From Oscillospiraceae bacterium (lineage in GTDB: Bacteria; Bacillota; Clostridia; Oscillospirales; Oscillospiraceae), in the NCBI GenBank assembly GCA_031281195.1, contig JAITFS010000097.1, positions 1 through 50,435 of the forward strand: a stretch of DNA of 50,435 nt, written 5' to 3'. The translations under genes and the position numbers were made by a program. Positions 1 to 50,435 of this stretch are shown here, piece by piece. The first letter of the stretch is position 1, and every line of letters starts with the position of its first letter. The notes beneath the pieces were generated by a model that had not been told where the DNA came from, searched no databases, and was given only the letters and a program-made list of their open reading frames with translations.

Positions 1-371
1 AGTATTGATATTACAGTTATAACAAGAGCCAATGTGCCATAAACAACACCATCTTGGTTTTGAAACCTCTCAATAGAGCTGGTAAGGAATTCATACCCTA
101 TGAATATCAACAAAAATGCTATCATTATCGCAGCAATTAGCTCCCAGCGTCCATGACCAAAAGGATGCTCCTTATCGGGTTTTTTTGAAGCAAGTTTAGC
201 TGCAACTACCACAAATATTGATGTGAGCGAATCGGACAATGTGTGCCACGCATCTGCAACAAGTGCAATAGAACCCGTAGTCACACCAACCCAAAACTTC
301 GCACCAAAAAGTACAGCATTCCCTACTATCGAAACAAAACCTTCAAGTATTTGCGCCTTCTCACGTTTCAT
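1..371 (-). CDS. Cation diffusion facilitator (CDF) family transporter, partial (N-terminal part; runs off the window edge)
   Basis: Manual minus-strand translation from ATG at 371: MKREKAQILEGFVSIVGNAVLFGAKFWVGVTTGSIALVADAWHTLSDSLTS...HPFGHGRWE, a typical CDF TM1/TM2 with DxxHxxxD-like and HPFGHGR motifs. Confidence 0.85.
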   Translation of the reverse strand, partial: MKREKAQILEGFVSIVGNAVLFGAKFWVGVTTGSIALVADAWHTLSDSLTSIFVVVAAKLASKKPDKEHPFGHGRWELIAAIMIAFLLIFIGYEFLTSSIERFQNQDGVVYGTLALVITVISI

Positions 372-407
372 AAACATACTCCTTATTAGATAAAGATTAG
401 GGGTATT

Positions 408-435
408 GTAGGGGCGGATGGCAATCCGCCCGTTA
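408..435 (+). repeat. 28-nt dispersed hairpin repeat GTAGGGGCGGATGGCAATCCGCCCGTTA, copy 1
   Basis: Identical to 13337-13364 and 27881-27908; internal stem GGGCGGAT/ATCCGCCC. Confidence 0.9.
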
Positions 436-457
436 AAGTTATCTTAGAGTGTCTCAT

Positions 458-2554
458 TCACCTTACACTAAACAGTAAATCGCCGTAAGTTGGGAAAGGC
501 CAGTGCTTTCGGGGGACTAGAAGCTCCATTTTATCTGTAAGCTCACGCACCTCATTCATTTTCACCAAAACCGAACCCTTATAATGCCTTGCTCTCTCCA
601 ATAAATCAATTTTATCCTCAGCATTACACAGCTCAGCATAAAGCTCATTCACTTTTTTGTGTAAATCATCAGTTAGATTTGACAAAACTCTCACAGTCTC
701 CCTCTCGTACAGACAATTTATTTTAGAAACAAGAGCTTTCTTAGAAAGGGCCGCTTCGCTTAACTCACCTGCACTGATTGCACCAACAGGTAAAATATTC
801 TTCTTAATGAGCTTATACATCGTAACAGCCTCGATGTTGCAAAGCTTACAATAGTTTTCAAGACCGATTTCATATCTTGACTGTATTTCCGCTTTTGAAA
901 ATACATTATGCTTTTCATATAAAGCGATATTCTTATCGTCTAGCATATATGGCAAAGCATCGGGAGTAGTTTCAAGGTTCAAGAGTTCACGAGTTTTTGC
1001 CTCTTTTAACCACTGCTCACTGTAACTATTGCCGTCAAAAAGTATTCTTTTATGCTTTTTGATTGTTTTTCTAATTAAACGGAGCAGGGAAGCCTCAAAA
1101 TCTTCAACACCATCAAGAGTATCAGCAAAAACTCGCAAAGACTCTGCAACCGCTGTGTTGATTACAACATTTGCTTTAGCTATCGACATATTTGCACCAA
1201 CCATACGAAACTCAAACTTGTTTCCGGTGAAAGCAAATGGTGAAGTCCTGTTGCGGTCGGCAGTATCCTTAAAAAAGCTAGGTGTAATAGATGTGTCTAA
1301 GCTTACCGATTCATTATGTTTGTTAGGATTATAGTGCGTTTTATTCTCAATAGAGTTTAGTATCGACTGTAGCTGTTCACCAATAAAAACAGAAATTATT
1401 GCAGGTGGAGCTTCACCGCTGCCAAGACGGCAGTCATTACCTGCACTAGCTGCTGCAATGCGTAGCAAATCCTGATACTCGTCAACTGCTTTAATTACAG
1501 CGATAAAAAATAGTAAAAACAGTTTATTTTCATACGGTTTATCACCGGGGTCAAGCAAGTTTAAACCTGTATCGGTTGAAAGCGACCAGTTATTGTGCTT
1601 ACCACTGCCATTTATACCATCAAACGGTTTTTCGTGGAGTGTGCAAATCATTTCGTGATCCTTTGCAATGCTTTGCATAATCTCCATTATAAGTTGATTG
1701 TGGTCAGTTGCACGATTGGCGGTTGTATACACTGAGGCAAGCTCGTGCTGTGCAGGTGCAGACTCGTTATGCTCAGTTTTTGCAGGCACTCCAAGCTTCC
1801 ACAGTTCTTCATCAAGAGCTTGCATATACGCAGAAACCCTTGGTTTTATCGCTCCATAATACTGATCGTCAAGCTCCTGACCCTTTGGTGACTTTGCACC
1901 AAAAAGTGTTCGACCCGTATACATCAAGTCCTTGCGTTCTTCATACATCGCTTTATCTATTAAGAAATACTCCTGCTCAGCGCCTGCCATTGCAGTAACA
2001 TTTTTTACATCGTTATAACCAAATAACCGCAGTATCCTAAGAGCTTGCTTTTCAACAGCACGCATAGAGCGTAGAAGTGGCGTTTTTTCATCAAGCGCTT
2101 CACCACCATAAGAGCAGTAAGATGTAGGAATGTACAAGGTTTTATTTCGTACAAAAGCATAAGATGTTGGGTCCCATGCAGTATAACCCCGTGCTTCAAA
2201 TGTTGCACGCAAACCACCTGACGGAAGGCTTGATGCGTCAGCTTCACCCTGCACTAACGCACTGCTCGAAAACTCCATAATAGCTCTGCCATCACCGGTT
2301 GGTGATAAAAAGCTGTCGTGTTTTTCTGCTGTTATTCCTGTCATCGGCTGAAACCAGTGTGTATAATGTGTTGCGCCAAGATTAATTGCCCAGTTTTTCA
2401 TCGCATCAGCAACAGCATTGGCAACAGAGTCATCAAGCTTACCACCGCTTTGAATAGTATTTTGCAAGGCATTATAAACCTCATCAGGTAAACAGTTTTT
2501 CATTACATGGTCGCTAAAAACCATGCTGCCGTATAACTCTATTAAATTTAACAT
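458..2554 (-). CDS. glnN: Glutamine synthetase type III
   Basis: 698 aa; GSIII-type sequence (AGAEQEYFLID, KHNNWSLSTDTGLNLLDPGD, NRTSPFAFTGNKFEFRMVG). Confidence 0.95.
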   Translation of the reverse strand: MLNLIELYGSMVFSDHVMKNCLPDEVYNALQNTIQSGGKLDDSVANAVADAMKNWAINLGATHYTHWFQPMTGITAEKHDSFLSPTGDGRAIMEFSSSALVQGEADASSLPSGGLRATFEARGYTAWDPTSYAFVRNKTLYIPTSYCSYGGEALDEKTPLLRSMRAVEKQALRILRLFGYNDVKNVTAMAGAEQEYFLIDKAMYEERKDLMYTGRTLFGAKSPKGQELDDQYYGAIKPRVSAYMQALDEELWKLGVPAKTEHNESAPAQHELASVYTTANRATDHNQLIMEIMQSIAKDHEMICTLHEKPFDGINGSGKHNNWSLSTDTGLNLLDPGDKPYENKLFLLFFIAVIKAVDEYQDLLRIAAASAGNDCRLGSGEAPPAIISVFIGEQLQSILNSIENKTHYNPNKHNESVSLDTSITPSFFKDTADRNRTSPFAFTGNKFEFRMVGANMSIAKANVVINTAVAESLRVFADTLDGVEDFEASLLRLIRKTIKKHKRILFDGNSYSEQWLKEAKTRELLNLETTPDALPYMLDDKNIALYEKHNVFSKAEIQSRYEIGLENYCKLCNIEAVTMYKLIKKNILPVGAISAGELSEAALSKKALVSKINCLYERETVRVLSNLTDDLHKKVNELYAELCNAEDKIDLLERARHYKGSVLVKMNEVRELTDKMELLVPRKHWPFPTYGDLLFSVR

Positions 2555-2574
2555 ATAAATACCTCCGATACCGG

Positions 2575-3399
2575 TTAATTATTAATTGGTACATCAATGA
2601 AGCCGTCTTTTGTTAGTCGTTTTATATGCTTAAAGCCGCAGGCTTTTACAAGCTCCAGCACTTCATCAAATTTGTAATATAATGACTCCGGTTTGTGACT
2701 ATCACTGGAAAGTATAACCTCACCACCACGTTTACAGAGTTCTTTTAATAAAAATGCTGATGGATAAGGCTCCGGGTTTCCTAATCGAAACATAGCACCG
2801 GTGTTTACTTCAAATAATTTGCACTTTTCTAAAATAGAATCCATTGCTGCAAGTGCTGCTTTTACATATCTGTGATTTTTATCATCAAACAGTTTATTGT
2901 CAACGTTGTGTTTTGCTACGAGGTCAAAATGTGCGACTATATCTGCGTTTGTTTTATTTATTATATCAGCAAGTGTTTCATAATACACTTCTGCCATTTT
3001 GTAGAAATTACCTTTAAAATGCTCTTTTGTTATAAACTTTACGTGACCTGCTGAACCATCAACAGTTATAAACTCTCCTTTGTAAAAAACATGATGAACA
3101 GATCCAATTATATAATCCAAATCTGACGGTACATAGTCGGTGAAATAATCTACTTCCAATCCAAGAAACACATCAAACTCGCCGTCATACTTTTTTTGCA
3201 TTTTACGCACATCATCAATATAAACAGGCGTATCTTCGATTGTCATAGAATAATCGGGATCAAACAAAACATCCGAATGTTCAGAAAATCCCAATGAGCT
3301 GCCGCCTTTTTCTATAGCAGCTTTTATCATGTCCTCAACACTTTTTGTCCCGTCACAATACAGTGTGTGAGTATGTAAGCTTTGATATGAACTGTTCAA
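2575..3399 (-). CDS. hisJ: PHP-family histidinol-phosphatase
   Basis: 274 aa; N-terminal [35 protein letters not shown] metal-binding motifs. Confidence 0.85.
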
Positions 3400-4007
3400 T
3401 CAGCCTGCTCCTGATTATTTATATGCCTTTTCATCAACTCTGTTTTTATCTCGTCCGGTGTTATTTCCATTTCTGCCATCAAAACTAAAATATGATACGT
3501 TAGGTCGGCAATTTCGTAAATAGTCTCTGATTTATCACCGGATTTTCCTGCGATGATAACTTCGGTTGATTCTTCTCCGACTTTTTTTAGTATTTTATCT
3601 AAACCTTTATCAAAAAGATAATTTGTGTAAGAACCGGGTTTTTTATTTGTTTTTCTATCTTTAATTATTTCGTATAATGTATTTACCGAGAAATTGTTTA
3701 CTCCAAAACAACTATCTGCTCCGGTGTGGCAAGCAGGGCCGTCTTTTTTGACAGAAATCAACAAAGTATCGTTATCACAATCAGTTTTTATATCAACAAT
3801 ATGTTGAACATTTCCGGATGTTTCACCTTTTCGCCATAATTCCTTGCGTGAGCGTGACCAAAAACAGGTTTTCCCTTCGTTTATGCTTATTTCTAAGCTT
3901 TTTTTATTCATATATGCAAGCATTAACACAGTGCCGGTCTGAACATCTGTGATAATTGCCGGGATTAAACCATTTTCATCAAACTTGAGACTATCTATGT
4001 CTACCAT
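3396..4007 (-). CDS. hisIE: Bifunctional phosphoribosyl-AMP cyclohydrolase / phosphoribosyl-ATP pyrophosphatase
   Basis: 203 aa; [32 protein letters not shown], then [13 protein letters not shown]. Confidence 0.95.
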
Positions 4008-4516
4008 GCAACCTCCGTGTCAAGCTCCATTCCACAAAGATCAACTTCAATATCATCACCGGCTTTTATAACGCCATTTTTTAATACGGTTGTAAAGATA
4101 CCTTCACGCGGCATACAGCAATCACCAACTTGCTGCTTAATTGCACATGCTCCATTGTGGCACTCTTTACCAACTTGTCTAACTTCAAGCAGAGCCTCAC
4201 CAATTCGTAGCTTTGTACCAATCGGGAGTTGATAAAGGATTATTCCTTCTGTCAAAATATTCTCTGCAAAATCACCAACCTTTATTGATGGTATGTCATT
4301 GCGTAATTCCTGGACACTTTCATTGGCAAGTAAGCTCACTTGTTTTTGTCCAATACCGGCGTGTGCATCGCCAATAATACCATATCCGGTTTTTAAGCGA
4401 ATTTCGGGTACCGGTGTTTTCACCATTCCTTTACTTTCGCTTATGCATACTGCCAGAACCTTCGGGTGTATTTGTTTTGTTGTTTGAATTGTTTCTCTTT
4501 CCATGCCGGTGTTCAC
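4001..4516 (-). CDS. MOSC domain-containing protein
   Basis: 171 aa; [46 protein letters not shown]; overlaps hisIE start. Confidence 0.85.
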
Positions 4517-4540
4517 GCCTTTCTTTGTGGACTGACAATG

Positions 4541-5014
4541 CTAAATGCTCCAATTGCCAGATTTCCCGCCTGTTTTACTTACTAAATGAATGTCTGTGAT
4601 TTTTATATCTTTTTGCACAGCCTTACACATATCATATATTGTTAGAGCAGATATTGCAACTGCTGATAATGCTTCCATTTCCACCCCTGTCTCTCCTTTA
4701 CAGCGAACTGTTGCTTTTATCTCTATGTAATGGCTTTTTTCATCAGGTAAAAAAGTGATGTCAACACCAGTAATTGCAATGGGATGACACATTGGGATTA
4801 AGTCTGATGTGCGTTTTGCTGTGGTGATTCCGGCGACTTGTGCAACAGCAAGAACATCACCTTTTTTTGTTATTCCTTTTGTAATAATATCGAAAGTTTC
4901 AGCGTTTACACAAACAGTCCCGACAGCAACAGCTTCACGTAGTGTCGCCTGTTTATCGCTGACATCGACCATTTTTGCGCGTCCTTCATCATTAAAATGT
5001 GTTAACTCCGGCAT
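4541..5014 (-). CDS. moaC: Cyclic pyranopterin monophosphate synthase MoaC
   Basis: 157 aa; LTHFNDEGRAKMVDVSDK, LIPMCHPIAITGVD, GVEMEALSAVAISALTIYDMCKA. Confidence 0.95.
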   Translation of the reverse strand: MPELTHFNDEGRAKMVDVSDKQATLREAVAVGTVCVNAETFDIITKGITKKGDVLAVAQVAGITTAKRTSDLIPMCHPIAITGVDITFLPDEKSHYIEIKATVRCKGETGVEMEALSAVAISALTIYDMCKAVQKDIKITDIHLVSKTGGKSGNWSI

Positions 5015-5020
5015 ATAACT

Positions 5021-5968
5021 CTAACCCCCGATTTTGTTCATATTTCGTTGGCTTTGACTTTGACCGTCTTCATTTAACTCATGCCTTTTAGGTTTATTAT
5101 ATATAGTATTACGTATAGTTTCAACTAACTCTTTTCCTTTTAAACCTTTTATACTAACTTCCTCGTGTGAATGAAGGCATGGTTTTAACATACCATCCGC
5201 TGTTATTCGTATTCTATTACAAGTTGGACAAAAATGCGAACTTATCGGGCTTATTAAACCGACAGTGCCTTGACCATCGGGCAGTTTGTACAGCTTTGAC
5301 ACACCATCAGTGCCAACCTCGTAAAGCTGTGGAGCAAGCTTTTTTACATATTCTGCACTGATAAAACGGCCATCCACCCAGTTTGCACATTCACCAATTG
5401 GCATAATTTCAATAAACCTGACATTTACATTATGTTTTTTCGTAAGCTCTAATATTTCAAGAATATCCTTATCATTTACTCCACCAATTAAAACGGTGTT
5501 AATTTTAATTGAATCAAAAGCTGCATCAATTGCAGTTTTCACCCCAATCATTGCTTCATCAAACAAATCCCGACGTGTAATCTCTTTATACGTCTCAGAA
5601 TTTAGTGAATCAAGACTAATGTTTAACCTATTAACACCTGCCTCTTTTAACTCTTTAACAAACTTTGGTAATAATATGCCATTGCTTGTAAGGCACACCT
5701 CTTGTATGCCTTTGGTCGCAGCGATTTGCCGGCAAATATCAATTATACCTTTACGCACAAGCGGCTCACCGCCTGTAATTCGGATTTTATTTATACCACA
5801 GTCAGCCGCAGCCTGCACAATCTCTGCGATTTCTTCAATAGTGAGAATATCCTCGTGGCGAAGCTTAGTCACACCCGTTTCGGGCATACAATAAATACAC
5901 CGCAAATTGCACTTATCGGTGACAGATAACCTGAGATAATGAATATTTCTACCAAAATTGTCTTCCAT
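5021..5968 (-). CDS. moaA: GTP 3',8-cyclase MoaA (radical SAM)
   Basis: 315 aa; CNLRCIYCMPE, RITGGEPLVR, FCPTCNRIRITADGMLKPCLHS. Confidence 0.95.
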   Translation of the reverse strand: MEDNFGRNIHYLRLSVTDKCNLRCIYCMPETGVTKLRHEDILTIEEIAEIVQAAADCGINKIRITGGEPLVRKGIIDICRQIAATKGIQEVCLTSNGILLPKFVKELKEAGVNRLNISLDSLNSETYKEITRRDLFDEAMIGVKTAIDAAFDSIKINTVLIGGVNDKDILEILELTKKHNVNVRFIEIMPIGECANWVDGRFISAEYVKKLAPQLYEVGTDGVSKLYKLPDGQGTVGLISPISSHFCPTCNRIRITADGMLKPCLHSHEEVSIKGLKGKELVETIRNTIYNKPKRHELNEDGQSQSQRNMNKIGG

Positions 5969-5973
5969 ATCTC

Positions 5974-5979
5974 ATTATA
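5974..5979 (-). promoter_or_regulatory. Predicted -10 element (TATAAT) of moaA
   Basis: Minus strand reads TATAATGAGATATGG; only 5 nt separate the -10 from the moaA ATG. Confidence 0.5.
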
Positions 5980-6003
5980 ACATAAAAAAGTTTTTCTAGT
6001 AAT

Positions 6004-6108
6004 AATATTCTTATATGGTCTCGGAAAGCGTAGCCAAGGACGGCGGAGCGCCGAAACTCTGAGCACGGAAGCTCAGCGTTTCGGAAAAGAGACTATCATA
6101 AGAATATT
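6004..6108 (+). ncRNA. Double-hairpin ANGGA-loop structured element, copy A (TwoAYGGAY-like RNA candidate)
   Basis: 105 bp; outer stem AATATTCTTAT+ATGGTCTC / GAGACTAT+C+ATAAGAATATT; inner hairpins with loops AAGGAC and ACGGAA; second copy at 40348-40452. Confidence 0.6.
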
Positions 6109-6137
6109 ATTATATACTACTTTTACAAGTGTAAGCC

Positions 6138-6437
6138 TTAAATAAAATCCAGAATTTTTGAAAAACCGGTTACATCAAAGATTTCCATGACAAATGATGT
6201 AACACCTGTTATTGACAGTTTTCCATTTTTTGCTTTGGCTAATTTTTGCCCTGTTAGAAGAACACGCATTCCCGCAGATGAAATATAAGCAACCTCTGCA
6301 AAATCTAAGATAATATTCTTAGAATTATCAAACATTGGAGTTAACTCCGCTTCAAATTGCGGGGCAGCTTGCGAATCAATGCTTCCGATTATTTTTAGAG
6401 TTAAGTTATCATCACCGGGTACTTTTATTATTTCCAT
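6138..6437 (-). CDS. STAS-domain anti-sigma factor antagonist
   Basis: 99 aa; NIILDFAEVAYISSAGMRVLL STAS motif. Confidence 0.9.
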   Translation of the reverse strand: MEIIKVPGDDNLTLKIIGSIDSQAAPQFEAELTPMFDNSKNIILDFAEVAYISSAGMRVLLTGQKLAKAKNGKLSITGVTSFVMEIFDVTGFSKILDFI

Positions 6438-6458
6438 TTTAACGCTCCATTTCTACTA

Positions 6459-7679
6459 TTACAGACTTATCCACATTGCAGGACGAAAACCACCTACAAA
6501 GAAATAATCACGATTCACAAAATCACCACTAACTGCAATTCTGCCTTCAACAGTTACACAAGATGCAAAATTTGGGTTATTACCCGGAGTTCGCAGCCAC
6601 CAGGAGGAGGGGAGATTATCATCACTTACAGCTTTTCGAATACCATTATAACTATCATTTATAAAGAATTTTGAATCAGGATTTCTGTTATTTAGTTGTC
6701 CGCTATTTCCGAGGTATGTTACTACTTCATGAATACTAAGAATAAAAATCTTGTCCTCTGTATCTCTGCCACCGTTTGTTCCAAACCACGGATTGTTCAT
6801 GTTGAGAAGCTTTGTTTCTAATATTCTTGATTTATCCGCGTCGCTAAAGGTGTTGTAAAACTCATTGTTCATATAATGACGCAAGGAACAATCCGCCCAG
6901 GTTACAGCTTCATACTTGTCGTGATAACAATGCTTTTCAAGCACATGGTCGCATAATAATAACGCTTTACCATCCTGCACATTTAATACCCACCACCTAT
7001 TATTACCAAATTGCATTACCTTTCCTGTATCGTACTCATCCTCAAGAGTATAAGCGACCGGAGTTTCACCCGGTGTTTGAGGATTTCGCCACATTGGAAA
7101 AGCCTGCACTCCACGAGGTAAGCGGATTGGATCGCCTACGGGTTGGAAGCCTGCACGCTCATAAGCTCCACGAGCAGATTGACGTGTTGTAGCTTCTAGA
7201 TATGCCGGCATACCTATTTTATCAAGCTCATTAAGACGGTGGCTTATAAGCTTACCACCTGCACCACGTCCTTGAGCTTTTGGGTGAACACAAATAAGAG
7301 CAAGATGTTCATACATTGCAGGAGGATAGTGCTCCTCCAGAGTATCTCCAAGCATTTGAAAACGCGGAGCATGACTTCCGGCAAACCTCATGATTTCATC
7401 GTTTTCTTCTTCACCCATTGAACCCTTTGGATACCAGATAGCTGCTCCAAGTACGCCTAAATCTTCACAGTCAGCTACGTTGAGTGTACCTTTATTAAGT
7501 CCAACGCGTATTAACAGCCTGAAATAATCTTTTAATACTTTAATGCGTTCATCGACATTTTCGGCAAGCCATGCCGTAAACTCCGCATCCATAAAGTTAA
7601 TTGCCATGATTTCTACAATTTCTTCTGTTTCATCTTTGTTAGCCAGACGAATGGTTAAATCTTTGATTGTTTGTGACAT
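6459..7679 (-). CDS. GNAT-family N-acetyltransferase fused to a C-terminal DUF6273-like domain
   Basis: ORF trimmed to ATG at 7679, preceded by AAGGAGTTCAAT. N-term LICVHPKAQGRGAGGKLI (GNAT acetyl-CoA loop); C-term SSWWLRTPG...GGFRPAMWISL typical of DUF6273. Confidence 0.8.
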   Translation of the reverse strand: MSQTIKDLTIRLANKDETEEIVEIMAINFMDAEFTAWLAENVDERIKVLKDYFRLLIRVGLNKGTLNVADCEDLGVLGAAIWYPKGSMGEEENDEIMRFAGSHAPRFQMLGDTLEEHYPPAMYEHLALICVHPKAQGRGAGGKLISHRLNELDKIGMPAYLEATTRQSARGAYERAGFQPVGDPIRLPRGVQAFPMWRNPQTPGETPVAYTLEDEYDTGKVMQFGNNRWWVLNVQDGKALLLCDHVLEKHCYHDKYEAVTWADCSLRHYMNNEFYNTFSDADKSRILETKLLNMNNPWFGTNGGRDTEDKIFILSIHEVVTYLGNSGQLNNRNPDSKFFINDSYNGIRKAVSDDNLPSSWWLRTPGNNPNFASCVTVEGRIAVSGDFVNRDYFFVGGFRPAMWISL

Positions 7680-7873
7680 ATTGAACTCCTTGAATGTATT
7701 TGAATCTTTGTTTTTAAGGTTCTTGTAAGTATAACATAGAAATTTTCGCAAACAAAGTTCCATTCTCATAGTAGAATGACAGAACAGCAGAAATATGTGT
7801 CGTGAGTGTGTCGAGGTGACGGGGATTTGACACATCTGGAGTCTGCTTGCCAACACGGGCAAGAGTGTTGTTA

Positions 7874-8713
7874 TCACGTTCCTGCTTCTGATACAGTGAA
7901 GGGAACACTTATAATATGTGTTTCGTCCGTATAGACAAAATCCATACTATATAGACGGATTTCGTAGTTGCCAACTGTTGTGGGTGCGTAAAACTCAAGA
8001 GTTGATGTACCTTCGATTGGATATCTGTATTGCTGATAAAAATCATGCGGTGCTCCTAAGTCATAAATGGCTGCGAATGATCCTGCCGAAATCATCTCCT
8101 CTGTTACTCCCGTCACAGTTACAATAATTATCTCACCCGGGAAATAATCTGTGCAATCAAGGAAAAGGTCTATCGAGTTATCATCACCTTGCGAATCATC
8201 ATCACCTTGTGAGTTGTCATCAATAAATGGACTACCATCTATCAATAACGTGGCAAGGTCAGCATCGCTTATGGTAATCCTCTCCACATCCGGAAGGGTT
8301 TCGCTTTGGAATAAAGCAAACCCACCCATTTGGAAAAATGCAATTGCAGCACCAATAAACAGAGCAACAATCGGCAAAACGATAGGTAATGCATACGATT
8401 TTTTTGTTACAGGCTTTACAATATTTGGTGTAGAATCTGTCGGGTGGAAATTATGTGTAAATTCACCACTATCGGGATAAAACCATGTAATCCACTGTCC
8501 GTTTTCACCGGTTTGCAAGTTGCTCCCCATTGCAGTCATGTAGTAAAGTCCGTTGCTTGGGTCGAGTGTGAAACATTCAGGAGCTGCGTACAACGCTTGT
8601 GATTGCTCCGGAATTTGTTCTGATGCAGCATTATAAACACTTTGTTTTTCACCACAGATATTGCAAAACAACACACCGTTTAGCAGTTGGGTACTGCACT
8701 TTTTACAAATCAT
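7874..8713 (-). CDS. Zinc-ribbon domain membrane protein, function unknown
   Basis: 279 aa; MICKKCSTQLLNGVLFCNICGEKQ zinc ribbon, one TM segment, Asp/Ser/Gly-rich linker, extracytoplasmic beta-rich tail. Confidence 0.7.
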   Translation of the reverse strand: MICKKCSTQLLNGVLFCNICGEKQSVYNAASEQIPEQSQALYAAPECFTLDPSNGLYYMTAMGSNLQTGENGQWITWFYPDSGEFTHNFHPTDSTPNIVKPVTKKSYALPIVLPIVALFIGAAIAFFQMGGFALFQSETLPDVERITISDADLATLLIDGSPFIDDNSQGDDDSQGDDNSIDLFLDCTDYFPGEIIIVTVTGVTEEMISAGSFAAIYDLGAPHDFYQQYRYPIEGTSTLEFYAPTTVGNYEIRLYSMDFVYTDETHIISVPFTVSEAGT

Positions 8714-8725
8714 GATTTTTTCCTC

Positions 8726-11014
8726 TTATCTCTCTCTTACATATTCGGTATTGTTAAGCCATATACTGTTACCTTCATGACGGAATCTGAACTCTACTGT
8801 CCCTCCGCGTGGTTGATTTGCTCCCCAAGTATTTTGAATAATGATTTTATCTCCAGTGATCTCAAAAGGTCCTTGTACGTTAAATGCTGTTCCGGTCAGG
8901 CTTAGTGTAAAAAGATTCGCGTCGAAGTCGAGTGAGACATAACTACTGCTCAAGATAGCACCGTAGTAGAATCCACCAAGGCTGGTGTCGGGCGGTGGTT
9001 TGGACAATGGTATATCCATGTTGGGTGGTAGTTCTCCACCGCAGGTTAAGAAAATAAAATCAACATCATACTCAATATATGTACCTGATGGGTCTCTAAA
9101 CTGCATAGACCAGGAGTTGTCAGGATTAATTGCTCCGGTAATGGAGAGAACATTACCTACTTCATCGTCGACCAATGTGACTTTATCACCTACAATCTCC
9201 CATGTGCCATCAACACCCCAGCCATCGTTAAAAAGTCTCACTACTCTTTCTTGCAGTTGTTGCTTTATATTATCGGGTGTTGCAGGGTCATGTGGATTTG
9301 GACTTCCAAAGGAACTGTATATATAAGTACCGTTTGGTAAAAACCAATAAAACCATATAGTAGCTCCGTCTCTACCGGCTGGTGGCCATGTATAATAAAT
9401 ATCACCTGTTGGACAACCACTGCTTTGTGGCGGAGGCGGTGGTGGCGGAGGAGGCGGAGGAGGTGGTGGTGGCGGTGGTGGAGAAGGCGGAGGAGGTGGT
9501 GGTGGAGACGGAGGAGAAGGTGGAGGAGGTTGTGGTAGTACACGTTGACCATCCGACGGACAAATCACAGAGAGTTCTTCAAATATCTCCGGCAACTTGT
9601 TAGGTGGATGCCAGCGAGTTTGAATTAAATGTTCACTCTCATAAGGAATATTCCAATTATCCATAGGAGTTGTTCTTTTGGGTATGAAAGCCGGACTTAA
9701 CGGACCATTATCCCGTCGCTCCCATTGTTTATCATTACGATTCCAGGCATAAGAGTTACCACCCATTATCCCACGCGCACGAATACCATATTCACCTGCT
9801 CTAAACCAGGCACGTGCGTCACCCGAGCGACCGTCGCTATTTCTCCAGATGTGAGCAAGTCGATCTGAATTTATATCTCTTACGGAATATACAATATCAC
9901 CATTAGGATGTACTTCATAGAGAGTAGTATCTACTTTTGTATCTATTGCATGTCTTATTTGTCCGGTGGAGCTGTCTCTCTTAAAAATCGTCTTCTGACC
10001 GTTGTCTAAATTACCAATCCAGTAAATATCCTTCCCATCACTTTGCAGGGAATGTCCATTAATATATCCGGTAATTTCTCCGGTTCTCAAGTCCATAGCT
10101 ACTATCTTGTTGGCAGCATTATCGGATTCATGACGGTATCTGTTTGTTTCAATGTAAATATAATCCCCAATTATCTGAGCTTTTACGATGGTTTCGTCAG
10201 AATTTTGAGCAACTCTGATAGTCTGTGGTTCACCACAGGGACCCATAACAACCATGGTGGGTTTTTCGACATAATTTAGAAATAAGATACCGTCTGGTGG
10301 AAAATCATCAGCAGGAAATAATAAAAACTTCAGTCCACTAAAGTCAGCATCAATGCTCTGCGGATTTGCAGATAAAGTGTGATCCTGCGAGTCATCAAAA
10401 TTGATAAACATAACAGAGCCGTCAGCATACATTACAGGAGACTGGTATTGACCCTGCACTCCTACAATACTCACTTCACTCAATGGGATATTTCCGTCTA
10501 AATATTGCTGTATACCAAACATATAAAACATATTACCACCGTAGGTGATATGGTTTTCGTCGTTGACAGCATCCCATAACGCGTCATGGGAGACAGCGGA
10601 GACAGCACGTAAGGTTCCGTTTTCGTCACGGAAGGTGCAATATGCAAGGTCGGTGAATACCATCTGATCACCAACAATGTTAAGATTTGCAACAGGGAAA
10701 TCGGTGAGTTTTGTTGTATTGCCATTTCTATCTATAACATAGAGAGTACCACCGTCAGCGAAGTTAATAAAGAAAAAATCGTCACCTTGCATTGTCATAA
10801 AACCACCGTTGTGCAGGTTGTAAGCATTGTTACCCGCAAGATTTCTACCATCTTGGTCGGTGGGAATATCGCTTACCGGGTGGCTGTTACCATTTATAGC
10901 GTAGCTAACGCCAATGTACCCAATGATAAGCATTACTATTGTTAGAATCAATGTTAATACGATGATTCCGGTCTTACGTTTTGCTTTAGGGACTTGTTGT
11001 ACCTGTGTATACAT
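8726..11014 (-). CDS. DUF5050-like / beta-propeller extracytoplasmic protein with a long Ser/Pro-rich linker
   Basis: ORF trimmed to ATG at 11014 (MYTQVQQVPKAKRK..., preceded by AGGAGA). N-term TM segment; repeated short beta motifs; linker PPPPSPPSPPPPPPPSPPPPPP... Confidence 0.65.
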   Translation of the reverse strand: MYTQVQQVPKAKRKTGIIVLTLILTIVMLIIGYIGVSYAINGNSHPVSDIPTDQDGRNLAGNNAYNLHNGGFMTMQGDDFFFINFADGGTLYVIDRNGNTTKLTDFPVANLNIVGDQMVFTDLAYCTFRDENGTLRAVSAVSHDALWDAVNDENHITYGGNMFYMFGIQQYLDGNIPLSEVSIVGVQGQYQSPVMYADGSVMFINFDDSQDHTLSANPQSIDADFSGLKFLLFPADDFPPDGILFLNYVEKPTMVVMGPCGEPQTIRVAQNSDETIVKAQIIGDYIYIETNRYRHESDNAANKIVAMDLRTGEITGYINGHSLQSDGKDIYWIGNLDNGQKTIFKRDSSTGQIRHAIDTKVDTTLYEVHPNGDIVYSVRDINSDRLAHIWRNSDGRSGDARAWFRAGEYGIRARGIMGGNSYAWNRNDKQWERRDNGPLSPAFIPKRTTPMDNWNIPYESEHLIQTRWHPPNKLPEIFEELSVICPSDGQRVLPQPPPPSPPSPPPPPPPSPPPPPPPPPPPPPPPPPPQSSGCPTGDIYYTWPPAGRDGATIWFYWFLPNGTYIYSSFGSPNPHDPATPDNIKQQLQERVVRLFNDGWGVDGTWEIVGDKVTLVDDEVGNVLSITGAINPDNSWSMQFRDPSGTYIEYDVDFIFLTCGGELPPNMDIPLSKPPPDTSLGGFYYGAILSSSYVSLDFDANLFTLSLTGTAFNVQGPFEITGDKIIIQNTWGANQPRGGTVEFRFRHEGNSIWLNNTEYVRER
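9424..9537 (-). repeat. CCN trinucleotide (poly-proline) low-complexity tract
   Basis: Plus strand is almost pure GGN/GGA/GGT triplets; encodes (P)nS repeats in the 8726-11014 CDS. Confidence 0.9.
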
Positions 11015-11107
11015 GATGTTCTCTCCTGATTTGATGTTATCAATATAACACAAAATCACTGTTGAAACAACATTCTATCCCCACAACAAAGTCCCCTCGA
11101 CACATCT

Positions 11108-12094
11108 TCACTCTAATATAAATATAGCTGTGCTACCGCTTACTGCTGAAAACCTGTATGCACCATTATTTTGTATGACAGCCGGAACCTCACTCGAAAA
11201 ACCACCTGAAACTGCGGAGTGAGTCACAGTTATCTCTCCTTCGTTTGGAATGTACAATGCTATACCTCCTGAAACAGTGCTGACTTTTACTCTATCAGGA
11301 ACAATTGCACTCTTGATAGTAATACTACCGGATACCATGCTGGCATCTACATCATCAAACTCACCGGACAAAGAAACCTGCGCTGATACACCGCTTGTGC
11401 TTATCTTGTCTGCTATGAGTGACTGAGTGTGTATCGCACCTGCTACAGTGACTAGTGTCGCAGATCGAACCGTTGCATCTGATATATTTGTTGTCCCTGA
11501 CACATTGTTAAATGATAATGTTTGAGCGTTAATACCTGTTGCATTTATTGACCCTGAGACAGAGTTTACTTTAAGGTTATTTGCACTAGTGTCTGTCACT
11601 GTGGTTTTACTTGAAGACGCAGAAATGACAAGCTCTTGAAAATTATTAATTAAACTGTGTGGAACTTGTACTTCAAGTCTCTTTGGTGGAGCACGACGAA
11701 CTCTTCTTTGCGAATTAAACTTTATAGTAATTATGCCGTTGTTTGTACTAATGCTCATAAGCTCGTTTTCATTTAGTTCACGTTGTGCATACTCTGTGAT
11801 TTTTATACTATCACCATCATAAGGCTCAATAGTTATATCACCTGCAATCCAATCAACTTTTAACGAATGAATACCATCAATTGATTTATTAAAAGAACCA
11901 CGTTCATAAAAATCACCGGATAGATTTTCGATGTTCCCGATGTTAAATCCCCAAAAAATACTCGAACCATCACTATCCCGACCACTCATAAAAGACCTAA
12001 ATGCAGAACCTGTCAAAAACCATATTGTCAGACTGATTAACACTGTGGCTGTTACTATCCAACAAACAATTGTTAAAACCTTTGTAGTGTTCAT
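11108..12094 (-). CDS. DUF4097 family beta-strand repeat protein, membrane anchored
   Basis: 328 aa; N-term TM then SGDITIEPYDGD, VSGSINATGINAQTLSFNNVSGTTNISDATV repeats ending in AVSGSTAIFILE. Confidence 0.85.
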   Translation of the reverse strand: MNTTKVLTIVCWIVTATVLISLTIWFLTGSAFRSFMSGRDSDGSSIFWGFNIGNIENLSGDFYERGSFNKSIDGIHSLKVDWIAGDITIEPYDGDSIKITEYAQRELNENELMSISTNNGIITIKFNSQRRVRRAPPKRLEVQVPHSLINNFQELVISASSSKTTVTDTSANNLKVNSVSGSINATGINAQTLSFNNVSGTTNISDATVRSATLVTVAGAIHTQSLIADKISTSGVSAQVSLSGEFDDVDASMVSGSITIKSAIVPDRVKVSTVSGGIALYIPNEGEITVTHSAVSGGFSSEVPAVIQNNGAYRFSAVSGSTAIFILE

Positions 12095-12771
12095 TTTCCG
12101 CCTCCTCTAGCCAGAGTAAAAACGACGTTTATTAGAGCTTCTATCATAAAACCAATAACAAATATTATCCAGGTCATATACCACGCAAATGTCATAAAGC
12201 TGATGATAAAGTACAAAGCGAGAATAATCGCCCAAAGTGCTGATGATAAAGCCCTGCGTAATGCTTTTCGATCTTTTTCGTCTGTTTGCCATTTGCGAAA
12301 ATCTTCAACCATTGAGTTAGAAGACTTATAAAACTTTGGTTTTGTCATGCTGTTGTAAATAAGCAATCCTGTTGCTCCTGCAATCATTAAAAACATAACA
12401 GGAACGCCAACAATATCTGCTCTATAAATGTCGAGTAAAGACAGAATTATAATAGGTAATATACTAAGAATGTACATCATTACTGCGATTGATGTAAATA
12501 GTGCTGACCTTTGGCGTGCTTTTTCGTATTCTTGTATGTCCGGAACATACGGTTCGGTGTCTTTTTCAAGTTCTGCAAGTAATGATGAAATATCACCAAC
12601 ACCTGCAATTGCTATATTGTATGCAGCTTCCTCGGTTTTTCCGTCTGAAATAAGGTCATTGTATTTGTCGTGAAGGTTTTGTATCATTTCTTCCTTTAGT
12701 TCGACGGATTTTTTAGTAGGGGTTGTCTCAGCGAAAAGACCATCTATATATCTTCTGAAATTGTCTTGCAT
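12091..12771 (-). CDS. HAAS/DUF1700-type permease-prefix domain membrane protein
   Basis: 226 aa; NFRRYIDGLFAETTPTKKSVELKEEMIQNLHDKYNDLISDGKTEEAAYNIAIAGVGDISSLL plus 4 TM helices. Confidence 0.8.
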   Translation of the reverse strand: MQDNFRRYIDGLFAETTPTKKSVELKEEMIQNLHDKYNDLISDGKTEEAAYNIAIAGVGDISSLLAELEKDTEPYVPDIQEYEKARQRSALFTSIAVMMYILSILPIIILSLLDIYRADIVGVPVMFLMIAGATGLLIYNSMTKPKFYKSSNSMVEDFRKWQTDEKDRKALRRALSSALWAIILALYFIISFMTFAWYMTWIIFVIGFMIEALINVVFTLARGGGK

Positions 12772-13109
12772 TATTGTTTATCCTCCGTTTCAATTAAACT
12801 ATCTATCATTTTTTTTGCTACTTTCCACTCACTAATGAGGGAGTTGTAAGTATCGCGTCCTGCTGTTGTAATGCTGTAGTATCGCCGTCTTGCTCCGGTT
12901 TGCTCGTCACCCCAATAAGACGAGATACAACCGGCTTGTTCAAGACGTCGAAAGGCGGTATATAATGTGGCTTCTTTAAGTTCGTAATCACCACCGGTTC
13001 TTTGCAAGATGGATTTGTTGATTTCATACCCGTAGTTATCACTATCCATCAGTCGTGCGAGAATGATTGTATCGGTGTGACCTCGTAAGAGATCGGCTGC
13101 AATCGACAT
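12771..13109 (-). CDS. PadR family transcriptional regulator
   Basis: 112 aa; LRGHTDTIILARLMDSDNYGYEINKSI, LYTAFRRLEQAGCISSYWGDEQTGARRRYYSIT. Confidence 0.95.
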   Translation of the reverse strand: MSIAADLLRGHTDTIILARLMDSDNYGYEINKSILQRTGGDYELKEATLYTAFRRLEQAGCISSYWGDEQTGARRRYYSITTAGRDTYNSLISEWKVAKKMIDSLIETEDKQ

Positions 13110-13156
13110 AATTCCTTACTTTCCTTTCCTGAAACATTCTAATTTTATTGCTAGCG

Positions 13157-13198
13157 TTGTATACAATAACACGATATACCTCATCTGTCAAGGTATAT
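13157..13198 (-). promoter_or_regulatory. Promoter (TTGACA-17-TATTGT) of the PadR operon overlapped by two palindromic candidate operators
   Basis: Minus-strand TTGACA (13186-13191), 17-nt spacer, TATTGT (13163-13168); palindromes TTGTATACAA (13157-13166) and ATATACCT-N9-AGGTATAT (13174-13198). Confidence 0.6.
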
Positions 13199-13314
13199 TA
13201 TGAAAAAATTTATAATTTATGTTTATGTATATAAAAATGTTGAAGAGATGGAGAACAAACCGTCAAAATGGCGGTTTGTTCCAACACCTTGCAAATAAAG
13301 GAATTTATTTCGTT

Positions 13315-13336
13315 ATAATATTCTTATATGGTTTTC
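13315..13336 (+). repeat. Truncated copy of the left end of the double-hairpin element
   Basis: AATATTCTTATATGGT matches the left end of copy A (6004 onward), then diverges directly into the GTAGGGG repeat. Confidence 0.6.
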
Positions 13337-13406
13337 GTAGGGGCGGATGGCAATCCGCCCGTTATGTTTGCATAAAAACTGCGGGACGATTTCCATCGTC
13401 CCCTAC
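13337..13406 (+). repeat. 70-bp composite hairpin element (GTAGGGG ... CCCCTAC), contains 28-nt repeat copy 2
   Basis: 7-bp terminal inverted repeats; internal stems GGGCGGAT/ATCCGCCC and GGGACGAT/ATCGTCCC. Confidence 0.8.
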
Positions 13407-13485
13407 AAAGAAACTCCTTGCCCACTTTAGTAAAGAGGTGTGCCCAATCCGTGCGACGGGGAATCCGCAGACTGCGAGTGATTTG

Positions 13486-13842
13486 TTAACCCATCTTCTG
13501 CTCTAACACCTCAATTATAACCTTCACATGTGTGTGGTCTGTGTCTTTTCCGGCAAAAAGTAATGTTACGGTTGGTTTATCTTTGATTAAATCTACAAAA
13601 GAATCAAGAACAGGATTATTTGTAAGCTCAGTTTTGTATAATGCCGAAAACTCCTGCCAGGACAAAACACCACTATGAAAATCTTGTCGTAATTTAGTGG
13701 TAGGTGTTATATCCTTGTCCCATAAATCAATATTAGCGGTCTCTTTCTTCACACCACGAGGCCATAAACGGTCTACCAACACTCGAAAACCATCTGTTGG
13801 TGCTGCTTTTTCATAAATCCGCTTCATTTTAATTGTAACCAT
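13486..13842 (-). CDS. DUF488 family protein
   Basis: ATG at 13842 preceded by GGAG; KRIYEKAAPTDGFRVLVDRLWPRGVKKE...LWDKDITPTTKLRQDF. Confidence 0.9.
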   Translation of the reverse strand: MVTIKMKRIYEKAAPTDGFRVLVDRLWPRGVKKETANIDLWDKDITPTTKLRQDFHSGVLSWQEFSALYKTELTNNPVLDSFVDLIKDKPTVTLLFAGKDTDHTHVKVIIEVLEQKMG

Positions 13843-13987
13843 AAAAAACTCCATTCCAATGATTTTGGCACAAATTAGCATAAAAAAATGGAGTTACGCA
13901 CCATGTACTGTGCATACTTTTAGATTCTTTCATGCTACACTCTCCTTTTTATTTATTGAACCATACTCCTGTGTTGCTCCATCTGTG

Positions 13988-14905
13988 TTAACGTGTTAGT
14001 GTACTAAATAAATCATGAAAAATAACATCACGGTTGACATGATAAGCAACCTTCATAAAATGTCGATTAACATCAAAACTATAACCATAATCATAATTAG
14101 GAATCGGTGCGGTAATGATTGTATCTTTCACATAATCTTCACCCTTTAGCCATGCAATTGCAGAAATATCCCATATTACACGGCTCCATGCAGCATTTCC
14201 TCCGTCTTCGAGCGCTACTTTGCAGGTGATGTCGTATAGATAATCACCTAAATCTGATTTTCCTTTGATATTGTGCCTAAGCTCGGGTTCTGTTGTCGAA
14301 AGATGCGATACCACACCCATACAAGGAAGCTGCACCAAAGGTACACCCGAGTTGAAAACCACTCTAGCCGCAGCCACATCTTGCGACATATTAAACTCCT
14401 TGCTTAAATACGGCAGCGAATGTATATGTCCACCCAACCACACAACAACTATTCGCTCACATATTGACAGGTCAAGCAAAAGTGCTGAGGCTATGTTTGT
14501 TATTGCTCCGATTGCTAACACATAAAGCGGTTTATCAGGCTGATATGCTTTTGCACGCTGAACAAGATCATAAGCAGCATCAGAAATAACAGGTGTCTCT
14601 TCATCAAGCAGATAATTATGACTACCCTTAAAAACGACATCGTTATATTTTTCTTTCTTACAATGTTTAAGAACTCTTTTAATCTCTTGATAGCTTTTTT
14701 CCATACCATCAGCAGGTGATTCAGACCGTTGATTAAAAAATGGTGCTGCATAGATAGCTTGTGGATTAATTACCTCTTTTGACAAAAGAAAATACGCCAA
14801 AGCATACTGATCATCAATTTCATTATATGTATCTGTGTCTAACACCGCATCAACAATCCCTATTGGTCTTTTTAGTTGTTGTATGAGAAACTTATTATCT
14901 GTCAT
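13988..14905 (-). CDS. Inosine/uridine-preferring nucleoside hydrolase family protein
   Basis: Trimmed to ATG at 14905 (upstream SD AGGAGG; the longer ORF reads into the tRNA). DAVLDTDTYNEIDDQYALAYFLLS metal-binding signature. Confidence 0.85.
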   Translation of the reverse strand: MTDNKFLIQQLKRPIGIVDAVLDTDTYNEIDDQYALAYFLLSKEVINPQAIYAAPFFNQRSESPADGMEKSYQEIKRVLKHCKKEKYNDVVFKGSHNYLLDEETPVISDAAYDLVQRAKAYQPDKPLYVLAIGAITNIASALLLDLSICERIVVVWLGGHIHSLPYLSKEFNMSQDVAAARVVFNSGVPLVQLPCMGVVSHLSTTEPELRHNIKGKSDLGDYLYDITCKVALEDGGNAAWSRVIWDISAIAWLKGEDYVKDTIITAPIPNYDYGYSFDVNRHFMKVAYHVNRDVIFHDLFSTLTR

Positions 14906-14931
14906 AGTGCCCTCCTGTGATTTTCTTATAG

Positions 14932-15005
14932 TTCGCCCGATGCGATTCGAACGCACGACCTTCAGAGTCGGAGTCTGATGCTCTATCCAACTGAGCTACG
15001 GGCGA
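14932..15005 (-). tRNA. tRNA-Arg (anticodon CCG)
   Basis: Cloverleaf on minus strand: TCGCCCG TA GCTC...GAGC A TCAGA CTCCGAC TCTGA AGGTC GTGCG TTCGAAT CGCAT CGGGCGA A. Confidence 0.95.
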
Positions 15006-15120
15006 GTATTTACATTCATTGTTAAATATGGTACTATATCTCGCTGACTATTTTTATGAGAACCTTAGCAAATTTACAAGAAGTCACAACATTTTATCAA
15101 AATCACAGGAATAACACAAT

Positions 15121-16179
15121 ATGCTTGAAAAACTTAAAGCAATTGAAGAAAAATATACAAATCTCGAGTCACGTATGCAAGATTCAGAGGTCTATTCAGA
15201 CCCTGCGTTATACGCAAAGCTTGCTCGTGAACAAAAAGAAATACAACCCGTTGTTGAAACCTATCGCCTATATATAAAAGCACAAAAAGACATTGAAGAT
15301 GCAAAGGAATTACTAAGCGACCCTGAGTTTAAAGAAATGGCACAAGAGGAGCTTACCACAGCAGAAGCCGATTTGGAGAGAATCAACGACGAACTAAAAG
15401 TGTTGCTGTTACCTCGAGACCCAAATGATGATAAAAACGTCATAATAGAAATCCGTGGCGGTGCAGGCGGTGAAGAAGCTGCATTATTTGCACACAGCCT
15501 TTACCGTATGTACACAATGTACGCAGAGTCAAAAAAATGGAAAGCCGAAATTGCAAATCTGAACGAAACCGGAATTGGCGGTATAAAAGAAGTCAGCTTT
15601 ATTATCGAAGGCAACGGAGCATACTCACGATACAAGTTTGAGAGTGGTGTTCATAGAGTCCAGCGAGTGCCTGAAACAGAAGCCTCCGGACGTATACACA
15701 CCAGCACAGTAACGGTTGCGGTTCTCCCGGAAATGGAAGAAGTAGATTTTGAAATTAACCCCACTGACTTAAACATTGACACATTCCGCGCAAGTGGAGC
15801 AGGTGGGCAACACGTTAACAAAACCGAGTCAGCTATAAGAATCACACATTTACCAACAGGAACAGTTGTTGAGTGTCAAGATGAACGCAGTCAACACAAA
15901 AACCGTGAACGTGCGATGAAAATACTGGTTTCACGTTTATACGAAGAAGAATGTAGAAAACAAACGGCAGAGCTTGCAGCAGAACGGAAAAGTCAAGTAG
16001 GGACAGGTGACCGCGCCGAAAAGATTAGAACATACAACTATCCGCAAGGGCGTGTAACAGACCATAGAATTGGACTCACTCTGTACAAACTGGAGCAAAT
16101 ACTTAACGGTGCACTCGATGAGTTAGTCGATGCACTGGTAATGGCTGATAGAGCAGAAAAACTAAAAGCAACAGATTAG
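15121..16179 (+). CDS. prfA: Peptide chain release factor 1
   Basis: 352 aa; [25 protein letters not shown] with GGQ motif. Confidence 0.97.
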
Positions 16180-16224
16180 AGAGCTTAAAACACAATAAAA
16201 CAAGTAGAAAGTAAACATAAACCA

Positions 16225-16851
16225 ATGCAAACAAGAATACTAAAAGACAACGATTTATCTTATGCTGTGGCAACATTAATCAACGGAGGGTTGGTTGGTG
16301 TGCCTACAGAAACCGTTTATGGGCTTGCAGGTAACGGTTTTGACGCTGCCGCAGTAGCGAAAATCTACGAAGTAAAAGGTCGTCCTGAGGTAAAACCTCT
16401 AAGCTTATTGGTGCCAAGCATAGAAGTTGCAAAGACTGTGTGTGCAGAGTTTCCAGAGGATGCGTACATTCTCGCGAAAACCTTTTGGCCCGGACCTCTT
16501 ACGATAGTATTACCGGTTAAAGACACAGTGCCATCAATTGTTACTGCAGATGGTGATACAATCGGTGTCAGATGCCCCGACCACGCAAAAACGCTAAGAC
16601 TGCTAGGTCTTGCAGGAGTGCCGGCAGCAGCACCATCTGCAAATATTTCTGATAAACCAAGTCCAAAAAATGCGTATGATGTACTGGCGTACTTCGATGG
16701 AAAAATCGAGTGTATAATTGATGGTGGTGAATGTACAATTGGCGTGGAATCAACGGTTATTTCATTGGTAACTAAGCCGTATAAAATATTCAGACAAGGT
16801 GCATTATCAGAAGAAGATATTTACAAAGCTCTTAAAAAACATCAAAATTAA
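16225..16851 (+). CDS. L-threonylcarbamoyladenylate synthase (Sua5/YciO/YrdC family)
   Basis: 208 aa; GLVGVPTETVYGLAGNGF, KGRPEVKPLSLLV, PSANISDKPSP. Confidence 0.93.
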   Translation: MQTRILKDNDLSYAVATLINGGLVGVPTETVYGLAGNGFDAAAVAKIYEVKGRPEVKPLSLLVPSIEVAKTVCAEFPEDAYILAKTFWPGPLTIVLPVKDTVPSIVTADGDTIGVRCPDHAKTLRLLGLAGVPAAAPSANISDKPSPKNAYDVLAYFDGKIECIIDGGECTIGVESTVISLVTKPYKIFRQGALSEEDIYKALKKHQN

Positions 16852-16878
16852 CTAATTAATTCAACTGAGGAAAAACAA

Positions 16879-17478
16879 GTGTTTATTATTGGTATCACAG
16901 GCCCGACAGGAGCAGGGAAAACATTAGCAACACAAGCATTACAATCTCTAAACGTAAAAACGTTGGATTGTGATAAGATTTATCATGAACTTTTACAGAT
17001 TAACAAAAAAATGATTAAAGAACTACAAGAGGAGTTCCCTCATGTTATGGTTGATGGCAAAATTGATCGAAAAAAATTAAGCGAAACTGTACTTAGTGAG
17101 CATGTTCTTTTAGAAAAATTACAAGACATCACACACAAGTTTATAGATGACGAAATCGACAATCAGCTTATAACTTATGGTATGCACGGAGTTACAACTG
17201 TAGCAATTGATGCTATAGCATTAATTGAGAGCGGACAAAACAACAAATGTGATGTGGTTGTCGGTATATTAGCACCAATCGACTTGCGGTTATCCAGAAT
17301 TACGAAGCGTGATAAACTCACAAAAGACGAAGCCTTAGCACGAATAAACGCACAACAAAATGATGAGTTTTACATAGAAAACTGCGACCATATTCTTCAT
17401 AATAATGGCGATAATCCAAAGAAGTTTATTAATGAATGTGTTGCTTATTTTAAAAAAATATTTCCTGAAGATATGTAA
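16879..17478 (+). CDS. coaE: Dephospho-CoA kinase (GTG start)
   Basis: 199 aa; IIGITGPTGAGKTLATQAL P-loop, LDCDKIYHELL; SD GAGG before GTG. Confidence 0.85.
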   Translation: MFIIGITGPTGAGKTLATQALQSLNVKTLDCDKIYHELLQINKKMIKELQEEFPHVMVDGKIDRKKLSETVLSEHVLLEKLQDITHKFIDDEIDNQLITYGMHGVTTVAIDAIALIESGQNNKCDVVVGILAPIDLRLSRITKRDKLTKDEALARINAQQNDEFYIENCDHILHNNGDNPKKFINECVAYFKKIFPEDM

Positions 17479-17576
17479 AATAACTATTTATCACTATGAA
17501 TTTCTCATCGTTTTGATAACAATTCATTCTCTTGCGAATGTGGTTAGAAAAATATATAAAAGGAGCAAGTATAATA

Positions 17577-18995
17577 ATGGATAGAGATTTAATAAAAAAA
17601 GAGATAGACAAATGGTTTGAAGCAAAAACAGATGAAATGATAAGCGACCTTTCAAAACTGATTGAAATAAACAGCGTAAGAAGTAAAAGTGAGCCAGGTG
17701 CGCCTTTTGGGCAAAACTCACGAAAAGCGCTTACTCTTGCTGAGGAAATGTTAGAAAAACGCGGCTTTAAGGCAACTGTTTTTAATGATATGATAGTAAC
17801 CGCAGAAACAGGCCCGGAAAAACCACTGGTTGCAGTGCTTGCACATTTAGACATTGTTGATGCGGGTGAAGGTTGGAGTACAAATCCATTCGAGTTAGTA
17901 GTAAAAGACGGCAAACTTTTTGGACGTGGTGTTATGGATAACAAAGGCCCGTCAATTGCCGCAATGTACGCTTTATATTGCATAAACGAAATAAACCCGA
18001 AGCTAAAACATGGAGTGCAAATTATACTTGGAACTGCTGAAGAAACAGGCTTTGACGATATAAAACAATATATGGAAAACAATGAAATGCCTCCGTATGT
18101 ATTTTCACCGGATGCTGAGTTTCCCGTCATAAATACTGAAAAAGGAAACTTTGTACCAACTTTTAACGCAAAATGGGAAAAAGATACCACACTTCCACGA
18201 ATCATCTCAATAACAGGTGGAAAAACTCCAAATATCATACCAAATCGAGCAGAAGCAATTATTGAGGGTATATCAAAAGTGGATGTTGAAACATTTTGCG
18301 AAAAGTTTACCAAAAAAACAGGCGTTACTCTTTCAATCGAAAAAGTTAAGGGCGACACTATAACTATTCAAGCAGAGGGTTTGGCTGCCCACGCCAGTTT
18401 ACCCGAACGTGCAAATAACGCACAAACAGCACTGATAGAAATGCTTGCATCAATGCCGTTTGCAAAAAGTGAGGGCTTTGGTTATTTGTGTGCTTTAAAC
18501 AAACTGTTTCCTCATGGAGATTATCGTGGAACTGCCATTGGAATTGATATGGAAGATGAAATCAGTGGCAGAACAACTGTAAACTTTGGTGTTCTGCGGT
18601 TTGATGAATATGAGTTTAGCGGTAACTTTGACAGCCGTACTCCAATCTGTGCAGACGATGTGGATATAATGGATATTATAAGAAAAGCACTAGAAAAAGA
18701 GGGACTAAATATTAGTCATGTAAAGTTTATGCACGGACATCACACCCCAAAAGACAATCCTCTGGTGCAAACTTTGTTGAAAGTTTTTACAGAATACACC
18801 GGAAAAGAAGCAGTTGCAAGGTCACTTGGTGGTTTAACTTATGTACATGGAATACCGGGTGGTGTGGCTTTTGGTTGTGCATATCAAGAGGACGACAACA
18901 AAGTACACGGGGCTAACGAATTCATAAAATTAGAACAACTTATAACCAGTGCAAAAATGTTCACTTTGACACTGGTGGATATGTGCGGTTCTTAG
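17577..18995 (+). CDS. M20 family dipeptidase (PepV-like)
   Basis: ATG at 17577 after AGGAG; LAHLDIVDAGEGWSTNPFE, GRGVMDNKGPSIAAMYAL, GTAEETGFDDIKQY. Confidence 0.92.
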   Translation: MDRDLIKKEIDKWFEAKTDEMISDLSKLIEINSVRSKSEPGAPFGQNSRKALTLAEEMLEKRGFKATVFNDMIVTAETGPEKPLVAVLAHLDIVDAGEGWSTNPFELVVKDGKLFGRGVMDNKGPSIAAMYALYCINEINPKLKHGVQIILGTAEETGFDDIKQYMENNEMPPYVFSPDAEFPVINTEKGNFVPTFNAKWEKDTTLPRIISITGGKTPNIIPNRAEAIIEGISKVDVETFCEKFTKKTGVTLSIEKVKGDTITIQAEGLAAHASLPERANNAQTALIEMLASMPFAKSEGFGYLCALNKLFPHGDYRGTAIGIDMEDEISGRTTVNFGVLRFDEYEFSGNFDSRTPICADDVDIMDIIRKALEKEGLNISHVKFMHGHHTPKDNPLVQTLLKVFTEYTGKEAVARSLGGLTYVHGIPGGVAFGCAYQEDDNKVHGANEFIKLEQLITSAKMFTLTLVDMCGS

Positions 18996-19013
18996 TTTAT
19001 TGGTAACATCCAA

Positions 19014-20261
19014 CTAAGCGTTATTTTCTTTATATTTTGATTTAATCATTGGTATACATGCACCTGCGAATGATGCGCAGGATAAAATGAGAATGTTTTC
19101 CACAGGAAAACATATAAACATAATCATAACAACAGCTATAGGTTTACGCATGACAGCACCGCATAACGCAGTCGTTACAACGGCTGCGGCAAACACGCTG
19201 TCAACTCCTGTAATCAAAGCAATTCCGAATCCAAAGCAAATACCGGCGAAAATTACAGGGATTATATGACCTCCACGCCACCCGGTGTTTAAACAGATGT
19301 TTATTACGAGTAGCTTAAAAAAACCGACAAGGAACAGAAAAACAGGAGACATATTCGTCCAGTCAGCCATAACCTCACCAATTTGTGACTCACCCGATAG
19401 CATTACAAGCGGTAAGAACATTCCACAAATACCGATTAACAAACCACCCAGAACTGAGCTGATTATCGGAAAACGCTTTAGGGGTTGTGTTGCATATTGC
19501 AGAGATTTACCAAGAAGGTTGTAAAGACCACCGAGAAGAGCGCCAAGAATAGCAAGAGGAACGAACAACATCAATTCAAATTGGCTGACCTGTGCAGCTC
19601 CGAACCGCTCTATGTGCATGCCACCTCCAAATAGAGAGATCAACAAGAGAAAAATTCCGATTCCGCTTGAAATTGCTGCAAAATAAACGATAATCTTCTT
19701 TCTGTTCGGAAAAGTAAGATTTTCACTTTCACCTTCGACCTGCTCCATCAAACCAAACAAGGGTGCAACAAAAAGAATACTAAGAGATGCAGAAATGCCA
19801 ACTTCTGTGAGTTCTTTTATTTCTTTCAAAACTGATTTGAAACGGTTTCCAACCCATGTACAAAGTGCTGCTACAACACCAACGAGACCGGCTTCAGGAC
19901 CAAGACTTCCACCAAACAGTAAAGGCAAAAGTGCAGCCACAAAGAGGGGCGCAACCTTTTGCGGGTTATAACGCCCCGTCTCTTTGACTTTTGTTATTAC
20001 ATCTTCAAAATCATCAGGGTAAGCACCAAACTTCTTACTCCATAAGCCGATTATGAAACCGCCTAAAACACATATAAGTACAGTGTAACCGGTAAAACCA
20101 TAATGTTCCGGAAGAGTTCTCCACAGAAAGTCTATTCCTGTATTAAGAACTGTTAGAAACAACCAGATTATCGCCCCTACAACTGCACCAAGCAAAACCG
20201 CAATGAGTAAAAACAATATTTGAGATTTTACTTTTAGGTTATTCTGCTTTGTTTCAGACAT
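19014..20261 (-). CDS. ClC-family chloride channel / antiporter
   Basis: 415 aa; GGSLGPEAGLVG selectivity-filter region, GWRGGHIIPVIFAG. Confidence 0.88.
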   Translation of the reverse strand: MSETKQNNLKVKSQILFLLIAVLLGAVVGAIIWLFLTVLNTGIDFLWRTLPEHYGFTGYTVLICVLGGFIIGLWSKKFGAYPDDFEDVITKVKETGRYNPQKVAPLFVAALLPLLFGGSLGPEAGLVGVVAALCTWVGNRFKSVLKEIKELTEVGISASLSILFVAPLFGLMEQVEGESENLTFPNRKKIIVYFAAISSGIGIFLLLISLFGGGMHIERFGAAQVSQFELMLFVPLAILGALLGGLYNLLGKSLQYATQPLKRFPIISSVLGGLLIGICGMFLPLVMLSGESQIGEVMADWTNMSPVFLFLVGFFKLLVINICLNTGWRGGHIIPVIFAGICFGFGIALITGVDSVFAAAVVTTALCGAVMRKPIAVVMIMFICFPVENILILSCASFAGACIPMIKSKYKENNA

Positions 20262-20267
20262 TGTTAC

Positions 20268-20897
20268 TTATTCTCCGGCGTCAGGAACAACATCATCTAT
20301 AGCTTCTTCTATAGCAGCTTCAACACTTTCATTATGCGAAAAAGCAGCAATGATTCCTGTTAATCCTATAGAAACCAAAGCAATTGCGATATATACTCTC
20401 ATAAAGATAACTAAAAAGCCCAGTCCTAACAATGGGTTTGCAAATAATAAAAGACCACAAATAACAGCTAATATTCCACCTAACAGTACCCATATAAAGT
20501 TGCTTTTATACACAGACTTGAATTTGATACTGTTGATTATTGTCGAAATACCAATGAAAACTGCCCAGATTGCTACGAAGAACTCAATCATAAGTAAACC
20601 CATCAGCTTTGATTCCGGCGGAGCGAAAAATATTATCACACCAAAAATGATGTTAAGAACACCCAAAACAAGCTCCCAGACACTGCGTTTCTCTTTTTTT
20701 GCGAGATTCTTGATTAGAAGGTATAGCCCGTAAATTATTATCGCAATGGGGAATAAGTAGAAATTACCCCGTATATTGAAGATAATGAACAGACCTGCTA
20801 TGAGCATTAACAAACATACTACTACTGCTAATATTTTGCCGAATATTGATACGTCTTTGGCTTTTTCAGGAGATTTTCCTTTTGTGTTTTCTTGCAT
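20268..20897 (-). CDS. HdeD/DUF308 family membrane protein
   Basis: 209 aa with about 6 TM segments and DUF308-like repeats (FFVAIWAVFIGISTIINSIKFK). Confidence 0.7.
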   Translation of the reverse strand: MQENTKGKSPEKAKDVSIFGKILAVVVCLLMLIAGLFIIFNIRGNFYLFPIAIIIYGLYLLIKNLAKKEKRSVWELVLGVLNIIFGVIIFFAPPESKLMGLLMIEFFVAIWAVFIGISTIINSIKFKSVYKSNFIWVLLGGILAVICGLLLFANPLLGLGFLVIFMRVYIAIALVSIGLTGIIAAFSHNESVEAAIEEAIDDVVPDAGE

Positions 20898-21037
20898 TTT
20901 ATGACCCTTCTTTCAATATTATTTGTACCGTCGCCTATACTATCATACCAACCATAAAATAAGCAAGAAAAAGGTAATATTAAAAAGGTATCTCTTGTGG
21001 AATATTTGCATACGTTGTAATGTGGTTACATAAAAAC

Positions 21038-21063
21038 AAACATCCGATCAAAGTCGGATGTTT
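21038..21063 (-). terminator. Rho-independent terminator
   Basis: 10-bp perfect stem AAACATCCGA/TCGGATGTTT followed on minus strand by GTTTTTA. Confidence 0.85.
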
Positions 21064-21068
21064 CGTTC

Positions 21069-21118
21069 TGTAGGGTACTCCTTTGACTGGCCAATCAGGC
21101 CTGCCCGGTCTCCCTACA
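21069..21118 (-). other. Structured 3' region with closing stem TGTAGGG/CCCTACA and internal GGCC-GGCC hairpin
   Basis: Minus strand TGTAGGGAGACCGGGCAGGCCTGATTGGCCAGTCAAAGGAGTACCCTACA, immediately 5' of the terminator. Confidence 0.5.
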
Positions 21119-21135
21119 TACACACATTAACATAA

Positions 21136-21552
21136 TTACTTCTGGAATTCAACAATTTTATCAAATTTATCTATCAAAATCACTTTTCTTATGTTATGAC
21201 GTCTGTTCATTTCCGTTTGTACATCCTTTTCAATACGAATATATGTTAATGTAGTTCTTCGAGTGTCTATTACAATATTTTTAGCTTGTTTCGATGCACG
21301 CCGGATTTGCTTTTGTATAGTATGTTTAGAAGATCCTTCCGGAGTTTTTATTTCCCACATCGCACCTTGCATAAGAATATCCGCAGTCTTTCGTTTGTAA
21401 TCATCAATCGGAACAATGAATTCAACATCACATTTATAGTGGCGAGCTAATATGTTTGCAGCGTCTATTTCGTAATCTTCAAGAGGTTTTCGAAGATCAA
21501 CAGGTGTTATAACTTTACCGGGATTAATTTGTTTTTTCTTTTTCTTAAACAT
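21136..21552 (-). CDS. Orphan CdiA C-terminal-like (PD-(D/E)XK-type) nuclease domain protein
   Basis: 138 aa; KTADILMQGAMWEIKTPEGSSKHTIQKQIRRASKQAKNIVIDTRR: D-x(n)-WEIK catalytic-type motif and the conserved context of CdiA-CT tRNase domains. Confidence 0.65.
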   Translation of the reverse strand: MFKKKKKQINPGKVITPVDLRKPLEDYEIDAANILARHYKCDVEFIVPIDDYKRKTADILMQGAMWEIKTPEGSSKHTIQKQIRRASKQAKNIVIDTRRTTLTYIRIEKDVQTEMNRRHNIRKVILIDKFDKIVEFQK

Positions 21553-21748
21553 GAAACGAATTATATCAGAGCAATGAAAAATTTAATAGCATAATTTTAA
21601 TTAATGCAGTTTATTCATCTGAGCAGACGATTCCTTCGTTTCAAATAGCAAATAATTGTTTATATTAGTAGTTAAATATATTAAACGGAGACTCTACAGT
21701 TATTTACAAGTTGAACTGCAAAATTGAATAAGGCTAACAGCCAAAATC

Positions 21749-21778
21749 CTAATAACCCTTGTAAACAAGGGTTATTAG
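21749..21778. terminator. Perfect 14-bp hairpin downstream of tRNA-Ser
   Basis: CTAATAACCCTTGT-AA-ACAAGGGTTATTAG; followed on the minus strand by GGATTTTGG, a weak T-tract. Confidence 0.5.
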
Positions 21779-21787
21779 ACGAAGCTT

Positions 21788-21876
21788 TGGCGGAGGAGAG
21801 AGGATTCGAACCTCCGTGGGGTTGCCCCCAAACGGTTTTCAAGACCGCCGCGTTATGACCTCTTCGCTACTCCTCC
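21788..21876 (-). tRNA. tRNA-Ser (anticodon TGA), CCA encoded
   Basis: Minus strand GGAGGAG TA GCG... CTTGAAA anticodon loop, long variable arm (TTTGGGGGCAACCCCAC), GGTTCGAATCC, CTCCTCC G CCA. Confidence 0.95.
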
Positions 21877-21896
21877 GTATGATATTTTATGACGTC

Positions 21897-23300
21897 CTAC
21901 CCTCCGTAGTCGGGGCTGTTTACAAAATTGTTGTGATCTGTGAAATTCGTAAAGAAATTGTGTGTGCCATGTCTGTTTAGTGCGTAGAAAAACTCATTTG
22001 TATTGGCAGGGTACAGGGCTGCTCGTATCGATGCTATACCCGGGTTTGCTATTGGACCGGGAGGTAATCCATCATGGATATAAGTGTTAAAAGGACTGTC
22101 GAGAGCAATCGAGAATGGAATACCTGTGTCTGCTATAGCATAATGTATTGTAGCATCAATTTCAAGTCTTGGGAAGTTCGGACTATTTAAACGATTATAA
22201 ATGACTGCTGCAATGCGTGACCGCTCCTCATCATTACCGGCTTCACGCTCAATCATAGAAGCAATAATAACTATCTCACGAACAGTATACCCTAAATGAG
22301 TTGCACGTTCAATATATTGCTCTGTAAATCTTCTGTCAAACTCACGTAACATTCTTGAAATTACTTGAGTTGGAGTAGAATCTAAGAAAAAGTTATATGT
22401 ATCCGGGAAAAGAAACCCCTCTAAACGTAGTCTATCACCTAATGTTGACTCATCTAAGAAGTAGAAATTAAAGTTGTGGTGAGTAGCAGTATACCATAAG
22501 TCTTCCGCAGCACACACGCCTTCGTCTTCAAGACGGCGAAAAATTTGTGATAATGTAAAGCCTTCCGGTATGGTGACAGACACTTCAACTCGAATACCTG
22601 CTCGTGCTGTCATACCTTGAACAAGTGCGCGGTAGTCAAAGTTTCTATTCAAAACATAAGAACCCGGTGCAATCTTTGATTCAGCTTCTGAGTATTCGGC
22701 GTACAACCTGAACAATGCCTTATACCTAATTAATCCTGCCTCATACAGCAAATCAATTATATCATCTAAATCAAACTCATAAGGTACAGTTACATGAACA
22801 AGCTCATCAACAGAGGCAAAACCTAAAATATCAACAGTTGCAAGCCATGCTATAGAAGCGAATATCATTGCTATGCAAATAATGAAAATCATAAACATCA
22901 ATCCACCAACCAGACCTGTACGCCTTTCGCGTCTTTGTCGCAGGGGACGATTGTTGGGAACATCTCTATATTCACTTTCAAAATCAAATTTCATTTTGAA
23001 GTCAGCAGAACCAAACTCCTCCTCGTTTTCTATATCCTCAGAAGGTTGTGCAGACTTCTTTTTCATTTTTCTGCGTAGTTTCATTTCAGAAAAGTATGAT
23101 CTTGTTTTTGGCTTTTTATTTGGTGTCACGGGTATAGCGATAATATCTTCTTCGACAATTTCCGGCAGAGGATTATAGACCAACTCAGCGCGTTCAATTA
23201 CAGGTCTAATTGAAGCCGGTGCCGGTGGTAAATCGCTATTGTCAACAAACTTTAGCGCTTCTTCTATACTACGAATTATATCTTCACGATCGCCGGACAT
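21897..23300 (-). CDS. mltG: Endolytic murein transglycosylase MltG (YceG-like)
   Basis: 467 aa; EGFLFPDTYNF, ASMIEREAGNDEERSRIAAVIYNRL, LQIDAT-like EIDATIHYA, YNTYIHDGLPPGPIANPG. Confidence 0.93.
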   Translation of the reverse strand: MSGDREDIIRSIEEALKFVDNSDLPPAPASIRPVIERAELVYNPLPEIVEEDIIAIPVTPNKKPKTRSYFSEMKLRRKMKKKSAQPSEDIENEEEFGSADFKMKFDFESEYRDVPNNRPLRQRRERRTGLVGGLMFMIFIICIAMIFASIAWLATVDILGFASVDELVHVTVPYEFDLDDIIDLLYEAGLIRYKALFRLYAEYSEAESKIAPGSYVLNRNFDYRALVQGMTARAGIRVEVSVTIPEGFTLSQIFRRLEDEGVCAAEDLWYTATHHNFNFYFLDESTLGDRLRLEGFLFPDTYNFFLDSTPTQVISRMLREFDRRFTEQYIERATHLGYTVREIVIIASMIEREAGNDEERSRIAAVIYNRLNSPNFPRLEIDATIHYAIADTGIPFSIALDSPFNTYIHDGLPPGPIANPGIASIRAALYPANTNEFFYALNRHGTHNFFTNFTDHNNFVNSPDYGG

Positions 23301-23375
23301 TTTTTATCCTTCCCAAGCTTGAAAAATCAATTATTGTTTATACTTGTGTCATTCTTAACATAATAGAATGAAAAA

Positions 23376-24041
23376 TTATTTTGCTTTAAAGAGTTCACTA
23401 AATATTTCTTTATGAATATCAACTTCACAACGTTTTGCGTTTTGACCGCTACAGTCAACAACATACCATCCAAATTGTTTGGCGGCTTGTCTGCCGCTTT
23501 CTACACAACCGGCAAGATACTTCATATCTTTTTCATGAATATCGGCACTGGTGTTTGTTTCCTTTTGGCGAGAGTTAAGACGTTCTGCCGCAAGCTCGAC
23601 ATCAACATCAATAAACACAACAGTTTCCGGTTTTGGAAGTTCAATCAGATTAAACTCGTAATCATAAAGCCAGTTAAAAAAGTTTTCTCGTGTGCTTGAA
23701 CTCATCTTTGCACCTTGATGCAGAGCATTACTGGTAGTATATCTATCGGTTATTATTAAACCGCCACTATTATAGTAATCGCGCCAATCCTGAATAAACG
23801 ATGCGTATCTATCAACAGCAAAAAATGAAGAAGCTGCATAAGCATTTACCGAATCCGGTTCATTTCCGAAGTCACCTGCCAGATACATTCGTATTAGTGT
23901 TGATGACGGTTCTTTGTATCTGGGGAAAAAAATACGCTTATATTCTATATTTTCGTCATTTAGACGGTTGCACATTAGCTTAAATTGTGTGGATTTTCCA
24001 CTTCCATCAATTCCTTCAAAAACTACCAATCTACCCATCAT
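23376..24041 (-). CDS. tmk: Thymidylate kinase
   Basis: 221 aa; GRLVVFEGIDGSGKSTQ P-loop, IITDRYTTSNALHQGAK. Confidence 0.9.
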   Translation of the reverse strand: MMGRLVVFEGIDGSGKSTQFKLMCNRLNDENIEYKRIFFPRYKEPSSTLIRMYLAGDFGNEPDSVNAYAASSFFAVDRYASFIQDWRDYYNSGGLIITDRYTTSNALHQGAKMSSSTRENFFNWLYDYEFNLIELPKPETVVFIDVDVELAAERLNSRQKETNTSADIHEKDMKYLAGCVESGRQAAKQFGWYVVDCSGQNAKRCEVDIHKEIFSELFKAK

Positions 24042-24286
24042 TCATCACCACCGTCATCACCGTCGTCATTATTACCGTTATCATCGTCATTATTTGGTGT
24101 TGGCGTAGCTTCACCAATAAGACCGGGAATAACAAGCTCGCCCGTATCTTCATCAACATAATTTGAAAATATGAAGAAAAGAATTAAAAACAACAGCACA
24201 ATTGACAGAGCTACGGTTGCAACAGCTCCTATGATAGCACGCCTGAAACGTCCATTATAATATGTGTTTGGTACATATCGGCGCAT
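24038..24286 (-). CDS. Small single-pass membrane protein with acidic Asn/Asp/Gly tail
   Basis: 82 aa; TM segment IIGAVATVALSIVLLFLILFFIF and C-term TPNNDDDNGNNDDGDDGGDE; start/stop overlaps with tmk. Confidence 0.6.
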   Translation of the reverse strand: MRRYVPNTYYNGRFRRAIIGAVATVALSIVLLFLILFFIFSNYVDEDTGELVIPGLIGEATPTPNNDDDNGNNDDGDDGGDE

Positions 24287-24289
24287 AAT

Positions 24290-24724
24290 CTAACCCTCTG
24301 CGTTTAGCATAGCAACCCGACGATGGTGCTTTTCTTCGTCGCTAAACTCTGTTGTTAAAAATACTTTAACCATCTCAATTGCCAAATCATCATCTACAAC
24401 ATTTACACCCGTTGCCAATACATTGGCATCATTATGGTTACGTGCCATTTCTGCCATAAAAACACTGGTGCATAAAGCGGCACGTATACCCTTTATCTTG
24501 TTTGCTGCGATAGAGACTCCGATTCCTGTACCGCATATAAAAATGCCTTTATCACACTCTCCGGTAGCTATAGACTTTGCCGCAGGTATTGCAATTGCTG
24601 GATAATCACAACTATCAGGTGAAAATGTACCAAAATCTTTATAAGAATACCCATTTTCTTCAAGATAAACTCTTATTTTTTTCATTAAATAAAAACCATT
24701 ATGGTCACTTGCTAAAGCTATCAT
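24290..24724 (-). CDS. rpiB: Ribose 5-phosphate isomerase B
   Basis: 144 aa; ALASDHNGFYLM, DFGTFSPDSCDYP, GIFICGTGIGVSIAANK, RNHNDANVLATG. Confidence 0.95.
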   Translation of the reverse strand: MIALASDHNGFYLMKKIRVYLEENGYSYKDFGTFSPDSCDYPAIAIPAAKSIATGECDKGIFICGTGIGVSIAANKIKGIRAALCTSVFMAEMARNHNDANVLATGVNVVDDDLAIEMVKVFLTTEFSDEEKHHRRVAMLNAEG

Positions 24725-24752
24725 AAATATTAACTCTCTCTATAATATTTTT

Positions 24753-26327
24753 CTAAAATGGCCATGTACCAAGCCATTTGAGGAAATTCTTATAATACCA
24801 ATCCGGCAGGAAAAATCCTGCAAGCGCCGGATAAAACATAGCAAACACTATTCCGGCTGTGATAGTAAACCCATAAACATGAAACTTGTTTTCTCTTTTG
24901 TTTCGTTCAAACATTGTGTTGAAAATATGTGCAATTGCAAGCACTAAAAACAATGTGCTCGGGAAGTAGTGATAAGCAAATACGATGCGGGTTACAGCAA
25001 CCCAAGGAAGCAGTGAAGACAGATAACCAATTAGAATAAATAATGCTTTTCCATCTTTGTACTTAAATAAACGAAATACCATAAATAACATTGCGACCAA
25101 TCCACCCCACCATACAACAGGGTTACCAAACGCTCCAAATGATGCTCGTAAATCACCTGCACGATTGTTTACATAAAGAATCGGTCTTATATTCAAGAGC
25201 CATTGCCACCATGTTGATGAATATGGATGCTCGGCAACCAAATCATTGTGATAGTTAAACATTGACATCTGATTATTCCATACAATTTCAAGGTATCGCG
25301 GGTCCCATAACATACCATCACCAATAGTCATACCTCTTGCGATGCCATAAGGAATGTAAGTCAGGTAATAAACAGTTACAGGTACAATCACAAAGAAAAG
25401 CACAGAGAAAAGTAATGTTTTAACAAGATATTTTGCATATCCTACTTTTTCAGTATCACGATAAAACACATAGAGCTGCGCTAAACGTATGATGTATATC
25501 AAGAATAATCCGGCTCCGGCGTAAAAACCAACCCATTTTACTGAAAAGCTAAGACCAAAGAAAATCCCGGACAGTGCCAGTGGTACAAGACTTTTTCGGA
25601 AATTTGCTTCCTCGTCTGTAGTTATATGCCGATACATGAAGAAAAACGCAAGTAATATGAAGAGAACCACGTAAGTATCAATTGTACCTAACCTTGTTTG
25701 TACAAATCGCATAAAATCAAAACCTAATAACAAGGTTGCACACGTTGCAATTGCTGTCTTGCCGAACATATTTTTCACAAAAATATACATAACAGCAAGC
25801 ATAATAACACCGCAGACAGCTCCAATAAAACGCCATCCAAATGGGTTCATTCCGAAAAGCAAAATCGACGAAGCTATAATTTCTTTTCCAAGCGGAGGGT
25901 GTGTCCATTCATAAGGAAAAATACCTTCAATATGCTGTGCTGCAGTAGTTATAAAGTATATTTCATCAAAATAAAGGTTTTCTAAATGATTACCCGAACG
26001 ATTTTCACCTTGTCTAAAAAGTACGAGTTCAGCCAGTACATCAACATTGTTTGTACTGCCGAGATTAATTATCGCAAGACTAAAGAAAACGAATAAAATT
26101 ACTGTAAGTGGGATAATATCGCTGCGAGTCATAGTATAACGGTGCGTTAAAAATGTTAACCTGTTCGGTTTATCCACCTTCATACCAATCCATTCGGAAG
26201 AACCTTTTTCCGGTTGCAAAATCTTCACATAGTACCAGAAAAAGAGTAATAATAAATATATCGTGGCAATTGGAAACACCACAACCGGATTTATATTATC
26301 TCGAATAAGGTTAATAAAATCTAACAT
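24753..26327 (-). CDS. Dolichyl-phosphate-mannose-protein mannosyltransferase (PMT/GT39-like) family protein
   Basis: ATG at 26327; LYFDEIYFITTAAQHI...YEWTHPPLGKEIIA, YFPSTLFLVLAIAHIF; multi-TM. Confidence 0.85.
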   Translation of the reverse strand: MLDFINLIRDNINPVVVFPIATIYLLLLFFWYYVKILQPEKGSSEWIGMKVDKPNRLTFLTHRYTMTRSDIIPLTVILFVFFSLAIINLGSTNNVDVLAELVLFRQGENRSGNHLENLYFDEIYFITTAAQHIEGIFPYEWTHPPLGKEIIASSILLFGMNPFGWRFIGAVCGVIMLAVMYIFVKNMFGKTAIATCATLLLGFDFMRFVQTRLGTIDTYVVLFILLAFFFMYRHITTDEEANFRKSLVPLALSGIFFGLSFSVKWVGFYAGAGLFLIYIIRLAQLYVFYRDTEKVGYAKYLVKTLLFSVLFFVIVPVTVYYLTYIPYGIARGMTIGDGMLWDPRYLEIVWNNQMSMFNYHNDLVAEHPYSSTWWQWLLNIRPILYVNNRAGDLRASFGAFGNPVVWWGGLVAMLFMVFRLFKYKDGKALFILIGYLSSLLPWVAVTRIVFAYHYFPSTLFLVLAIAHIFNTMFERNKRENKFHVYGFTITAGIVFAMFYPALAGFFLPDWYYKNFLKWLGTWPF

Positions 26328-26328
26328 G

Positions 26329-26357
26329 TTGATTATAATAACATTTTCTTGTATAAT
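26329..26357 (+). promoter_or_regulatory. Predicted sigma-A promoter of proS
   Basis: TTGATT (26329-26334), 17-nt spacer, TATAAT (26352-26357). Confidence 0.6.
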
Positions 26358-26390
26358 TGTCAAAATCTAAGTGAAAAATGAGGAATAATT

Positions 26391-27827
26391 ATGAGTAAGG
26401 ATAAAAATGTTGAACAAATTACCGATATGGACGTTGATTTCGGTCAATGGTTTACAGATGTGGTTGTAAGAGCCGAGCTAATTGCATACTCCGGAGCAAA
26501 GGGTTTCTTTATATTACGACCTTATGGATACGCTATATGGGAGAACATGCAAAATATTCTCGATAAAAGATTTAAAGAATTGGGTCACGAAAATGTCTCT
26601 ATGCCACTTTTGATACCTGAATCTTTGTTACAAATGGAAAAAGACCATGTAGATGGTTTTGCACCTGAATGTGCATGGGTAACAGTCGGAGGAAGTGAAG
26701 AACTCGAAGAACGATTGTGCATACGCCCAACATCGGAGGTTTTATTTTGCGACCATTGGGCGCAGGTGGTTAAATCGTGGAGAGATTTGCCGTTACTTTA
26801 CAATCAATGGTGTAGTGTACTGCGATGGGAAAAATCTACTCGTCCATTTTTAAGACATCGTGAGTTTTTATGGCAGGAAGGGCATACTCTGCACACAACA
26901 GCCGAAGAAGCACTTGAAGAAACCGAGCAAATGCTTGATGTTTATGCAGAGCTTTACGAAGATTATCTTGCCATGCCGGTTGTTAAAGGCAGAAAAACTG
27001 AGAGAGAAAAATTTGCAGGAGCAGAGCGTACATACTCGGTTGAATGTATGATGCACGATAAAAAAGCATTACAAAGTGGTACAACGCACTATTTTGGCGA
27101 CGGTTTTGCTCGTGCGTTTAACATAACTTATGCAGACAAAGAAAACAAACTCAGCTATCCTCATCAAACATCATGGGGGCTTTCTACACGCTCAATCGGT
27201 GGCATTATAATGACACACGGAGATAATAACGGACTTAGTTTACCGCCGCGTATAGCACCAATCCAAGCGGTAATTATACCGATTGCTACGCAAAAACCGG
27301 GTGTTCTCGAAAAAGCAGAGGAATTAAACAAACGCTTAAAAACAGCTAATATACGTGTAAAAGTTGACACATCTGACCGCAGCCCCGGATGGAAGTTTGC
27401 AGAGCATGAAATGAAAGGTATACCACTTCGTATCGAAATAGGTCCAAAGGATATTGAAAACAATCAATGTGTTGCTGCAAGACGTGATACAGGTGAGAAA
27501 GTTTCTATTCCATTAAATGAATTAGAAACAAAAGTATCAGAACTACTGGATGATATTCAAAAAAGCTTATACGATAGAGCAAAAGAAAACCTCATTAATA
27601 ATACCCGCCCGGCAAAAACGCTTGACGAGGTAAAATTAGTCATAAATGAACATGGTGGTTTTATTGAGGCTATGTGGTGCGGTTCAGATGCTTGCGAAGT
27701 TAAGATGAAAGAAGACGCAGGTGTGACTTCACGTTGTATTCCATTTGAACAAAAACAAATTGGTGATGTTTGTGTTGTATGTAAAGAGTCGGCAGATACA
27801 ATGGTCGTCTGGGGCGTAGCGTACTAG
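26391..27827 (+). CDS. proS: Proline--tRNA ligase, archaeal/eukaryotic-like (ProS type 3)
   Basis: 478 aa; GFFILRPYGYAIWENMQ, CIRPTSEVLFCDHWAQVVKSWRDLPLLYNQW, FLRHREFLWQEGHT, SPGWKFAEHEMKGIPLRIEIGPKD. Confidence 0.97.
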   Translation: MSKDKNVEQITDMDVDFGQWFTDVVVRAELIAYSGAKGFFILRPYGYAIWENMQNILDKRFKELGHENVSMPLLIPESLLQMEKDHVDGFAPECAWVTVGGSEELEERLCIRPTSEVLFCDHWAQVVKSWRDLPLLYNQWCSVLRWEKSTRPFLRHREFLWQEGHTLHTTAEEALEETEQMLDVYAELYEDYLAMPVVKGRKTEREKFAGAERTYSVECMMHDKKALQSGTTHYFGDGFARAFNITYADKENKLSYPHQTSWGLSTRSIGGIIMTHGDNNGLSLPPRIAPIQAVIIPIATQKPGVLEKAEELNKRLKTANIRVKVDTSDRSPGWKFAEHEMKGIPLRIEIGPKDIENNQCVAARRDTGEKVSIPLNELETKVSELLDDIQKSLYDRAKENLINNTRPAKTLDEVKLVINEHGGFIEAMWCGSDACEVKMKEDAGVTSRCIPFEQKQIGDVCVVCKESADTMVVWGVAY

Positions 27828-27832
27828 AGAAA

Positions 27833-27852
27833 GTGCGAAACAAGTTTCGCAC
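27833..27852. other. Perfect 9-bp hairpin GTGCGAAAC-AA-GTTTCGCAC
   Basis: Inverted repeat downstream of the proS stop; no clear U-tract. Confidence 0.5.
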
Positions 27853-27880
27853 AGGGATTAGAAAGTAGAGAGTAGAAGTT

Positions 27881-27908
27881 GTAGGGGCGGATGGCAATCC
27901 GCCCGTTA
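27881..27908 (+). repeat. 28-nt dispersed hairpin repeat GTAGGGGCGGATGGCAATCCGCCCGTTA, copy 3
   Basis: Identical to 408-435 and 13337-13364. Confidence 0.9.
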
Positions 27909-27943
27909 ATTGCATACATCGGGTGTTTTGTAGGAACAATTTA

Positions 27944-28534
27944 TTAAAGACTTCTCCTCAGCATACCCAAGCATGCATTAACTTCCTTCATTGTGTCCTC
28001 TATGGACTCAGAATCGTTCCAGTTATACACAACACCGTCAGCATATTTTTCCAGTAAAGATACAACACTTTGTGGGTTTACACCACTTTTAAATAGGCTT
28101 TCTTCACCGACAGCAAGCTCTACTTTTGAGTGCATATCCGTTGCGATTGCGAGTAAACGCTCAACATCGGGAACTACCTCAGGGTCGTCCTCTTTGTAAA
28201 CACTTTCCATAAAAATGCTCATCGCAGGATAACGCTTTTTCATAGCAAGCCTAAAAGCAACCGTTATTGATACTCTATCAAAGAAATCCTTATTAAGGGT
28301 TTCTCTGTTTTCTTGCGCTTCAGTCATAACAATCTTACCGGTATAGTAAACAAGATATGAGTATAAGCCCATTTTACTACTAAAATAATGGAAAATTAGA
28401 GCCTTTGAAATACCTGCCATTGAAGCAATTTCGCTGATATACGCCTTTTTGTACCCTACTTCACCAAATAAAGTCATAGCAGCCGTAACAATACGGTTTT
28501 GCTTCTCCTGCGGCAATGATAAAAACTTTCTCAT
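27944..28534 (-). CDS. TetR/AcrR family transcriptional regulator
   Basis: 196 aa; RIVTAAMTLFGEVGYKKAYISEIASMAGISKALIFHYFSSKMGLYSYLV HTH. Confidence 0.95.
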   Translation of the reverse strand: MRKFLSLPQEKQNRIVTAAMTLFGEVGYKKAYISEIASMAGISKALIFHYFSSKMGLYSYLVYYTGKIVMTEAQENRETLNKDFFDRVSITVAFRLAMKKRYPAMSIFMESVYKEDDPEVVPDVERLLAIATDMHSKVELAVGEESLFKSGVNPQSVVSLLEKYADGVVYNWNDSESIEDTMKEVNACLGMLRRSL

Positions 28535-28592
28535 TATTTTACCTCCGTATAAATTGTAGTAGTGTCAAGTAGACTATATGTATATTTTAATT

Positions 28593-30053
28593 TTATCGCA
28601 CTCGTCTTAACCAGGCTCCGGATAAGTTAAAGTTATGAACTTGATTTCCAATAGTTACGTTATTTCCTACAACCATTGCACCGCTTGCATTTAAGAAATA
28701 TCTAACTCCGCCAAGTGTAATCCAACCGGTTGCCATAGCACCGCTTGATGTCAAGAAATACCAAGATCCACCTGTTGAAACCCAGCCTGTTGCCATTGCT
28801 CCATAAGGTTTCATAAAGTACCATGCTCCGCCGGTGAAAACCCAACCTGTTGCCATATCACCATCAGGTTTCAAAAAATACCAAGAGCCACCGGTGAAAA
28901 TCCACCCTGTCGCCATATCACCATTTGCTTTCAAAAAATACCAGTTTGTACCATCATGAATCCAACCCGTTTGCATAACTCCATTTTGGTCTGCATAGTA
29001 CCAATTTTTACTATCATAAATCCAACCTGTTTTAGCTACACCGTTAATGTGAAAATACCATGAACCATTAATATAATTCCAACCATTTTGATTTATTGGT
29101 GTTTCAAGTGGAGTAAACTCATTTGGCAAAGCACTAAAGTACGTGATTATTGCATGTATATAAGCGTCGGCAACCATACTCATAAATGTGTTGTTCATTA
29201 ATAAACCACGGTCTATGGTACTTGTGTGAAAACCATTTTCAACCAAAACTGCGGGCATATTTACTTCACGCAAAATAAAACTGTTCTCCGCTCGTAAACC
29301 GTTTCCTCTTATTGGCATGTTTTGACCTTCAAAATGTACGCCGGTTATACTTTTTAACAATAAATCAGCCAAGCCTCTACTGGCTGCTGAAAATGAATAA
29401 TTTGGCCAATATGTGTTTGTATTACGAAACTCTGTTGGTGAGATATAAAACGCTTCTAAACCACGAGCACCGTTGTCTAAACCTGATGCTGTAGCATTTG
29501 AATGTAGAGAAAGAAGTATGTAGTTATTTCTGATTAACGGATGATTTTGATACTCAAATGTACGTCTTAAATCTTCATGAATAGTTCGAGATGCATTAAA
29601 CGGATAATTCATAAATATTCTGCCATTTACTTCAGGTTCTGCTTCAATGCTTCTCATAACATCAATTAACCTGTTTACTTCGGCTGTATTTACAGTGTTA
29701 TCAACATTTCTGATAGCTTCTAAGGTAATCCTATTTGCCCATGCCGCACGCTCTTGCAACGACACTATTCTATTTATATTTGTTCCTCTGGAGTTATGAA
29801 CAGTTGCTCCGAGAGCGGTCAATCGTGCAGTTATTTCATTTGCCAAATGAAACATTCTGATATGCTCAACATAGCTACCAACACTGGGACTAAAAGCAGG
29901 GTCATGTCCGGGGTCTAAGAGAACCACCCTACCTGCCAGAGGTAACGCCGGAACTTCGGTTGACTCATTGGCACTTACCGGAAAAATACCGATAAGAAGC
30001 GAAGAAAATATTGTTAAAATTGTTATAAATACGATAATCTTTTTAAAAAACAT
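28593..30053 (-). CDS. N-acetylmuramoyl-L-alanine amidase (Amidase_3) with C-terminal choline-binding-type repeats
   Basis: 486 aa; VVLLDPGHDPAFS, LLSLHSNATAS, VLVENGFHTS; signal peptide; repeats GSWYFLKPDGDMATGWV. Confidence 0.92.
   Translation of the reverse strand: MFFKKIIVFITILTIFSSLLIGIFPVSANESTEVPALPLAGRVVLLDPGHDPAFSPSVGSYVEHIRMFHLANEITARLTALGATVHNSRGTNINRIVSLQERAAWANRITLEAIRNVDNTVNTAEVNRLIDVMRSIEAEPEVNGRIFMNYPFNASRTIHEDLRRTFEYQNHPLIRNNYILLSLHSNATASGLDNGARGLEAFYISPTEFRNTNTYWPNYSFSAASRGLADLLLKSITGVHFEGQNMPIRGNGLRAENSFILREVNMPAVLVENGFHTSTIDRGLLMNNTFMSMVADAYIHAIITYFSALPNEFTPLETPINQNGWNYINGSWYFHINGVAKTGWIYDSKNWYYADQNGVMQTGWIHDGTNWYFLKANGDMATGWIFTGGSWYFLKPDGDMATGWVFTGGAWYFMKPYGAMATGWVSTGGSWYFLTSSGAMATGWITLGGVRYFLNASGAMVVGNNVTIGNQVHNFNLSGAWLRRVR
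28640..29085 (-). repeat. Tandem ~60-bp coding repeats (cell-wall/choline-binding type, about 20 aa each)
   Basis: Seven or so WYF...G.M.TGW units in the amidase C-terminus. Confidence 0.85.
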
Positions 30054-30073
30054 AAACTTAATCTTTCACCTAA

Positions 30074-32038
30074 CTAAAATACTAATCTACTGAGCAGCTC
30101 AGAAAACTCTGCCGGGTCTTCAAGTGGAACTCCTGCGGTGAGAAGCGCTTGCCCGTACAAAAGCTTTGAGAAATCAGCAGCTTTTTCTTTGTTGTTAATA
30201 AACGCATCATGTAGTGCTGCAAATGACGGATGCTCTGCATTTAACTCAAGCACTCTTTCTGCTTGCATTTCACCAAACATACCCGCACCTTGATGCTCTC
30301 TCATTGATTTAAAGTAACGTTCCATCTCTAAGGTTATTTCGCCTTGTGTAGTAAGGCATACAGGGTGTGATTTTAGCTTTCCTGAAAGACGTACAGCGGC
30401 AACCTTTCCATCAAGAGACTCTTTAACAAACTCCAGCAAATCCTTGTTATCTGTTTCCTGTTGCTCAATTTCTTTTTTCTCTTCTTCGTTTTCGTAACCG
30501 AGGTCACTATCATTTACCGAACGGAACTCTTTTTCCTCAAACTTACCAAGCACCTTTACAACAAACTCATCAATATCGTCAGTGAGATACAATATTTCAT
30601 AACCTTTATCACGAACCTGCTCGGCTTGTGGTAATTTATCAAGCAGAGATATGCTTTCACCACTCGCAAAGTAGATATACTTTTGCTCCTCGGGCATATT
30701 TTTTACATATTCAGCAAGCGGAATCGGCTTTTCTGCTTTTGACGAATAAAACATGATAAGATCAGCCAACAAATCACGGTTCATACCGTAACCATTAGCA
30801 ATTCCGTACTTTAACTGTATACCAAAGGCTTTATAGAAGGTCTCATACTTTTCAATATCATCGTCCATCAGCTTTTTTAATTCTGTTTTTATTTTCTTTT
30901 CGATATTTGTAGAAATTACTTTTAGTTGACGGTCATGTTGAAGTAACTCACGTGATATATTCAATGAGAAATCTTGCGAATCCACAACTCCACGTACAAA
31001 TCTAAAATGCTCAGGTAAAATATCGGAGCAATGCTCCATTATCATAATACCGGAGGAATATAATTGTAATCCTGCTTTAAACTCTCGTGTGAAATAGTCA
31101 TACGGAGCAACCGACGGAATAAAGAGCATAGCATTGTAGCTGACCAATCCCTCTGCGGACACACGAATGACTGCAACAGGGTCAGCTTGGTCTAGAAACT
31201 TTTCTTTATAAAACTCGGCACACTCATCATCAGAAACTTCACTCTTTGGACGTTGCCATATAGGTACACGACTATTTATGACTTCTGTTTCTATATAGTC
31301 TTCCCATTCTTTTTTATTGTTTCCGTCTTTATCTTTTTCGTCAGTTTCAATTTGACGGCTTTTGGTAACATCCATAAATATTGGCCAGCGAACATAATCA
31401 GAGTATTTTTTGACTAGATTTGTTAATGTATATTCCTCTAAATACTTAGAATATTTCTCATCATCTGTGTCTTCTTTTATATCTATGATGATTTCTGTAC
31501 CGGGTGTGTCTTTTTTACATGCTGTTATTGAGTAACCATCAGCACCTGAGGAAACCCACTTACTTGCATTATTTTCACCGTCACCACTATCACCATACGC
31601 GCGGGAAATAACTGTGACCTTTTTAGCGACCATAAATGCCGAATAAAATCCAACACCAAACTGCCCGATTATATCTAAATCTGAAGCGTTATCAGCAGCT
31701 TTGTCCGCTGCATTTTCGTCCATTTCCTTCTTAAACTGCAATGAACCACTTCTGGCAATAACTCCTAAGTTTGACTCAAGCTCGGATGCTGTCATACCAA
31801 CACCATTGTCACTAATTGTAAGGGTTCTTTTATCCTTGTCTGCAACTATATTGATTTTGAAATCATCACGAGCAAGACCTACCTTATCGTCAGTTAGAGC
31901 TATGTAGCATAGCTTATCAATTGCATCTGATGCGTTTGATATTAATTCTCTAAGGAAAATCTCCTTGTGTGTGTAGATTGAGTTAATCATTAACTCCAAT
32001 AAACGTTTTGATTCTGATTTAAACTGTCTTTTTGCCAT
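30074..32038 (-). CDS. htpG: Molecular chaperone HtpG (Hsp90)
   Basis: 654 aa; KRLLELMINSIYTHKEIFLRELISNASDAIDKL, DNGVGMTASEL, GQFGVGFYSAFMVA. Confidence 0.97.
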   Translation of the reverse strand: MAKRQFKSESKRLLELMINSIYTHKEIFLRELISNASDAIDKLCYIALTDDKVGLARDDFKINIVADKDKRTLTISDNGVGMTASELESNLGVIARSGSLQFKKEMDENAADKAADNASDLDIIGQFGVGFYSAFMVAKKVTVISRAYGDSGDGENNASKWVSSGADGYSITACKKDTPGTEIIIDIKEDTDDEKYSKYLEEYTLTNLVKKYSDYVRWPIFMDVTKSRQIETDEKDKDGNNKKEWEDYIETEVINSRVPIWQRPKSEVSDDECAEFYKEKFLDQADPVAVIRVSAEGLVSYNAMLFIPSVAPYDYFTREFKAGLQLYSSGIMIMEHCSDILPEHFRFVRGVVDSQDFSLNISRELLQHDRQLKVISTNIEKKIKTELKKLMDDDIEKYETFYKAFGIQLKYGIANGYGMNRDLLADLIMFYSSKAEKPIPLAEYVKNMPEEQKYIYFASGESISLLDKLPQAEQVRDKGYEILYLTDDIDEFVVKVLGKFEEKEFRSVNDSDLGYENEEEKKEIEQQETDNKDLLEFVKESLDGKVAAVRLSGKLKSHPVCLTTQGEITLEMERYFKSMREHQGAGMFGEMQAERVLELNAEHPSFAALHDAFINNKEKAADFSKLLYGQALLTAGVPLEDPAEFSELLSRLVF

Positions 32039-32061
32039 TTAAAAATTATCCTCCCTAGTTC

Positions 32062-33090
32062 TTACATTCTCATTTGTTTTCGTCTTGCGAGGTTTATTGT
32101 ACCCTCGCTCATATCGCCTACCCAGTTTAAGGCTTTTCCTAAACCATTTGCAACACATAAATCCGCATCGTCTGCAATATAAGTTGCAATGTGAGTGCGG
32201 TTTGAAATTAGTTTATCAAAACCCCAGAGCTGACTATTTCCACCTGTTAAAATTATTCCATTTTCGGAAATATCAGCAACCAGCTCAGGAGATGTTATCT
32301 CAAGAACATCGTAAACTGCTTCGACTATACGCTCGGTTATTTCACCAAATGCTTCTAAAACGTCATCAGAACTAACAGCAATCAAACGCGGCAACCCTGT
32401 CAGCAAACAACGTCCTTTAACTTCAACAGCAACTGTTTCAGGGCGATTCCATACGCAGCCTATACTTTTCTTTAGTTCCTCTGCTGTGTTTTCTCCGATA
32501 AATACATTGTGCGTACGTTTGATGTATTTAACCAACTCATGGTCAAATGCTTCACCGCCAATTTTCAAGGAAATGGACTCTACAACTCCTGAGAGCGAAA
32601 GCACTGCAATATCGATTGTACCTCCGCCAATATCAATAACCATGTGTCCATCAGGTTTTGCAACATCCAATCCTGCACCAATAGCAGCGGCAAGAGGTGC
32701 TTCCATGAGATAAACCTTTCGAGCACCTGCTGCGATAGCTGCATCTATAACAGCACGTTCTTCAACCTCCGTAATACCTGATGAAACTGATATTATTATC
32801 CGTGGCTTTATCATAGAAAAAGAAAGCGCTTTACGGACAAACTCCTTGAGCATTCGCTCCGTCATGTCGTAGTCCGATATTGCACCCTCATGCATAGGTC
32901 GTATTGCAACAATGTTTCCCGGTGTTCTGCCTAACATTCTTTGTGCTGCCATACCAACGTTTAACAAACGTCCGGTATTTCTATCCATTGCAACAACAGC
33001 AGGTTCACGCATAATAACACCTTTTCCGCGTGTAGAAAGTAAAACTGATGTTGTACCCAGATCTATTCCAATGTCTCTACCTAGTACCAT
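32062..33090 (-). CDS. mreB: Rod shape-determining protein, MreB/Mbl family
   Basis: 342 aa; DIGIDLGTTSVLL, REPAVVAMDRNTG, VIDIGGGTIDIAVLSL, ILTGGNSQLWGFDKLI. Confidence 0.92.
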   Translation of the reverse strand: MVLGRDIGIDLGTTSVLLSTRGKGVIMREPAVVAMDRNTGRLLNVGMAAQRMLGRTPGNIVAIRPMHEGAISDYDMTERMLKEFVRKALSFSMIKPRIIISVSSGITEVEERAVIDAAIAAGARKVYLMEAPLAAAIGAGLDVAKPDGHMVIDIGGGTIDIAVLSLSGVVESISLKIGGEAFDHELVKYIKRTHNVFIGENTAEELKKSIGCVWNRPETVAVEVKGRCLLTGLPRLIAVSSDDVLEAFGEITERIVEAVYDVLEITSPELVADISENGIILTGGNSQLWGFDKLISNRTHIATYIADDADLCVANGLGKALNWVGDMSEGTINLARRKQMRM

Positions 33091-33741
33091 TTATTCTCCT
33101 CGTGCAAGTGTTGCACATAATACACTTTTTGCTCCTGCTGATAATAAAACTTTTGCACATTCTTCCAGTGTTGAACAGGTTGTTATAATATCATCAATCA
33201 AAAGAATTCGTTTATCTTTAATAATTTCTGTGTCTGTCACTACAAAAGCTCCGCTGATATTTGCACTACGTTCTGTTCTGTCACCAAGCTCTGATTGAGC
33301 TTTTACATTGTGTGGTTTATTTAATGTTTCGGTTATTTCTTCACCCAGCTTTAATGCTGTTGCTTGTGCCAGTAGTTTTGCCTGGTCGTAACCACGTTTG
33401 CGTTTGCGTTTTTCATTGAGAGGTACCCATGATATAAGGTCGTATTCTACATCGGGGCAAGCATGAATACAGTCGGCGAGTATTTCTCCATATATATCAA
33501 CGTATTGTGTTGCTCCTCTAAACTTATAGCGTAAAATTGAGTGTCTAACCTCATCCTTATAATACAACGGAGTGAGGCAAAAGTCAAAGTTTTCTCCATC
33601 TTGCCGTCCAAAATTAGCAGTATAAGGTAACATTTCTGTGCAATTATCACATAAATCATCACCACTTTTGTTAAGGACCTTCCCGCAAAAAACGCATTTC
33701 GGCGGAAAAAGCAAATCAAGAATAAATGTTAAAAATTTCAT
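33091..33741 (-). CDS. ComF family protein (phosphoribosyltransferase-like)
   Basis: 216 aa; LLFPPKCVFCGK...CDNC zinc finger, KRGYDQAKLLA, ILLIDDIITTCSTLEECAKVL. Confidence 0.92.
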   Translation of the reverse strand: MKFLTFILDLLFPPKCVFCGKVLNKSGDDLCDNCTEMLPYTANFGRQDGENFDFCLTPLYYKDEVRHSILRYKFRGATQYVDIYGEILADCIHACPDVEYDLISWVPLNEKRKRKRGYDQAKLLAQATALKLGEEITETLNKPHNVKAQSELGDRTERSANISGAFVVTDTEIIKDKRILLIDDIITTCSTLEECAKVLLSAGAKSVLCATLARGE

Positions 33742-35912
33742 TTCACCAACCTTGTTTTCAACCCGCTATATCGCTTCTGCCTCTTATCATTTGCAACCAT
33801 CTGCTGCATAACCTCAACACTACCAACAATAACAAGCAGACTCTTCGCTCTGGTTATTGCCGTATATAGAATACTCCTTGTTAATAACGGGGGAGCAGCA
33901 GAAGTCATCGCTAAAATAACCGTATGGTACTCACTGCCTTGCGATTTATGCACTGTCATAGCAAATGCAGGCTCTAACTCATGGAGTTGGTCAAAAGTAT
34001 AAGTTACAAGCTTTTCTTCAAAATCTACAGTAATGGCTTCTCTGTTGTGATCCACCTCACGAACTGTTCCAACATCACCATTAAAGATTCCTGTTCCGGC
34101 AGTTCTTTTATCGGGACTTTGCCAGATGATGTCATAATTATTTTTTATTTGCATGACCTTGTCACCTGTACGGAACAGAAAATTACCAAATTGTTTTTCA
34201 CCCTTTTGAATACTTTGGGGATTTAACTTATCTTGCAGTAAAACATTTAAAGCAACCGTACCTGCACCTCGTTTTCTGGTCGGTGAAAGCACTTGAATAA
34301 GCGAAGGGTCAATACCCATGTTTTTTGGTAATCTTTCGCTATAAAGCTCGGCAACTGTTTGAGCTATTTGTTCTTCTGACTGACGTCGCATAAAGAATAA
34401 ATCTGTGTATTTTTCGGTCAAATCAGGCATTTCACCATTGTTGATACCATGTGCACACTTAATAATTCCACTACCCTCTGATTGCCTGAATATTTCAGAT
34501 AAAACAATAACAGGAATAATTCCGCTTCGTATAACATCAGAAAACATATTACCCGGTCCGACAGGCGGTAACTGGTCGGCATCACCCACCATTATTAAAC
34601 GGCAACCCGGTTTTATAGCTTTTAAGAGTGCATACATAAGAAGTATATCTATCATAGAACATTCATCAACAATTACAGCATCAGCATCAAGCTGGTTTAA
34701 CTCGTCATGCTCAAATGTTGTTTTGCCACTGTCGTTATGTCCTGCTCCTAGCAGTCGATGTATGGTTGCAGCATCTCGTCCCGTCAGCTCCGAAAGACGT
34801 TTTGCAGCACGTCCGGTTGGTGCGCAAAGAACAGTTTTTAGTCCATTATTATCAAACATTTCCAATATACCACTGACAGTAGTTGTTTTACCTGTGCCGG
34901 GTCCACCTGTTAATACCAGTATTGCACTTTTTGTGGCTAAGGATATAGCTTCTTTTTGTGTTGCTGAATATGGTATCGAGCTTGTTTTAGTAATATTATT
35001 ATGAGTTTTTATAGTTATTTGATTACTATCAACCATCTCTAATATTCTTTTTGCCAGGTATTCCTCAGCTTCGTAAATGTGCTTTAAATAACAACCTTCA
35101 ACATTTGCAATCTGCTCAATAATAATATCACCATATTCACATAAAGTATCAAGAGCATCAACAATCGCTTCATGATTAACTCCAATCAAGGTATTAACCG
35201 CAACGGTTAATTTATCCTTTGGTATAAAAGTATGACCGTTGTTTAAGTTATGTACCAACTCATATATAAGCGCTGCAGAAATACGTGGTGGACTGTCACT
35301 ATCAAAGCCTAAGTCAAGTGCAATCGTATCAGCTTCGAAAAAATCTGCTCCATAATCCTCAGAAACAATTAAATATGGATTATCACAAATTGCATCAACA
35401 GAATCATCACCATAGTCTTTGTATACACGAGTAGCGATAAGTGGTTTAATATTATACCCGCCTAAAAATACTACAAGCCGTCTAAGTCCTGCTCTGCGGC
35501 GAAAGTTATCCCCAATAGTACGAGCGCTTCTTAAAGATATACCCTTTATTGCCGCTAATGAATCAGGGTCATGCTCAATAACACTAAGAGCATTTGCTCC
35601 GAACCTGTCTACAATATCACGTGCTTTAGCAGGTCCGATACCTTTGACCGCACCGGTTGATAAATAGCGGAAGATTTCTTCTTCTCCTGTTGGGGTGCGT
35701 GTTTCGTAAGTTACAACCTTAAATTGTTCACCATATTGAGGATGAGTCATCCACGAGCCGGTAAGTACCAGCTTTTCTCCAAGAGAAATCGCAGGAACAT
35801 TCCCTGCGGCAGTAACAGCTTCCTCAGTTGTGTCTATTCTAAATACGGTATATCCATTTTCGGCATTTGAGAAAACAATATTGCTAACTATGCCTTCAAT
35901 AATATCGTCCAA
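33738..35912 (-). CDS. recD2: ATP-dependent RecD-like DNA helicase
   Basis: 724 aa; VLTGGPGTGKTTT, VDECSMIDILL, MVGDADQLPPVGPGN, AFAMTVHKSQGSEYHTVIL. Confidence 0.95.
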   Translation of the reverse strand: MDDIIEGIVSNIVFSNAENGYTVFRIDTTEEAVTAAGNVPAISLGEKLVLTGSWMTHPQYGEQFKVVTYETRTPTGEEEIFRYLSTGAVKGIGPAKARDIVDRFGANALSVIEHDPDSLAAIKGISLRSARTIGDNFRRRAGLRRLVVFLGGYNIKPLIATRVYKDYGDDSVDAICDNPYLIVSEDYGADFFEADTIALDLGFDSDSPPRISAALIYELVHNLNNGHTFIPKDKLTVAVNTLIGVNHEAIVDALDTLCEYGDIIIEQIANVEGCYLKHIYEAEEYLAKRILEMVDSNQITIKTHNNITKTSSIPYSATQKEAISLATKSAILVLTGGPGTGKTTTVSGILEMFDNNGLKTVLCAPTGRAAKRLSELTGRDAATIHRLLGAGHNDSGKTTFEHDELNQLDADAVIVDECSMIDILLMYALLKAIKPGCRLIMVGDADQLPPVGPGNMFSDVIRSGIIPVIVLSEIFRQSEGSGIIKCAHGINNGEMPDLTEKYTDLFFMRRQSEEQIAQTVAELYSERLPKNMGIDPSLIQVLSPTRKRGAGTVALNVLLQDKLNPQSIQKGEKQFGNFLFRTGDKVMQIKNNYDIIWQSPDKRTAGTGIFNGDVGTVREVDHNREAITVDFEEKLVTYTFDQLHELEPAFAMTVHKSQGSEYHTVILAMTSAAPPLLTRSILYTAITRAKSLLVIVGSVEVMQQMVANDKRQKRYSGLKTRLVK

Positions 35913-35935
35913 AACAGCAATATGTTCCTTTCAAA

Positions 35936-36376
35936 CTAATCGTTTGTATCCAGTACAATTGTTACCGGACCCTCATTTATTGATGATACATTCATCATTG
36001 CACCAAATACTCCTGTTTCGACAGTAAAACCTGCATCTCTACATTCCTTGATAAACAGTTCATACAACGGTATTGCTACATCGGGTTTTGCCGCTGTTGT
36101 AAATCCGGGACGTCGGCTTTTTGTGTCTGCATATAGTGTAAACTGAGATATAACAAGCAACTTGCCACCGATAGATTTTAAATCGAGATTCATCTTACCA
36201 TCGTCATCTGCAAAAATTCGCAGATTGCAAATCTTTGATGCAAGCCAAACAACATTTTCGCTTGTATCAGTATCTTTTATACCAAGCAAAACTAAAAAAC
36301 CATTATCAATTTTTCCTGTTATTACACCATCAATTTCAACTGATGCAGATAAAACCCTTGTTACAACTGCTCTCAT
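35936..36376 (-). CDS. dtd: D-aminoacyl-tRNA deacylase
   Basis: 146 aa; MRAVVTRVLSASVEIDG, LLVISQFTLYADTKSRRPGFTTAA, FGAMMNVSSINEGPVTIVLDT. Confidence 0.95.
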   Translation of the reverse strand: MRAVVTRVLSASVEIDGVITGKIDNGFLVLLGIKDTDTSENVVWLASKICNLRIFADDDGKMNLDLKSIGGKLLVISQFTLYADTKSRRPGFTTAAKPDVAIPLYELFIKECRDAGFTVETGVFGAMMNVSSINEGPVTIVLDTND

Positions 36377-38562
36377 CCGTCTGCTCTCCTTACGTCTGTT
36401 ACACCGGAAACGGACATAATTTTTGCCATTGCCGACACTAACTCATCACGGTTGTGAATATCAACAACTATAGTTATCTGTGTTCCTTCTCCTTGTATAA
36501 CCCTTGCATTAAACGATGTTATTTTTACATTTAACGCATTTAAGACAGAAGCCACATCTACAACTATACCAACTCTGTCATGCACTTGTACATCAATTAT
36601 AGTTGAATACAAGCTATCTTCTTCCTGTTCCCAAAAAACACGTACCCATCTGCCTTTTTCTGACTCAGGTTCATTTTGTGACCTTAAATAGTTATGACAA
36701 TCCTGCCGATGTACAGAAACTCCAAAACCACGGGTAATAAACCCAATAATCGGGTCACCGGGTATTGGTGAGCAACAGCGTGCAAACTTAATAAGGCAAT
36801 TGTCTAATCCGTCAACAGTTATTCCTTGCGGGTCTCTTTTTTTTGTAACTACTTTGTTAATTTTCTCTTCTATCTTTTCTTCTTCTGTTTTCTTTGACTT
36901 AGCAATTTTTCTGAGTTCCTCGCGTATTTTGCTAACAACCTTGGTTGCTGTGATACCACCATATCCAACAGCCGCATACATTTCTTCGTCAGAAGTAAAT
37001 GATAAGCTAGTGAGCACCTTTGAGAAAACATCATCTTGCATAGCATCAGTGATTTGTAAGCTTGCGTGTCGCATAGCTGATTCAAAAGAAAGCTTGCCGT
37101 GAATTATATTTTCATCACGTTTTTCTTTTTTAAACCACTGTCGTATTTTATTTCTGGCTTCGGGGCTTTTTACGATGTCGAGCCAATCACGACTTGGTCC
37201 TTTTGCAGCATTTGATGTTAAAATCTTTACAACATCACCATTACCAAGAGTGTGCGTATAAGGTACCATTCGCCCGTTTACCATTGCTCCGGTCATTCTG
37301 TTTCCGACTTCGGAGTGTATACTATATGCAAAATCTATCGGCGTTGACCCCATCGGTAAATTTACAACATCACCACGAGGTGTAAAAACAAAAACCTCAT
37401 CAGCAAACATATCTACCTGCAGAGCTTGGATAAACTCCTGAGCATCACTATCCTGTTGCGTTTCGAGCAAACGTCTGACCCATGCAAACTTTTCTTCATC
37501 GGCAACTTTTCCGCTTTTGCCCTCCTTGTATTTCCAATGTGCTGCAATACCATACTCTGCTGTTTGGTGCATTTCCCATGTTCGTATTTGCACCTCAAAG
37601 GGTATACCGTCACTACCGATAACGTTGGTGTGCAGGCTCTGATACATATTTGGTTTTGGTGTGCCGATATAATCGTTAAAACAACCGGGGATGGGGCGAA
37701 ATACCTCATGTATATGCCCAAGTACATTGTAACAATCGGCAACATCATTAACAATTATACGAAATGCATGTAAGTCAAGTATTTCAGAAAGTAATAAGTT
37801 CTCGCTAAACATTTTTCTGTAAATACTATACAAATGTTTTATTCGTCCAGTGATTTGACAAGAAATCCCAAATTCACTCAAACGGTCTGTTAAACGGTTT
37901 CGTATACTTTCTAAAAACGCTTCATCCTCAACGTGCCTATGCTTGAGTCCTTCCAGTATTTCAGTACATGCAACGGGGTCAAGATATTGAATAGATAAAT
38001 CCTCAAGCTCCCATTTTAATCTTTGCATACCAAGTCTATGTGCGATTGGAGCATACATTTCCATAGTTTCCAAAGCTTTTTCACGTTGTTTTTCCGGTTC
38101 AACATATTCCATAGTTCTTGTGTTGTGAAGTCTATCGGCAAGCTTAATTAAAATTACGCGAATATCCTGAGCCATTGCAAAGAGCATTTTACGAAAGTTT
38201 TCCATCTGCGCATCTTCTGCACTTGTATAAGTAACACGGGTCAGCTTTGTGACACCGTCAACAATTCTGGCAACATCAGAGCCAAAAAGCTTCTCTATCT
38301 CTTCAACTGTAGCATCTGTGTCCTCTATACAATCGTGCAGTAGAGCGGCACATATAGAGTCTTCGTCCATGCCAATCTCTGCAACTATTTCAGCAGCAGC
38401 AAGTGGATGCGTTATAAACTCGCTGCCATCCTTACGAAGTTGATCACCATGCGCTATTCGTGCAAATTCAAAAGCTGCGCGAATACGCTCCTCATTTGCA
38501 ATCGGTAAATACTCCTTAATTGCAGCCTCGAGTTGGTTATATCTTTCTCCTACAGTAATCAT
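36373..38562 (-). CDS. Bifunctional (p)ppGpp synthetase/hydrolase RelA/SpoT
   Basis: 729 aa; HD domain (ALLHDCIEDTDAT), synthetase domain (DYIGTPKPNMYQSLHT), TGS (VFTPRGDVVNLP) and ACT domains. Confidence 0.95.
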   Translation of the reverse strand: MITVGERYNQLEAAIKEYLPIANEERIRAAFEFARIAHGDQLRKDGSEFITHPLAAAEIVAEIGMDEDSICAALLHDCIEDTDATVEEIEKLFGSDVARIVDGVTKLTRVTYTSAEDAQMENFRKMLFAMAQDIRVILIKLADRLHNTRTMEYVEPEKQREKALETMEMYAPIAHRLGMQRLKWELEDLSIQYLDPVACTEILEGLKHRHVEDEAFLESIRNRLTDRLSEFGISCQITGRIKHLYSIYRKMFSENLLLSEILDLHAFRIIVNDVADCYNVLGHIHEVFRPIPGCFNDYIGTPKPNMYQSLHTNVIGSDGIPFEVQIRTWEMHQTAEYGIAAHWKYKEGKSGKVADEEKFAWVRRLLETQQDSDAQEFIQALQVDMFADEVFVFTPRGDVVNLPMGSTPIDFAYSIHSEVGNRMTGAMVNGRMVPYTHTLGNGDVVKILTSNAAKGPSRDWLDIVKSPEARNKIRQWFKKEKRDENIIHGKLSFESAMRHASLQITDAMQDDVFSKVLTSLSFTSDEEMYAAVGYGGITATKVVSKIREELRKIAKSKKTEEEKIEEKINKVVTKKRDPQGITVDGLDNCLIKFARCCSPIPGDPIIGFITRGFGVSVHRQDCHNYLRSQNEPESEKGRWVRVFWEQEEDSLYSTIIDVQVHDRVGIVVDVASVLNALNVKITSFNARVIQGEGTQITIVVDIHNRDELVSAMAKIMSVSGVTDVRRADG

Positions 38563-38564
38563 TT

Positions 38565-40289
38565 TTATCCCTTACTTCGCCTTAAATCCAGTAACTGCAA
38601 CTGTAAATTACACAGACCACGAAACTCATTTTTTTGAGGTTCAAATACCACGTCAATATAATCTCCAACCTTAACACCAAGCTCATCATTTGTAACAGTA
38701 AAGAAAATACACTCCATAATAAATGGTTCTTTGTTTCCGTCTTTATCGAATACCATCTTTTCGACCTTAAGCTTTGAGTGTTTTCCGTTTCCTATTGATA
38801 ATAAAGAAACAAGCTTTACATTAAGCATACACGCTTTTAGAGTGGGATTACCTCTGCCAAATGGTTCTAAACTTTTTAACTCTTCGATATTTTTTATTAA
38901 CAATAACTCGTTTGGTTTTTCTATTTCAAAGTCAATTTCCAGCGAATATTTACTAATCTCATCTTTTTTCTCTTGATAAAAAGCTGATAATGATTTTTGC
39001 AGTTTATCAATATTTTTCTCAGGAATTGTTATACCGGCAGCTTTTTCATGACCTCCAAAATTGTCAAATAAATCCTCACAAGTACATAATGCGTCGTATA
39101 ATAAAAAAGAGCCAAAACTGCGGCACGAACCACGTCCGATTCCATCCTCATCAATGCTGATAACTATTGTCGGGAGTTGAAAACGCTCGGCTATTTTTGC
39201 TGCGACTATACCGGTAACACCCTGATCCCATTTTGTACTACTGAGAATGATTGGGGTGTCAGGAATATCATCACCTAACATTTTTATTGCACTGTCATAT
39301 ATTTCTGTCTCTAATTCCCGTCTTTTTGTATTTAACTCGTTAAGCTTTGCAGAAAGAGCTTTTGCTTCGTTTTCATCATCGGTGAGCATAAGATTTACAG
39401 AAATCATTGGCTCACCCATTCTACCTGCAGCATTTAACCTCGGTGCGATAGTATATCCTATAGTTGTTGTAGTGACTTCTTTTATTTCTGAGTTTATATC
39501 AAGTAAAATACTGCGAAAACAAGGCTCGGGATTGGTGTTTATTTTCTCGAGTCCAAGTCTGACAAGGTCTCGGTTTTCACCTGTTAGCGGCATTACATCA
39601 GCAACAGTGCCAACTGCAACATACTCAATATATTTATCGAAAATTCCAGCAGATAGGTAATCATTTTCTAATGCACAAACCAACTTAAATGCAACGCCTA
39701 CACCTGCCAGTGATTTATATGGATAAGCACAGTCGGGACGTTTAGGATTTATCACTGCTTCTGCTATTGGCAGTTCATCTCTACACTCGTGGTGGTCGGT
39801 GATAATGAGCTTCATACCTAGCTCACTTGCATAAAGTGCTTCATCTTTTGCTGTTATTCCGCAGTCAACGGTGATGATAAACTTGTAGTTTTGCTCAGAA
39901 AGTGTTTCAATAGCAGCTTTGTTAAGTCCATAACCGTCACCTGCACGTTCAGGGATATATATTTTGTACTCAGCGTTTTGTGACTCCAACCACTTTGCAA
40001 GAACAACACTGGCTGTCATTCCGTCAACATCGTAATCGCCGTATATAGCAAAGCGCTCCTTGTCTTTTACAGCCTTTTTTATTGCTTTTACGGCCTTATC
40101 CATATCAGCCATCAAAAACGGGTCGTAAAACACCGCAGAGTCTTTGTTAATAAATGCTTGAGCTTCCTTTAGCTCTGTAATTCCTCTCGAAGATAAAAAA
40201 ACAGAAACCAGTGGGTTTATACCATTTTGTAAGAAATTCACTGCATTTGCTCTGTCAAAACCAATAATGTTCCAATTCTCATATTTCAT
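38565..40289 (-). CDS. recJ: Single-stranded-DNA-specific exonuclease RecJ
   Basis: 574 aa; FAIYGDYDVDGMTASVVL, TVDCGI, ITDHHECRDELP, NAAGRMGEP, GGHEKAAGI. Confidence 0.95.
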   Translation of the reverse strand: MKYENWNIIGFDRANAVNFLQNGINPLVSVFLSSRGITELKEAQAFINKDSAVFYDPFLMADMDKAVKAIKKAVKDKERFAIYGDYDVDGMTASVVLAKWLESQNAEYKIYIPERAGDGYGLNKAAIETLSEQNYKFIITVDCGITAKDEALYASELGMKLIITDHHECRDELPIAEAVINPKRPDCAYPYKSLAGVGVAFKLVCALENDYLSAGIFDKYIEYVAVGTVADVMPLTGENRDLVRLGLEKINTNPEPCFRSILLDINSEIKEVTTTTIGYTIAPRLNAAGRMGEPMISVNLMLTDDENEAKALSAKLNELNTKRRELETEIYDSAIKMLGDDIPDTPIILSSTKWDQGVTGIVAAKIAERFQLPTIVISIDEDGIGRGSCRSFGSFLLYDALCTCEDLFDNFGGHEKAAGITIPEKNIDKLQKSLSAFYQEKKDEISKYSLEIDFEIEKPNELLLIKNIEELKSLEPFGRGNPTLKACMLNVKLVSLLSIGNGKHSKLKVEKMVFDKDGNKEPFIMECIFFTVTNDELGVKVGDYIDVVFEPQKNEFRGLCNLQLQLLDLRRSKG

Positions 40290-40347
40290 CTAGGTAGTAT
40301 ACCAAAAAAATCAACAATCCACAACTAAATACAATAATAATTGTAAA

Positions 40348-40452
40348 AATATTCTTATGATAGTCTCTTTTCCGAACGCCTGCACATCCATGTGCAGAGG
40401 TTCGGCGCTACACCATCCATGGTTCCGCTTTCCGAGACCATATAAGAATATT
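40348..40452 (-). ncRNA. Double-hairpin ANGGA-loop structured element, copy B (TwoAYGGAY-like RNA candidate)
   Basis: 105 bp, same length as copy A (6004-6108) in inverted orientation; minus-strand loops are both ATGGAT; compensatory changes in both hairpins. Confidence 0.65.
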
Positions 40453-40519
40453 TTTTACTAAAATTACAAACCCACTGCATAATTATTTATGACAAATGAT
40501 TACAAAATGATGTTTTGTA

Positions 40520-40548
40520 TTGACAATTAATATTTAGTAATATAATAT
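40520..40548 (+). promoter_or_regulatory. Predicted promoter of the zinc-ribbon/DUF975 gene
   Basis: TTGACA (40520-40525), 17 nt, TAATAT (40543-40548), or 15 nt to TATAAT (40541-40546). Confidence 0.5.
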
Positions 40549-40592
40549 TGCAATACTAAAAAACTATTTTTCAATAAGGAAGGGGTTATACT

Positions 40593-41582
40593 ATGTTTTG
40601 TCCAAATTGCGGCAACGAAGTTGCAGCAGGAAGCTTCTGCGGACAGTGTGGTACAGCAGTTAAAAACGAAACACCACAAGAAGCAGCACCACAAGCAGAA
40701 CCTGTACAAGAAGTTGCACCTGCAGCACCTCCACCGCCACCGCCACCTCCACCAACGCCGCCACCACCGCCACCACCGCCGCCATCTCCACCGCCACCAC
40801 CGCAATATGATCCAGCACAACAACCACCGCCACCTTACGGAGCACCGCCTCCACCTCCTTATGGAGCGCCACCACCTTATGGAGCGCCGCATCCATATCA
40901 TGCACATCCAATGGCTCAACCGGGATTCATTGGTGATGTTTTCTCAAAAGCATTCGCATTTCTCTTTAAAAAACCAATACTCCTTTGGGGAATCTCATTA
41001 TTATCTGTGTTAATGATATATTTGGTAATTGTTTTTGGCGTTATTCCAATCATTACAATACCTGTTACATTTGTTATTCAACTAGGTATGATGAATGTAT
41101 ACTTAAAAGCATTTAGAGGTCAGGAAATCAGCGCAACACAACTATTTGAAGGTTTTGGCAAAGGTAAGTTCATGCGTAATGCCGGAGGAATGGCATGGAG
41201 ACAACTTTGGATTATAATATGGTCAATGCTCTTCTTTATACCCGGTATAGTGAAATCTTATTCATACCGCATGACTCCATACATAATGATAGAAGATGCT
41301 AATATTGAAGCAACAGAAGCACTTAAAAAATCTATGCTGTTAACAAAAGGTTATCGAGGAAAAATGTTCCTAACTGATCTTATAATTGGAATTTGCATAG
41401 GTGCAGCAGTTTTTATTCCTTCGTTATTAATTGGTTTATTACCAATCTTAGCAATTATATTTATACCTGTATTTCTTGTAATATTCGCACTTACTCCAAT
41501 ACTTATGGGAATTGTTGAGGCAATATATTACGAAAAAATATCTAAAGAAAACCCAATAGCACAGCAAAACCCACCACAGTAA
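40593..41582 (+). CDS. Zinc-ribbon, proline-rich, DUF975-like membrane protein
   Basis: 329 aa; MFCPNCGNEVAAGSFCGQCG, poly-Pro linker, multi-TM with EATEALKKSMLLTKGYRGKMFLTDL; SD AAGGAAGGGG. Confidence 0.8.
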   Translation: MFCPNCGNEVAAGSFCGQCGTAVKNETPQEAAPQAEPVQEVAPAAPPPPPPPPPTPPPPPPPPPSPPPPPQYDPAQQPPPPYGAPPPPPYGAPPPYGAPHPYHAHPMAQPGFIGDVFSKAFAFLFKKPILLWGISLLSVLMIYLVIVFGVIPIITIPVTFVIQLGMMNVYLKAFRGQEISATQLFEGFGKGKFMRNAGGMAWRQLWIIIWSMLFFIPGIVKSYSYRMTPYIMIEDANIEATEALKKSMLLTKGYRGKMFLTDLIIGICIGAAVFIPSLLIGLLPILAIIFIPVFLVIFALTPILMGIVEAIYYEKISKENPIAQQNPPQ

Positions 41583-41606
41583 ATATTATTAAAATCATAA
41601 AAAGTA

Positions 41607-41640
41607 AGGGGAGTTGCATTTTTGCACTCCCTTTGTTTTC
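41607..41640 (+). terminator. Rho-independent terminator
   Basis: GGGAG(T)TGCA-TTTT-TGCACTCCC stem followed by TTTGTTTT. Confidence 0.75.
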
Positions 41641-41691
41641 CGTGTAGTGTCAAGTAGACATTACATGAACTCTTTATAGCTAACCAAAAGT

Positions 41692-43089
41692 TTATCGATT
41701 TACCAATAGCTCACCGACTTTATAAATATCACCTGCACCTACAGTTATCACAATATCACCTTTTTGTGCAATAGCCGCTATCTTATCTGTCATTTTTTCA
41801 AAATCAGAAATACAAACAGAACCGGGTACAGAATCTGCGAGAATACTTGAAGAAACTCCCTCGATAGGATTTTCTCTTGCTGCATAAATATCAGCTAAAA
41901 AGACAACAGCGGGTCTCTTAAGCTCTGCGACAAAGTCGTCAAACAACGCTCTTGTTCTGGAGTAGGTATGAGGTTGAAAAGCTATGATAAAACGGTTGTA
42001 ACAATCAAAGGTAGATACAGCATCTATTAAAGCGCCAAGCTCACACGGGTGGTGTGCATAATCGTCAAAAACATCAGCACCATTATACGAACCTTTGTAC
42101 TCAAAACGTCTGCCAACACCGCTGTATTCAAGTAGCTCATCCTCTATAATCTTTGGTGAAATACCTATATAAAGGCATGCTGCTGCGGCGGCTAGAGCAT
42201 TTTTTAAGTTATGCACACCGGGAATCCGCAATTTAATACTGCATACATGATTTCCGTCAAATGAAATATCCATCGACGGATGACGGCCGGAGGTTTTTAC
42301 ATTTGTTCCACGTAATCTTATTGGCTTCCCTGTAACTGTTGCAAACTCGTTAAAACCAAATGTTATGAGTTCTCTGTCAAGCTTTGTAAGAGCATCCATT
42401 GTATTCTCATCATCACCATTACAAATAATATAACCATTATCAGGAACAAGTGAAGCAAAATGACGGAAAGAACTTTTAAGACCATCTAAATTTTCAAAGA
42501 AATCAAGATGGTCTGCATCAATATTTAAGATAAGAGCTACTGTCGGGTAAAAATTATGAAAAGAGTTATAATACTCACATGCTTCCAGTACAATTATATC
42601 ACCTTTTCCGACCAGACAACCTGATTCGATTTTTGGAAGAGTGCCGCCAATCATAACTGTCGGGTCTGCTCCGGCTGCGAGTAAAATACGTGAAACCATA
42701 GAGGTTGTTGTTGTTTTACCATGAACACCTGATATACACAATGCATCCTTATAACTACGCATTATATGACCCCATGCTTCGGCGCGTTCAAACACAGGGA
42801 TTCCTTTTTTTAATGCGGCTTCAACCTCGACATTGTCATCACGAGCCGCTGCAGTACGCACGATATATCCGGCACCGGCGATATTGTCAGCATGGTGACC
42901 AACAGACACAGTTATACCAAGCTCACGAAGCTCGTTTACAACAGTACTTTCATTTATATCAGAACCCGATACATCAATGCCTGAATTATGAAGAATAATT
43001 GCCAGTGGTGACATTGACACACCACCAATACCAATCAGGTGACACCGTTTATCAGTTTGTACATACTTTGCAAATCGTTTTGAGCTCAT
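41692..43089 (-). CDS. murC: UDP-N-acetylmuramate--L-alanine ligase
   Basis: 465 aa; CHLIGIGGVSMSPLA, ISGVHGKTTTTSMVSRIL, DDYAHHPCEL, FQPHTYSRTRAL. Confidence 0.97.
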   Translation of the reverse strand: MSSKRFAKYVQTDKRCHLIGIGGVSMSPLAIILHNSGIDVSGSDINESTVVNELRELGITVSVGHHADNIAGAGYIVRTAAARDDNVEVEAALKKGIPVFERAEAWGHIMRSYKDALCISGVHGKTTTTSMVSRILLAAGADPTVMIGGTLPKIESGCLVGKGDIIVLEACEYYNSFHNFYPTVALILNIDADHLDFFENLDGLKSSFRHFASLVPDNGYIICNGDDENTMDALTKLDRELITFGFNEFATVTGKPIRLRGTNVKTSGRHPSMDISFDGNHVCSIKLRIPGVHNLKNALAAAAACLYIGISPKIIEDELLEYSGVGRRFEYKGSYNGADVFDDYAHHPCELGALIDAVSTFDCYNRFIIAFQPHTYSRTRALFDDFVAELKRPAVVFLADIYAARENPIEGVSSSILADSVPGSVCISDFEKMTDKIAAIAQKGDIVITVGAGDIYKVGELLVNR

Positions 43090-43211
43090 ACTAATCCTTT
43101 ACGCCAATCGCTACGTTGTTGCGACATGACAATCTGGTTTTCTGATTATACTATAAGTATATAGCATTTTGCAATATTTACTTTTTTTTGCTGATGTGGT
43201 AGACTTTGACA

Positions 43212-44915
43212 ATGAAAATCGAAACTCCTTGGTTAGCTTCATACGGTAACATACCGCATACTCTGAACTATCCTGATTGTTCGATGGCAGAGCTTGTTTT
43301 TAAGGCTGCGTTTGAACATCCGAATGTAAAAGCGTATGAATTTTTTGGATGCACAAAAACGCATAAGGATTTTGTCGATGAAATACTCTTATGCTCTCGT
43401 GGACTAAAAGCATCAGGTATAAATAAAAATGATAGAGTTACAATATGTATGCCAAATACCCCGCAAGCTGTAATAATGTTTTATGCTCTAAACCACATTG
43501 GAGCAATTGCAAATATGGTGCATCCTTTGTCGGCGGAGGAGGAGCTGGTAAGATATATAAAAGACAGTAAAAGTGTTGCTGTATTTACATTAGACCAATT
43601 TTCTGAAAAACTGTTAAATATTTTACCAAGAACAGATGCAAAACAACTTATTTTAACAGGAATTGAAGACGGTTTATCAGGTCTGAAAAAGTTTTTATAC
43701 AAATATTCAAAAGGCAGAAAAATCACGCGTTTTCCAACAAAGGATAACATTCTCAGATACAATGATTTATTACAAAACGGAAGTAAATATGACGGAGAAT
43801 TTGATGCTGCCGGTGGTGGTAATGATGTTGCGGCGATTTTATACAGCGGAGGCACATCGGGTACAAATAAAGGCATAGTTTTAACAAATCTAAATTTTAA
43901 CGCTCTGGCAATGCAAACAATTGCAGCAGGTGATTGTGTTAAATCAGATCGAAAAATGCTCGCTATTATGCCGATATTTCATGGGTTCGGTCTTGGAGTG
44001 TGTGTGCATACAACTCTGATTTCCGGAGCTACAATCATTTTAGTACCTCAGTTTTCAATAAAAACATACTTAAAACTACTTAAAAAGACAAAACCTCATT
44101 ATATTGCAGGAGTGCCTACTCTTTATGAAGCAATGCTAAAACTGGATAATGTAGAAACGTTGGATTTATCTCAACTAAAAGGACTTTTCTCCGGTGGTGA
44201 TACACTTTCGGTTGAGCTAAAACGTAAGGTTGATACATTCTTAAAGGAACGTGGTTCATCGGAGCAAGTACGTGAGGGTTATGGTCTGACAGAATGTGTC
44301 ACAGCAAGCTGCCTTACACCTCGCAATTACCACAAAGAGGGAAGTATAGGCATACCATATCCTGATATGCTTTACAAAATAGTAAAACCAAATACCGGAG
44401 AGAGTCTTCCATATGGTGAAGAAGGCGAAATCGTTATATCAGGTCCTACAGTGATGAAATGTTATGATAACAACGAGGAAGAAACAGCACAAACACTCAA
44501 AACTCACGATGATGGAAAAACCTGGTTACACACAGGTGATTTAGGTATAATAGATGAGGAAGGATTTATATATTTTCGCCAGCGAATGAAACGAATGATT
44601 GTTTCCGCAGGGTATAGTATTTATCCTACTCAGCTTGAAAACGCAATCGAATCACACGAAAATGTTTTGATAAGCTGTGTTATTGGAGTACCCGATGAGT
44701 ATAAAAAGCAACGGATTAAAGCGTTTATAACTCTACGGGATAATCAAGAGCCAACAGATGAAATCAAAGAGTCAATTCGTTTGCATTGTATAAAAAATAT
44801 AGCAAAATATGCGATGCCATCAGAGTTTGAATACAGAAAAGACCTTCCACGCACACTTGTAGGTAAGGTCGCTTACTTAGAACTGGAAAAGGAAATTGTT
44901 AACAATGTTAAATAA
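43212..44915 (+). CDS. AMP-dependent synthetase/ligase (acyl-CoA synthetase family)
   Basis: ATG at 43212 preferred over TTG at 43206; ILYSGGTSGTNKGIVLT, EGYGLTEC, WLHTGDLGIIDEEGFIYFRQRMKRMIVSAGYSIYP. Confidence 0.92.
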   Translation: MKIETPWLASYGNIPHTLNYPDCSMAELVFKAAFEHPNVKAYEFFGCTKTHKDFVDEILLCSRGLKASGINKNDRVTICMPNTPQAVIMFYALNHIGAIANMVHPLSAEEELVRYIKDSKSVAVFTLDQFSEKLLNILPRTDAKQLILTGIEDGLSGLKKFLYKYSKGRKITRFPTKDNILRYNDLLQNGSKYDGEFDAAGGGNDVAAILYSGGTSGTNKGIVLTNLNFNALAMQTIAAGDCVKSDRKMLAIMPIFHGFGLGVCVHTTLISGATIILVPQFSIKTYLKLLKKTKPHYIAGVPTLYEAMLKLDNVETLDLSQLKGLFSGGDTLSVELKRKVDTFLKERGSSEQVREGYGLTECVTASCLTPRNYHKEGSIGIPYPDMLYKIVKPNTGESLPYGEEGEIVISGPTVMKCYDNNEEETAQTLKTHDDGKTWLHTGDLGIIDEEGFIYFRQRMKRMIVSAGYSIYPTQLENAIESHENVLISCVIGVPDEYKKQRIKAFITLRDNQEPTDEIKESIRLHCIKNIAKYAMPSEFEYRKDLPRTLVGKVAYLELEKEIVNNVK

Positions 44916-46329
44916 CAAGGTACGCACAAGATTTGCACCAAGCCCAACAGGATATATGCATGTTGGTGGGCTTCGCACTGCGCTTTATACATATCTAATC
45001 GCAAAAAAAGCAGGCGGAATTTTTATCCTCCGTATTGAAGATACCGATACAGCGAGATATGTCGAAGGAGCAGAGGAGGTAATAATAAAAACGCTAAGAG
45101 ACACAGGGTTAATATATGATGAAGGCCCTGACATTGGCGGTCCTGTTGCTCCATATAGACAAAGTGAAAGAAAAGAGCTTTACAAAACGCACGCACAAAA
45201 GCTTTGTGAGAAAAAAGCGGCATATTATTGTTTTTGCGAAAAAGAAGAAAAAGATGATACTGTATTATTAGTTGATGTTTGCAGAGATTTACCTTATGAA
45301 GGTTCAAAGCAGCGGGTTGACGCAGGTGAGCCGTATGTTATTCGTATGAAAGCACCAAAAGAAGGTGAAACTACAGTTGATGATGTGGTTTTTGGAAAAA
45401 TCACAACACCAAATAAAATACTCGACGATATGGTGTTAATAAAACGTGATGGTATGCCAACATATAATTTTGCAAATGTTGTAGACGACCATTTGATGGG
45501 AATAACACATGTTATGCGAGGTAGTGAGTATTTAAGCTCAGCTCCGAAATATAACATTCTTTATGATGCTTTTGGCTGGGAAATACCAATATATATAACT
45601 GTATCTCCCGTCATGCGTGATGCTCAAAATAAACTTTCAAAACGTCATGGTGACCCAACTTATGATGATTTGATTGCTTTGGGATATTTACCTGATGCTG
45701 TACTAAACTATATTGCACTGCTTGGCTGGAGTCCGGGTGGTGAGCAAGAATTGTTTACACTCCAAGAAATGCTTGAAGTCTTTGATATAAGCGGTATATC
45801 AAAAGCACCTGCTATTTTTGATATAATAAAACTAAATCATTTTAACAGTGAGTATATACGAAAAATGTCGCCTGAAGAGTTTACAGAGATTGCCACTCCA
45901 TACATAAAAAAAGCAATCCATAATGAGAATATCTCAATAGATTCAATTGCACGTTTATTACAAGCGCGTTGCGAGAAACTAAGTGATATACCTGAGAAAA
46001 TAGACTTTTTTGAAGCATTGCCGGATTATGAAACGGATTTGTATATTCATCAAAAATCAAAAATTGACAAAACAATTGCTTATGATATGCTAATTGCTGC
46101 TAAATCCGGATTTGAAAACCTTACAGAGTGGACAAATGAGCCAATAAGTTATATGCTAAAGGAAATGGCAGTAGATTTAGACGTAAAAAATGCAACCCTG
46201 ATGTGGCCTGTTCGTATAGCGGTTGCAGGCAAGTCAGTTACACCGGGCGGTGCTGTAGAAATTTGTGAAATCTTAGGAAAAGAAGAAGTGCTGCGTCGTA
46301 TAAAAATCGGAATTGAGAAACTAAAGTAA
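44905..46329 (+). CDS. gltX: Glutamate--tRNA ligase
   Basis: ATG at 44905; VRTRFAPSPTGYMHVGGLRTALYTYL (HIGH-type), NKLSKRHGDPTYDDLIALG (KMSKS-type). Confidence 0.95.
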   Translation: MLNNKVRTRFAPSPTGYMHVGGLRTALYTYLIAKKAGGIFILRIEDTDTARYVEGAEEVIIKTLRDTGLIYDEGPDIGGPVAPYRQSERKELYKTHAQKLCEKKAAYYCFCEKEEKDDTVLLVDVCRDLPYEGSKQRVDAGEPYVIRMKAPKEGETTVDDVVFGKITTPNKILDDMVLIKRDGMPTYNFANVVDDHLMGITHVMRGSEYLSSAPKYNILYDAFGWEIPIYITVSPVMRDAQNKLSKRHGDPTYDDLIALGYLPDAVLNYIALLGWSPGGEQELFTLQEMLEVFDISGISKAPAIFDIIKLNHFNSEYIRKMSPEEFTEIATPYIKKAIHNENISIDSIARLLQARCEKLSDIPEKIDFFEALPDYETDLYIHQKSKIDKTIAYDMLIAAKSGFENLTEWTNEPISYMLKEMAVDLDVKNATLMWPVRIAVAGKSVTPGGAVEICEILGKEEVLRRIKIGIEKLK

Positions 46330-46341
46330 AGGAATTAAATT

Positions 46342-46986
46342 ATGAATCATATATTTAAGAATCTACTGTTGGGACTTACACTGGTAAGTATAATAGCTAT
46401 TATTGTGTTTAGTATACAACTCATTGTTATAAACCGTGGTATAGAGCCGGACGATGGTTTAATTCCGGATGGTGTAAATGTGATTGACCCTGATGACGAC
46501 AATGGAGATGACCCAAATGGTAGTGGAGATGATACCCCGTCACTAACACCAAACCCGGACCCGCAGGGTATGCGGCACTCATTTTTAGTAACAGACAACA
46601 GTCATCTGGTGATATTTGCCAGAGAAGAACTCTTTGATTTTGAAGAAACTGATTTAGACTGGTGGTTTATTTATTCAGGCGGAGGTGTGGCAACGCTTGA
46701 AATTAGTCACTTGTTTGTTGCCGCTCATAGCATGTCAATAGAAGCTGAGGTGTTCTTAAATAACTATACCGGCGGTGCTTCTACTGAATATATAGGTTTT
46801 GATTCAATACGTGGTTCACAGATAAATGGTCACCATGCCAGAGCGGAACAAGATGGTACAACTTACGAGGTGTGGCTTCACGATTTAGCAAATAGTGACC
46901 TCGCACTTGCCTTCGTAATCAGCTACGAAAACAACGAACAACGCGATGCCCTATATGAAGTGCTAAACACAATGCGCTTTGAATAG
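46342..46986 (+). CDS. Membrane-anchored hypothetical protein with acidic linker
   Basis: 214 aa; N-term TM segment, DPDDDNGDDPNGSGDD linker, globular extracytoplasmic domain. Confidence 0.6.
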   Translation: MNHIFKNLLLGLTLVSIIAIIVFSIQLIVINRGIEPDDGLIPDGVNVIDPDDDNGDDPNGSGDDTPSLTPNPDPQGMRHSFLVTDNSHLVIFAREELFDFEETDLDWWFIYSGGGVATLEISHLFVAAHSMSIEAEVFLNNYTGGASTEYIGFDSIRGSQINGHHARAEQDGTTYEVWLHDLANSDLALAFVISYENNEQRDALYEVLNTMRFE

Positions 46987-47009
46987 TATTATCACACAGC
47001 AAGCTATCC

Positions 47010-47351
47010 CTAAAATCCGAGGTTTAGACCGCCTGTGAGTTTTGACATTGAGTCGCTCATGCTGGTTTCTGCTTTTCTGAGAGCTTCGTTTACCGCAGCG
47101 ACGATAAGGTCTTGGAGCATTTCTACATCGTCGGGGTCAACAGCATCAGGGTCGATTGTTAACTCCATAAGCTCTCGTTTACCGCTAACAACAGCAGTGA
47201 CAACACCACCGCCAGAGTTTGCAGTATATGTTTGACTTTCCATTTCGACCTGCATTTTCATCAAGTCCTCTTGCATTTTTTGAGCTTGCTTTAGCATGTT
47301 CATATTCATGCCACCTCCGAGGTTTCCACCTCGAAATCCACCTTTTGCCAT
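47010..47351 (-). CDS. YbaB/EbfC family nucleoid-associated protein
   Basis: 113 aa; LKQAQKMQEDLMKMQVEMESQTYTANSGGGVVTAVVSGKRELMELTIDPDAVDPDDVEMLQDLI. Confidence 0.95.
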   Translation of the reverse strand: MAKGGFRGGNLGGGMNMNMLKQAQKMQEDLMKMQVEMESQTYTANSGGGVVTAVVSGKRELMELTIDPDAVDPDDVEMLQDLIVAAVNEALRKAETSMSDSMSKLTGGLNLGF

Positions 47352-47353
47352 AA

Positions 47354-48433
47354 TTATACAACTCCTTTTTCACATAACCTAAATAAACACATTTCAACAG
47401 CCAACCTTGGCTGATTACCTTTTGATAATCCGAATATCGCATCACCTAATGAATCTAAGTATTTATACAACTGTTCTGATGTAAGAATTTTTGAGAGCGA
47501 TTCTAAATCGTTTAAATCACTATTTGGGTTTATCAAGCCTGATTCCGGTGAGATTTTGTAAATCAATAAATCGCGAACCAATGACGATAATTCATTTAGC
47601 AAAGATGTCATATCCTTACCCTCATCATATAACGTGTCAATAATTTTTAGTGCTGTGTTAATATCCTTCTCACCAATTGCAGTTAATAAACGTATCAGAT
47701 TTTGCTGGCTTGGAAGTCCAATAGTATCTAACACATGCTGTAAATCTATCTCTTTGCTTGTAATGCATTGGTCAAGTAATGATATACCGTCACGCATTGA
47801 ACCATCTGCAAGAGAAGTAAGTTTTTCAACAGCCTCATCTGTTAAGTTGAGGTTTTCTTTTGTTGAAATCATTTTTAACCGGTTGATAATTTCGTCGCGA
47901 GATAATCTTTTAAATGAAAACTTCTGGCAACGCCCTTGAATTGTAGCAGGTACTTTATGAAGCTCCGTGGTTGCGAGTATGAATAAAATATGCGGTGGTG
48001 GTTCTTCCAGGATTTTTAACAAAGCGTTAAATGCTGGTGTTGTGAGCATGTGAACTTCATCAATGATATATACACGCTTTTTTGTTGTAGCCGGAGTGTA
48101 AATCGCTTCATCACGTAATGCTCGTACATCGTCAACTTTATTATTAGAAGCAGCATCTAGCTCCAATACATCAAGTATGCTGCCTTCTTCAATTCCAACA
48201 CAAGAAACACAAACATTGCAAGGATTTCCATCTTTTAAATCAAGACAGTTTACAGCTCGTGATAAAATCTTTGCACAAGATGTTTTGCCTGTGCCGCGTG
48301 TACCGACAAATAAATACGCATGAGAAAGCCTATCATTAATAAGCTGTTGCTGAAGTGTGTTGGTGATATGGTCTTGACCGACTATATCACTAAAGGTTTG
48401 AGACCTGTATTTTCTGTATAAAGCTTGATACAT
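47354..48433 (-). CDS. dnaX: DNA polymerase III subunit gamma (DnaX), short form
   Basis: Trimmed to ATG at 48433 (MYQALYRKYRSQTFSDIVGQDHITNTL; AAAGGA SD upstream); FVGTRGTGKTSCAKIL, YIIDEVHMLTTPAFNALLKILEEPP. Confidence 0.95.
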   Translation of the reverse strand: MYQALYRKYRSQTFSDIVGQDHITNTLQQQLINDRLSHAYLFVGTRGTGKTSCAKILSRAVNCLDLKDGNPCNVCVSCVGIEEGSILDVLELDAASNNKVDDVRALRDEAIYTPATTKKRVYIIDEVHMLTTPAFNALLKILEEPPPHILFILATTELHKVPATIQGRCQKFSFKRLSRDEIINRLKMISTKENLNLTDEAVEKLTSLADGSMRDGISLLDQCITSKEIDLQHVLDTIGLPSQQNLIRLLTAIGEKDINTALKIIDTLYDEGKDMTSLLNELSSLVRDLLIYKISPESGLINPNSDLNDLESLSKILTSEQLYKYLDSLGDAIFGLSKGNQPRLAVEMCLFRLCEKGVV

Positions 48434-48465
48434 ATAAATAATCCAGTCCTTTCTCCTGACACTTT

Positions 48466-48758
48466 GCACCGACGAAAGATCGCACACCGGTCTTTGAAAA
48501 TATGATATGCCCGCTAACCTGACAGCCGGCTCAAAACCGGCTTCCTCGCGGCACACATGAGGTTTTGTTTAATGCTGCTCGGTTCCCCGCCTGACATGGT
48601 TCACAAATTCACGTTGCGCGAGACCGGCTCGTCAACGCTGCTTATCAAGGGCTGACAACACACCATAGACCCGAGTACCGGGATTCATCCCTGCTGTAGC
48701 GGTTTGCAGGTGACAGGGCACCGCTATCTCCCCAACTAGTGCGATCTTTCCTCGGTGC
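48466..48758 (-). ncRNA. ffs: Bacterial large SRP RNA (scRNA/6S-type)
   Basis: Termini GCACCGAGGAAAGATCGCAC / GTGCGATCTTTCGTCGGTGC pair over about 20 bp; domain IV GTGAACCATGTCAGGCGGGGAACCGAGCAGCA; Alu-type 5' domain; located upstream of dnaX. Confidence 0.92.
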
Positions 48759-48772
48759 AATTTCCAATTTTT

Positions 48773-48801
48773 ATTATACTATGAGAAAAAATTATTATCA
48801 A
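48773..48801 (-). promoter_or_regulatory. Predicted sigma-A promoter of the SRP RNA
   Basis: Minus-strand TTGATA (48796-48801), 17-nt spacer, TATAAT (48773-48778). Confidence 0.75.
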
Positions 48802-48823
48802 TACAAAGAATGGTAAAACTTTC

Positions 48824-48853
48824 TTGTAAAAACATACACCAATATGCTACAAT
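48824..48853 (+). promoter_or_regulatory. Predicted promoter of the polysaccharide deacetylase gene
   Basis: TTGTAA, 18-nt spacer, TACAAT; ATG only 8 nt downstream of the -10. Confidence 0.5.
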
Positions 48854-48861
48854 GATTTTAT

Positions 48862-50139
48862 ATGAAAAAGAAAACTCTTTCTATAATCCTGATAATATGT
48901 GTTGTATGCATTTTATTGGGTGCATTACCAACAGCTAGTGCTTCTGAAACAATAGAAGCAGAGCTTATTGAGCCCGTTTTTACTGTTAATGATAAACAAG
49001 TAGAGCTACGCTCATATTTGATTGACGGCGATATTTACATAAACATATTTGAGCTTGCGCTTTTATTTCAAAATACAGAAAAAAACTTTTCACCAATGTG
49101 GGATTCATTCCATCGTGTTATTTACATTACTGATGGACAATTTAATGATGACATCTATACTAATTTATTCAGACTTGAACATGAGTTCAGAGAAGCAGAA
49201 AGAACTGCACCTCAGATACGGGATTCATTTCATCGAATTACCAATATAAATATAGGGCAAAATCAAAACAGACCGGGATTAACCCCGCCAAGCAGAGTTG
49301 CAAATACTAATAGTGCAGGTTCTGACATTATCAGGGTTTTTATTAATAATAGAGAAGCAAATATCACAAGCTACAGAGTTGGTAACGGTGTATACTCTAA
49401 TATTTTCCAATTAGCAAAGTCATTGGATTTCTGCATCAGGGTATCAGCAATGGATGAAAACATTGATATAACAACAGGTTTATCAAATAGTTACAGTTTT
49501 ACAGGCAGAAGAACAATAGACCCTGACAAACCGATGGTAGCTCTTACATTTGATGACGGACCGGTTGAACAAACAAAAGAGCTTCTGGATGTTTTGGAAG
49601 AATTCGGTGTTTTGGCAACTTTTTATGTTGTTGGAAGCAAAATGACAAACAACAGAGACATAATACAACGTATGTTTGATATGGGTAATGAAATTGCAAA
49701 TCATTCATGGTCGCATATTAATCTGAGAAATAATCAACCGTCAACTGTACGTTCGCAGCTTTTACGCACAAATAACGCGATTGAAGCAATAACCGGAGTA
49801 GCACCTGCCAGCATGAGACCTCCTTGGGGAGAAATTAACGCTGATGGTAGAGATGTTGTCGCGGAGTTTGGAATGTATGTTGCTCTTTGGTCTTTAGACC
49901 CACAAGATTGGTTTACACAAGATGCTGATGAAACATTTACCCGTGTAATAACAAATGTAAAAGATAAAGATATAATATTATTTCACGATACAGTACCATC
50001 TACAGTAGAAGCTATAGAAAGATTAATTCCATCTTTATTAGACAGAGGTTATCAGCTTGTAACAGTTTCTGAACTTATGTATTACTCGAATATAACCCCG
50101 GCTAGCGGCTCTATAGTACGTGACGCTCGCCCACGGTAA
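48862..50139 (+). CDS. Polysaccharide deacetylase (NodB homology), exported, with N-terminal copper-amine-oxidase-like/stalk repeats
   Basis: 425 aa; signal peptide; MVALTFDDGPVEQTKELLDVL, EIANHSWSHINL, MRPPWGEINADG, LFHDTV. Confidence 0.92.
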   Translation: MKKKTLSIILIICVVCILLGALPTASASETIEAELIEPVFTVNDKQVELRSYLIDGDIYINIFELALLFQNTEKNFSPMWDSFHRVIYITDGQFNDDIYTNLFRLEHEFREAERTAPQIRDSFHRITNINIGQNQNRPGLTPPSRVANTNSAGSDIIRVFINNREANITSYRVGNGVYSNIFQLAKSLDFCIRVSAMDENIDITTGLSNSYSFTGRRTIDPDKPMVALTFDDGPVEQTKELLDVLEEFGVLATFYVVGSKMTNNRDIIQRMFDMGNEIANHSWSHINLRNNQPSTVRSQLLRTNNAIEAITGVAPASMRPPWGEINADGRDVVAEFGMYVALWSLDPQDWFTQDADETFTRVITNVKDKDIILFHDTVPSTVEAIERLIPSLLDRGYQLVTVSELMYYSNITPASGSIVRDARPR

Positions 50140-50151
50140 AGGAATGTTTTT

Positions 50152-50435
50152 ATGTCATACGAATCTATGTTGTGGTACAAAAAACCGGCTGATACCAATA
50201 TTTGGACAGAAGCACTACCAATAGGTAACGGGCGGCTGGGTGCTATGGTCTTTGGCGGAACAAAGTTTGAGCGGATTCAATTTAACGAGGACTCTGTTTG
50301 GTCGGGTGGATTTCGCGACCGCACAAATCCGTATTCAAAAATAAAACTGGATGAAATCCGCCAGCTTCTGCGAACAGGTAAAATACAAGAAGCAGAAAAC
50401 CTCGTTCGTTACTCATTTACCGGAACACCTGAGTT
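50152..50435 (+). CDS. Glycoside hydrolase family 95 (alpha-L-fucosidase-like), N-terminal part, runs off window edge
   Basis: Manual translation MSYESMLWYKKPADTNIWTEALPIGNGRLGAMVFGGTKFERIQFNEDSVWSGGFRDRTNP, the classic GH95 N-terminus; not in the supplied ORF track. Confidence 0.85.
   Translation, partial: MSYESMLWYKKPADTNIWTEALPIGNGRLGAMVFGGTKFERIQFNEDSVWSGGFRDRTNPYSKIKLDEIRQLLRTGKIQEAENLVRYSFTGTPE

Follow-up and report, generated by a model that had tools for sequence, protein, structure and literature searches.

A dispersed two-hairpin repeat of an Oscillospiraceae genus, under structural selection on one strand, with a possible relation to TwoAYGGAY RNA and CsrA

The TwoAYGGAY RNA (RF01731) was reported in 2010 (Weinberg 2010, PMC2864571). 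CsrA binding was predicted for it in the RMfam paper (PMC4333381), and the Rfam clan CL00106 holds both RF01731 and CsrB; the idea that CsrA acts on such elements is therefore not new. For RsmE, contacts to the A and the GGA of an ANGGAN hexaloop have been described, and CsrA dimers bridge sites that are 10-63 nt apart, best above 18 nt (PMC7652899). In the flaA mRNA of Campylobacter jejuni, a bacterium with the FliW-CsrA system, two adjacent ANGGA hexaloops titrate CsrA (PMC4894983).

The window, i.e. the whole stretch of 50,435 nucleotides that was analyzed, originates from the metagenome-assembled genome (MAG) of an Oscillospiraceae bacterium. A sequence-only reading had pointed out two elements of equal length (105 bp), copies A and B, with common outer arms, compensated differences within the inner stems and ANGGA in all loops. 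Re-reading the sequences at both coordinates bore this out on every point, including the four ANGGA hexaloops (Table 1). When folded on the strand that carries the GGAs, copies A and B form an outer stem around two hairpins (-47.4 and -45.7 kcal/mol, respectively), with z-scores of -7.7 and -8.0 and none of 200 shuffles equally stable. Copy A is flanked by a gene for a STAS-domain protein and moaA, copy B by recJ and a divergent DUF975-like gene. Copy A was described as antisense to both of its neighbours, and this holds within the window; it is not a fixed feature of the site, as the core found there in the sister genome (G018) is sense. At the same site G018 differs by a deletion or rearrangement of several kb, one end of which lies around 45 bp from the element: comparison of contig L096 with window positions 6108-12100 shows that the homologue of 11091-12123 directly adjoins the copy A site. 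Beside the arm remnant of a third copy, at a site occupied by an element in G018, window positions 13330-13490 contain other repeat units, GGGGACGATGG...CGTCCC and GGGCGGATTGCCATCCGCCC.

Table 1. Positions of the type-1 elements and their parts within the window
Feature	Position	Strand	Evidence
Copy A, type-1 element (whole)	6004..6108	+	R2 match, 82.6 bits
Copy A, outer stem, 5' arm; partner 6089-6108	6004..6022	+	fold
Copy A, hairpin 1, GC-GUA-GCC-[AAGGAC]-GGC-GGA-GC with GNA/GNA internal loop; loop 6036-6041	6028..6049	+	
Copy A, hairpin 2; loop ACGGAA at 6065-6070	6051..6084	+	
Copy A, outer stem, 3' arm	6089..6108	+	
Copy B, type-1 element (whole)	40348..40452	-	R2 match, 84.4 bits
Copy B, hairpin 1; loop ATGGAT	40407..40428	-	
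Copy B, hairpin 2; loop ATGGAT	40372..40405	-	
Remnant outer arm of a third copy	13317..13332	+	complete element at this site in sister genome G018 (L088)

A BLAST search with copy A returned 13 full-length copies and more partial ones within the same MAG. To describe the family, two covariance models were used: R1, which covers the core and was built from 18 copies, and the broader R2, which includes the closing stem and was built from 26 diverse copies. With these models at least 43 copies were identified in the host MAG, ruling out an element of two copies; they fall into several outer-stem families. Within the genus, around 310 copies together were recovered from 10 of the 19 genomes, the other nine having none, and in a family-wide survey (301 genomes, 106 genera) the element was limited to this genus except for one weak match. 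The element-bearing genomes include the Oscillospiraceae MAGs Pal332_bin15, Lab288P3bin200 and Th196P3bin147, the sample codes of the latter two referring to the guts of higher termites (PMC7024585). One genome (G004, L123:2018-2226) carries a tandem pair of identical elements, 127 bp apart and with the same outer-stem sequence. A strong copy (71 bits) was also encountered near the end of a viral contig in IMG/VR (L429), reflecting either carriage by a phage or host contamination.

The constant core of the family comprises the junction, hairpin 1 (GC, the GNA/GNA internal loop, 2-4 bp and ANGGAN) and then hairpin 2, which has a long variable stem and an ANGGAN or AGGA loop. The outer stems are genome-specific in sequence and conserved in pairing, with a mean length of 22 bp and a maximum of 45. 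Loop 1 reads ANGGA in each of 178 copies, with T (129), C (25) or A (24) and never G at the second position; loop 2 reads ANGGA in 135 and retains GGA in 163 of the 178, the exceptions being ACGA-type loops that belong to a few subfamilies. The two GGAs are separated by 26-30 nt, and both this spacing and the loops fit the bridging range of CsrA dimers and the RsmE-type ANGGAN hexaloop. The GNA/GNA internal loop and the sequence of the helix that surrounds loop 1 show stronger conservation than CsrA alone would call for. The internal loop was found in almost all rows of the alignment and would, judged by its sequence, contain tandem G-A pairs. In three G018 copies (L223, L224 and L214) hairpin 2 contains, or has given way to, a different palindromic repeat (CATTCCGCACTTGATGCGGAAT...GCGGGTCAAGCCCGCAATGACG), which occurs in several places. 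Covariation supports the fold. In a MAFFT alignment of 26 diverse copies, which was not fitted to the structure, both sides had changed at 17 of 24 pairs, amounting to 121 cells with both-side changes versus 45.6 after shuffling and 15-38 with the partners slid. Among 18 copies of the host genome, both-side changes were present at 6 of 18 pairs, and 98.8% of the positions paired versus 24-38% with the partners slid, well outside what chance would give.

As DNA processes can maintain the pairing of a palindrome and do not distinguish its strands, the outer stems were anchored by Watson-Crick pairs only and the remaining mismatches were counted on the GGA strand. In the outer stems outside the region of the model, G·U outnumbered A·C by 83 to 11 unique contexts (p=8e-15), and the ratio was 31:1 for the gammaproteobacterial copies described below; 23 other hairpins from the same loci, taken as control, gave 10:10. 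On the GGA strand G·U is thus tolerated and A·C is not, and therefore selection acts on the single-stranded fold of one particular strand. The family is under structural selection on one defined strand. The natural reading is that the selected fold is RNA, although a strand-specific fold of single-stranded DNA also fits the G·U bias, and we consider a function at the RNA level highly probable. The sequence-only reading had opposed RNA selection to a mobile element; the selection on strand-specific fold and loops stands, the opposition does not, since the family is at the same time a dispersed repeat of many copies. More generally, the comparison of G·U with A·C provides a tool to separate one-strand structural selection from palindrome mechanics.

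Relatives outside the genus were sought by a pattern search with hairpin 1 in named genomes, followed by scoring with R2. Two-hairpin homologues were recovered from Gammaproteobacteria (Pseudomonadales) at 36-65 bits, and these copies gave no RF01731 match in Rfam at E<=0.01. In Denitrificimonas caeni DSM 24390, five elements, with both orientations represented, are crowded into 0.9 kb of intergenic non-coding DNA (L378:670-1524); its elements have additional conserved flanks beyond the outer stem. Repeats of Planctomycetota and Desulfobacterota have hairpin 1 in common with the element and some have a second GGA hairpin, at weak scores. As the planctomycete matches reach only ~20-37 bits with R2, they were rejected as full homologues and the claim is limited to hairpin-1-like similarity. 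In very abundant repeats of Planctomycetota (L313-L428), the hairpin AGCGNAGCCATGGATGGCGNAGCG precedes a second GGA hairpin and CGAACGTCCGGCGA; these repeats may represent one more member of this RNA class.

Most copies are located in short gaps between genes. Based on gene calls by a simple longest-ORF rule, which may be wrong in single cases, 67 copies between codirectional neighbours have the GGA strand in sense and 34 in antisense orientation (p=0.0013), a preference most pronounced in G009 and G003. Sense copies have their model start at a median of 41 nt past the upstream stop codon; the antisense copies, around a third of the codirectional sites, retain the G·U bias. An intrinsic terminator was rejected, as the sequences that were read have no U-run after the stem. 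Control of a regulon of related genes was likewise discarded, as 60 downstream proteins had no function in common and represented unrelated housekeeping genes.

That a role for CsrA is plausible, as was proposed earlier, is supported by the host genome, which encodes the protein (83.9 bits). At its C-terminus this CsrA has the conserved VxVFREE region, Arg at position 44 included. Within the genus, csrA was found in 13 and fliW in 11 of the 19 genomes. The presence of csrA (8 of 10 element-bearing versus 5 of 9 element-free genomes) does not separate the two groups and is weak as a strict test. No csrA was found in G002 (36 copies, 86% complete) and G005 (18 copies, 64% complete), in which the sampled loops are intact; incompleteness of these genomes may explain its absence. 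An apparent loss of FliW in the host (G000) and in G018 is uninformative, csrA being situated at a contig end in both. The distribution of csrA is compatible with a CsrA role, yet it is no evidence for one. CsrA is the predicted partner of the element, a prediction that we favour by a small measure.

Overall, the best explanation appears to be a structured RNA of the TwoAYGGAY / CsrA-binding kind that is carried by a dispersed repeat, and a slight preference is all that we attach to it. Each copy folds on one defined strand such that the long outer stem presents two hairpins with C-ANGGAN-G hexaloops. Judged by position and sense bias, the copies would be read as parts of host transcripts, and each transcribed copy would most likely bind one CsrA dimer across both loops. 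Tens of copies together could then act as a distributed, mRNA-embedded CsrA sink, while individual copies may also have local effects on the mRNA that carries them. The most far-reaching version, a mobile or amplifiable repeat that seeds ready-made docking sites for CsrA dimers into dozens of operons and so constitutes a genome-distributed, invertible CsrA sponge in distant phyla, is put forward tentatively and is on the whole doubtful.

The behaviour of the repeat is relevant to the foremost alternative, a selfish hairpin repeat of which one strand would be recognized as single-stranded DNA (or RNA) by a mobilizing enzyme, the loops and the GNA/GNA helix serving as recognition marks and CsrA being uninvolved. 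At 23 sites compared between the host and G018, the element was present in both at 13 and missing from G018 at 10, differences that together with the tens of copies per genome are in line with such a repeat, as are the near-identical type-3 copies, which indicate recent spread. The recurrence across phyla of the whole hairpin-1 helix, beyond ANGGA, also agrees with it, and so does the G·U bias, as folded single-stranded DNA likewise tolerates G-T better than the other mismatch. Against it, the 10 sites without element in G018 showed no clean empty site and no target-site duplication; a classical MITE with such duplications was rejected on the same grounds. Mobilization of the REP/RAYT type by a Y1 transposase is unsupported: Y1_Tnp does not track the element, and the IS200/IS605-type enzyme is missing from 6 of the 10 element-bearing genomes, including ones that are 98% and 92% complete. 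No transposase family stands out among the 60 downstream genes, and the sense bias relative to genes also counts against a selfish repeat. We consider this alternative unlikely.

A less probable alternative still is a cis-acting element for mRNA processing or stability in operon gaps, in which the long stem would be a barrier to RNase III or an exonuclease and another protein would bind the loops. The position just past stop codons in codirectional gaps, the sense bias and the length of the stems agree with this, but the invariant ANGGA of loop 1 and the GGA in most loops 2 are not explained by it, and the downstream genes have no common function. Arm-to-arm exchange does occur: of 8 scorable type-1 sites, one of them a remnant in the host at window 13317-13332, 6 have the core inverted between the host and G018, those of copies A and B among the six, with breakpoints within the AATATTCTTAT arms, and L214 of G018 is a type-1/type-2 recombinant. 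Inversions across such short imperfect arms are no obvious product of misassembly, though the genomes are MAGs. The core of copy B is identical in both genomes within flanks of ~77% identity; at copy A the core is much less similar than the flanks are, suggesting that copies exchange sequence. Pure palindrome mechanics, with template switching between arms restoring the pairing and the compensatory changes reflecting mutation and not function, is nevertheless most improbable and ruled out as sole cause, as it is strand-symmetric, predicts equal G·U and A·C (83:11 found, 10:10 in control hairpins) and leaves the conservation of loop 1 in 178 of 178 copies unexplained.

For TwoAYGGAY, an orphan RNA since 2010, a defined strand, a sharp core (the GNA/GNA hairpin and ANGGA loops with fixed spacing) and hundreds of natural variants are now available. 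With D. caeni DSM 24390 a named isolate is at hand as host, making the published CsrA prediction directly testable. If true, scattered operons can come under a global regulator by way of repeats, and bacteria with FliW-controlled CsrA may also titrate CsrA through repeat-borne sites.

Compared with known systems, the element resembles REP/BIME and MITE-type repeats in being intergenic, palindromic and present in many copies and both orientations; it differs by having no link to a Y1 transposase and no target-site duplication seen, and by its strong strand-specific covariation and conserved loops. With the flaA leader of C. jejuni (PMC4894983) it has two adjacent ANGGA hexaloops in common, spaced by 21 nt in flaA versus 26-30 nt; flaA is a single-gene leader, whereas the element is a repeat with a long closing stem. 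CsrB-type sRNAs, members of the same clan as RF01731, also present GGA in hairpin loops, but from one or a few dedicated genes with many GGA sites instead of tens of dispersed two-site units. RF01731 itself was the best matching Rfam family, so that the likeness to TwoAYGGAY noted earlier holds; membership is not supported, as all scores are 31-39 bits (31.4 for copy A, 37.3 for the best copy of its own genome and 38.8 for the best tested in the genus) versus a gathering threshold of 43 bits. Both have a long, poorly conserved outer stem around two hairpins with AYGGAY-type loops, the tandem G-A feature reported for a TwoAYGGAY stem (PMC4333381) probably recurs in hairpin 1, and the taxa reported for TwoAYGGAY (human gut, Clostridiales and gammaproteobacteria among them) are similar. 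Where TwoAYGGAY has a 10-bp stem, the element has a short hairpin 1 interrupted by the GNA/GNA internal loop, and the element is a high-copy dispersed repeat. Despite the sub-threshold scores, architecture and clan fit a divergent and far more widespread form of TwoAYGGAY.
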